From Candidatus Nomurabacteria bacterium (GTDB lineage Bacteria > Patescibacteriota > Minisyncoccia > Phycocordibacterales > UBA9973), in contig CALRCO010000003.1 of NCBI GenBank assembly GCA_943354645.1, forward strand, positions 1 through 32,865: a DNA stretch of 32,865 nt. Direction: 5' to 3'. The notes under the pieces are model-generated. The model made no database searches. It was given only the letters and a program-made list of their open reading frames with translations, and was not told where the DNA came from. The position numbers and the translations under genes were made by a program. This document shows positions 1 to 32,865 of the stretch, piece by piece (the stretch's first letter is position 1; each line of letters begins with the position of its first letter).

Positions 1-167
1 CGATCATGAAGCTTGAGGAATTCGTGTACACAGAACATGATATTTACACCACCTTTGGACCGTACTTTAAAATTCACCGTATTTTAAAATCACATAAACA
101 TATTCGTGACGGTAAGCCATATAAGCGCCGTACTATTTCGGTATATATGGAAAAATTACCAAGCTAG
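1..167 (+). CDS. C-terminal end of an unrecognised protein (5' end outside window)
   Basis: The frame is open from the window edge to a TAG at 165-167 and gives about 54 residues, rich in basic and aromatic residues (for example GPYFKIHRILKSHKH, then GKPYKRRTISVYMEK). An ATG at 6-8 is in frame but lies too close to the edge to be called as a start. The tail is well folded in composition and looks like the end of a real enzyme, but I do not recognise the family. A strong promoter for the next transcript starts six bases after the stop, so this is the last gene of its unit. Confidence 0.6.
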   Translation, partial: IMKLEEFVYTEHDIYTTFGPYFKIHRILKSHKHIRDGKPYKRRTISVYMEKLPS

Positions 168-172
168 CAAAG

Positions 173-200
173 TTGACATGTGGTGATATTTGTGTATAAT
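173..200 (+). promoter_or_regulatory. Consensus sigma-70-type promoter
   Basis: TTGACA at 173-178 and TATAAT at 195-200 with a 16-bp spacer. Both boxes match the consensus exactly. The expected start point near 207 leads into the 28-codon reading frame at 225 and the terminator at 334-359, so the whole transcript would be about 155 nt. Confidence 0.85.
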
Positions 201-224
201 TGCACATAGATAAAACCCCGCATA

Positions 225-311
225 ATGCAAAAAGAGAAAACAAAAGAAGAAATTGAGATCGCTAATGAATTTTGGAAAAGATGGAAAGATATCTATTTTC
301 CTAAAAAATAA
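225..311 (+). CDS. Possible 28-residue charged peptide
   Basis: ATG at 225 to TAA at 309-311 encodes 28 residues with a strongly charged amphipathic N-terminal half (MQKEKTKEEIEIANEFWKRW) and a KK end. There is no signal peptide or membrane segment and no clear Shine-Dalgarno site in the short leader. It sits alone between a consensus promoter and an intrinsic terminator. That arrangement suits either a small protein or a small RNA in which the frame is incidental. No family is recognised. Confidence 0.4.
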   Translation: MQKEKTKEEIEIANEFWKRWKDIYFPKK

Positions 312-333
312 CAGTATCTCATCACAAAGATGC

Positions 334-359
334 AAAAGCCCTCCAGTTGGAGGGCTTTT
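334..359 (+). terminator. Intrinsic terminator, probably bidirectional
   Basis: AAAAGCCCTCC (334-344), loop AGTT, GGAGGGCTTTT (349-359): an 11-bp perfect stem with flanking A and T runs, followed by TCTTTTTG. It ends the short plus-strand transcript and also lies just past the 3' end of the convergent gene at 372-722. Confidence 0.85.
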
Positions 360-371
360 CTTTTTGCTATC

Positions 372-722
372 TTATCTAGAATCGTCCTTATATTCTTCAA
401 TAAAAGATTCAAGGTTCATGCAAATAGTCCAGTCATATTTTTTTAAGAGAGTATGGAAGATCTCATAAATTTCTTTTGTTTTTTCGTCAAGTAGACCTCT
501 TTTTAACGACAAGGTTATTTCTCTTAGTGCACTATCTTTGTTTAAACTGAAAAGGTTGTGAAAATTTTCAATAATGATATCTTTGTCTGCGCTAAGCAAT
601 TTGTCGATATTAGCCATATCTTCCGCATCAAAATGGTGGCCAAGATTTTTTTCAATTAAAATAAAGTCTTTATTTGTTGAAAAAGCGTATTCGCGGTTTA
701 GATTGTTTTTTTCCTGTTCCAT
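372..722 (-). CDS. Hypothetical 116-residue soluble protein
   Basis: No family recognised. The protein is mostly alpha-helical in composition, charged, without signal peptide or membrane segment, and contains HHFDAEDMANIDKLLSADKD near residues 29-48 and a C-terminal acidic FIEEYKDDSR. The ATG at 722 is favoured because TATACT preceded by TGA (an extended -10) ends 7 nt upstream, giving a leaderless message. It ends just before the hairpin at 334-359. It could be a small regulatory or toxin-antitoxin-like protein, but nothing in the sequence shows that. Confidence 0.6.
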   Translation of the reverse strand: MEQEKNNLNREYAFSTNKDFILIEKNLGHHFDAEDMANIDKLLSADKDIIIENFHNLFSLNKDSALREITLSLKRGLLDEKTKEIYEIFHTLLKKYDWTICMNLESFIEEYKDDSR

Positions 723-729
723 GAGATAA

Positions 730-738
730 AGTATATCA
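730..738 (-). promoter_or_regulatory. Extended -10 promoter for the gene at 372-722
   Basis: On the minus strand TGA followed by TATACT (735 to 730), 7 nt before the ATG at 722. No good -35 box is visible. The short gap implies a leaderless message. Confidence 0.6.
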
Positions 739-758
739 AAATTAATGTGTGTCGGAAA

Positions 759-890
759 CGGACTTGCCCGCAGCTAAAATTTCGCCGACGCTCAATTTTG
801 CTTGGGCACCGCCTCGTGATTTTTCGAAACGAAAAATAACACTCCGGCGTTCAAGTCCGCACGCATACAATGCAGATTGCATGCTTCGAC
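759..890 (-). repeat. tRNA-trailer element, copy 1 (downstream of tRNA-Asp)
   Basis: The plus strand holds an outer stem CGGACTTG (759-766) / CAAGTCCG (852-859), an inner AAAATT/AATTTT stem, GCCC (766-769) / GGGC (804-807), and a hairpin ATTTTTCG-AAA-CGAAAAAT (819-837) extended by GTG (816-818) / CAC (840-842). GTTCAAGTCC at 849-858 is an exact inverted copy of part of the T-arm of the neighbouring tRNA-Asp (946-955). A second hairpin, GCATACAA/TTGCATGC, spans 863-884. The same architecture recurs beside tRNA-Gln (17472-17602), with 49 of 57 positions shared across 802-858 and compensatory stem changes. No coding potential. Function unknown. Confidence 0.75.
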
Positions 891-938
891 CGCGCATATG
901 AAAAATCACCACAATTGTGGTGATTTTTCATATGCGCG
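891..938 (-). terminator. 48-bp perfect palindrome at the 3' end of tRNA-Asp
   Basis: The 24-base arms (891-914 and 915-938) are perfectly complementary with no loop and overlap the last three bases of the tRNA. The inner part contains AAAAATCACCAC and its complement, so the minus-strand transcript forms a strong hairpin ending in ATTTTT. This is suited to terminate the tRNA transcript, and it is part of the conserved trailer arrangement also seen after tRNA-Gln. Confidence 0.7.
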
Positions 939-1009
939 AGCGATGGGACTTGAACCCACGACCTCTCCCGTGACAGGGGAGCGCTCTGAACCAGCTGAGC
1001 TACGCCCGC
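936..1009 (-). tRNA. tRNA-Asp (anticodon GTC)
   Basis: The 74-nt cloverleaf on the minus strand has acceptor GCGGGCG/CGCTCGC with one G-U pair, D-arm GCTCAGCTGGTTCAGAGC, anticodon loop CTGTCAC (GTC) and T-arm GTGGGTTCAAGTCCCA. CCA is not encoded. The 5' end overlaps the last 10 bases of the endonuclease gene on the same strand, whose TAG stop is tRNA positions 8-10. The 3' end merges into a long palindrome. Confidence 0.95.
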
Positions 1010-1668
1010 ATATTGGCAATATATCTATCAAACTGAACCTTTTTTCTTTTTAAACATAAGGAAACAGTACTGGTATTATACATAAAATCATAAATTTTCA
1101 AAGCATCTCCTGTACTAAATTGCAGTCTAAAGTATGACCCACTTTTTGAAGTTACGAGACATCCTGTTGTTTTCAATAGAGATGTCAGCTTATTTTTTAA
1201 TTGGTACAAAAATTCACTAGAAGCAGAAGTAAAGGCTAGTTGTAGCACAGTATGGCTGGTTCTTCTTTCCTTGTGTACTTTTCCTTGCCAAATATTACCA
1301 TCTCCATCAAAATAACCTTTTACAAAATAAGGAAACATGACTTTAGGAATCTTGATAAAAGGAAGGTGTTTTGTCTTTGTCTTCCCAAATCCAATTTTTT
1401 GAAATCCCTCCACTATCTCTTTCGATCCTATTTGCAAGCGATAAAATGATGTATTGGTTAAAGAATTTTTTCTCTTGGATATTTTATGGAGAGAACCCAT
1501 GGCGTCTTTAATATCCGAAATTATCTGTCTGTCTTTTGATTGAAATGAAATATAATAACCCCCTCGATTATTAATTGAGAGATTGCCATCTGCTGCGAAA
1601 AATCCAAGGATGTAAGTCATATCAGGACTCCATTTTTTAAAAAATAGCGCTACCTTTTCTGTTTGCAT
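1000..1668 (-). CDS. LAGLIDADG-family homing endonuclease, free-standing
   Basis: The 222-residue protein has two LAGLIDADG-type helices: YILGFFAADGNL (residues 19-30, acidic D27) and YFVKGYFDGDGNI (114-126, acidic D123). This is the arrangement of single-chain, two-repeat members that cut long asymmetric sites as pseudo-dimers. The start at 1668 fits a TATACT box (1683-1678, minus strand) 9 nt upstream. The gene is not inside an intron or intein. Its stop codon lies within the 5' part of tRNA-Asp on the same strand, so both are probably on one transcript. It could be an active mobile gene or a domesticated WhiA-like regulator, but no helix-turn-helix domain follows the LAGLIDADG part. Confidence 0.85.
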   Translation of the reverse strand: MQTEKVALFFKKWSPDMTYILGFFAADGNLSINNRGGYYISFQSKDRQIISDIKDAMGSLHKISKRKNSLTNTSFYRLQIGSKEIVEGFQKIGFGKTKTKHLPFIKIPKVMFPYFVKGYFDGDGNIWQGKVHKERRTSHTVLQLAFTSASSEFLYQLKNKLTSLLKTTGCLVTSKSGSYFRLQFSTGDALKIYDFMYNTSTVSLCLKRKKVQFDRYIANMRA

Positions 1669-1754
1669 ATTGTTAATAGTATACCCGATGACAGTAAATT
1701 ACCCTAACCATGTTATCAACAATTCATTACCTTTTGGAAAAGTTGGTGTGGGGG

Positions 1755-1760
1755 TATACT
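1755..1760 (+). promoter_or_regulatory. -10 box giving a leaderless start for the carboxypeptidase gene
   Basis: TATACT ends 7 nt before the ATG at 1768. A weak -35 candidate, TTTTGG, lies at 1732-1737 (spacer 17). Confidence 0.55.
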
Positions 1761-1767
1761 CATACAT

Positions 1768-2622
1768 ATGATGAAGCATATAGAAGGAATCGGCGTTGCA
1801 CTTTTTTTGATGGGGGCATTTTCATTTGGGGTGACACTTCTATCAAAAGAAACAACATTGTTGGCGACAACGCCGTCTGTTCCTATTGTTGCGTCTGTGA
1901 AAAATATTGTTTCAGGGCCAGTACAAATAGAGAACGACGAAGCAGTATCGCAGCAAGTTGCCTTGGTGATTACTGCTGCTACTGTTGCGCAAAAAAACAC
2001 CAGTGCGCCGTTGTTTCGCTCTAGTTGTCTAAAAGGAAGTGGTGATCCTGATGCATCTATGATGGCGATTTCTCCAACTGTCGGTATTAATGTTTCTTAT
2101 GTACCAGATGACCTTGTGTCGATACCCAAATCATATACAAAGGATAGTAGTTTTTGTTTGACCCAAGCAACTAAAGATGCAGTTGTGACACTTATTGATG
2201 CTGCTCATACCGAGGGATTTTCAATAAAAGTATCGTCTGCATTCAGAAGTTATGGTACACAATCGTATTTATATCGTATGCATTTTGATATTTTGAAACT
2301 AACAAGAAAAACAGTTGCACTTGCAGGGCATTCTGAACATCAATTAGGGACTGCGGTTGATCTTTCAGGTGCATCTATTGGATATAAAAGTGCAGCAGCA
2401 TCTTTTGGCACCACTCCTGAATATGCATGGCTGATTGCTCATGCGAGCGAGTATGGATTTGTACAAAGTTATCCAAAAGGAACAGAATCAATAACAGGAT
2501 ACGCAACAGAGCCGTGGCATTTTAGATATGTAGGCAAAGAGATTGCACAAGCTATTGCTCAAGAAGGAGTTACGCTGTATGAGTATCTGAATAAAATGAC
2601 AGGAGAAGCGGTGTCAATATAA
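1768..2622 (+). CDS. D-alanyl-D-alanine carboxypeptidase, VanY type (peptidase M15B), exported
   Basis: The 284-residue protein is predicted to trim the terminal D-alanine from peptidoglycan stem peptides outside the cytoplasmic membrane. Residues 7-25 form a hydrophobic signal or anchor segment, followed by a Ser/Thr/Ala/Val-rich linker to about residue 90. The catalytic domain carries SAFRSYGTQ, the zinc motif SEHQLGTAVDL (H191, D198) and EPWHFRY (E248, H251), so all metal and catalytic residues of the family are present. The ATG at 1768 is chosen because the -10 box ends 7 nt before it; a second ATG follows directly at 1771. It is a single-gene unit ending at a strong convergent terminator. 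An L,D-carboxypeptidase of the same fold is the main alternative. Confidence 0.85.
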   Translation: MMKHIEGIGVALFLMGAFSFGVTLLSKETTLLATTPSVPIVASVKNIVSGPVQIENDEAVSQQVALVITAATVAQKNTSAPLFRSSCLKGSGDPDASMMAISPTVGINVSYVPDDLVSIPKSYTKDSSFCLTQATKDAVVTLIDAAHTEGFSIKVSSAFRSYGTQSYLYRMHFDILKLTRKTVALAGHSEHQLGTAVDLSGASIGYKSAAASFGTTPEYAWLIAHASEYGFVQSYPKGTESITGYATEPWHFRYVGKEIAQAIAQEGVTLYEYLNKMTGEAVSI

Positions 2623-2623
2623 A

Positions 2624-2672
2624 ACAAAATTAAAAGCAGTGCCAGCGAAGCTGGCACTGCTTTTAATTTTGT
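2624..2672. terminator. Bidirectional terminator between convergent genes
   Basis: A perfect 23-bp stem (2624-2646 / 2650-2672) with a GAA loop and A/T-rich outer ends. It lies between the plus-strand carboxypeptidase gene and the minus-strand glycosidase-like gene. Confidence 0.9.
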
Positions 2673-2684
2673 CCGGTCGTCTCT

Positions 2685-4394
2685 CTATTGAATTACTATT
2701 TTCGTCACACTATACGGACGCACTACCATACTTGTTGGATTTTGTATGGATTGTAATGCGGTGAGGGTAACAGGAGAGAATGTTCCAGTGAAATTCTTTT
2801 CTCCATAACTTGAAGAAAGAGCAGATCCATATATTGATTGTGACTGCACTGTTTTACCCGCTGGGACAATTGATGCATTATTTACTTTAATATCTTGTAC
2901 TGCAATTGATTGTCCTGTCCAGTTTGAAACAATGTAGGTGAGTTTATTTGTTGCTGTGTCTTTTGCACCAAGGACTTGCACATCAAGTTGGTCAATGCCT
3001 GTTGGGATTGTGAGAGTGTTCGTATCGAGTAGTTTATGGTTACCGTCAAATACTGATGCAAGTAATTCAAATACATGCATGGTGGTGCGTTTTACCATAC
3101 TGGTGCCAATTTTTTGCACGTTACCGACATCATCTGAAGATGTATCGTACTTACTGATTGCTGCACGATTGTCTCCAACACCATTTAAGTAATACATTGA
3201 TTCAACAACATTATTATGTGCTGCATTGTATTTCATCACCCCCGTGATAAAGTCTGTGGTGAATAGCGCTTGTGCTATGGTGTTGTTTACTGAGAATGCA
3301 CTAAACGTATTTGGGACGACACCATTATTGTCGGTACCCCATGAATTTACCACTATTTTATATCCGGGATACGCACTCATGCGAGCGTCTAATTTTGAAG
3401 GAATGTTACTCGTATAGTGGTGTGTTATTGTTTTGAAACAATCAAATCTTACAGCAGAATCTCCTGTGGTGCAGGTTTGGTCGACATTTTCATCGTTGTC
3501 CATAACCATATAAATACCCGCATAATCAAACCATTTATTTGCCCCCGTGTTTGAGTTTATAAGTGCTGTGTTCCATGCAGTAATAAATGGGTCCTTGGCT
3601 GCATTTAATGGATTAAGAAGTCCAACAACAACTTTTACATCTGGGTGAGCAGATTTTACGCCAAGACTCACTGCTTTTGCACGAGTGATATATGTTTGCG
3701 GATCATTATTAAGGACAGGGCGAACTTTGTTGTCAGAAATTTCAACACCGGCGAGCCATTTATCAACATTGAGTCCTTTTGCTTTTGCGTCTGCGATCAT
3801 ACCAACGTTTTCTGTAATTGCGAGTTGATTACTTGCATCATCCGTTGGGAGAAGTGCAATACTGCCACCACCAGCTTTTTGTGTGCGGATATTACCAAGT
3901 GCGTACAATTTTGCATCACTGCCGAATGCTTGCATAAATGCAGTAAATCGATCCCAATGTTTCCATGTGGTTGTTGCTGTTTTATTTGCCCAATTATTCA
4001 TGGCTGGGTCAGTGTTTCCGGCAGAAGCGAGTTCACTTGGGAGCATTCCTAAATAATTACCTTGCCAATGTGACCAGTTCATTGCTGCTAATAAATTAGG
4101 GTCATAGGAATGTACTCCAGACGCTTTCCATATATCAACGAATCCTGGTTGTTGATCAAAGACAGGAAATGCGCCAGTAAGAGTTGCTCCCATAAAGTAA
4201 TGGTTTATTTTAGGGCCGATAGTTGCTGGAGTGATTACGACTTGACCACCATTATTGTTATTGTGACGCCACGGAAAGAAAACAAGTCCTGAAAGAAATC
4301 CAGGATTACTTGCCGTGTTTGCATATAAAAATAGTCCAAAAAACAAAAAGACTCCGCAAAAAAAGACACCCTTAGTAACATTTTTCACTGACAT
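2685..4394 (-). CDS. Exported glycoside-hydrolase-like protein (TIM-barrel, clan A appearance)
   Basis: The 569-residue protein has an N-terminal hydrophobic segment (about residues 9-27) and an Asn-rich linker HNNNNGG at 44-50. A long domain rich in Trp/Tyr/Asn follows, resembling arabinofuranosidase-like clan A glycosidases, and the C-terminal 130 residues look like a beta-sandwich (LTYIVSNWTGQSIAVQDIKV). WLAGVEISDN contains a candidate acid/base glutamate. KIVVNSWGTDN occupies the place where a nucleophile glutamate would be expected but has Asn, so activity is uncertain. No Cys lipobox is present, so it is anchored by the N-terminal helix or cleaved. The family assignment rests on general appearance only; substrate unknown. 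Confidence 0.5.
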   Translation of the reverse strand: MSVKNVTKGVFFCGVFLFFGLFLYANTASNPGFLSGLVFFPWRHNNNNGGQVVITPATIGPKINHYFMGATLTGAFPVFDQQPGFVDIWKASGVHSYDPNLLAAMNWSHWQGNYLGMLPSELASAGNTDPAMNNWANKTATTTWKHWDRFTAFMQAFGSDAKLYALGNIRTQKAGGGSIALLPTDDASNQLAITENVGMIADAKAKGLNVDKWLAGVEISDNKVRPVLNNDPQTYITRAKAVSLGVKSAHPDVKVVVGLLNPLNAAKDPFITAWNTALINSNTGANKWFDYAGIYMVMDNDENVDQTCTTGDSAVRFDCFKTITHHYTSNIPSKLDARMSAYPGYKIVVNSWGTDNNGVVPNTFSAFSVNNTIAQALFTTDFITGVMKYNAAHNNVVESMYYLNGVGDNRAAISKYDTSSDDVGNVQKIGTSMVKRTTMHVFELLASVFDGNHKLLDTNTLTIPTGIDQLDVQVLGAKDTATNKLTYIVSNWTGQSIAVQDIKVNNASIVPAGKTVQSQSIYGSALSSSYGEKNFTGTFSPVTLTALQSIQNPTSMVVRPYSVTKIVIQ

Positions 4395-4581
4395 AATAAA
4401 GTTAAAGTGTGGTTATTAATAAATAAGATTAAAGCGACGATAATTTTATTATACAAAATTCATTGCAATTATCATGATAAAAGGGTGGATAAATAATAGG
4501 GTGTGTATTGGTTGAAAATAAAGGGTGAAAATGGTAGTATCAAGCGTGGTTTAAGCGATGATTTTTGTGATTGAAGAGCGT
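4395..4581. other. AT-rich intergenic stretch with no recognised gene
   Basis: This is the first half of a 382-bp gene-free gap. I see no convincing reading frame, RNA gene or terminator. It must hold the promoter of the minus-strand gene ending at 2685, but no strong box pair stands out. Confidence 0.4.
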
Positions 4582-4776
4582 GGTCGGAAATTTTTTCACA
4601 CTGCGTGTAAAAAAACTTTCCGACCTGAATTTTGTGCAAAATTTTATGGCCGGAAAGCTTTTTCACGCTACGCGTAAAAAAGCTTTCCGGCACAAATTAG
4701 GCCAAAATTAGTCAGAAATTTTTTTGCGCTTTGCGCAAAAAAACTTTCTGACATGAATTTTATGGCGTAAAATTCA
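4582..4776. repeat. Array of three related hairpins with palindromic spacers before tRNA-Thr
   Basis: Three imperfect palindromes of about 43 bp occur at 4582-4625, 4649-4691 and 4711-4752. Each has outer arms like GTCGGAAA / TTTCCGAC, a T-run/A-run middle and a GC-rich tip (CACGCTACGCGT, GCGCTTTGCGC). They alternate with short AATTTT palindromes, including the perfect hairpin TGAATTTTA / TAAAATTCA at 4754-4776, which abuts the tRNA 5' end. The copies differ at many positions while keeping pairing. A reading frame across the array is a by-product of the repeats. Confidence 0.75.
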
Positions 4777-4851
4777 GCCGTCATAGCTTAGTGGTAAAGC
4801 ACGATATTGGTAATATCGAGACCGTGAGTCCGATTCTCACTGACGGCTCCA
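4777..4851 (+). tRNA. tRNA-Thr (anticodon GGT), CCA encoded
   Basis: Acceptor GCCGTCA / TGACGGC, anticodon stem CGATA / TATCG with loop TTGGTAA (GGT), T-arm GTGAGTCCGATTCTCAC, discriminator T and an encoded CCA (4849-4851). The D-arm is short (GCTTAGTGGTAAAGC). The gene follows directly on the hairpin array. Confidence 0.95.
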
Positions 4852-4890
4852 GGATTTAGTTTGTTAATTAAGTTATTACCACTTTTTATT

Positions 4891-4919
4891 TTGACAGTGG
4901 TATGTAAGTTCACTATAAT
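4891..4919 (+). promoter_or_regulatory. Perfect consensus promoter for the HNH gene
   Basis: TTGACA (4891-4896), 17-bp spacer, TATAAT (4914-4919). The -10 ends 7 nt before the ATG at 4927, so the transcript should begin at or next to the start codon. It therefore also rules out longer upstream starts of the same frame. Confidence 0.9.
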
Positions 4920-4926
4920 TAACTAT

Positions 4927-5382
4927 ATGCCAAATCCTAAAAAACCTAGACCAAAATGTTTGTTTTGTGGAGAGGAAACATTCCGACCCGGGTATATTTA
5001 TTGCAGTAATATTTGTCAGCAAAAGTATCAGCGTCAAGGATATCTTAGTAAGTGGAAAAAAGGAGAAGTGAAAGGCTTGCAAAGTATAGGAATCGTTTCG
5101 ACTTCGATTAAAATATACTTGCGAGAAAAATATAATAACAAATGTTGTTTGTGTGGGTGGTCAGAAACCAATTTAAAAACGGGATTAGTTCCATTGGTTG
5201 CCGATCATATTGATGGTAATTGGCGCAATAATATTGAAAGTAACTTACGATTACTTTGTCCAAATTGTGATTCGTTAACTCCCACATATGCAGCATTGAA
5301 TAAAGGAAATGGAAGAAAAAATCGAGCAATCAGTAAAAGAGTAAAAGAAGGACGTTTGTTAATGATAAAGAAGCCAAGGTAG
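4927..5382 (+). CDS. HNH endonuclease with N-terminal zinc ribbon
   Basis: The 151-residue protein starts with a Cys4-type zinc ribbon (CLFCGEE near residue 12, then YCSNICQQKY). The HNH domain follows: CCLCGW, then ADHIDGNWRNN and NLRLLCPNCDSLTPTY, which contain the His-Asn-type catalytic loop and the second zinc Cys pair. The C-terminus is basic (KRVKEGRLLMIKKPR). This is the layout of small phage and intron-associated HNH nucleases. The start is fixed by the promoter, which gives a leaderless message. It lies between two tRNA-Thr genes with different anticodons and no terminator is seen before the second. Probably a free-standing homing-type nuclease. Confidence 0.8.
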   Translation: MPNPKKPRPKCLFCGEETFRPGYIYCSNICQQKYQRQGYLSKWKKGEVKGLQSIGIVSTSIKIYLREKYNNKCCLCGWSETNLKTGLVPLVADHIDGNWRNNIESNLRLLCPNCDSLTPTYAALNKGNGRKNRAISKRVKEGRLLMIKKPR

Positions 5383-5440
5383 TTGTTTTGGTAGATACGA
5401 TGAGTAGCGGAAATAAAAAGAAATAAAAATAAAATAATTC

Positions 5441-5513
5441 GCCACCTTAGCTCAGTTGGTAGAGCGTTGGTATCGTAAACCGAAGGTCCGCAGTTCGATC
5501 CTGCGAGGTGGCT
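5441..5513 (+). tRNA. tRNA-Thr (anticodon CGT)
   Basis: Acceptor GCCACCT / AGGTGGC, D-arm GCTCAGTTGGTAGAGC, anticodon loop ATCGTAA (CGT), T-arm GCAGTTCGATCCTGC, discriminator T as in the other tRNA-Thr. CCA is not encoded. The prfB start codon is 4 nt downstream, so tRNA processing probably generates the 5' end of the prfB message. Confidence 0.93.
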
Positions 5514-5517
5514 CATC

Positions 5518-6396
5518 ATGGATTCTTCCATCATAGACAATCGCATAGACGAAATCGAAACAGCTATGACAGGTGGGGATTTTTGGGCGGATAAGGATAA
5601 GGCCCAAGCAATGTTGCGCGAGCTTGCGGAGCTTAAACAACAAAAAGAAGGCAAGGCAGCATTTGATAAAGGTGGCGCGATTATGACTATCATTTCCGGT
5701 GCGGGTGGCGATGACGCGGAAGATTTTGCGCGAATGCTTTTTGATATGTATGTGCAGTATTTTCCTCGTGCGAAATTTTCTTACAGTGTGCTTTCAGAAA
5801 CCAAAAATGATCAGAATGGCTATCGAAATATTTCAGTTGAGATTTCCGGCAAAAATACATATGGCACTTTAAAGCATGAAAGTGGAGTACATCGGCTCGT
5901 ACGGACTAGCCCATTCAACTCGAAAGCGAAACGCAGTACCAGTTTTGCGCTTGTAGAAGTGCTACCTAAAATTCCAAAAGCAGCGATGCCGGAACTTCGC
6001 ACGGAAGATATCGAAGTTGATTTTGCGCGCGCTGGCGGTCCGGGCGGGCAGAATGTGAACAAGCGCGAGACAGCAGTCCGCGTGACACACAAGCCGACAG
6101 GTATCACCGTGCTTGCACGTGAAGAACGCTCTCAAGAACAAAACAGAGAACATGCGCTTGAAGTTTTGCGTGGTAAATTATTTAAAAAAGCAGAAGACGA
6201 ACATAAGGAATTAAAAGAAAGCATGCAATTTTCAAAATCGACCGATATCGAATGGGGGAATCAGATCCGCAACTATGTGCTCCATCCGTACAAATTAGTG
6301 AAAGATTTGCGTACGGGCGTCGAAACCGCGGATGTTTCCTCCGTTCTCGACAAAGGAGAATTGGGTGCATTTATTGAAGCGGAGCGAGCGTTGTAG
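5518..6396 (+). CDS. prfB: Peptide chain release factor 2, short form
   Basis: This class I release factor ends translation at UGA and UAA. The SPF codon-recognition tripeptide (VRTSPFNSK), which marks RF2 rather than RF1, and the GGQ peptidyl-hydrolysis motif ([17 protein letters not shown]) are intact. At 292 residues it is about 70 shorter than typical RF2: most of the N-terminal helical domain between [10 protein letters not shown] and [12 protein letters not shown] is missing, and the programmed +1 frameshift site of many prfB genes is absent. The gene begins 4 nt after tRNA-Thr(CGT) with no Shine-Dalgarno site. Its presence shows that UGA is a stop codon here, unlike in Absconditabacteria and Gracilibacteria. 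Confidence 0.95.
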
Positions 6397-6402
6397 TATA
6401 AT
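6374..6402 (+). promoter_or_regulatory. Promoter inside the end of prfB for the next gene
   Basis: TTGAAG (6374-6379), 17-bp spacer, TATAAT (6397-6402), ending 8 nt before the ATG at 6411. The message would be leaderless. Confidence 0.8.
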
Positions 6403-6410
6403 AAGATAAT

Positions 6411-6674
6411 ATGAAAAATTTATTTCACAAATGTGTACCCATATTAGCAATAATACAGATTGGGGTATTGCTTTCAGTATTATTTTCTAATATATCTCAA
6501 TTAGATAACCCCTCTTCAAGTTCGATGTTTACATGGATGCTTTTGGTTTTGGTTACTGAAACAGTTTTTGTGGTAATTTCACTTTTAACTAAAAATAAAA
6601 AAGTATACCAAATTATTAATATTGGTTTACTCGCAGTTATCTCTTTCGTATTGTTGTTATTTTTATATAGATAA
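6411..6674 (+). CDS. Small membrane protein with three predicted helices
   Basis: The 87-residue protein has hydrophobic segments at about residues 8-27, 38-58 and 66-86, with a short basic loop LTKNKKVYQ between the second and third. I do not recognise a family. The start is supported by the promoter whose -10 ends 8 nt before it. Its own terminator follows at once, so it is a separate unit even though it sits 14 nt after prfB. Confidence 0.65.
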   Translation: MKNLFHKCVPILAIIQIGVLLSVLFSNISQLDNPSSSSMFTWMLLVLVTETVFVVISLLTKNKKVYQIINIGLLAVISFVLLLFLYR

Positions 6675-6717
6675 AACAAAGCGAGGAAAGCTAAATGCTT
6701 TCCTCGCTTTGTTTTAT
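6671..6717 (+). terminator. Intrinsic terminator
   Basis: Perfect 21-bp stem 6671-6691 / 6697-6717 with loop TAAAT. It overlaps the stop codon of the small membrane protein gene. Confidence 0.88.
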
Positions 6718-6752
6718 GGTCTTTAATTTCTGTTTCGTATTTTCCTATTTCT

Positions 6753-6761
6753 TGCTACAAT
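6753..6761 (+). promoter_or_regulatory. Extended -10 promoter upstream of ftsE
   Basis: TGC followed by TACAAT (6756-6761). The expected leader of about 63 nt ends in a pyrimidine-rich degenerate repeat (6795-6828) and no Shine-Dalgarno site is visible. Confidence 0.5.
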
Positions 6762-6830
6762 AGAACATACGCAGTAATTCTTGTTTTTGTCTCCACTACT
6801 TACTACTAACTACTTTCTACTTACTAAACC

Positions 6831-7511
6831 ATGATTCACTTCGACAATGTTTCAAAAATATATGCAGGAGACACACCTTCACTCGAAGATGTGACCTTGA
6901 GTATCAAGCCGGGAGAATTTGTTTCCATTGTGGGTCATTCTGGTGCAGGGAAGACGACGCTCACCAAGCTTATCTTGGCGGAAGAAAAACCAACTTCAGG
7001 TACGGTTATATTTGATAAACATGATGTGCATAAATTGCGTTCAAGTAAAATGCTCGAACTTCGCCGTCGTATAGGTATGGTCTTTCAAGATTTTCGATTG
7101 TTGCCAAATAAAACCGCGTACGAAAATATTGCATTTGCGATGGAAGCGGCAGGTAAGAGCGATGCAGAAATCGAAACAGACGTGCCGCATGTGCTGCTTC
7201 TTGTCGATCTTGAATCAAAGATGCACCATTTTCCACGACAACTTTCTGGCGGTGAAAAACAGCGTCTCGCTATTGCGCGCGCTATCATCAATCAACCAGA
7301 CCTCATTATTGCCGATGAGCCAACAGGAAATTTGGATCCGGTAAATACCTACGATATCGTGCAGATTTTGAAAAAAATCAATGACATGGGTACGACAGTG
7401 ATTCTCACGACACACAATCGAGGTGTGGTAGAATCAATCGGCAAGCGCGTTATCACACTGGAAAAAGGACGGGTCGTACGTGACGATAAAGATGGTAAAT
7501 ATGTGATCTAG
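6831..7511 (+). CDS. ftsE: Cell-division ABC ATPase FtsE
   Basis: The 226-residue cytoplasmic ATPase partners FtsX to control peptidoglycan hydrolases at the division site. Walker A GHSGAGKTT (35-43), Q-loop MVFQDFRLLP, signature LSGGEKQR, Walker B LIIADEPTGNLDP and the switch His in TTHNRG are all intact. The sequence DFRLLPNKTAYENIAFAMEAAG is split here as DFRLLPNKTAYENIAF and AMEAAG, typical of FtsE. ftsX follows after 71 nt filled with a degenerate TAGCAA repeat instead of the usual tight overlap. Confidence 0.96.
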   Translation: MIHFDNVSKIYAGDTPSLEDVTLSIKPGEFVSIVGHSGAGKTTLTKLILAEEKPTSGTVIFDKHDVHKLRSSKMLELRRRIGMVFQDFRLLPNKTAYENIAFAMEAAGKSDAEIETDVPHVLLLVDLESKMHHFPRQLSGGEKQRLAIARAIINQPDLIIADEPTGNLDPVNTYDIVQILKKINDMGTTVILTTHNRGVVESIGKRVITLEKGRVVRDDKDGKYVI

Positions 7512-7575
7512 TAGCAAGTAGCAAGGGACATGTAGCAGGGAGCAACTAACAACTAAAAGCTAGCAACTAACAACT
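7510..7575 (+). repeat. Degenerate TAGCAAG / CAACTAA repeat between ftsE and ftsX
   Basis: TAGCAAGTAGCAAGGGA (7512-7528) is followed by further AGCA and CAACTAACAACTA units. The same 17-mer occurs at 18896-18912, and related TAGTAAGTAG tracts lie at 6795-6828 (as the complement) and 29707-29738. It is non-coding and fills the ftsE-ftsX gap. Confidence 0.6.
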
Positions 7576-7582
7576 ATTATTT

Positions 7583-8500
7583 ATGTGGCGAACAATTCGT
7601 AGAGTAATCAGATCAGGATTCATAAACTTTTGGAGAAATGGTGCTGTTTCGATTGCGTCATTTTTAGTGATGACGGTGACGCTTTCTGTGGTGACGGGAA
7701 TATTGCTTTCACAGGCTGTCCTTGAAAATTCTCTTACACAAATAGAATCAAAGGTTGATATCACGGTCTATTTCACCACAGTTGCACAAGAAAATGATAT
7801 TTTAGATTTAAAAGGCCGTATCGAAAAATTGCCGGAAGTAAAAGAAGTGAGTTATGTATCGCGCGACCAAGCACTCGAAGATTTTAAAACAAAACATTCT
7901 GGCGATTACCTCACGCTCCAAGCCCTCGATGAAATTGGTGAAAATCCATTGGGTGCTCTGCTTAATATCCGCGCAAAAACACCAGCAGAATATGAAGGGG
8001 TAGCAAAATTTCTAGAAAACACATCAGCACTCTCATCGGGTGGGGCATCTATTGTTGATAAAATAAATTACAATCAAAACAAAGTAGTGATTGACCGACT
8101 TACGAATATCATTGCTGGGGCACGACAACTTGGACTTATTATTACCCTTGTCCTTGTTATTATTTCTATTCTCATTTTGTTTAATACGATCAGTCTTACT
8201 ATTTTCTTTGCTCGCGAAGAGATCAGCGTCATGCGCCTTGTTGGTGCAGAGAATAAATACATCCGCGGTCCATTTATGATCGAAGGTATTATTTACGGGG
8301 TATTGTCAGCCATATTTACAGGACTTGCCTTTATTCCAATTACTATGTGGCTTGGTACAAAAATGACTGCGTTTCTAGGGCTTGATTTATGGGCATATTA
8401 TCGGGCAAATTGTCTACAATTATTCGTCATTACGCTTATCGCGGGCGCGCTCCTCGGGGTCATTGCTAGTTTCTTGGCAACAAAACGATATTTAAGGTAA
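7583..8500 (+). CDS. ftsX: Cell-division membrane protein FtsX
   Basis: The 305-residue protein has four membrane helices in the FtsX pattern: TM1 at about 22-44, a large extracellular domain 45-175 (FTTVAQENDILDLKGRIEKL and EVKEVSYVSRDQALEDF), then TM2 about 182-203, TM3 about 228-252 and TM4 about 277-300. The loop EEISVMRLVGAENKYIRGPF is a hallmark of FtsX and MacB-like permeases. The extracellular domain would bind or activate a peptidoglycan hydrolase, with FtsE driving it from inside. The pairing with ftsE confirms the call. Confidence 0.95.
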   Translation: MWRTIRRVIRSGFINFWRNGAVSIASFLVMTVTLSVVTGILLSQAVLENSLTQIESKVDITVYFTTVAQENDILDLKGRIEKLPEVKEVSYVSRDQALEDFKTKHSGDYLTLQALDEIGENPLGALLNIRAKTPAEYEGVAKFLENTSALSSGGASIVDKINYNQNKVVIDRLTNIIAGARQLGLIITLVLVIISILILFNTISLTIFFAREEISVMRLVGAENKYIRGPFMIEGIIYGVLSAIFTGLAFIPITMWLGTKMTAFLGLDLWAYYRANCLQLFVITLIAGALLGVIASFLATKRYLR

Positions 8501-8503
8501 TAT
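8474..8503 (+). promoter_or_regulatory. Promoter in the 3' end of ftsX for pyrG
   Basis: TTGGCA (8474-8479), 18-bp spacer, TAATAT (8498-8503), ending 8 nt before the pyrG ATG. The message would be leaderless. Confidence 0.6.
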
Positions 8504-8511
8504 AGACAGAT

Positions 8512-10161
8512 ATGAAAAAAAGTCCGCAATACATTTTTGTAGTTGGTGGCGTAATTTCCGGAGTAGGGAAAGGGATAACGACCTCCTCGATTGCAAAAAT
8601 TTTAGCGGACCGCGGCCTCACTGTCACTGCTATCAAAATCGACCCCTATGTCAACGTCGACGCAGGCACTATGAACCCCACCGAGCACGGTGAGGTTTTT
8701 GTTTTGCATGATGGTGATGAGACCGATCAAGACATGGGTAACTACGAGCGATTTTTGAACACAACATTGTCGCGCGACAACTATATGACAACTGGTCGTG
8801 TGTATCAGAGTGTGATTGATCAAGAGCGCAGTCTCAAATTTAAAGGTAAGTGTGTCCAAGTGGTACCCCATATTCCAATGGAAGTGATTGCGCGTATCAA
8901 ACGCGCACAAGAAAAAGCGAATGCAGATGTGGTGGTGATAGAAGTAGGCGGGACAGTAGGCGAATATGAAAATATTTTATTTCTTGAAGCAGCGCGCATG
9001 CTTGCTATTGGAACACCAAAGTCTGTGCATTATGTGATGGTGTCATATCTGCCAATCCCGTCGAAAGTCGGGGAGATGAAAACAAAACCAACACAGCATG
9101 CAGTGCGTGCGCTCAACGCATCCGGTATCCAACCAAATATAATCATTGCGCGCAGTGAAAAACCTCTTGATGAAAAACGAAAAGAAAAGTTATCATTTTT
9201 CTGTAATATTTCTGCCGACAGAATTATTTCTGCACCAGATATCGACAGTGTGTATGATGTGCCAATCAATTTCGAAAAAGAAGGATTGGGGGATCTTTTG
9301 CTTGCAGACATGGGGATGAAGAGAACAGGCGGTGAGCGATTAAAAGGGTGGAGTGCCTTTGCGAAAAAAGTGCATACGGTGAAAAAAGAAGTTCGAATTG
9401 CGGTTGTGGGAAAATATTTTGATACAGGAAAATTTGTGCTGACGGATTCGTATTTGTCCGTGATTGAAGCAATAAAATATTCTGCGTATCAAGAAGGACG
9501 AAAACCCGTGCTCGAGTGGCTCTCCGCAGAATCATTTGAAAAAGATTCGAAACAATTAAAAAAATTGAGTAAGTACGACGGTATTTTAATTCCAGGAGGA
9601 TTTGGTACTCGCGGTATTGCCGGTAAACTTGCCGTGATCAAATATGCACGCGAGCATAAGATTCCATATTTTGGCTTGTGTTACGGTATGCAATTGTTGG
9701 TTATCGAATATGCGCGCAGTGTGCTTGGTTTAAAAGACGCATCATCGCGAGAAATTGATCCGAAAAGTAGTAATTTAGTCATCGATACGATTCCCGAACA
9801 AGTACAAAAATTAGCAGACGGCAATTATGGTAACAGTATGCGGTTGGGCGAATGGCGCGCAAAACTCACGAAAGGAACAATTGCATATGATGCCTATAAA
9901 TCTAGCACCATCACCGAGCGTCATCGTCATCGGTACGAAGTAAATCCTGAATATGTCGATCAGCTAAAAGAAAAAGGTCTTATATTTTCAGGTACGTCTA
10001 TGGATGGATCTTTGATGGAAATTGCTGAATTGCCGAAAAAGGCACATCCCTTTTTTCTCGCCGTGCAATTTCATCCGGAATTCCTCGCACGGCCGCTTAG
10101 CCCGCACAAACTTTTTACTGCCTTTGTTAAAGCTTGTGTGAAAAAAAGTAAAAATACTTAA
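8512..10161 (+). CDS. pyrG: CTP synthase
   Basis: The 549-residue enzyme amidates UTP to CTP with glutamine and ATP. The N-terminal amidoligase domain starts with FVVGGVISGVGKGITTSS (P-loop, about residues 8-25) and contains DPYVNVDAGTMNP and EVGGTVGEYEN. The C-terminal class I glutaminase has the nucleophile C390 in GLCYGMQL and the H521/E523 pair in FHPEF. Length is normal for the family. The glutaminase elbow has Tyr (CYGMQ) where Leu (CLGMQ) is usual. Its own promoter lies in ftsX and only 11 nt separate the genes. Confidence 0.97.
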   Translation: MKKSPQYIFVVGGVISGVGKGITTSSIAKILADRGLTVTAIKIDPYVNVDAGTMNPTEHGEVFVLHDGDETDQDMGNYERFLNTTLSRDNYMTTGRVYQSVIDQERSLKFKGKCVQVVPHIPMEVIARIKRAQEKANADVVVIEVGGTVGEYENILFLEAARMLAIGTPKSVHYVMVSYLPIPSKVGEMKTKPTQHAVRALNASGIQPNIIIARSEKPLDEKRKEKLSFFCNISADRIISAPDIDSVYDVPINFEKEGLGDLLLADMGMKRTGGERLKGWSAFAKKVHTVKKEVRIAVVGKYFDTGKFVLTDSYLSVIEAIKYSAYQEGRKPVLEWLSAESFEKDSKQLKKLSKYDGILIPGGFGTRGIAGKLAVIKYAREHKIPYFGLCYGMQLLVIEYARSVLGLKDASSREIDPKSSNLVIDTIPEQVQKLADGNYGNSMRLGEWRAKLTKGTIAYDAYKSSTITERHRHRYEVNPEYVDQLKEKGLIFSGTSMDGSLMEIAELPKKAHPFFLAVQFHPEFLARPLSPHKLFTAFVKACVKKSKNT

Positions 10162-10208
10162 ACTAATTAACATTTAGGTGTATTTTACCCATTCTTTTGA
10201 AATAAAAG

Positions 10209-10217
10209 TGGTACAAT
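10209..10217 (+). promoter_or_regulatory. Extended -10 promoter for the mannose cluster
   Basis: TGG followed by TACAAT (10212-10217), 27 nt before the cupin ATG. No good -35 box is present. Confidence 0.5.
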
Positions 10218-10244
10218 AGGTGTATATAAATAAGTACGAATACT

Positions 10245-10604
10245 ATGCACACGCCGCCTCCTTACAAAGAAGAACGACCTTGGGGTTCATTCGAACGATT
10301 TGCCAATAATGAGCAAGTTACCGTTAAATTACTTACCATAAAAGCCGGTGAGGCATTTAGTTTGCAGTCACACAAAATGCGTGATGAGTTTTGGCGAGTA
10401 ATTAGCGGTGATGGATTTATTACACTTGGTGAGGAACGAGTACCGATTGTTGTCGGAAGTGATTATAGTGCGCCACGAGGTACCAAACACCGAGTTGAAG
10501 CTGGAATGACAGACGTACTTATGCTCGAAATAGGACGAGGAAATTTTGATGAACAAGATATTATTCATTTTGAAGATCGGTATGGTCGCACTGATCCGCA
10601 ATAA
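10245..10604 (+). CDS. Phosphomannose isomerase-type cupin (type II PMI C-terminal domain)
   Basis: The 119-residue single-domain cupin resembles the isomerase domain of bifunctional mannose-1-phosphate guanylyltransferase/PMI proteins. PWGSFERF is the family N-terminal signature, LQSHKMRDEFWRVISG is cupin motif 1 with metal-binding His and Glu, and PRGTKHRVEAG is motif 2. It would convert mannose-6-phosphate to fructose-6-phosphate. The guanylyltransferase half is missing, so it is not making GDP-mannose. It heads a cluster with GH130 genes and a phosphomannomutase, which supports the role. Some stand-alone cupins of this kind are uncharacterised, so the reaction is inferred. Confidence 0.8.
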   Translation: MHTPPPYKEERPWGSFERFANNEQVTVKLLTIKAGEAFSLQSHKMRDEFWRVISGDGFITLGEERVPIVVGSDYSAPRGTKHRVEAGMTDVLMLEIGRGNFDEQDIIHFEDRYGRTDPQ

Positions 10605-10626
10605 CTTTTAATTTACTGTAGGATTC

Positions 10627-11724
10627 ATGTCGCTCCTTGCAACAATTATTGTCGTCATCATCTTTAACACCATAGTGGCTGTTGCTGCGCTTATGCTTTT
10701 TGATATGTATAAGCAGTCAGCAAAGAAGTCTACTAAAAAACAAAATAGTGTCGAGCGACATCACAAAAATCCTGTGCTCGCACCTCACCCTGATCATCCA
10801 TGGGAATCGTACAGCACCTTTAATCCAGGTGCAGTGTTGGATGATGATGAGCAAGTGCACTTACTCTATCGTGCGATGGGTGATGATGGGGTTTCGCGTA
10901 TGGGGTATAGTAAAAGTGAGGACGGGTTTCATTTTGGTGAAAAAATCGGTTATCCGGTATTTTCTATGCAGAGTCCACGAAAAATGCATCCAACCATAAT
11001 CAGACGTCCTGACCCAGTGATGTATCCATCTGGAGGAAGTTGGGGAGGATGTGAAGATCCACGCATTGTGCGCATTGGCGATACCATATATGTTACCTTC
11101 AATGCATTTGATGGGTGGGATTTTATTCGCATGGGGTGCGTCTCTATTAATGCAAAAGATTTTTTTGAGAAAAAATGGAACTGGAGCCAGCCGATGCTTA
11201 TCTCACCGCCAGGTGAGTTGCATAAAAACTGGGTATTATTTCCAGAAAAAATTAATGGCAAATTTGCAATTCTCCACAGTATTTATCCAGAGATTTCTAT
11301 TGAGTATGTAAATCGTCTTGAAGATCTTGCAAGTGGTGTACAGGTCATCAAAAGCCCTTGGAAAGACCGTATTCCCAGAGATAGTTGGGATACTTGGCTC
11401 CGAGGCGCAGGACCACCACCATTACGCACTGAGCGCGGGTGGCTCGTCTTGTATCACGCTATGGATGCGTCTGATCCTAATCGCTACAAGTTGGGAGCTT
11501 TTTTGCTTGATTTCCATGATCCAACTAAAATTCTTGCTCGCGCACCGGAACCGCTCCTTGTGCCTGATATGTGGTATGAAAACGCAGAGCCCGGCATTGT
11601 CTATGTGTGTGGTGCACTCATTAAAAAAGATACTCTTTTTATCTATTACGGTGGTGGTAATAAATATGTCTGTGTTGCAACGGCGCCACTTGATCATATT
11701 CTCAATAAATTAGTCGCAGTGTGA
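10627..11724 (+). CDS. GH130-family mannoside phosphorylase-like protein with N-terminal membrane anchor
   Basis: In the 365-residue protein, residues 4-26 form a transmembrane helix, followed by a basic stretch (KQSAKKSTKK). By the positive-inside rule this places the catalytic domain in the cytoplasm. A five-bladed beta-propeller of the GH130 type starts at HHKNPVLAPHPDHPWES and contains NPGAV, LLYRAMGDDGVSRMGY, GGCEDPRIVRIGD (E143-D144-P145-R146) and the late blade motif WLVLYHAMD. The aspartate of EDPR is the likely general acid. Known GH130 enzymes phosphorolyse beta-mannosides to mannose-1-phosphate; some members are hydrolases. It lies 22 nt after the cupin gene. Confidence 0.85.
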   Translation: MSLLATIIVVIIFNTIVAVAALMLFDMYKQSAKKSTKKQNSVERHHKNPVLAPHPDHPWESYSTFNPGAVLDDDEQVHLLYRAMGDDGVSRMGYSKSEDGFHFGEKIGYPVFSMQSPRKMHPTIIRRPDPVMYPSGGSWGGCEDPRIVRIGDTIYVTFNAFDGWDFIRMGCVSINAKDFFEKKWNWSQPMLISPPGELHKNWVLFPEKINGKFAILHSIYPEISIEYVNRLEDLASGVQVIKSPWKDRIPRDSWDTWLRGAGPPPLRTERGWLVLYHAMDASDPNRYKLGAFLLDFHDPTKILARAPEPLLVPDMWYENAEPGIVYVCGALIKKDTLFIYYGGGNKYVCVATAPLDHILNKLVAV

Positions 11725-11730
11725 TACAAT
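11722..11730 (+). promoter_or_regulatory. Extended -10 promoter for the double GH130 gene
   Basis: TGA followed by TACAAT (11725-11730), overlapping the end of the previous gene, 23 nt before the ATG at 11754. Confidence 0.5.
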
Positions 11731-11753
11731 TTTATTAGCATTTTATTTTTTCT

Positions 11754-13634
11754 ATGTTTACTATTAAACGAGATACGCACAATCCACTCTTATCACCACG
11801 TAACGAACGTGATTTTGAAGCAGCGGGTGCATTTAATTGGTCGCCTGCGATTGAAGGAGATACAACGTATGTAGTGTATCGTGCACAAGGTGACCCCATG
11901 TTCCATGAAGGTATTCGTATGTCGCTCTCTTCAATTGCTATTGCTGAGAGTATAGATGGCACTCATTTTACAGATCGCCGACAATATATAAAACCAGAAG
12001 AGGAATGGGACAAGTTTGGTTGTGAAGATCCACGAGTCACGCGTATCGGTGATACAAATTATATTTTTTATACAGGACTTTCAGAGTACCCATTTGGGCC
12101 TAATGGTATTCGCATTGCGATGGTCAAAGCGGATAAAAACATGAAGATTTTAGAGAAACATCCTGTCACGCCATTTAATGCAAAAGCGATGGGACTTTTT
12201 CCTAAAAAAATAAATGGCAAATTTGCCGCATTGCTCACCCCAAACACCGATCTTCCACCATCAGATATTTGCTACGTTGAATTTACGAAAGAATCCGATA
12301 TGTGGTCACAAGAATTTTGGGACAAGTGGTACGCAGATCTCGCATCTCATGTCGTACCGCTTCGCAGAGGTGACAATGACCATGTTGAGCTCGGTGCACC
12401 ACCAGTCTATACCTCAAAAGGGTGGCTCGTGATTTACTCGCACATTCAAAACTATCGCGGAGGCGGAACGCCGACATTCGGTATTGAATTTGTATTGCTT
12501 GATTTAAAAAATCCGCAGAAAATTATTGGACGTACGAAAGGTTCGGTATTTGCCCCAGAGGAGCATTATGAAAAAGTTGGTCATGTTGGCAATATCGTGT
12601 TTCCATCAGGCGCGCTCGTACGAGGTAAAATATTAGAAATATATTATGGTGCCGCAGATACACATTGCTGTATTGCTCGTGCAAATCTCGGCAAGGTAGT
12701 AGATGCACTGTTGCGCAAAGAAGAATTATTTACGCGTAGCCGTCACAATCCAATCCTTGCCCCACGTGAGGGTATCGCATTTGAAGCGCATGGTGCAATA
12801 AATCCTGCAGTGGTTGATATTGATGGCACGATGCATATTTTGTATCGAGCAATTTCAAATGACAATGTCTCGACAGTTGGCTATGCGACAAGTAAGGACG
12901 GGCTCACGATTGACGAGTGCTTCAAAGAACCAATTTATCTTCCTCGGGCAGATTTTGAAAAGCCAGGTGGTTGTGAAGATCCTCGTACGGTGATTGTTGA
13001 TGAGAGAATAATCATGATGTATACCGCATTTGATGGCAATAATGCGCGCGTTGCGGTCACTTCGATTGCAGTAACAGATTTTCTTAAGAAGAAATGGAAT
13101 TGGGAAATGCCGATTAAATTAACGATTCCCGGAGTCTTCGACAAAGATGGTGGCATGATTCCGAAAAAATTTAATGGCAAGTATTTTGTCTTTCATCGCA
13201 TTGATGACAATATTTGTGGTGACTTTGTCGACTCGCTTGATTGGAAAGATGAATCGATTAATACCTGTATTCCATTACTACATCCACGTCCTGGTATGTG
13301 GGATGGTGCAAAAGTGGGGATTGCAGGGCCTCCGATTGAAACAAAAGAAGGATGGTTACTTCTCTATCACGGTGTCTCACCAACACGACATTATCGCGTG
13401 GGGGCAATATTGCTTGATCTTAAAGATCCAACAAAAGTATTGGCCCGAACCGCGACACCTCTTTTTGAACCAAAAGAAAAATATGAATTAGAGGGGGCAA
13501 TGTCCGGCGTTGTCTTTCCGTGTGGTGTTGTTGCTCGCGGTAAGACTATGTTTGTTTATTACGGCGCGGCAGATTTGGTGACCGGCGCAGCAACGGCAGA
13601 TATTAAAACTATTTTAGACACGCTTTCACTTTAA
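11754..13634 (+). CDS. Tandem GH130/GT108-like protein with two complete propeller domains
   Basis: The 626-residue soluble protein carries two full GH130-type beta-propellers. Domain 1 (about 1-318) has RDTHNPLLSPRNERDFE, YVVYRAQGD and GCEDPRVTR (E91-D92-P93-R94). Domain 2 (about 319-626) has SRHNPILAPREGIAFEAHG, ILYRAISNDNVSTVGYA and GGCEDPRTV (E408-D409-P410-R411). Both keep the putative general-acid aspartate and the blade-closing motif ending in YYGAAD. They are divergent, so this is an old duplication. No signal peptide. GH130 proteins are usually single-domain. A GT108-like mannosyltransferase/phosphorylase is the main alternative. The phosphomannomutase gene follows 2 nt after the stop. 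Confidence 0.88.
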   Translation: MFTIKRDTHNPLLSPRNERDFEAAGAFNWSPAIEGDTTYVVYRAQGDPMFHEGIRMSLSSIAIAESIDGTHFTDRRQYIKPEEEWDKFGCEDPRVTRIGDTNYIFYTGLSEYPFGPNGIRIAMVKADKNMKILEKHPVTPFNAKAMGLFPKKINGKFAALLTPNTDLPPSDICYVEFTKESDMWSQEFWDKWYADLASHVVPLRRGDNDHVELGAPPVYTSKGWLVIYSHIQNYRGGGTPTFGIEFVLLDLKNPQKIIGRTKGSVFAPEEHYEKVGHVGNIVFPSGALVRGKILEIYYGAADTHCCIARANLGKVVDALLRKEELFTRSRHNPILAPREGIAFEAHGAINPAVVDIDGTMHILYRAISNDNVSTVGYATSKDGLTIDECFKEPIYLPRADFEKPGGCEDPRTVIVDERIIMMYTAFDGNNARVAVTSIAVTDFLKKKWNWEMPIKLTIPGVFDKDGGMIPKKFNGKYFVFHRIDDNICGDFVDSLDWKDESINTCIPLLHPRPGMWDGAKVGIAGPPIETKEGWLLLYHGVSPTRHYRVGAILLDLKDPTKVLARTATPLFEPKEKYELEGAMSGVVFPCGVVARGKTMFVYYGAADLVTGAATADIKTILDTLSL

Positions 13635-13636
13635 TT

Positions 13637-14395
13637 ATGGATCACATTTCTCCTGCGAATATTAAGTTGGTTGTCTTTGATATAGATGGCACGCTTGCAC
13701 CAAGTAAAAGCCCTGTTGAGCACGACATGGCGTTGTTACTCGCACAATTATTGAACAAAAAATTAGTTGCCGTTATGTCAGGTGGTTCTTATAAGCAAAT
13801 TAGTGAACAATTTGTTGCGTCGTTACCTACAGATATCGATTACAAAAATCTATTTATTTTTCCAACGTGTGGGACAAGTATGTATACATTTGAACAGGGA
13901 ATATGGAAGGAACGATATGCAGATCATTTTGAGAGTGAAGAAAAAAAGATGATTATGGATGCACTTAAACAAGCACTCGATGGAGCAGGATACGTACAAC
14001 CAGCGCAAATATTTGGGGAGATTATCGAAGACCGTGATTCACAGATTACTTTTTCTGCACTTGGTCAATTAGCACCGCTTGATTTAAAATCTACATGGGA
14101 TCCAGATCGATCAAAACGCGCGCATATTATCGAACTCCTTCAATCAAATATCCCAGGATTTGAAGCACGAATTGGTGGGACAACCTCTATCGATATTACT
14201 CGCACGGGGCGTGATAAAGCATTTGGTATTGACGCAATTGTCCGCGAACTCGGTGTACCTATTTCCGAAATGGTTTTTGTCGGCGATTCTCTCGGTGCTG
14301 GTGGAAATGATGAGTCCGTGAAAAAGACAGGCATCGCTACTGTCGCCGTTGCTGATCCTGATGAGACCGCTGTGTTTATCAAAACATTTTTGTAA
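13637..14395 (+). CDS. Phosphomannomutase, HAD type (eukaryotic PMM-like)
   Basis: The 252-residue protein would interconvert mannose-1-phosphate and mannose-6-phosphate. The HAD nucleophile motif is FDIDGTLAPS (D15 nucleophile, D17 acid/base) and motif II is SGGSYKQISEQF. The cap region IGGTTSIDITRTGRDKAFGI matches the substrate-binding segment of eukaryotic PMM, and GDSLGAGGNDESV gives the Mg-binding aspartates. This is the HAD-fold mutase, not the alpha-D-phosphohexomutase (ManB) usual in bacteria. It starts 2 nt after the double GH130 gene, so the two are translationally linked. A related sugar phosphatase is the alternative. Confidence 0.85.
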   Translation: MDHISPANIKLVVFDIDGTLAPSKSPVEHDMALLLAQLLNKKLVAVMSGGSYKQISEQFVASLPTDIDYKNLFIFPTCGTSMYTFEQGIWKERYADHFESEEKKMIMDALKQALDGAGYVQPAQIFGEIIEDRDSQITFSALGQLAPLDLKSTWDPDRSKRAHIIELLQSNIPGFEARIGGTTSIDITRTGRDKAFGIDAIVRELGVPISEMVFVGDSLGAGGNDESVKKTGIATVAVADPDETAVFIKTFL

Positions 14396-14404
14396 AACAT
14401 ATAA

Positions 14405-14447
14405 AATTAAAAAGAGCGGCGCCCTACGGGCGCCGCTCTTTTTAATT
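14405..14447. terminator. GC-rich terminator hairpin, copy 1
   Basis: A perfect 20-bp stem 14405-14424 / 14428-14447 with loop TAC, A-run before and T-run after, serves the convergent ends of the mutase gene and the gene at 14478-14657. The same GC-rich arms recur at 15417-15457 with loop GTA. Confidence 0.92.
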
Positions 14448-14477
14448 ATTTAAAGCGTTTCAAGAATGCTTTATTGT

Positions 14478-14657
14478 TTAATTTGCACCACTTGGTGATC
14501 CTGACGAATCGCCTGCGGGCATCTTGAGTTCGATGTTCACGCCACCATTATCACTTACAGGTTTCTTGTGGGAGGTAAACCACCAGACACCAACACCGAC
14601 AATGATTACTAAGATGATAACGAGAAGGGTCGTATTGGTACCTGAATTATTTTCCAT
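14478..14657 (-). CDS. Small single-pass membrane protein, 59 residues
   Basis: ATG (14657) to TAA (14478) encodes MENNSGTNTTLLVIILVIIV followed by GVGVWWFTSHKKP and a Gly/Ser/Asp-rich tail. One helix at about residues 9-27, then HKK. No family recognised. It is the last of three small membrane-anchored genes on this strand (15387 to 14478), 23 nt after the preceding gene, and ends at the shared terminator. Confidence 0.6.
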   Translation of the reverse strand: MENNSGTNTTLLVIILVIIVGVGVWWFTSHKKPVSDNGGVNIELKMPAGDSSGSPSGAN

Positions 14658-14680
14658 AAAATAGAGTGATTAGTTACTAA

Positions 14681-15085
14681 TTACTGAGACACTTTTTTCA
14701 CCTTTCGTATTGTTTTCTTTGCAGCTTTTTTCATCGCAGTGCCAGCACTACGAGACGCTTTTTTGCCTGCGTGTTTTGCGATACCACGCCATTCTTTTTT
14801 TATATTTTGTACCGCGAGTGCAAGTTCTGCAGGAGCGATATGTTTAGCTTTTTTATACGTGGCTTCGACATCATGCACTATCTTTTCAAAGACCGGAGCG
14901 GTCACTTCTTTTGCCGTCTCCATTTTTTCGATAATCTCACCTTTCATTTTTACCACCCACCCTTTGATGTTTTTTCTGTTCGCTTTTCCTTTAGGGCCAA
15001 ACAATAAGTATGCGGCAGCCGACAATGCAGCAACGCTTGCTAGTGCGACGACAGTACTTCCTCCCGAGAATGATTTTTTTGCCAT
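14681..15085 (-). CDS. YtxH-like protein with Lys/Ala-rich tail
   Basis: The 134-residue protein has a hydrophobic glycine/alanine segment (residues 8-29, ending LLFGPKGKANRK), which is the hallmark of YtxH-type small membrane proteins. A helical middle follows, then a very basic C-terminus (KKASRSAGTAMKKAAKK and TIRKVKKV) resembling histone-like or nucleoid-binding tails. ATG at 15085 (MAKKSFSGG) is preferred; an in-frame ATG two codons earlier (15091) is possible. A TATACT box lies at 15122-15117 on the minus strand. Function unknown; a membrane-tethered nucleic-acid or envelope contact is a guess. Confidence 0.6.
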   Translation of the reverse strand: MAKKSFSGGSTVVALASVAALSAAAYLLFGPKGKANRKNIKGWVVKMKGEIIEKMETAKEVTAPVFEKIVHDVEATYKKAKHIAPAELALAVQNIKKEWRGIAKHAGKKASRSAGTAMKKAAKKTIRKVKKVSQ

Positions 15086-15141
15086 ATACATTTCTTGGTT
15101 ATCTGGTAATACAGTCAGTATACGCTTTTTTCTTGCAGAAA

Positions 15142-15387
15142 CTATTTTTTATGGCGCTTTTTTGCAAACAATAGATTAAAAACCACACTCTCTCGAACTT
15201 TCGCGCCAAGTGCGGCAACTTCGTCGCTTGCGTGTTCAACTTTTTCTTTCAGGAGTGCAGTCGATGCACGCACATCATGAAGGATGCGAATCAAATAATA
15301 GAGCGCGATACTGCCTAATAGGGTAAAAATAATAACCGCGATAGTCGTGATAAAGAAAAAGATGTTTGCCTGAGCGAGTGTTTCCAT
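15142..15387 (-). CDS. Small single-pass membrane protein with a helical basic tail
   Basis: The 81-residue protein has one membrane helix at about residues 9-33, then a charged helical segment (HDVRASTALLKEKVEHASDE) and a basic end KKRHKK. It resembles DUF948-type general-stress membrane proteins in layout, without firm family evidence. TGC-TATACT lies 6 nt before the ATG, implying a leaderless message. First gene of a three-gene minus-strand group. Confidence 0.6.
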   Translation of the reverse strand: METLAQANIFFFITTIAVIIFTLLGSIALYYLIRILHDVRASTALLKEKVEHASDEVAALGAKVRESVVFNLLFAKKRHKK

Positions 15388-15393
15388 GGGTAT

Positions 15394-15402
15394 AGTATAG
15401 CA
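15394..15402 (-). promoter_or_regulatory. Extended -10 promoter for the small membrane-protein group
   Basis: Minus-strand TGC followed by TATACT (15399 to 15394), 6 nt before the ATG at 15387. Confidence 0.6.
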
Positions 15403-15416
15403 AGAATTGAAGACAT

Positions 15417-15457
15417 ATTAAAAAGAGCGGCGCCCGTAGGGCGCCGCTCTTTTTAAT
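15417..15457 (-). terminator. GC-rich terminator hairpin, copy 2
   Basis: A perfect 19-bp stem 15417-15435 / 15439-15457 with loop GTA. It has the same arms as the hairpin at 14405-14447, whose loop TAC is the reverse complement, so the two copies are in opposite orientation. It terminates the gene at 15468-15620. Confidence 0.9.
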
Positions 15458-15467
15458 GGTACAGCTA

Positions 15468-15620
15468 TTATGCTGCCGCTTCTTCCTTCACTTCTTCTAC
15501 TGGTGCAGCAACTTCTTCAGTTGCAACAGGAGCAGGATGTGCACAGTGTTCACACACCATAACACCGTCTACCATTTTCATCTCATTTCCACATGTAGGA
15601 CACTTTGTTGTTTCTTCCAT
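15468..15620 (-). CDS. 50-residue zinc-ribbon protein with acidic/alanine tail
   Basis: ATG (15620) to TAA (15468). CPTCGNEM and CEHCAHP form a Cys4 zinc ribbon in the first 30 residues. The rest is a Glu/Val/Ala low-complexity tail (ATEEVAAPVEEVKEEAAA). No enzyme domain. Such single zinc ribbons usually bind nucleic acids or proteins; no partner is evident. The -10 box (TGC-TATACT) lies 31 nt upstream and the terminator copy follows directly. Confidence 0.65.
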   Translation of the reverse strand: MEETTKCPTCGNEMKMVDGVMVCEHCAHPAPVATEEVAAPVEEVKEEAAA

Positions 15621-15651
15621 TGTATATTGGTTATTTAGTAAAAGAGCTTTG

Positions 15652-15660
15652 AGTATAGCA
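15652..15660 (-). promoter_or_regulatory. Extended -10 promoter for the zinc-ribbon gene
   Basis: Minus-strand TGC followed by TATACT (15657 to 15652), about 31 nt before the ATG at 15620. Confidence 0.55.
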
Positions 15661-15684
15661 TTGCTTTACTCAAATACCTATTCA

Positions 15685-16920
15685 TTAGTCGATAAAGGTG
15701 AGTGCTTTTCCTTTCTTGCCACCACGACCGGTACGGCCGATGCGGTGGATGTAATCATCATGGGTTGCAGGAATATCGTAGTTGATGACGTGAGAAATAT
15801 CTCTGACATCGATACCACGCGCCGCGACATCCGTTGCAACAAGAATTTGGATACCGTCGCCCTTGAATGCTTCGAGTGCGCGTGAACGTTTGCTTTGATT
15901 TTTGTCACCGTGAATTGATTCTGATTTGAAGCCTCGCGCAATCAAATCTTTGTGGAGTTTTTCAACGCCATGTTTTGTTTTGCCGAAAATAAGCACCTTA
16001 GAAAAATCAGTTTGAATCAAGAGGTCATGGAGTGCATCAATTTTATTTTTTCCTTTTTCAACACGCACGACATCTTGTTCAACAGACTTTGCGGTGTCGC
16101 CAGTTTTGACCGAAATGCTGATTGGATCGCGCAAGAAATCTTTGATAAGTGCTTCAACCTCGCGAGACATCGTTGCAGAGAAAAAGAGCGTGTGACGATC
16201 TTTTGGCATACGAGACATCATATATTTCATATCCGCGATAAATCCCATATCAAGCATGCGGTCTGCTTCATCAAGTACGACTGATTTAAAAGTCGAGAGA
16301 TCAAGCGCTTTGCGTTCCATTAAGTCTTTGATACGTCCTGGAGTGCCGATGACAAAGTTGTGTGAACGGCGAAGTCCTTGCAATTGTTTACCGATATATG
16401 AACCACCGACCGTACAGACAGAAAAAATACGAAGTCCTCGTGCGAAGCCGATCAATTCTTCTTCGATTTGCTGTGCGAGTTCTCGGGTTGGGACCACGAT
16501 GAGTACTTTTTCTGCTGGATTTTTAATCACCTTGTTTAAAAGGGGAATAAGAAATGCTGCCGTTTTACCGGTTCCTGTGTTTGCAATACCGACAATATCT
16601 TTTCCTTGCAAGATGTGCGGAATGGTCCGATCTTGAATCGGCGTCGGGACAGTGTATCCTTTCGTAATAATATTTTGCTTCAATCGTTCATCCACGAGAA
16701 AATCACTGAACATGTGTTCAGGTTTGAAATCTGGTATGACTTCAGTAATAACCGCTTTGTTGATATAGCGGGAGACGTCTATTTTACTACCGACGAAACG
16801 GCTACGGCCGCTTCCGCCGTTTCGCTTTCCTCCAAATGAAGAAGGTCGGCGACTAAAAGAGTTGCCACCACCTGTTGATGGTCGCTTTGCGAAATTGCTT
16901 CCGCCTTGTTTTTTATACAT
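15685..16920 (-). CDS. DEAD-box RNA helicase
   Basis: The 411-residue ATP-dependent RNA helicase is of the RhlE/CsdA general type. An N-terminal Gly/Ser/Arg-rich low-complexity region (2-45) is followed by Q motif GYTVPTPIQ, motif I ANTGTGKT (113-120), PTREL, TPGR, DEAD (217-220), SAT (248-250), ATDVAARGID and HRIGRTGRGG. The protein ends about 10 residues after motif VI, so there is no C-terminal RNA-binding extension and the basic/aromatic patch is N-terminal instead. MYKKQGG at 16920 is chosen as the start; the frame extends 41 codons further upstream, but that stretch has no helicase similarity. Confidence 0.95.
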   Translation of the reverse strand: MYKKQGGSNFAKRPSTGGGNSFSRRPSSFGGKRNGGSGRSRFVGSKIDVSRYINKAVITEVIPDFKPEHMFSDFLVDERLKQNIITKGYTVPTPIQDRTIPHILQGKDIVGIANTGTGKTAAFLIPLLNKVIKNPAEKVLIVVPTRELAQQIEEELIGFARGLRIFSVCTVGGSYIGKQLQGLRRSHNFVIGTPGRIKDLMERKALDLSTFKSVVLDEADRMLDMGFIADMKYMMSRMPKDRHTLFFSATMSREVEALIKDFLRDPISISVKTGDTAKSVEQDVVRVEKGKNKIDALHDLLIQTDFSKVLIFGKTKHGVEKLHKDLIARGFKSESIHGDKNQSKRSRALEAFKGDGIQILVATDVAARGIDVRDISHVINYDIPATHDDYIHRIGRTGRGGKKGKALTFID

Positions 16921-17104
16921 TATTGGTTCGGAGCCACTGTTAGAATATAAATGTAAGGTGGCTCGGTCTCGAAGTTTTCCAATAAAGACAAATAAATGTG
17001 CGTATTGCGCCTCTATATTTCTGAAGCAGTGCTTCTGAAACAAAAACTAATGAGATTTACTTACTCATCCATAATAGCCTAAAACACGATTTTTGTCAAA
17101 TTCC

Positions 17105-17422
17105 TTAGTTGAATTCAATTAAAATATCTCGGAAATTTTTAATTTTGTCATTTTTATCCAGTTCAATCTTTTCTTTTTTATATAGTGCGAGCCGCTCTTT
17201 CCGATGTGAAGGTGAGACCCAGATATGTCCATCTGCATACACAATCCGATGGAAGGGGATATTTTTGACGCCATTGTCATATGCTTTTCCCAAAATTGTT
17301 GTGATGCTTTGTGCGGCAATGCTACCTGCGCCTGCCGCACGTGCAATTCTGCCGTAGGTCGTCACTCGACCTTTTGGGATGCTTAATGCGATTTTGAGAA
17401 CGCGGTCGGAGAAGGTTTGCAT
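17105..17422 (-). CDS. Alkyltransferase-like protein (ATL), Cys-to-Phe at the acceptor site
   Basis: The 105-residue protein has the MGMT/Ogt C-terminal DNA-binding fold: IPKGRVTTYGRIARAAG (helix-turn-helix entry) and GVKNIPFHRIVYADGHI. The alkyl-acceptor motif PCHR of methyltransferases is PFHR here (P56-F57-H58-R59), so it cannot take the alkyl group. In established ATL proteins the Cys is replaced, often by Trp or Ala, and the protein flags O6-alkylguanine for nucleotide excision repair. The basic C-terminal tail (RKERLALYKKEKIELDKNDK) is extended. No clear promoter is seen. Confidence 0.85.
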   Translation of the reverse strand: MQTFSDRVLKIALSIPKGRVTTYGRIARAAGAGSIAAQSITTILGKAYDNGVKNIPFHRIVYADGHIWVSPSHRKERLALYKKEKIELDKNDKIKNFRDILIEFN

Positions 17423-17471
17423 AAAATGATTCAGAATCTGCCTATTGTCGATTTTCTTTGCAAAGCTGGGA

Positions 17472-17602
17472 GACTAGGGGTCGCCCGCGACTAAAACTTT
17501 TTCGTCAAAAAGTTTTGTCTGGGCACCGCCTCACGATTTTTCGAAGCGAAAAATAACGTTCCGGCGTTCGAATCCTAGTCGCGAGTGAAGCAGTTCACTC
17601 GC
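17472..17602 (-). repeat. tRNA-trailer element, copy 2 (downstream of tRNA-Gln)
   Basis: The outer stem GACTAGG (17472-17478) / CCTAGTC (17574-17580) has an alternative partner GCGACTA (17487-17493) for TAGTCGC (17576-17582). GGGCACCGCCTC is at 17521-17532. The hairpin ATTTTTCG-AAG-CGAAAAAT (17536-17554) is extended by ACG (17533-17535) / CGT (17557-17559). GTTCGAATCCTAGTC at 17566-17580 is an exact inverted copy of the T-arm region of tRNA-Gln (17642-17656). A second hairpin GCGAGTGAA / TTCACTCGC spans 17581-17602. Against copy 1 (759-890) the GTG/CAC pair is replaced by ACG/CGT, a compensatory change. Confidence 0.75.
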
Positions 17603-17603
17603 T

Positions 17604-17643
17604 TCCCGCAGCAAAATAAGCATCGCTTATTTTTGCTGCGGGA
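17604..17643 (-). terminator. Palindromic hairpin fused to the tRNA-Gln 3' end
   Basis: Arms 17604-17621 and 17625-17643 pair with one bulge (loop ATC). The right arm includes the tRNA acceptor 3' strand and discriminator (17636-17643). The transcript therefore holds a sequence able to pair with the tRNA 3' end in competition with its own acceptor stem. Matches the palindrome after tRNA-Asp in position. Confidence 0.65.
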
Positions 17644-17706
17644 CTAGGATTCGAACCTAGATGACACGATTCAGAGTCGCGTATCCTACCATTAGATGAT
17701 CCCGCA
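17636..17706 (-). tRNA. tRNA-Gln (anticodon CTG)
   Basis: The 71-nt cloverleaf on the minus strand has acceptor TGCGGGA / TCCCGCA with the U1-A72 pair and G73 discriminator typical of bacterial tRNA-Gln. The D-arm is short (CATCTAATGG), the anticodon stem is CGCGA / TCGTG with loop CTCTGAA (CTG), and the T-arm is CTAGGTTCGAATCCTAG. CCA is not encoded. Confidence 0.93.
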
Positions 17707-17817
17707 ATATTTAATCAAACCATTTATGAGGTAACCGAAAAATTGTGATCCTGTAATATTTTTGACTCACTTACTCTACATTATTTTCAGGATTTTTCAA
17801 CTTGGATATATAAAAAT

Positions 17818-17845
17818 GAGGGATTTTCATTAATGAAAATCCCTC
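17818..17845. terminator. Palindromic terminator
   Basis: A perfect 28-bp palindrome (GAGGGATTTTCATT / AATGAAAATCCCTC) just past the 3' end of the minus-strand gene at 17857. The rest of 17707-17856 shows nothing else clear beyond the likely tRNA-Gln promoter region. Confidence 0.7.
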
Positions 17846-17856
17846 GTGTTGTTGTC

Positions 17857-18147
17857 TTAAATTGTCGAATAAATCATACCGGCGTATGAAATTTTTGGAC
17901 CAGCGACTCGAAACCATTGTAGAGCGTTTTTGAAGCGTCGTTCAAAAGCAGGTCTGTCTTTTGTTGTTTTAAAATCAGCACGAAGTGAGGTCATTATTTC
18001 TAACCATAATAAGTGCCATTCGTGAGAAGTTAATTCCGCGAGTATCCGTTTTTGTGGTTGTGTTTCAACAATGGTTTTTCCATTTGTTATTGGAACATCT
18101 TTGGGCACTATTTTCATGTTGTTTGAATTTAGGTGCATTCTAGACAT
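17857..18147 (-). CDS. Hypothetical 96-residue basic protein
   Basis: No family recognised. There is no signal or membrane segment; a basic, tryptophan-containing helical middle (LTSHEWHLLWLEIMTSLRAD, then RRFKNALQWFRVAGP) suggests nucleic-acid contact but proves nothing. This is one of the few genes here with a clear Shine-Dalgarno site: AAGGAG ends 7 nt before the ATG at 18147, which fixes the start. It diverges from the channel gene at 18213. Confidence 0.65.
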   Translation of the reverse strand: MSRMHLNSNNMKIVPKDVPITNGKTIVETQPQKRILAELTSHEWHLLWLEIMTSLRADFKTTKDRPAFERRFKNALQWFRVAGPKISYAGMIYSTI

Positions 18148-18197
18148 TTTTCATCTCCTTGTCAAAGGTATCAACAATTGCTTTTAGGTAAATCTGT

Positions 18198-18203
18198 TAC
18201 AAT
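18198..18203 (+). promoter_or_regulatory. -10 box for the TMEM175-like gene
   Basis: TACAAT ends 9 nt before the ATG at 18213. The nearest -35 candidate (TTGCTT, 18178-18183) is only 14 bp away. Confidence 0.45.
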
Positions 18204-18212
18204 ATATTTTAT

Positions 18213-18851
18213 ATGAAGCAACTTCGTTTAGAATCACTCGCAGATGGTATTTTTGCCATCGTCATTACCTTGCTCGTATTCCATATTCGACTTCCTGAAT
18301 TACCCGTGAATGCAGGGGATGGTGCAATTTGGAATGCAATATTTGATATGCGTACACTCTTTGCAAGTTACGTACTTTCATTTGCGGTGCTCTTTACCTA
18401 TTGGCGTGCCCACCATTTTATTGCATCTGTATACGCAAAAGGAATTGATCAGATGTTTGTGAATATCAATGCGGTCTTTTTTGTGCTTGTTGCACTCGTG
18501 CCATTTTCTGCAGATATGCTCGGTAGATATAGTAAGTCACCGCTTGCGATTATGATTTTTTCTTTTAATATCGTCTGTATTGGTGCGGTGCTCTATTGGA
18601 TGCGGACATATGCAAAACGTGCACAGACAATTGAAAATCAAGATATATCTCCTTCCGAAGAACGTCATGCCATGATGCGCATTATGGTGCCAATGTTCAC
18701 TGCATTATTTGCGGTAATCATTGCGACATACAATACAGACGTAGCACTTGTTGTTCTTACTGCTGGTATTTTATTTAATTTGTCTCGCAGAAGTACTCAC
18801 GTCACCACGCGGATGCTCGGCATTGTCTTTGTTGATTTTAAAGAGAATTAA
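18213..18851 (+). CDS. TMEM175-family (DUF1211) potassium channel-like protein
   Basis: The 212-residue integral membrane protein has about six helices. TM1 carries the family signature RLESLADGIFAIVITLLVFH (residues 5-24). Bacterial TMEM175 proteins have R-x3-FSD here; this one has LAD instead of FSD, keeping the Asp but changing the pore-lining Phe-Ser pair. Further helices lie at about 47-68, 85-106, 114-133 and 148-185. Bacterial homologues are homotetrameric K+ leak channels of low selectivity. The family call is firm; conduction is inferred. Confidence 0.8.
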   Translation: MKQLRLESLADGIFAIVITLLVFHIRLPELPVNAGDGAIWNAIFDMRTLFASYVLSFAVLFTYWRAHHFIASVYAKGIDQMFVNINAVFFVLVALVPFSADMLGRYSKSPLAIMIFSFNIVCIGAVLYWMRTYAKRAQTIENQDISPSEERHAMMRIMVPMFTALFAVIIATYNTDVALVVLTAGILFNLSRRSTHVTTRMLGIVFVDFKEN

Positions 18852-18856
18852 AATTA

Positions 18857-18912
18857 GTCCGACCTTTGTCGGACTCCGACGACGGTCGGAGTAGGTAGCA
18901 AGTAGCAAGGGA
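18857..18912 (+). repeat. Tandem hairpins plus TAGCAAG repeat upstream of the MutY-like gene
   Basis: GTCCGAC/GTCGGAC (18857-18874) and CTCCGAC/GTCGGAG (18874-18891) are adjacent hairpins with related arms. They are followed by TAGCAAGTAGCAAGGGA (18896-18912), identical to 7512-7528. The first hairpin may end the channel transcript. Confidence 0.55.
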
Positions 18913-18932
18913 GATAATTCAGCAAGAAAAAT

Positions 18933-19733
18933 ATGACAGATAAGGCATTTCAAAAATTAGTCTTTGACTTCTATAAAAAGAATAAGCGCTCATTTCCTTG
19001 GAGGGAAACTAAAGATCCATATGCGATCTTTATTTCAGAGGTGATGCTGCAGCAGACGCAGGCGCCGCGTGTGGTGGCAAAGTTTGTTGCGTTTATGAAA
19101 AAGTTTCCGACGGTACAAAAACTTGCGAAGGCAAAAGATTCGGACATTATCCGAGAATGGCAAGGGCTTGGGTATAATCGTCGCGCACTCAATTTGGTGC
19201 GTGCAGCACGGGAGATGGTCACGAGGCACAATGGTGCCGTGCCGCGCGGTACAGAGGCATTGGTCGCACTTCCTGGTATTGGTCCATACACCGCAGCTGC
19301 TATCCGCTCATTTGCATTTAATAGTAATGCGGTAGTTATTGAGACAAATATTCGCTCGGTATGTATCCATTATTTTTTCCCGGAGCGACTGACAAAAGTA
19401 ACCGATGCAGAGTTGTTGCCGATTATCGAGCGGACATTTCCAAAAGGGAAGGCGCGCGAGTGGTATGCAGCGCTCATGGATCTTGGTGCAAAGTTAAAAA
19501 AAGAAGGCAAGGGAAGTCCATCGAGAACAAAAGTGTATACGAAACAATCTACGTTTAAAGGTTCAAATCGCGCACTTCGAGGGATGATACTACGAGAAGC
19601 AGCGCGGAACTCTTTTGTTGCAAAAGAGTTCCGCGCTGTAGGTTATGCCGGCAATCAAATCCGTCAAGGTATAGCCGACCTGATCAAAGAAGGATTTATT
19701 GTACAAAAAAGAGGGAAAATATACTTGAAATAA
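18933..19733 (+). CDS. MutY-like adenine DNA glycosylase lacking the iron-sulfur cluster
   Basis: The 266-residue HhH-GPD glycosylase would remove adenine opposite 8-oxoguanine. PWRETKDPY and ISEVMLQQTQAPRV (E36 catalytic glutamate) are typical MutY, and the HhH motif is VALPGIGPYTAAAI with Tyr at the position of the EndoIII lysine. Two oddities stand out. The catalytic Asp of MutY (VLDGN) is Glu here (VIETN, E137). The region after MDLGAKLKKEGKG, where four Cys normally hold a [4Fe-4S] cluster, contains no Cys. The NUDIX-like 8-oxoG recognition domain is also missing; the C-terminal 60 residues look like a winged helix. Fe-S-free MutY homologues are known. Confidence 0.85.
   Translation: MTDKAFQKLVFDFYKKNKRSFPWRETKDPYAIFISEVMLQQTQAPRVVAKFVAFMKKFPTVQKLAKAKDSDIIREWQGLGYNRRALNLVRAAREMVTRHNGAVPRGTEALVALPGIGPYTAAAIRSFAFNSNAVVIETNIRSVCIHYFFPERLTKVTDAELLPIIERTFPKGKAREWYAALMDLGAKLKKEGKGSPSRTKVYTKQSTFKGSNRALRGMILREAARNSFVAKEFRAVGYAGNQIRQGIADLIKEGFIVQKRGKIYLK
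19602..19636 (+). repeat. 16-bp inverted repeat inside the MutY-like coding sequence
   Basis: GCGCGGAACTCTTTTG (19602-19617), loop TTG, CAAAAGAGTTCCGCGC (19621-19636): a perfect 16-bp stem within the frame, encoding about RNSFVAKEFR. No T-run follows, so it is not a simple terminator. Confidence 0.8.
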
Positions 19734-19734
19734 A

Positions 19735-19766
19735 TTATAAAATCCGGCGTATGCCGGATTTTATAA
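19735..19766 (+). terminator. Intrinsic terminator of the MutY-like gene
   Basis: Perfect 14-bp stem TTATAAAATCCGGC / GCCGGATTTTATAA with loop GTAT, directly after the stop codon. Confidence 0.85.
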
Positions 19767-19769
19767 TAG

Positions 19770-19798
19770 TTGACGGATATATTTATATATGATACAAT
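19770..19798 (+). promoter_or_regulatory. Promoter for the membrane protein gene at 19823
   Basis: TTGACG (19770-19775), 17-bp spacer, TGA-extended TACAAT (19793-19798). Leader of about 18 nt. Confidence 0.8.
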
Positions 19799-19822
19799 AT
19801 AGAAAACAAAAAATCAAAAATC

Positions 19823-20356
19823 ATGGAACTAAAAAAATCACATAATACTCAATTTTGGATTACTGCAGGGATGATCGCTATTCTTGTAATAGGTCTGATA
19901 TTTTGGGTGACTTCGTACGACACTTTACAGGGAAAGTTTTTATTGATGTGGTTAGCAGCTAGCATCTGGTTTGTTACTTTTATGTTTTTTTGTATTTTCT
20001 TGGGAATGCTTATCTATGGAGATGAAAAAGGAAAACCCCTCACTTTTAAAGACCTTAATCCTGATATTGTTTTTTATTTGGAAAAAGAAAGTCTCGACAT
20101 GAGAAAAAATCTTCTTAAACAGTGGGGGTATTTGTACAGAATTTCTTCCGGAAAGGAATCTTTAATATTAGCAGATTGGGGCCTTTTTGAGGAAGGAGAA
20201 TATATTAAAGAAGCCAGCACAGAAAAAATTCAGAAAGTATTTACACTTGATATTGGAAAGAAAAAAATAATCAAGAAAAAAGTACCAAATAAATTAATAG
20301 TAAAACCTGCTGTTAAGAAACCAAAGAAAAAACCTGTTGTTAAAAAAGAAAAGTAA
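19823..20356 (+). CDS. Two-helix membrane protein with lysine/proline-rich tail
   Basis: The 177-residue protein has membrane helices at about residues 11-30 and 38-65. A soluble domain follows (LTFKDLNPDIVFYLEKES ... LILADWGLFEEGEYIKE), then a repetitive basic tail built from VKKPKKKPVVKK-type units. Basic tails of this kind often contact DNA, RNA or anionic envelope polymers. No family recognised. It has its own promoter and terminator. Confidence 0.6.
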   Translation: MELKKSHNTQFWITAGMIAILVIGLIFWVTSYDTLQGKFLLMWLAASIWFVTFMFFCIFLGMLIYGDEKGKPLTFKDLNPDIVFYLEKESLDMRKNLLKQWGYLYRISSGKESLILADWGLFEEGEYIKEASTEKIQKVFTLDIGKKKIIKKKVPNKLIVKPAVKKPKKKPVVKKEK

Positions 20357-20372
20357 AAAATAACTTTAATTT

Positions 20373-20404
20373 AAACTCCCTCATTAGTTTGAGGGAGTTT
20401 TTTT
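20373..20404. terminator. Convergent intrinsic terminator
   Basis: AAACTCCCTCA (20373-20383) / TGAGGGAGTTT (20390-20400), 11 bp, with a T-run to 20404. Lies between the plus-strand gene ending at 20356 and the minus-strand pseudouridine synthase gene ending at 20403. Confidence 0.85.
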
Positions 20405-21149
20405 ATTTCAATCCCAACTGTTCCAAGAGAGATTCTTTTTGTTTTAGGGTAAGTGGTTGAAGAATGTTTGCTGGCACGTGGTCGATTTTAAATGAAAGCA
20501 ATCGCACGCGTACGAGCTGACGCACGCTGTAACCAAATTTATCACACATACGGCGCACTTGGTGATGCTTGCCTTCGGTGAGGGTAATTCGGAAGCTCGT
20601 ATTCGTAATCCATTTCACTTGTGCGGGTTTTGTTTTAAATTCTTCAAGCTGGACACCACGCGAAAGCGCATTCAAAAATGTTTGCGTGATTGCCTTGTCG
20701 ACAGTGACTTCGTATTCTTTTTCATGATCAAATTGTGGTTCGAGTAATCGCTTCGGTACACGGCGATCATTCGTGAGCAAGAGCAATCCTTCTGATTCTT
20801 TATCAAGTCGCCCTACCGGCACCACACCGTTTGGAATACGCACCAAGTCTTTGATTTCTTTCTCTTTCATCTTGGTGGTGCGCACTGCGTTTACCGTCAC
20901 GACACCTCGTGGTTTGTTGTACAAGAAATACTGATAGGGAACTGCCGTTCTATTTTTTACTTCCACATTATCCGTTGGCTGTACCATATCGCCCAACTTT
21001 GCCGGTTTACCATTGATAAATACTTTTTTAGCAACAATAAGTTCATCACCTTCACGTCGTGAGGCAAGACCGTTATCGGCTAAATATTTATTGATACGCA
21101 CTCCTGTTCGAGTTGGTTTGTTATCTGGTGTCTTTGAGTTTGATTGCAT
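20403..21149 (-). CDS. rluB: RsuA/RluB-family pseudouridine synthase
   Basis: The 248-residue protein would convert a uridine in rRNA to pseudouridine. An S4 RNA-binding domain occupies about residues 16-64 (GVRINKYLADNGLASRREGD), followed by the synthase domain with YNKPRGVVTV and the catalytic motif VGRLDKESEGLLLLTND (D116). Features fit RluB (23S rRNA position 2605 in E. coli) better than the 16S enzyme RsuA, but the target cannot be fixed from sequence alone. The start overlaps the 3' end of the upstream MFS gene by 29 bp, so the two are co-transcribed and probably translationally coupled. Confidence 0.9.
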   Translation of the reverse strand: MQSNSKTPDNKPTRTGVRINKYLADNGLASRREGDELIVAKKVFINGKPAKLGDMVQPTDNVEVKNRTAVPYQYFLYNKPRGVVTVNAVRTTKMKEKEIKDLVRIPNGVVPVGRLDKESEGLLLLTNDRRVPKRLLEPQFDHEKEYEVTVDKAITQTFLNALSRGVQLEEFKTKPAQVKWITNTSFRITLTEGKHHQVRRMCDKFGYSVRQLVRVRLLSFKIDHVPANILQPLTLKQKESLLEQLGLK

Positions 21150-22281
21150 AATAGAGTCCTGACAATACCACGATTCCTAAAATAAAGAAAAGGACGCCAT
21201 AGGAAGAGAAAAATAAGATTGCGCTACCGAGTAATGGCCCAATGATAAATGCGGTCGGTGCAGTGAGTCGGTAAGTAGATAACATGCTCGTATCGCGCTC
21301 GCCGATTTGTTTGAAAAAATATATTTCCGCCATACATTCGATAGTTGCAGCACCGATACGAGACAGAAACAATAATCCTGCCCATGCATACAGTGTTGCG
21401 TCGGCAAAAAAAGGAACAAGAAGACATGATAATCCCATCACACATAACCCCGAAATCAGTAGCTCTTTTTCTCCAAGATTTGTATCTGCAAGTTTACCAA
21501 GCGGATATTGCAATATGACAAATGCCGCGAGCATGACGGTAAACATAATACCGACCTCTTCCCAAGAAAATCCTAAATGTTTTACAAGGTATACGGGAAG
21601 AAACACAATCATCCATGAATAAAAAAGTTGGAGAATAAAATTAACGGATGCAATGTTGCGTAAGTTTTTATTGGCGAGGAGGGCACTGATCCCGTGTCTA
21701 AAAGAAATTGTTTTGTATACAGGATTTTTATAGCCACGCAATTTGCTGCCGAGGAATAAAAACGTACAGAGAACAAATACCATCGAGAGGCCATAGAGCA
21801 TTGTAAACCCATAATGCGCTAAGATGTAGCCGGAGATAAGCGGTGCAAACATCCATGCAATATTTAAGACAGTGAGATAAATACCCCGCATACGTCCTGT
21901 TTCTGATGGAATAGGGTTGACGTGTTCAATAAAAAGATCAAATGCGTACATGATTGCAGAGTTGGTGGCAAGATACGCGACGAAGGCACCAATGATAAGT
22001 ATTGGCCCTGATCCTTGGCCGATAAAAAATAAGGCGAATAAATTCACCATTAAAAACAAAAGCGCGTATTGTCGATTGCCGATGTTGCGGATGATGCGAG
22101 GAGCAAGTCCAAGCATGACGAGTGCGCAAAAAGCCCCCACACTGTAGATGAGACCAATCCACACTTCAGGAACAAAGTGACCAAGATACGTTGAGTTGAT
22201 GTATGCCGCAAGTGCGCCTTGCAATCCGAAACAAAAACTTGCGATGTAGATGTACTTTGTAAATTTTGAGTGACGGAACAT
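21121..22281 (-). CDS. Major facilitator superfamily transporter
   Basis: The 386-residue protein has about 12 hydrophobic helices and an MFS layout: SVGAFCALVMLGLAPRIIRN in the first half, GRMRGIYLTVLNIAWMFAPL near TM5, a central cytoplasmic loop RGYKNPVYKTISFRHG and the second-half YPLGKLADTNLGEKEL motif-A equivalent (G-x3-D). No binding-site residue points to a substrate; sugar or drug export/import are both possible. A -10 TATACT ends 6 nt before the ATG (leaderless). First gene of a two-gene unit with the rluB gene. Confidence 0.82.
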   Translation of the reverse strand: MFRHSKFTKYIYIASFCFGLQGALAAYINSTYLGHFVPEVWIGLIYSVGAFCALVMLGLAPRIIRNIGNRQYALLFLMVNLFALFFIGQGSGPILIIGAFVAYLATNSAIMYAFDLFIEHVNPIPSETGRMRGIYLTVLNIAWMFAPLISGYILAHYGFTMLYGLSMVFVLCTFLFLGSKLRGYKNPVYKTISFRHGISALLANKNLRNIASVNFILQLFYSWMIVFLPVYLVKHLGFSWEEVGIMFTVMLAAFVILQYPLGKLADTNLGEKELLISGLCVMGLSCLLVPFFADATLYAWAGLLFLSRIGAATIECMAEIYFFKQIGERDTSMLSTYRLTAPTAFIIGPLLGSAILFFSSYGVLFFILGIVVLSGLYYAIKLKDTR

Positions 22282-22287
22282 GATATA

Positions 22288-22316
22288 AGTATACGGTATA
22301 CAGTATCAAGTATGAA
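22288..22316 (-). promoter_or_regulatory. Promoter for the MFS-rluB unit
   Basis: Minus strand TTCATA (22316-22311), 17-bp spacer, TATACT (22293-22288), ending 6 nt before the ATG at 22281. Confidence 0.55.
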
Positions 22317-22334
22317 GGGGGAAACAGTCCTTTG

Positions 22335-22377
22335 TGTCATTCCGGACACGAGTCCGCGAAGTTTGATCCGGAATCCA
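22335..22377 (+). repeat. Dispersed TGTCATTCCGGA-type repeat, copy 1
   Basis: The repeat starts TGTCATTCCGGA and ends TCCGGAATCC, with an 8-bp stem ATTCCGGA (22339-22346) / TCCGGAAT (22367-22374). A related unit lies at 22856-22883 in the opposite orientation, the two flanking the gene at 22436-22750. Intergenic repeats of this consensus are common in many bacterial genomes. Confidence 0.65.
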
Positions 22378-22389
22378 TTGCGGAAAATA

Positions 22390-22419
22390 AAAAAGCCCAA
22401 CCATATTTGGAAGGGCTTT
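22390..22419 (-). terminator. Terminator of the gene at 22436-22750
   Basis: AAAGCCC (22392-22398) / GGGCTTT (22413-22419) with an inner CCA/TGG pair. On the minus strand it is followed by a T-rich run. Confidence 0.75.
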
Positions 22420-22435
22420 AAATTTTTTGTCCGCG

Positions 22436-22750
22436 TTATTTTTTTTCGATCGGTTCTAATTGGTCATGAGGAAGGAGTGAATTTAACGACACTCTTGTTT
22501 GTTCCCATGTAGATGGATACTGGTTGTAATTTCCTGCAACCATTGATCGGATTGCTCTTTTTATCGCAAGAACTGAGTACTCGTTCAATCCCATCGCTTT
22601 GAGCATTGAGGCGGTTGAGTAAAGGGCAAGTATGTCTGTGCCGGTACTTTCTGTGTATATTTTTGTGAAGAATTTTTGCAGAGCTTCGATAATTTTTATC
22701 GGGTCTGTTTCTTTGTGTAGATGACTGAGAATTTCAAGATTGTTTTCCAT
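22436..22750 (-). CDS. Hypothetical 104-residue soluble protein
   Basis: Helical, no signal or membrane segment, for example IKIIEALQKFFTKIYTEST and LYSTASMLKAMGLNEYSVLA, ending in an acidic/proline tail LPHDQLEPIEKK. I do not recognise a family. It has a strong promoter (27-nt leader), its own terminator and repeat units on both sides, so it is a stand-alone unit and possibly a recent insertion. Confidence 0.6.
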   Translation of the reverse strand: MENNLEILSHLHKETDPIKIIEALQKFFTKIYTESTGTDILALYSTASMLKAMGLNEYSVLAIKRAIRSMVAGNYNQYPSTWEQTRVSLNSLLPHDQLEPIEKK

Positions 22751-22783
22751 GGGTTTATTTTTTAGTTTATGAGGTTTGTATAT

Positions 22784-22812
22784 ATGATAGCATATTTTAC
22801 TATAAAAGTCAA
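22784..22812 (-). promoter_or_regulatory. Strong promoter for the gene at 22436-22750
   Basis: Minus strand TTGACT (22812-22807), 17-bp spacer, TGC-extended TATCAT (22789-22784). Confidence 0.8.
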
Positions 22813-22855
22813 GTAAAATATCCTTATAAATAAAGGGGATTTAAGAAGGTTAGCC

Positions 22856-22920
22856 TGGATCCCGGATCGAGTCCGGGATGACACAAACCTCACCCCAGCC
22901 CTCTCCTGCAAAGGAGAGGG
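22856..22920 (-). repeat. Dispersed TGTCATCCCGGA-type repeat, copy 2, plus a CCCTCTCC hairpin
   Basis: CCCGGA (22861-22866) / TCCGGG (22872-22877) forms the repeat core, inverted relative to 22335-22377. It is followed by CCCTCTCC (22899-22906) / GGAGAGGG (22913-22920). Both are common intergenic repeat types. Confidence 0.6.
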
Positions 22921-22928
22921 GGCCGGAC

Positions 22929-22969
22929 AACACAAAGAGGAGCAGGCAAAGCCTGCTCCTCTTTGTGTT
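22929..22969 (-). terminator. Terminator of the RNase J gene
   Basis: A perfect 19-bp stem 22929-22947 / 22951-22969 with loop AAA, 28 nt past the RNase J stop on the minus strand. Confidence 0.85.
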
Positions 22970-22996
22970 TATACTAAATACTGTATACCGAATACT

Positions 22997-25093
22997 TTAT
23001 ACCGATAGCAACACGGGGATAACGAGCGGTCGCTTTGCTGTTTTTTGGAATAAGAATTTCGTCATTGTTTCTGCGACGATGTCTTTGACGGCATCAAAGT
23101 CATTTTGATTTGCGCGCGCATTGTCTTCGATTGTTTTCTTCACGAGTAATCGCGCTTCACGGAGTAGTTCCTGATTTTCTTTCAAATACACGAATCCGCG
23201 AGAAATAAGATCTGGAGATTTTTTCAATTTGCCTTGTGCGTCGAGTACGGCAACAACCACGAAAATACCGTCTTGGGCGAGTGCTTGGCGATCACGGAAC
23301 ACAACACCTTGTTCGTCCGATACAGAGAGTCCATCGACGGCCATCGGCGCTGACGGCGCTTTTTCTTTTAAGACGACTAATTTCTCGCCATTATTTTGGA
23401 TTTCAATAAGTGAGCCATTATCTGGTACTGCAATATGATTTTCTGGCATCCCAAGTCCCATTGCAAGATCCGCATGTAATCGCAACTTATAGTGCCATCC
23501 GTGAATCGGAACAAAGAATCTTGGTTTTAATTTGCGGTGTAGCCACTTGATATCTTCTTGGTTGCCGTGTCCTGTCGCGTGAATATGATCTTCACCGGTT
23601 CGGTAGCTGATGATTTTGACGCCTTGTCGCGCAAGATTGTCTTTTACTTTCGTCACTGCGATTTCGTTTCCTGGAATAACTGATGCGGAGAGAATAATGG
23701 TGTCTCCTTTTTTGAGTTGGAATTTTTTGTGCGTTTTATTTGCAACACGAGAAAGTGAGGCAAATTCTTCGCCTTGTGCACCGGTCATCAAAATAATTAT
23801 TTTATGCGCAGGATATTTGTCGACATCTTCAATATTGATGAGGGTGTCTTTTTTTGGCGTAAACAGGCCTGCTTGGATACAAATTTCCAAGTTTGTTTTC
23901 ATAGAACGTCCTTCGAGGACTACTTTTTTGCCGAGTCGTTCTGCAATTTCTACGATTTTTGCAAGACGGGTGATGTGTGACGCGAATGCAGCAATAATAA
24001 TGCGGCCGTCGGTACGCGTGATAATGCGCTCAAGTCCTTCGTGCACTTTGTATTCAGGAAGTGAAAATCCTTCATTATCGATATTCGTTGAATCCGTGAG
24101 CAAGAGCAATGTTTTTTCTTTGTCGAATATCGCATACTCTTTTTCTTCACTTGTCGTTGCAACGCCGTCAACTTGGTCGAGCTTGTAATCGCCTGGCGTT
24201 ACGATATTGCCGTACGGTGTTTCAACAATAAGTCCCATTGAATCTGGAATCGTGTGGGTGACGCCGAAGAATCGCAAATGCATATTACCGACACGAATGC
24301 GATCTGTTTTTTCTACGATATTAATATTGAGCGCAGCAAGGCTCGGATAATCTTCCTGACGTTTTTTGATCATGAGTGTCGTTAGATATCGAGAATAAAT
24401 TGGTGGATTACCGATGCGATTTGCAACAAGTGCAATACCACCTGTGTGGTCTAGGTGACCGTGCGTCACGATCATGGCGCGGATTTTGTCCTTACGTTCT
24501 TCGAGGTAGGTTGTGTTTGGAATGATGTAGTCAACGCCTGGTGTGTCATCAGTTTCAAATTGCATACCCGCATCGATAACAATGATGTCATCCGCTGTTT
24601 CAATGACGGTCATGTTCTTGCCGATTTCTTCAACACCCCCAAGAGGAATAATACGGATATCACCTGGAGCGATAGGAGGGATTTGTATTTGTGGTGCGCG
24701 TTTTTTGATGTGCGTGTAACTTGCACTTCGAGAAAGTTTCATTCGTGGCGGATGGCTAGATGAACTACCGTGTGATTTTGAACGACGAGGAGGAAGCGCT
24801 GGTTTTGTCGCAGATGCTGTCACGTGCTGTGGAGGGCGTGCTTGCGTATGCGTGTGGTGCGTCGGTCGTTTGTAGGCAATCCGAGTAGGGTCGTTTGCTG
24901 TTTTCATTAGTGCTGACTGCAACGATGAACGCTGTTCTGGCGTTTTTTGTAGTGGAGGGCGAACTTGCGATTGAGCTGTGCCTACTGGTCGTGGTCCTTG
25001 TGGGTTATATGGACGTCGAAATGGGCCGTTTGATGGACGGCGAGGAAAATGGCGTTTTGGGCCGAGGGGTTGAGATGGTTGTGATGGGGGCAT
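22997..25093 (-). CDS. rnj: Ribonuclease J
   Basis: The 698-residue metallo-beta-lactamase/beta-CASP nuclease acts in mRNA decay and rRNA maturation. Residues 1-145 are a disordered Pro/Arg/Gln/His-rich extension. The core starts IRIIPLGGVEEIGKNMTVIE. The metal motif is THGHLDHTGG (H211, H213, D215, H216) with Leu where Glu is usual. Further motifs are GVTHTIPDSMGL, LLLTDSTN, the beta-CASP ASVIPGNE and the C-terminal GEDHIHATGHGNQEDIKW and PIHGWHYKL. The last 140 residues form the usual C-terminal domain. The gene lies 11 nt after the peptide-binding protein gene on the same strand. RNase J as the main 5' exonuclease is common in bacteria lacking RNase E. Confidence 0.93.
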   Translation of the reverse strand: MPPSQPSQPLGPKRHFPRRPSNGPFRRPYNPQGPRPVGTAQSQVRPPLQKTPEQRSSLQSALMKTANDPTRIAYKRPTHHTHTQARPPQHVTASATKPALPPRRSKSHGSSSSHPPRMKLSRSASYTHIKKRAPQIQIPPIAPGDIRIIPLGGVEEIGKNMTVIETADDIIVIDAGMQFETDDTPGVDYIIPNTTYLEERKDKIRAMIVTHGHLDHTGGIALVANRIGNPPIYSRYLTTLMIKKRQEDYPSLAALNINIVEKTDRIRVGNMHLRFFGVTHTIPDSMGLIVETPYGNIVTPGDYKLDQVDGVATTSEEKEYAIFDKEKTLLLLTDSTNIDNEGFSLPEYKVHEGLERIITRTDGRIIIAAFASHITRLAKIVEIAERLGKKVVLEGRSMKTNLEICIQAGLFTPKKDTLINIEDVDKYPAHKIIILMTGAQGEEFASLSRVANKTHKKFQLKKGDTIILSASVIPGNEIAVTKVKDNLARQGVKIISYRTGEDHIHATGHGNQEDIKWLHRKLKPRFFVPIHGWHYKLRLHADLAMGLGMPENHIAVPDNGSLIEIQNNGEKLVVLKEKAPSAPMAVDGLSVSDEQGVVFRDRQALAQDGIFVVVAVLDAQGKLKKSPDLISRGFVYLKENQELLREARLLVKKTIEDNARANQNDFDAVKDIVAETMTKFLFQKTAKRPLVIPVLLSV

Positions 25094-25104
25094 GAGTGAT
25101 TATG

Positions 25105-26850
25105 TTAATTAATAGGCGCTATTTGATTTTTGTTTTTTGCAAAAAATTTCCAAACACTATCGGTGCGTACATACCAGGTGTATGCGTTGCGGAACTGTTC
25201 TCCTTGATAGGTGCTTGCGGTTGGAGTGAAGTTGTTGATTTGTTTTTGCATAATATAGATAGCGTCTGGTTCATACAAAAATACTGCGGGTGCATCTTTC
25301 ACTAATAGTTGCTCGAGTGAGCTATAGAGTGTTTTTGCTTTTGCTTGATCGGTTTCTTTCGGTGCGGATTCAAGTATCGAGTCTACTTTTGTATTCGCAT
25401 ACAACGCAACATTGAGTCCTGGGTCATTTCGTTCACCTGAGTGCCAAAACGAATAAAGATCTGCTGGTGTGTTTACAATTTGACCAAAAAGCAAGGCTTC
25501 ATATTCACGTGGTCGGATGATTGTCTGATTTAAAATACCTACTTCGTACACTTTGAGTTCAACGCTCATGCCGATTGCTTCCAAATCTTGTTTGACGAGT
25601 TCTGCTGCTTTGCGGAGTTCAGGTGCATCACCTGTCGAGATAGAGAAGGCGAGGCGAGTGCTCCCTTTTTTAAGGATGCCGTCGGTATCTTTTGTGTATC
25701 CAGCTTTTGTGAGTATGTTTTTTGCAGCATCCGCGTCTACCTTCTGCGGCGTAATGGAACCATCTTTAAACATTTCTGGGATTGGTCCTTGCGCAACGTG
25801 GCCATAACCCAATAATACTTCATTTACGATTTGTTGTTTATCAACGGCGAGATTAATTGCATCAATGACAGCGCGATCGGTAAATAACGGTGCTTGTGAT
25901 TGATTAAAAAATAAAGAAAAAATTCGTGGCAGTGGTGAGTGCGTAATGGTGTACTTTTCTTGTGCGAGAGCTTCTGTTTTTTCTGGTGAAATATTACTGA
26001 TCATATCGACATTGTTGCCGGTAAATCCTGCAACAAGGTCTCGTTCATTTGTGTACACAATAAAATCAAGATGTTCAATATATGCACGACCTGGTGCAAA
26101 ATGAGAAAATGCGCGAAGTGCATATTTTGTCGGCGTACCTTCGCTGTTATTTGTAATCTTACTTATTTTATAAGCACCACTGCCGATTGCTTGTTCGTTC
26201 AAATTAGTAAGCGCAAATGTATCTGCGGTAACATTCTCCCATACATGTTTTGGTAAAATACCTACTGTTGCACTTTCGAGAAATGGTGCAAATGGTTGTT
26301 TGAGTGTAAAGACGACGGTTTTTGCATCTGGCGCAGCTACCTCGATACCTTCAAAAAGGGGGCGCTTCGGACTTTTAATGAGTGGATCTTGGATTTTAGT
26401 AATAGTGTAAACAACATCATCTGCAGTGAGTGCTTTACCATCATGAAAAGTAAGTTTGTCGCGCAAAGTAAATGTGTACACTAAGCCGTTTGGAGAGACG
26501 GTGTAGCTTTGTGCTGCGTCAGGTGTAAGTGTACCTGTTTCATCTTTATGTATGAGTCCACTGTAGACCACAGAGGTAAGTGTTTTGTCTGCTTCTGAAA
26601 TTGCGAGCACAGGGTTGATGAATCTCGGTGTACCGACGATACCAGCTCGAACCGTGCCGCCGTGTGCAGGTATTTTGACGATGAAATGATTATTGATAGC
26701 GACGAGTATTGAAAAAGTGGTAATACCAAGCGCTATAATAAGACCAACAAACAAAAACCATTCGCGTTTAGTAAGCCCGCGCATTGCTTCGCGGAGTTCT
26801 GTTTTTGAGGGCATACGCCACTTCTTTATAGATTGTAAGAGAGTGCTCAT
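25105..26850 (-). CDS. Extracellular peptide-binding protein (SBP family 5, DppA/OppA type)
   Basis: The 581-residue solute-binding protein is of the peptide/nickel ABC importer type. A membrane helix at about residues 30-53 anchors it; there is no lipobox Cys. The binding domain starts at GGTVRAGIVGTPRFINPVLA and carries the family signature FTLRDKLTFHDGKALTADDVVYTI, then AIDAINLAVDKQQIVNEV-type sequence in the middle. No permease or ATPase gene is nearby, so its translocator must be elsewhere or it acts as a receptor. In the group secG - this gene - RNase J gene; 71 nt separate it from secG. Confidence 0.88.
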   Translation of the reverse strand: MSTLLQSIKKWRMPSKTELREAMRGLTKREWFLFVGLIIALGITTFSILVAINNHFIVKIPAHGGTVRAGIVGTPRFINPVLAISEADKTLTSVVYSGLIHKDETGTLTPDAAQSYTVSPNGLVYTFTLRDKLTFHDGKALTADDVVYTITKIQDPLIKSPKRPLFEGIEVAAPDAKTVVFTLKQPFAPFLESATVGILPKHVWENVTADTFALTNLNEQAIGSGAYKISKITNNSEGTPTKYALRAFSHFAPGRAYIEHLDFIVYTNERDLVAGFTGNNVDMISNISPEKTEALAQEKYTITHSPLPRIFSLFFNQSQAPLFTDRAVIDAINLAVDKQQIVNEVLLGYGHVAQGPIPEMFKDGSITPQKVDADAAKNILTKAGYTKDTDGILKKGSTRLAFSISTGDAPELRKAAELVKQDLEAIGMSVELKVYEVGILNQTIIRPREYEALLFGQIVNTPADLYSFWHSGERNDPGLNVALYANTKVDSILESAPKETDQAKAKTLYSSLEQLLVKDAPAVFLYEPDAIYIMQKQINNFTPTASTYQGEQFRNAYTWYVRTDSVWKFFAKNKNQIAPIN

Positions 26851-26921
26851 GTGAGTTTAAAAGAGAGAGAAATCTGCACGAAGCAGATAAAAAATATCTT
26901 TTTAGTAATTAAGAGTTGAGT

Positions 26922-27152
26922 TTAGAGAAAAACTGCAATACCTGCAGTGAGTATGAACAAAATGCCTACCACCATAGAAAAATAGAAGAGCGCTTTTTCA
27001 AAGCCACGCTTCGTGTGGAATGCGGAAATGTCGTCAGAACCACCGAATGCACCACCTGCACCTGCAGAGGATGGTTGGAGGAGAATAGAAACGACAAGCA
27101 CTATGGAGAGAACAATTTGTATATAAGGGAGAATCGAGAAAAACGTACTCAT
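26922..27152 (-). CDS. secG: Preprotein translocase subunit SecG
   Basis: The 76-residue protein has two membrane helices (about 5-25 and 54-75) joined by the Gly/Ser-rich loop SSAGAGGAFGGSDDISAFHT, the SecG signature. It supports SecYEG-driven export. ATG at 27152 is chosen: an upstream in-frame extension exists, but a TTGCAA-17-TATCAT promoter ends 7 nt before this ATG, making the message leaderless. Confidence 0.93.
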   Translation of the reverse strand: MSTFFSILPYIQIVLSIVLVVSILLQPSSAGAGGAFGGSDDISAFHTKRGFEKALFYFSMVVGILFILTAGIAVFL

Positions 27153-27159
27153 GGGGATT

Positions 27160-27188
27160 ATGATAGCATGACGGGGTGTTTTTTGCAA
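27160..27188 (-). promoter_or_regulatory. Promoter of secG
   Basis: Minus strand TTGCAA (27188-27183), 17-bp spacer, TGC-extended TATCAT (27165-27160), ending 7 nt before the ATG at 27152. Confidence 0.8.
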
Positions 27189-27257
27189 TTTCAACCAAGT
27201 GATATAGTTTTTAATTAGAAAAAAAATACGAAGTATCATATACTACTATTACCATAT

Positions 27258-27392
27258 ATGTTCAACCGTCACTTTTTCAAAATGTTCCTTGGGCTTATTG
27301 GCATGATATTGCTTGGGCTCATTACGCTCGTTTTGGTTAATTTTTACGAGAAAGATTCTGCACCTGTTCGTATTCCAGAGACACAATTGTGA
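27258..27392 (+). CDS. Small single-pass membrane peptide, 44 residues
   Basis: ATG (27258) to TGA (27390-27392) encodes MFNRHFFKMFLGLIGMILLG followed by LITLVLVNFYEKDSAPVRIPETQL. One membrane helix (about 8-28) has a basic N-terminal flank, so the C-terminus is probably outside. A TACTAT box ends 8 nt before the ATG. It diverges from secG and ends before a pair of terminator-like hairpins. No family recognised. Confidence 0.5.
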   Translation: MFNRHFFKMFLGLIGMILLGLITLVLVNFYEKDSAPVRIPETQL

Positions 27393-27425
27393 TTTTTTTT
27401 ATACTCAAAAAATCACGTATCAAAG

Positions 27426-27490
27426 ATTATTAAGCGCAGCTTAATAATTTTGAGACGCTGATTCCCAAACTAACAGGCCTGGCCTGTTAG
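27426..27490 (+). terminator. Two terminator-like hairpins ahead of the rplJ promoter
   Basis: ATTATTAAGC / GCTTAATAAT (27426-27448, loop GCA, followed by TTTTG) and CTAACAGGC / GCCTGTTAG (27470-27490, loop CTG, followed by GTTTTT). They isolate the ribosomal-protein unit from upstream transcription. Confidence 0.75.
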
Positions 27491-27494
27491 GTTT

Positions 27495-27524
27495 TTGACA
27501 CAAATAGGTATTTTATGCTACTAT
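27495..27524 (+). promoter_or_regulatory. Promoter of the rplJ-rplL unit
   Basis: TTGACA (27495-27500), 18-bp spacer, TGC-extended TACTAT (27519-27524). Start near 27531, at the first base of the L10 leader. Confidence 0.85.
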
Positions 27525-27530
27525 CTTTTG

Positions 27531-27640
27531 GTGCCGTAGACAGCAGGGGACGCAAGTCTTAATATCCTGCCGAGGTCGAAATCATCCGCGTTAGCGGATT
27601 TCGTCTGCGATACGGCCGGCTCCAATTAAGGAGTGCGGCT
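27531..27640 (+). ncRNA. Ribosomal protein L10 leader (autoregulatory mRNA structure)
   Basis: GTGCCGTAGACAGCAGGGG ... CCTGCCGAGG matches the conserved core of bacterial L10 leaders. The closing stem is GCCGTA (27533-27538) / TACGGC (27611-27616), with an inner stem GCAGG (27543-27547) / CCTGC (27566-27570), an arm ATCCGC-GTTA-GCGGAT, and an adjacent hairpin GGCTCC / GGAGTGC. In known cases the L10-L12 complex binds here and shuts down its own synthesis. The position directly after the promoter and before rplJ-rplL is as expected. Confidence 0.9.
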
Positions 27641-27684
27641 ATTTATTTTAGAAAAATAACGAGTGGAACGAGTATATTTTTCTT

Positions 27685-27788
27685 ACCCAGCACTTAGCGC
27701 AGTTACCTCTTTTTTAATTAATGAAAGAGAATTGGTCCAAAGTAAGGATCATTAAGTAATCTGTTTGTAAGTACGCTAAGTGCTGGGT
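27685..27788 (+). repeat. Long-range 15-bp stem between the L10 leader and rplJ
   Basis: ACCCAGCACTTAGCG (27685-27699) and CGCTAAGTGCTGGGT (27774-27788) are exact complements enclosing 74 nt. The segment lies wholly in the 5' untranslated part of the rplJ message. GATTTTTAT follows a few bases after the right arm, so it might act as an attenuator; this is inference. Confidence 0.7.
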
Positions 27789-27833
27789 GAAGATTTTTAT
27801 ACTTCACTTCATTTCGTTAAAAATCATTCAATT

Positions 27834-28334
27834 ATGGCAATTACTAAAGAAAAAAAGAAAGCGCTTATCGGAGAACTCGATACGTTGCTTGGTGCAAGTG
27901 ATTCGCTCGTCTTTGTCTCTTTCAACAAATTAACGGTGAAAGATGCAAATGAGCTCCGTCGCATGCTCTTGGCAGTAAATGTCGGCTACAAAGTTGCAAA
28001 GAAAACTCTTTTGAAGCGATCACTCGCGAACAAAAAAGTAGAAGGCACCCTCGCTGACTTGCCAGGAGAAATCGGTGTCGCATTCCTTAAGGGAGGCGAA
28101 GATATCACCGCTCCAGCTCGAGAAGTGTACAGTTTCTTGAAAGCTCATAAAGATGTCGTTCGCATCGTCGGCGGTATCTTTGAAGGAGTATATAAAGATG
28201 AGGCTGCGATGATGTCGATTGCGACAATCCCACCTCGAGAAGTCATGTACGCGCAGTTTGTCCAACTTATCAATTCGCCTATACAGCGATTTGTTATCGG
28301 TTTGAATCAAATCGCTGTAGTCAAAAGTTCTTAA
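27834..28334 (+). CDS. rplJ: Ribosomal protein L10 (uL10)
   Basis: The 166-residue stalk base protein binds 23S rRNA and carries L12 dimers on its C-terminal helix. MAITKEKKKALIGELD is the typical N-terminus, followed by VSFNKLTVKDANELRRML and the conserved GYKVAKKTLLKRSL. ATG at 27834 is chosen; an in-frame GTG 18 codons upstream falls inside the long-range stem and would add an unrelated N-terminus. Regulation is by the L10 leader upstream. Confidence 0.95.
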   Translation: MAITKEKKKALIGELDTLLGASDSLVFVSFNKLTVKDANELRRMLLAVNVGYKVAKKTLLKRSLANKKVEGTLADLPGEIGVAFLKGGEDITAPAREVYSFLKAHKDVVRIVGGIFEGVYKDEAAMMSIATIPPREVMYAQFVQLINSPIQRFVIGLNQIAVVKSS

Positions 28335-28383
28335 AGTTATAAAGTTCATAAAGTATTCCGAATCGCGATTGCTTTATAACTTT
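28333..28383 (+). repeat. 12-bp inverted repeat in the rplJ-rplL gap
   Basis: AAAGTTATAAAG (28333-28344) / CTTTATAACTTT (28372-28383). It overlaps the rplJ stop and could slow exonucleases or tune read-through so that L12 exceeds L10; the function is inferred. Confidence 0.6.
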
Positions 28384-28417
28384 ACAAACTTTTAACATTA
28401 TAACTAATAAATTATTT

Positions 28418-28804
28418 ATGGAAGAAACAAAAACAATCCCAGCAAAATTCAAGGACATCATTTCAACTGTTGAAACTATGTCAGTCGCTGATCTTCACGA
28501 ACTCGTGCAGACACTTGAAGCACACTTTGGTGTGTCAGCAAATGCAGTTGCCGCAGCTCCAGCAGGAGCAGCAGCGGGTGCAGCAGAAGAAAAAGATGCA
28601 TTTACTGTTGTCTTGGCCTCTGCAGGTGAACAAAAAATCGCCGTTATGAAAGTTATCAAGGAAGCTCTCGGTTTGGGTCTTAAAGAAGCAAAAGACCTCG
28701 TTGATGGCGCACCTATGACTATCAAAGATAATGTGAAGAAGGCAGAAGCAGAAGACATGAAGAAGAAGATTGAAGAAGCGGGAGGAAAAGTCGAGTTAAA
28801 GTAA
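28418..28804 (+). CDS. rplL: Ribosomal protein L7/L12 (bL12)
   Basis: The 128-residue stalk protein recruits translation GTPases. The N-terminal dimerisation domain is [20 protein letters not shown], followed by an Ala/Gly hinge ([17 protein letters not shown]) and a C-terminal domain with [20 protein letters not shown] and DLVDGAP, ending GGKVELK. It lies 83 nt after rplJ in the standard rplJL order and is followed by a UUCG-loop terminator. Confidence 0.97.
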
Positions 28805-28839
28805 AACAAAAAATCCCACTTCGGTGGGATTTTTTGTTT
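28804..28839 (+). terminator. rplL terminator with TTCG loop
   Basis: A perfect 16-bp stem 28804-28819 / 28824-28839 capped by TTCG. It lies inside a wider 14-bp inverted repeat, GGAGGAAAAGTCGA (28781-28794, end of rplL) / TCGACTTTTCCTCC (28844-28857). Confidence 0.92.
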
Positions 28840-28857
28840 TCTGTCGACTTTTCCTCC

Positions 28858-28958
28858 GGCTTGGGAGGTGGTCGAGGAACGGTAGTTCCTCGTGTAGGAG
28901 AGCAGCGAGTCCTCGAGCGTTGAGAACTGTGGGTTCTCAAGGAGGAGCATAGCGACGA
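28858..28958 (+). repeat. Two related hairpin modules after rplL
   Basis: CGAGGAAC / GTTCCTCG (28873-28892) and TTGAGAAC / GTTCTCAA (28920-28940), each followed by a GGAG(G)AGCA-AGCGA-like segment. They look like degenerate tandem copies of a unit of roughly 45 bp. No coding potential. They separate rplL from the tail-like remnant at 28961. Confidence 0.55.
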
Positions 28959-28960
28959 CG

Positions 28961-28987
28961 GTTGGTGGGAAAGTGGAATTAAAGTAA
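28961..28987 (+). pseudogene. Second rplL-like 3' tail (possible remnant)
   Basis: The nine codons read V-G-G-K-V-E-L-K-stop, matching the last seven residues of L12 (GGKVELK) with four synonymous codon differences (Gly, Gly, Val, Glu). A terminator hairpin again follows shortly after. Upstream of it no L12 frame is recognisable. It may be the end of a decayed second rplL copy or the end of a repeated cassette; chance is not excluded for so short a match. Confidence 0.4.
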
Positions 28988-29000
28988 TCAATCTGCTAAT

Positions 29001-29031
29001 ACAAAAAACTTCCATATTGGGAGTTTTTTGT
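29001..29031 (+). terminator. Second terminator downstream of rplL
   Basis: ACAAAAAACTTCC (29001-29013) / GGGAGTTTTTTGT (29019-29031), 13 bp with one G-T pair, followed by a T-rich run. Confidence 0.8.
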
Positions 29032-29045
29032 TTGTTTTTGTCTAG

Positions 29046-29074
29046 TTGCATGGAGACTCACTTCTCTTTATACT
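29046..29074 (+). promoter_or_regulatory. Promoter of the winged-helix gene
   Basis: TTGCAT (29046-29051), 17-bp spacer, TATACT (29069-29074), ending 7 nt before the ATG at 29082. Confidence 0.8.
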
Positions 29075-29081
29075 ACTGTTC

Positions 29082-29708
29082 ATGATAGAAACTCTAGGAA
29101 AGCTGTTCGGATCGCAAGCACGAGTGAAGGTAATGCGCCTTTTCATGCAAAATCCTGAAACGCCGTTCGATGCAAAAGAAATTGCAAAGCGTTGTCGTAT
29201 CCGTATTGGTGAAGCACGTAAAGAACTCAATCTGTTGCTCGGTGCAAATTTTCTTAAGAAGAAAATTTTTTCAAAAATCATTGAAGGTAAACGAAAATCT
29301 CGTCGCGTGCAGTTTGTTGGAGGATTACTCAATCAAGAATTTGAATATTTAGATGCGCTTCGAGTCCTTGTTGTTGAAGCAAGTCTCATCCAACCAAAAT
29401 ATCTCATTCGTAAACTTCGTCCATCTGGCAAATTAAAATTGGTTATTATGGCGGGTGTCTTTACGCACAATCCAGAGTCCCGACTTGATCTTTTAGTTGT
29501 CGGCGATAATCTTCGTCGCAATGTGATTGAAACAGCAGTTCGCGCTATTGAAGCAGAAACCGGAAAAGAGCTCGCGTATGCAGTATTTGAAACATCTGAA
29601 TTCCAATATCGCATTGATATGTACGACAAGCTCGTCTGTGATGTCCTCGAATTCCCCCATGAAAAATTGATTGATTTGATTGGGGTAAGCGAGAAAATTA
29701 GAATTTAG
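29082..29708 (+). CDS. Winged-helix protein with nucleotidyltransferase-like C-terminal domain
   Basis: In the 208-residue protein, residues 1-75 form a winged helix: LGKLFGSQARVKVMRLFMQN, FDAKEIAKRCRIRIGEARKE and the wing KIIEGKRKSRRVQF. The C-terminal part resembles a minimal nucleotidyltransferase or sensor fold (KLKLVIMAGVF, then ESRLDLLVVGDNLRRNVIE and a DMYDKLVCDVLEFP end). The LDLLVVGD strand sits where catalytic carboxylates lie in nucleotidyltransferases. This combination is common in CPR genomes and is probably a transcription regulator, target unknown. The promoter fixes the start and implies a leaderless message. Confidence 0.75.
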   Translation: MIETLGKLFGSQARVKVMRLFMQNPETPFDAKEIAKRCRIRIGEARKELNLLLGANFLKKKIFSKIIEGKRKSRRVQFVGGLLNQEFEYLDALRVLVVEASLIQPKYLIRKLRPSGKLKLVIMAGVFTHNPESRLDLLVVGDNLRRNVIETAVRAIEAETGKELAYAVFETSEFQYRIDMYDKLVCDVLEFPHEKLIDLIGVSEKIRI

Positions 29709-29738
29709 TAAGTAGATAGTAGTAAATAGTAAGTAGAT
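29707..29738 (+). repeat. Degenerate TAGTAAGTAG tract
   Basis: TAGTAAGTAGATAGTAGTAA and further units follow the winged-helix stop codon. Related to the tracts at 6795-6828, 7510-7575 and 18896-18912. Confidence 0.5.
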
Positions 29739-29748
29739 TCGAACAAAC

Positions 29749-29793
29749 AACAAAAAGGACTGATTTTGCGAAGCAAAATCAGTCCTTTTTGTT
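29749..29793 (+). terminator. Intrinsic terminator
   Basis: A perfect 21-bp stem 29749-29769 / 29773-29793 with loop GAA and a T-rich 3' arm. Confidence 0.9.
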
Positions 29794-29827
29794 AATCCAC
29801 AGGCTGCATATTGCACTTCTTTTAAAA

Positions 29828-29836
29828 TGCTATACT
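29828..29836 (+). promoter_or_regulatory. Extended -10 promoter for the MscS-type gene
   Basis: TGC followed by TATACT (29831-29836). The leader of about 90 nt contains the palindrome TAAAGGTCGACTTTA and small hairpins GGCAAAT/ATTTGCC and CGGC/GCCG, unusually long for this region. Confidence 0.5.
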
Positions 29837-29930
29837 TAAACCAAGTTTAAAGGTCGACTTTAAACAGCGTATTATTAATAATAAGTCGGCAAATATCATT
29901 TGCCATCGGCGTCAGCCGAAATTTCACGAT

Positions 29931-30620
29931 ATGTTGATTAACACATGGGGAAGTGTCTTTAGTGCATCACTCCAAAATCTTTGGTGGGGTTTCATTAATT
30001 TCGTCCCAAATCTTATCGTAGCCATCGTTATTTTTATTATTGGTTGGGTAGTTGCTTCACTTCTTTGTCGCGCGATTGAACACTTGGTTGGTGCTCTCAA
30101 AATCGATCGTCTTTTTGCAAGTGCAGGAGTCGACGATGTGTTGCATCGAGCTGGTATGAAGCTCTCAATCGGTGGTTTCTTGGGTGGCGTGGTTAAATGG
30201 TTCACTATTGTGGTGTTCCTTATGACATCACTTGAAATCCTTGGTTTGACGCAAGTAAATGATTTCCTCCGTGAAGTAGTACTCTCGTACCTTCCACGCG
30301 TTATCGTTGCTGCACTTATCTTGGTGCTCGCAACCGTTATTGCAGATGCAATGCGACGCCTTATCCAAGGCTCAGCAAAGGCTGCAAGTGTACACTCAGC
30401 AAATCTCCTCGGCACTATTGCAAAATATGCTATCTGGATCTTTGCACTTATCATTGCATTGTCTGAACTTGGCATCGCGTCACAGTTCATGCAAATCTTC
30501 TTCACTGGTATCGTAGCGCTTATCGCTATCGGCGGTGGACTTGCATTTGGTTTGGGTGGTAAAGAAGCAGCAGCTCGCTTTATCGAACGTCTTCGAAACG
30601 ATACAAATTCGTCAATGTAA
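29931..30620 (+). CDS. MscS-superfamily membrane protein with conserved TM-helix repeats (CmpX-like)
   Basis: The 229-residue protein has about five membrane helices (19-42, 83-107, 120-140, 159-180, 188-212). The first helix ends IIGWVVASLLCRAIEHLV and the last is followed by GGGLAFGLGGKEAAARFIE, the signature of PF05552-type TM helix proteins related to mechanosensitive channels. The soluble beta domain of full MscS is absent, as is normal for this subgroup. The role is probably in osmotic or envelope stress; gating is not established for such short forms. Confidence 0.78.
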   Translation: MLINTWGSVFSASLQNLWWGFINFVPNLIVAIVIFIIGWVVASLLCRAIEHLVGALKIDRLFASAGVDDVLHRAGMKLSIGGFLGGVVKWFTIVVFLMTSLEILGLTQVNDFLREVVLSYLPRVIVAALILVLATVIADAMRRLIQGSAKAASVHSANLLGTIAKYAIWIFALIIALSELGIASQFMQIFFTGIVALIAIGGGLAFGLGGKEAAARFIERLRNDTNSSM

Positions 30621-30640
30621 TTTATTTGTCTATCTATCCA

Positions 30641-30668
30641 AACAAAACCGCCGAAAGGCGGTTTTGTT
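30641..30668 (+). terminator. Intrinsic terminator with GAAA loop
   Basis: AACAAAACCGCC / GGCGGTTTTGTT, 12 bp, GNRA tetraloop at 30653-30656, 20 nt after the MscS-type gene. Confidence 0.88.
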
Positions 30669-30714
30669 GTTTGTTGGCTGGGGTTGTTTTTTCGCTAATC
30701 ACTAAAGCGAGTCT

Positions 30715-30800
30715 TCTCTACAGAAAAAGCCTTGCGCAAGTTGGCGAACTGAGCAGAGCAAAATTTCAGCAGAAATTTATGCGTGCTTTTTCTGTAGAGA
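30715..30800. other. Structured non-coding segment with 16-bp inverted repeat
   Basis: TCTCTACAGAAAAAGC (30715-30730) and GCTTTTTCTGTAGAGA (30785-30800) are exact complements. The enclosed 54 nt contain the palindrome CTTGCGCAAG and the hairpin AAATTTC / GAAATTT with a short loop. No gene of plausible composition covers it. It could be a small RNA or a miniature mobile element. Confidence 0.6.
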
Positions 30801-30848
30801 TGGCGAGCGACCTTTTTCCACAGAGACTTCTTTTATAAATTCTTTAAG

Positions 30849-30857
30849 TGGTATACT
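30849..30857 (+). promoter_or_regulatory. Extended -10 promoter
   Basis: TGG followed by TATACT (30852-30857), 30 nt before the ATG at 30888. Confidence 0.6.
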
Positions 30858-30887
30858 TATTAGGTTACTAATTAATCTCATATACAA

Positions 30888-31211
30888 ATGAACCAAAATA
30901 CAAATAGTATTAAAACAATCATTATTGTCGTCCTCGTCCTTATTGCTGGGTATTTCATTTATCAAAATTATGCGAATCGCCAAGCTGACCAATCAGGGCG
31001 CATCATCACTAATACTTCTAGTACAAATCCAGGGGTAGCTAAACAGCCTGATCACGTTGCTACATGTACAGGAACAGCATCTAATGGATCTACTTATTCA
31101 GGTACATGGATTGTGTACACAGATGGAACCCACAGTGAACCTTGTCAGGGTATTGCAATGAATCCAAGTTCTGGGGGAACTTCAGTAAAAAATACTTCTC
31201 AACAGTATTAA
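30888..31211 (+). CDS. Exported or membrane-anchored small protein, 107 residues
   Basis: The short N-terminus MNQNTNSIK is followed by a helix at about residues 9-26 (TIIIVVLVLIAGYFIYQNYA). A Ser/Thr/Gly-rich extracellular part with two Cys (ATCTGTASNGSTYSGTWIVY, then GTHSEPCQG) could form a disulfide. No family recognised. Own promoter and terminator. Confidence 0.6.
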   Translation: MNQNTNSIKTIIIVVLVLIAGYFIYQNYANRQADQSGRIITNTSSTNPGVAKQPDHVATCTGTASNGSTYSGTWIVYTDGTHSEPCQGIAMNPSSGGTSVKNTSQQY

Positions 31212-31226
31212 AAAAGAGGGTAGCGT

Positions 31227-31264
31227 AAAAAAGTCAATCATGGTAACCCGTGATTGACTTTTTT
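31227..31264 (+). terminator. Intrinsic terminator
   Basis: AAAAAAGTCAATCA (31227-31240) / TGATTGACTTTTTT (31251-31264), 14 bp. Confidence 0.88.
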
Positions 31265-31272
31265 ATTATATC

Positions 31273-31281
31273 TGATATAAT
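31273..31281 (+). promoter_or_regulatory. Extended -10 promoter
   Basis: TGA followed by TATAAT (31276-31281), 20 nt before the ATG at 31302. Confidence 0.65.
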
Positions 31282-31301
31282 AGTTTTAAACCTTTTAAAC
31301 C

Positions 31302-31709
31302 ATGAAAAAAATGTTTGCAGTGATGATCATTTCGCTTATTGCTTTGCCTATTGCATTTGCGCAGGCCGGCAACAATGATCCAGTAAGTCAAATTGCTATA
31401 CTCGGTGTTTCTCCTTCGGGTATTCCTTCAAAACCAAGGGAATATCGTTGGGATAATCAAGAAATAATTATCGCGTATGAGGCGAAAAGTGCAACAGCAT
31501 CTGAACTTATAAAGTTTCTCTCCATTGAGAAAAATGTAAAAGCATGTACTGATGCATTCGGAACACAATTTTGTCTCCTTGCCATTGAGCTTGATGGTGT
31601 GACTAAAATTATAGTAAAAAATGGAATTGTAGGGAAGCCAGAATTTTCTCTTCCGAAAGCCCCGATAACATGGGCTGACGATGTTCATTTTTTATTGAAA
31701 GAAAAATAG
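31302..31709 (+). CDS. Secreted hypothetical protein with signal peptide
   Basis: The 135-residue protein begins with a classical signal peptide, MKKMFAVMIISLIALPIAFA, with likely cleavage after AFA or AQA. The mature part is small, has two Cys (VKACTDAFGTQFCLLAI) that may pair, and no recognised domain. Own promoter and terminator. It is the last gene before the rRNA operon. Confidence 0.65.
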   Translation: MKKMFAVMIISLIALPIAFAQAGNNDPVSQIAILGVSPSGIPSKPREYRWDNQEIIIAYEAKSATASELIKFLSIEKNVKACTDAFGTQFCLLAIELDGVTKIIVKNGIVGKPEFSLPKAPITWADDVHFLLKEK

Positions 31710-31726
31710 TTTGTTAATTGAATTTT

Positions 31727-31770
31727 AAAGCCCGTTTTCTTGTAAAATTATTTGCAAGAAAACGGGCTTT
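31727..31770 (+). terminator. Intrinsic terminator before the rRNA promoter
   Basis: AAAGCCCGTTTTCTTG (31727-31742) / CAAGAAAACGGGCTTT (31755-31770), 16 bp, followed by TTTTTATA. Confidence 0.9.
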
Positions 31771-31848
31771 TTTTATACCTTTTCCACACCTATTTTCGAC
31801 TCCCGTTTAACCCTTATACCATAAGCTCTAAACCCCCAAAACAGACGC

Positions 31849-31876
31849 TTGACTTTGATTTGCCCACGCGTATAAT
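31849..31876 (+). promoter_or_regulatory. rRNA operon promoter
   Basis: TTGACT (31849-31854), 16-bp spacer, TATAAT (31871-31876). GC-rich bases follow the -10 (GCCC), as in growth-rate-controlled promoters. Confidence 0.8.
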
Positions 31877-31898
31877 AGCCCTACGTCTAACAAGGCGT

Positions 31899-31972
31899 TT
31901 TTCTTTGACAATTTTATTGCATTAATTTTGATAACAAGAGCCCGTACAGTAGAGTCTGTATTTTCTCTTGTT
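31899..31972 (+). promoter_or_regulatory. rRNA leader with boxA-like element and processing stem
   Basis: TTTTTCTTTGACAA at 31899-31912 resembles the boxA antitermination signal of rRNA leaders. AACAAGAG (31933-31940) / CTCTTGTT (31965-31972) with an inner ACAG/CTGT forms a stem just before the 16S 5' end. Confidence 0.5.
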
Positions 31973-31981
31973 TCGTTTGTT

Positions 31982-32865
<884 letters not shown>

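Follow-up and report, generated by a model that had tools for sequence, protein, structure and literature searches.

A conserved GH130 operon of Patescibacteria with three unequal propellers and a possible role in beta-1,2-mannoside storage

To our knowledge little is established about energy reserves in the Patescibacteria, and one locus in a Candidatus Nomurabacteria genome raises the question of what a small set of mannose genes is doing there. The window analysed here is a stretch of 32,865 nucleotides, the forward strand of contig CALRCO010000003.1 from position 1. An earlier note, made from the letters alone, described four consecutive plus-strand genes for a PMI-type cupin, three propellers in two GH130 proteins, and a HAD mutase. 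It proposed that they lead from a beta-mannoside through mannose-1-phosphate and mannose-6-phosphate to fructose-6-phosphate, either for scavenging or for a reversible intracellular store. The gene set is as described. The coordinates and reading frames were verified, all four frames are intact under translation table 11, and all four proteins score above their Pfam family cut-offs. The features are:

10245..10604, plus strand: MannoseP_isomer cupin, 119 aa (PF01050, 62 bits), predicted mannose-6-phosphate isomerase
10627..11724, plus strand: GH130a, membrane-anchored single GH130 propeller, 365 aa (PF04041, 117 bits)
10636..10698, plus strand: N-terminal transmembrane helix of GH130a (about aa 4-24), from hydropathy and charge pattern
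10741..11721, plus strand: propeller A (in GH130a), presumed phosphate pocket rearranged
11754..13634, plus strand: GH130bc, double GH130 propeller, 626 aa (PF04041 in two stretches, 324 bits in all)
11754..12719, plus strand: propeller B (in GH130bc), mannose -1 site kept, basic phosphate ligands lost
12720..13631, plus strand: propeller C (in GH130bc), putative canonical beta-1,2-mannoside phosphorylase site
13637..14395, plus strand: HAD-type alpha-phosphohexomutase, 252 aa (PF03332, 42.8 bits), predicted mannose-1-phosphate/mannose-6-phosphate mutase
14405..14447, no strand assigned: bidirectional intrinsic terminator at the operon end (20-bp stem, -34.4 kcal/mol, z -6.7)

The gaps from the cupin to the HAD gene are 22, 29 and 2 bp. 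A CTP synthase gene on the same strand ends 83 bp upstream of the cupin gene and is outside the conserved set. These three GH130 domains are the only ones in the 573-kb assembly (52 contigs, 88% complete). Genetic code 25 was rejected; table 25 would lengthen GH130a alone, by stop read-through.

The GH130 family and its phosphorolytic chemistry are already known. The Glyco_hydro_130 profile matches all three propellers over its cut-off, and by sequence their closest solved structures are the beta-1,2-mannan phosphorylases Teth514_1788 and Teth514_1789; for propeller C the best solved relatives are 9fj8 and 7fip. AlphaFold models of A (pLDDT 89.4) and B (pLDDT 96.4) have the five-bladed propeller fold, which is assigned to C by sequence only. 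Foldseek places 7fip and 9fj8 first for A, while B reaches TM 0.81-0.82 against the Teth514 enzymes; the range for both models is 0.74-0.82 by query length. The GT108 MTPs of Leishmania rank lower against the same models (TM 0.53-0.64, by query length), and no GT108 entry matched the propeller B profile at E<=10. GT108 membership was rejected on these two grounds, and the sequences, together with the models of A and B, place the propellers in GH130, nearest to the Teth514 enzymes.

Beta-1,2 is the most probable linkage, and besides the nearest relatives two marker residues point to it. The GH130_NC cluster has Glu, not Tyr, preceding the catalytic Asp (PMC4264767), and this Glu is present in 105/105 A, 108/108 B and 125/125 C domains. 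Lys199 of BT3780 was reported to determine beta-1,2 specificity (PMC4599007). By alignment, from which the correspondence is inferred, a Lys occupies this position in every domain as well (A 105/105, B 108/108, C 125/125). A beta-1,4-mannan reading (GH130_1/2) was rejected because such structures rank far lower and because the Glu and Lys markers are those of the beta-1,2 enzymes of GH130_NC.

The three propellers do not have equivalent active sites. Domains were gathered from about 110 loci, and the three presumed phosphate-ligand positions were inferred from alignment to the Teth514 enzymes and residue spacing, not taken from a structure, with what we take to be the phosphate ligands of UhgbMP as an extra guide. 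Almost no variation is seen across A, B and C in the Asn, Arg, Glu-Asp and presumed beta-1,2 Lys, and the catalytic Asp and the -1 mannose residues (Asn, Asp, terminal Asp) are complete in B and C. On these alignments only propeller C has all three presumed phosphate ligands. Its site comprises R482, K520, H539 and Y547 along with E408, D409, K464 and D607, and its relatives have R (125/125), K or R (124/125) and H (125/125) at the ligand positions, as well as Y (125/125). Propeller B keeps the mannose -1 site (N28, E91, D92 and D302) and K144, and has T162, H210 and S229 at the phosphate positions. The relatives of B have T or S (A or G in five), then H or Q, then S, A or C, so that the basic ligands are lost in 108/108; all 108/108 also have a Glu (E212) two residues past the second phosphate position. 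Propeller A of the window keeps E143/D144 and K200, with S218, L258, R259 and H277 at the presumed phosphate pocket. Its relatives mostly have S, N, G or A, then a hydrophobic residue plus Arg (83/105), then His (92/105). About one fifth of A domains retain R and K at the phosphate positions. The A domain of the window belongs with the altered ones, and N345 replaces its terminal Asp, unlike 104/105 of the set.

The earlier note assumed GH130 phosphorolysis without separating the propellers. A phosphorylase reading suits C, with its full ligands, and fails for B, while A is rearranged. Since two of the three phosphate sites are altered, one clear phosphorylase is left. The note would have given up its reading had every propeller lost the basic phosphate-binding residues, and C retains them. 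C, A and B make a natural series for the loss of a phosphate site in a phosphorylase propeller. The BT3780-type GH130 beta-1,2-mannosidases (PMC4599007) are like propeller B in having the mannose site and the specificity Lys without basic phosphate ligands. However, B is nearer to the Teth514 enzymes in fold and sequence, and for the carboxylates Glu227 and Glu268 of BT3780 it has one nearby invariant Glu (E212) as a candidate equivalent.

In the tree A and B are separate groups, each with full support; A joins C and B stands apart. This grouping implies that the propeller triplication is old, and its parts appear to have been passed on together. Single GH130s from other Patescibacteria cluster with Teth514. 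A second GH130 type in the phylum (loci L079-L098) has one propeller and a canonical phosphate site; its frequent neighbours are glycosyltransferase-like genes carrying a CGIAT(F/Y)T motif.

The Teth514 enzymes of Thermoanaerobacter are the closest to the window's propellers in sequence and fold. They share the mannose site and the Glu before the catalytic Asp, and they too are adjacent genes, of different chain-length preference. They differ in that each is a single-domain protein of its own, and their cluster also contains an ABC importer, GH5, GT4 and a guanylyltransferase. In the window three propellers sit in two proteins with an isomerase and a mutase, and A and B form fully supported groups of their own.

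Both flanking enzymes bear on the route. The cupin has the conserved motif SLQ-x-H-xx-R-x-E ... H (Q41, H43, R46, E48 and H82 in 69/69 relatives), and this set of metal-binding residues in a MannoseP_isomer domain predicts a type II mannose-6-phosphate isomerase. The fourth gene had been called a eukaryotic-type HAD phosphomannomutase. The HAD part is right: TIGR01484 (HAD-IIB) matches over its cut-off and the DxD is invariant (D15 and D17 in 58/58, K194 in 57/58, D225 in 57/58). The eukaryotic part is not, as the best solved relative is 4bnd, the alpha-phosphoglucomutase of Lactococcus lactis, at 154 bits versus 58 bits for eukaryotic PMM. The residues Q144, K151, W154, D155 and R161 are shared with 4bnd. 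HAD-type alpha-PGM/PMM is the better name; a preference for glucose or mannose is not readable from the sequence. The L. lactis enzyme differs in its neighbours, since mannan and not glucan enzymes adjoin the window's mutase. A relative without GH130 (G007) has a 33%-identical HAD mutase adjoining GT5 glycogen synthase, GH57 and a Phosphorylase-family gene (L100:5457-10964), where it probably serves a glucan store.

The distribution of the module was examined in 60 relatives, of which 16 have GH130bc (47-54% identity) and 44 do not. A candidate mannose-6-phosphate isomerase is found in 16/16 of the former versus 5/44 of the latter (p 1.4e-10), and a strong cupin in 12/16 versus 1/44. PGI/PMI (PF10432) is present in exactly the four module genomes that have no cupin and in 0/12 of those with one (12:4, p 5e-4). 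It adjoins the GH130 genes on the same contig in G054 and G057, with locus L047 as an example of such a neighbourhood, and the swap has occurred in four genera from four families. A HAD or PGM/PMM mutase is present in 14/16 module genomes, and isomerase and mutase occur together in 14/16 versus 3/44. These statistics count related genomes and thus overstate independence. The two module genomes without either mutase (G016 and G054) have another HAD gene in the cluster, HAD2, a candidate for a third kind of hexose-phosphate mutase. HAD2 is a highly conserved HAD-IIB protein (L041:5082-5849, L047:6920-7669). A PgmG-like mutase lies within one cluster (L037, G033), and the cupin is fused to GH130 in another (L048, G053).

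Beyond this survey there are at least 558 double-propeller relatives among GTDB representatives. GH130 occurs in 55/380 sampled genomes of the phylum, part of them of the three-propeller kind. Named carriers in GTDB are Nomurabacteria, Taylorbacteria, Zambryskibacteria, Wolfebacteria, Magasanikbacteria, Levybacteria and others. GH130a directly precedes GH130bc nearly always where contig ends permit, and at one locus (L077) all propellers are in one fused protein of 1281 aa. Among 82 loci with GH130bc a HAD mutase is nearby in 47 and a cupin in 57. Across 118 loci the only co-directional partners that recur with a clear link to the module are the cupin, the HAD mutase, a nucleotidyltransferase (16) and a second HAD (7). 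The gene set recurs at dozens of Patescibacteria loci, so it is beyond chance. The module is also seen in MAGs labelled Nanoarchaeota, Omnitrophota, Bacteroidetes and Rickettsiales (L123, L152, L166, L170, L181, L184), which are either gene transfers or misbinned Patescibacteria contigs.

We argue that the co-occurrence and replacement of the isomerase and mutase support the route fructose-6-phosphate <-> mannose-6-phosphate <-> mannose-1-phosphate <-> beta-1,2-mannoside. This is the route of the earlier note, and its two connecting enzymes accompany the GH130 pair even when swapped for unrelated enzymes of the same named function. Such replacements argue for the pathway without experiment. 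Gene content, conservation, displacement of isomerase and mutase, and site residues are all computed observations.

The window genome gives the route a particular setting. No match to NTP_transferase, PGM/PMM, PGI, PGI/PMI or PFK was found in it, and since it is 88% complete these absences are provisional. Transketolase is present. The sole recognised route from fructose-6-phosphate to a hexose-1-phosphate in this genome passes through mannose. If a cell has fructose-6-phosphate but no route to glucose-6-phosphate, mannose and not glucose would be the natural storage sugar.

We consider it fairly probable, though well short of certain, that the operon serves reversible intracellular beta-1,2-mannoside metabolism, likely a mannogen-like store. 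From the computed results we infer the linkage, the direction, the storage role and the activities of A and B. The cupin would act as the mannose-6-phosphate isomerase and the HAD protein as the mannose-1-phosphate/mannose-6-phosphate mutase. Propeller C would be a phosphorylase, using mannose-1-phosphate to extend beta-1,2-mannan or inorganic phosphate to cut it back. A and B would have different actions on these chains: we guess that A makes or phosphorolyses chains of particular lengths, and that B hydrolyses, trims or binds them. The store would be filled from fructose-6-phosphate and returned to it, with transketolase as the link in this genome. Phosphorylases are reversible, and because free phosphate is usually at levels that push them towards breakdown, there is no guarantee of net synthesis. 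It also counts against this reading that two of the three phosphate sites are altered, that no priming activity was identified and that the nearest characterised relative of the HAD protein is a glucose-1-phosphate mutase.

Scavenging, the other purpose that the earlier note allowed, fits less well, and we regard it as unlikely. The general view that Patescibacteria live in dependence on other cells counts in its favour. Beta-1,2-manno-oligosaccharides from a host or neighbour would be imported and then phosphorolysed, as Chiku et al. propose for Thermoanaerobacter by ABC import and Teth514_1788/1789 (PMC4264767), and the enzyme type is the same. The window even has possible importers, an SBP_bac_5 protein (25105-26850) and an MFS protein (21121-22281). 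However, neither a transporter nor a glycosidase, secreted or otherwise, recurs beside the module across the 118 loci. The location of the proteins points the same way. No N-terminal signal or transmembrane segment was seen in GH130bc. The helix of GH130a has a mean hydropathy of 2.93 over 19 aa, with no K or R ahead of it and a net +4 behind, where a lysine-rich segment follows, and by the positive-inside rule its propeller is predicted to be cytosolic. The internal store is favoured by the mannose-only route to hexose-1-phosphate, by the glucan cluster of G007 and by the lack of a recurring transporter or glycosidase.

A supply of mannose-1-phosphate for nucleotide-mannose and a glycoconjugate, with the GH130s as salvage enzymes, is decidedly improbable. 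A nucleotidyltransferase related to the HldE C-domain does accompany the module at some loci, in one case fused to the HAD mutase (415 aa) and adjoining the GH130 genes (L062:8211-9458), and a guanylyltransferase-like gene lies beside the module at L063. Given these added genes, mannose-1-phosphate may feed other products in some relatives. This cannot be the core purpose, however, since neither family was found in the window genome or in module-bearing G050 (100% complete) and G054 (93%). The earlier note had already set GDP-mannose synthesis aside, seeing no guanylyltransferase or glycosyltransferase. The first absence extends to NTP_transferase in the whole 88%-complete assembly and the second holds near the module, the region checked; with no match to an HldE-C-like nucleotidyltransferase in the genome either, GDP-mannose as the core purpose was rejected here. 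A relative (G019) has a run of nucleotidyltransferase, HAD mutase and cupin without GH130, downstream of a GT4 glycosyltransferase (L099:5868-7430).

Least probable of all is a short beta-1,2-mannoside (osmolyte or signal) or envelope-bound chain in place of a reserve: C alone is a clear phosphorylase and GH130a N-termini (n=105) have a transmembrane helix (29, the window included), a lysine-rich tail (30) or an extra N-terminal domain (34), but no exporter or lipid-linked acceptor enzyme recurs at the 118 loci, and the presence of three propellers, presumably differing in the chains they prefer, speaks for products larger than a disaccharide.

The store we prefer may work like the mannogen system of Leishmania, in which GT108 MTPs also combine a five-bladed propeller, beta-1,2-mannan, mannose-1-phosphate chemistry and several propellers with different roles (PMC8950772). 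The supply of GDP-mannose is a difference, as it was not found in the window genome. One can imagine a broader scenario, which we put forward tentatively and with somewhat more doubt than belief. In many Patescibacteria intracellular beta-1,2-mannan would replace glycogen, made and used by the three-propeller pair, with B a new non-phosphorolytic GH130 activity and the whole a counterpart of Leishmania mannogen reached by a separate route. In that scenario the lack of a route to glucose-6-phosphate would explain mannan instead of glycogen in this lineage. The module is common, small and amenable to tests with purified enzymes. The literature searched, mostly non-subscription, contained neither the three-propeller arrangement (one canonical and two altered sites) nor its wide distribution in the phylum nor the reserve reading, so an earlier description is possible. 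The sole remark found on GH130 in Patescibacteria concerns a Microgenomates genome with two GH130 enzymes that lack a signal (PMC7143001).

Three other genes of the window may be recorded. The minus strand at 2685-4394 codes for a 569-aa protein with a signal-like N-terminus that looks like a secreted enzyme and had no match in Pfam, NCBIfam or PDB sequence searches. A free-standing LAGLIDADG endonuclease is at 1000-1668 on the minus strand, and a TMEM175-like potassium channel gene is at 18213-18851 on the plus strand.
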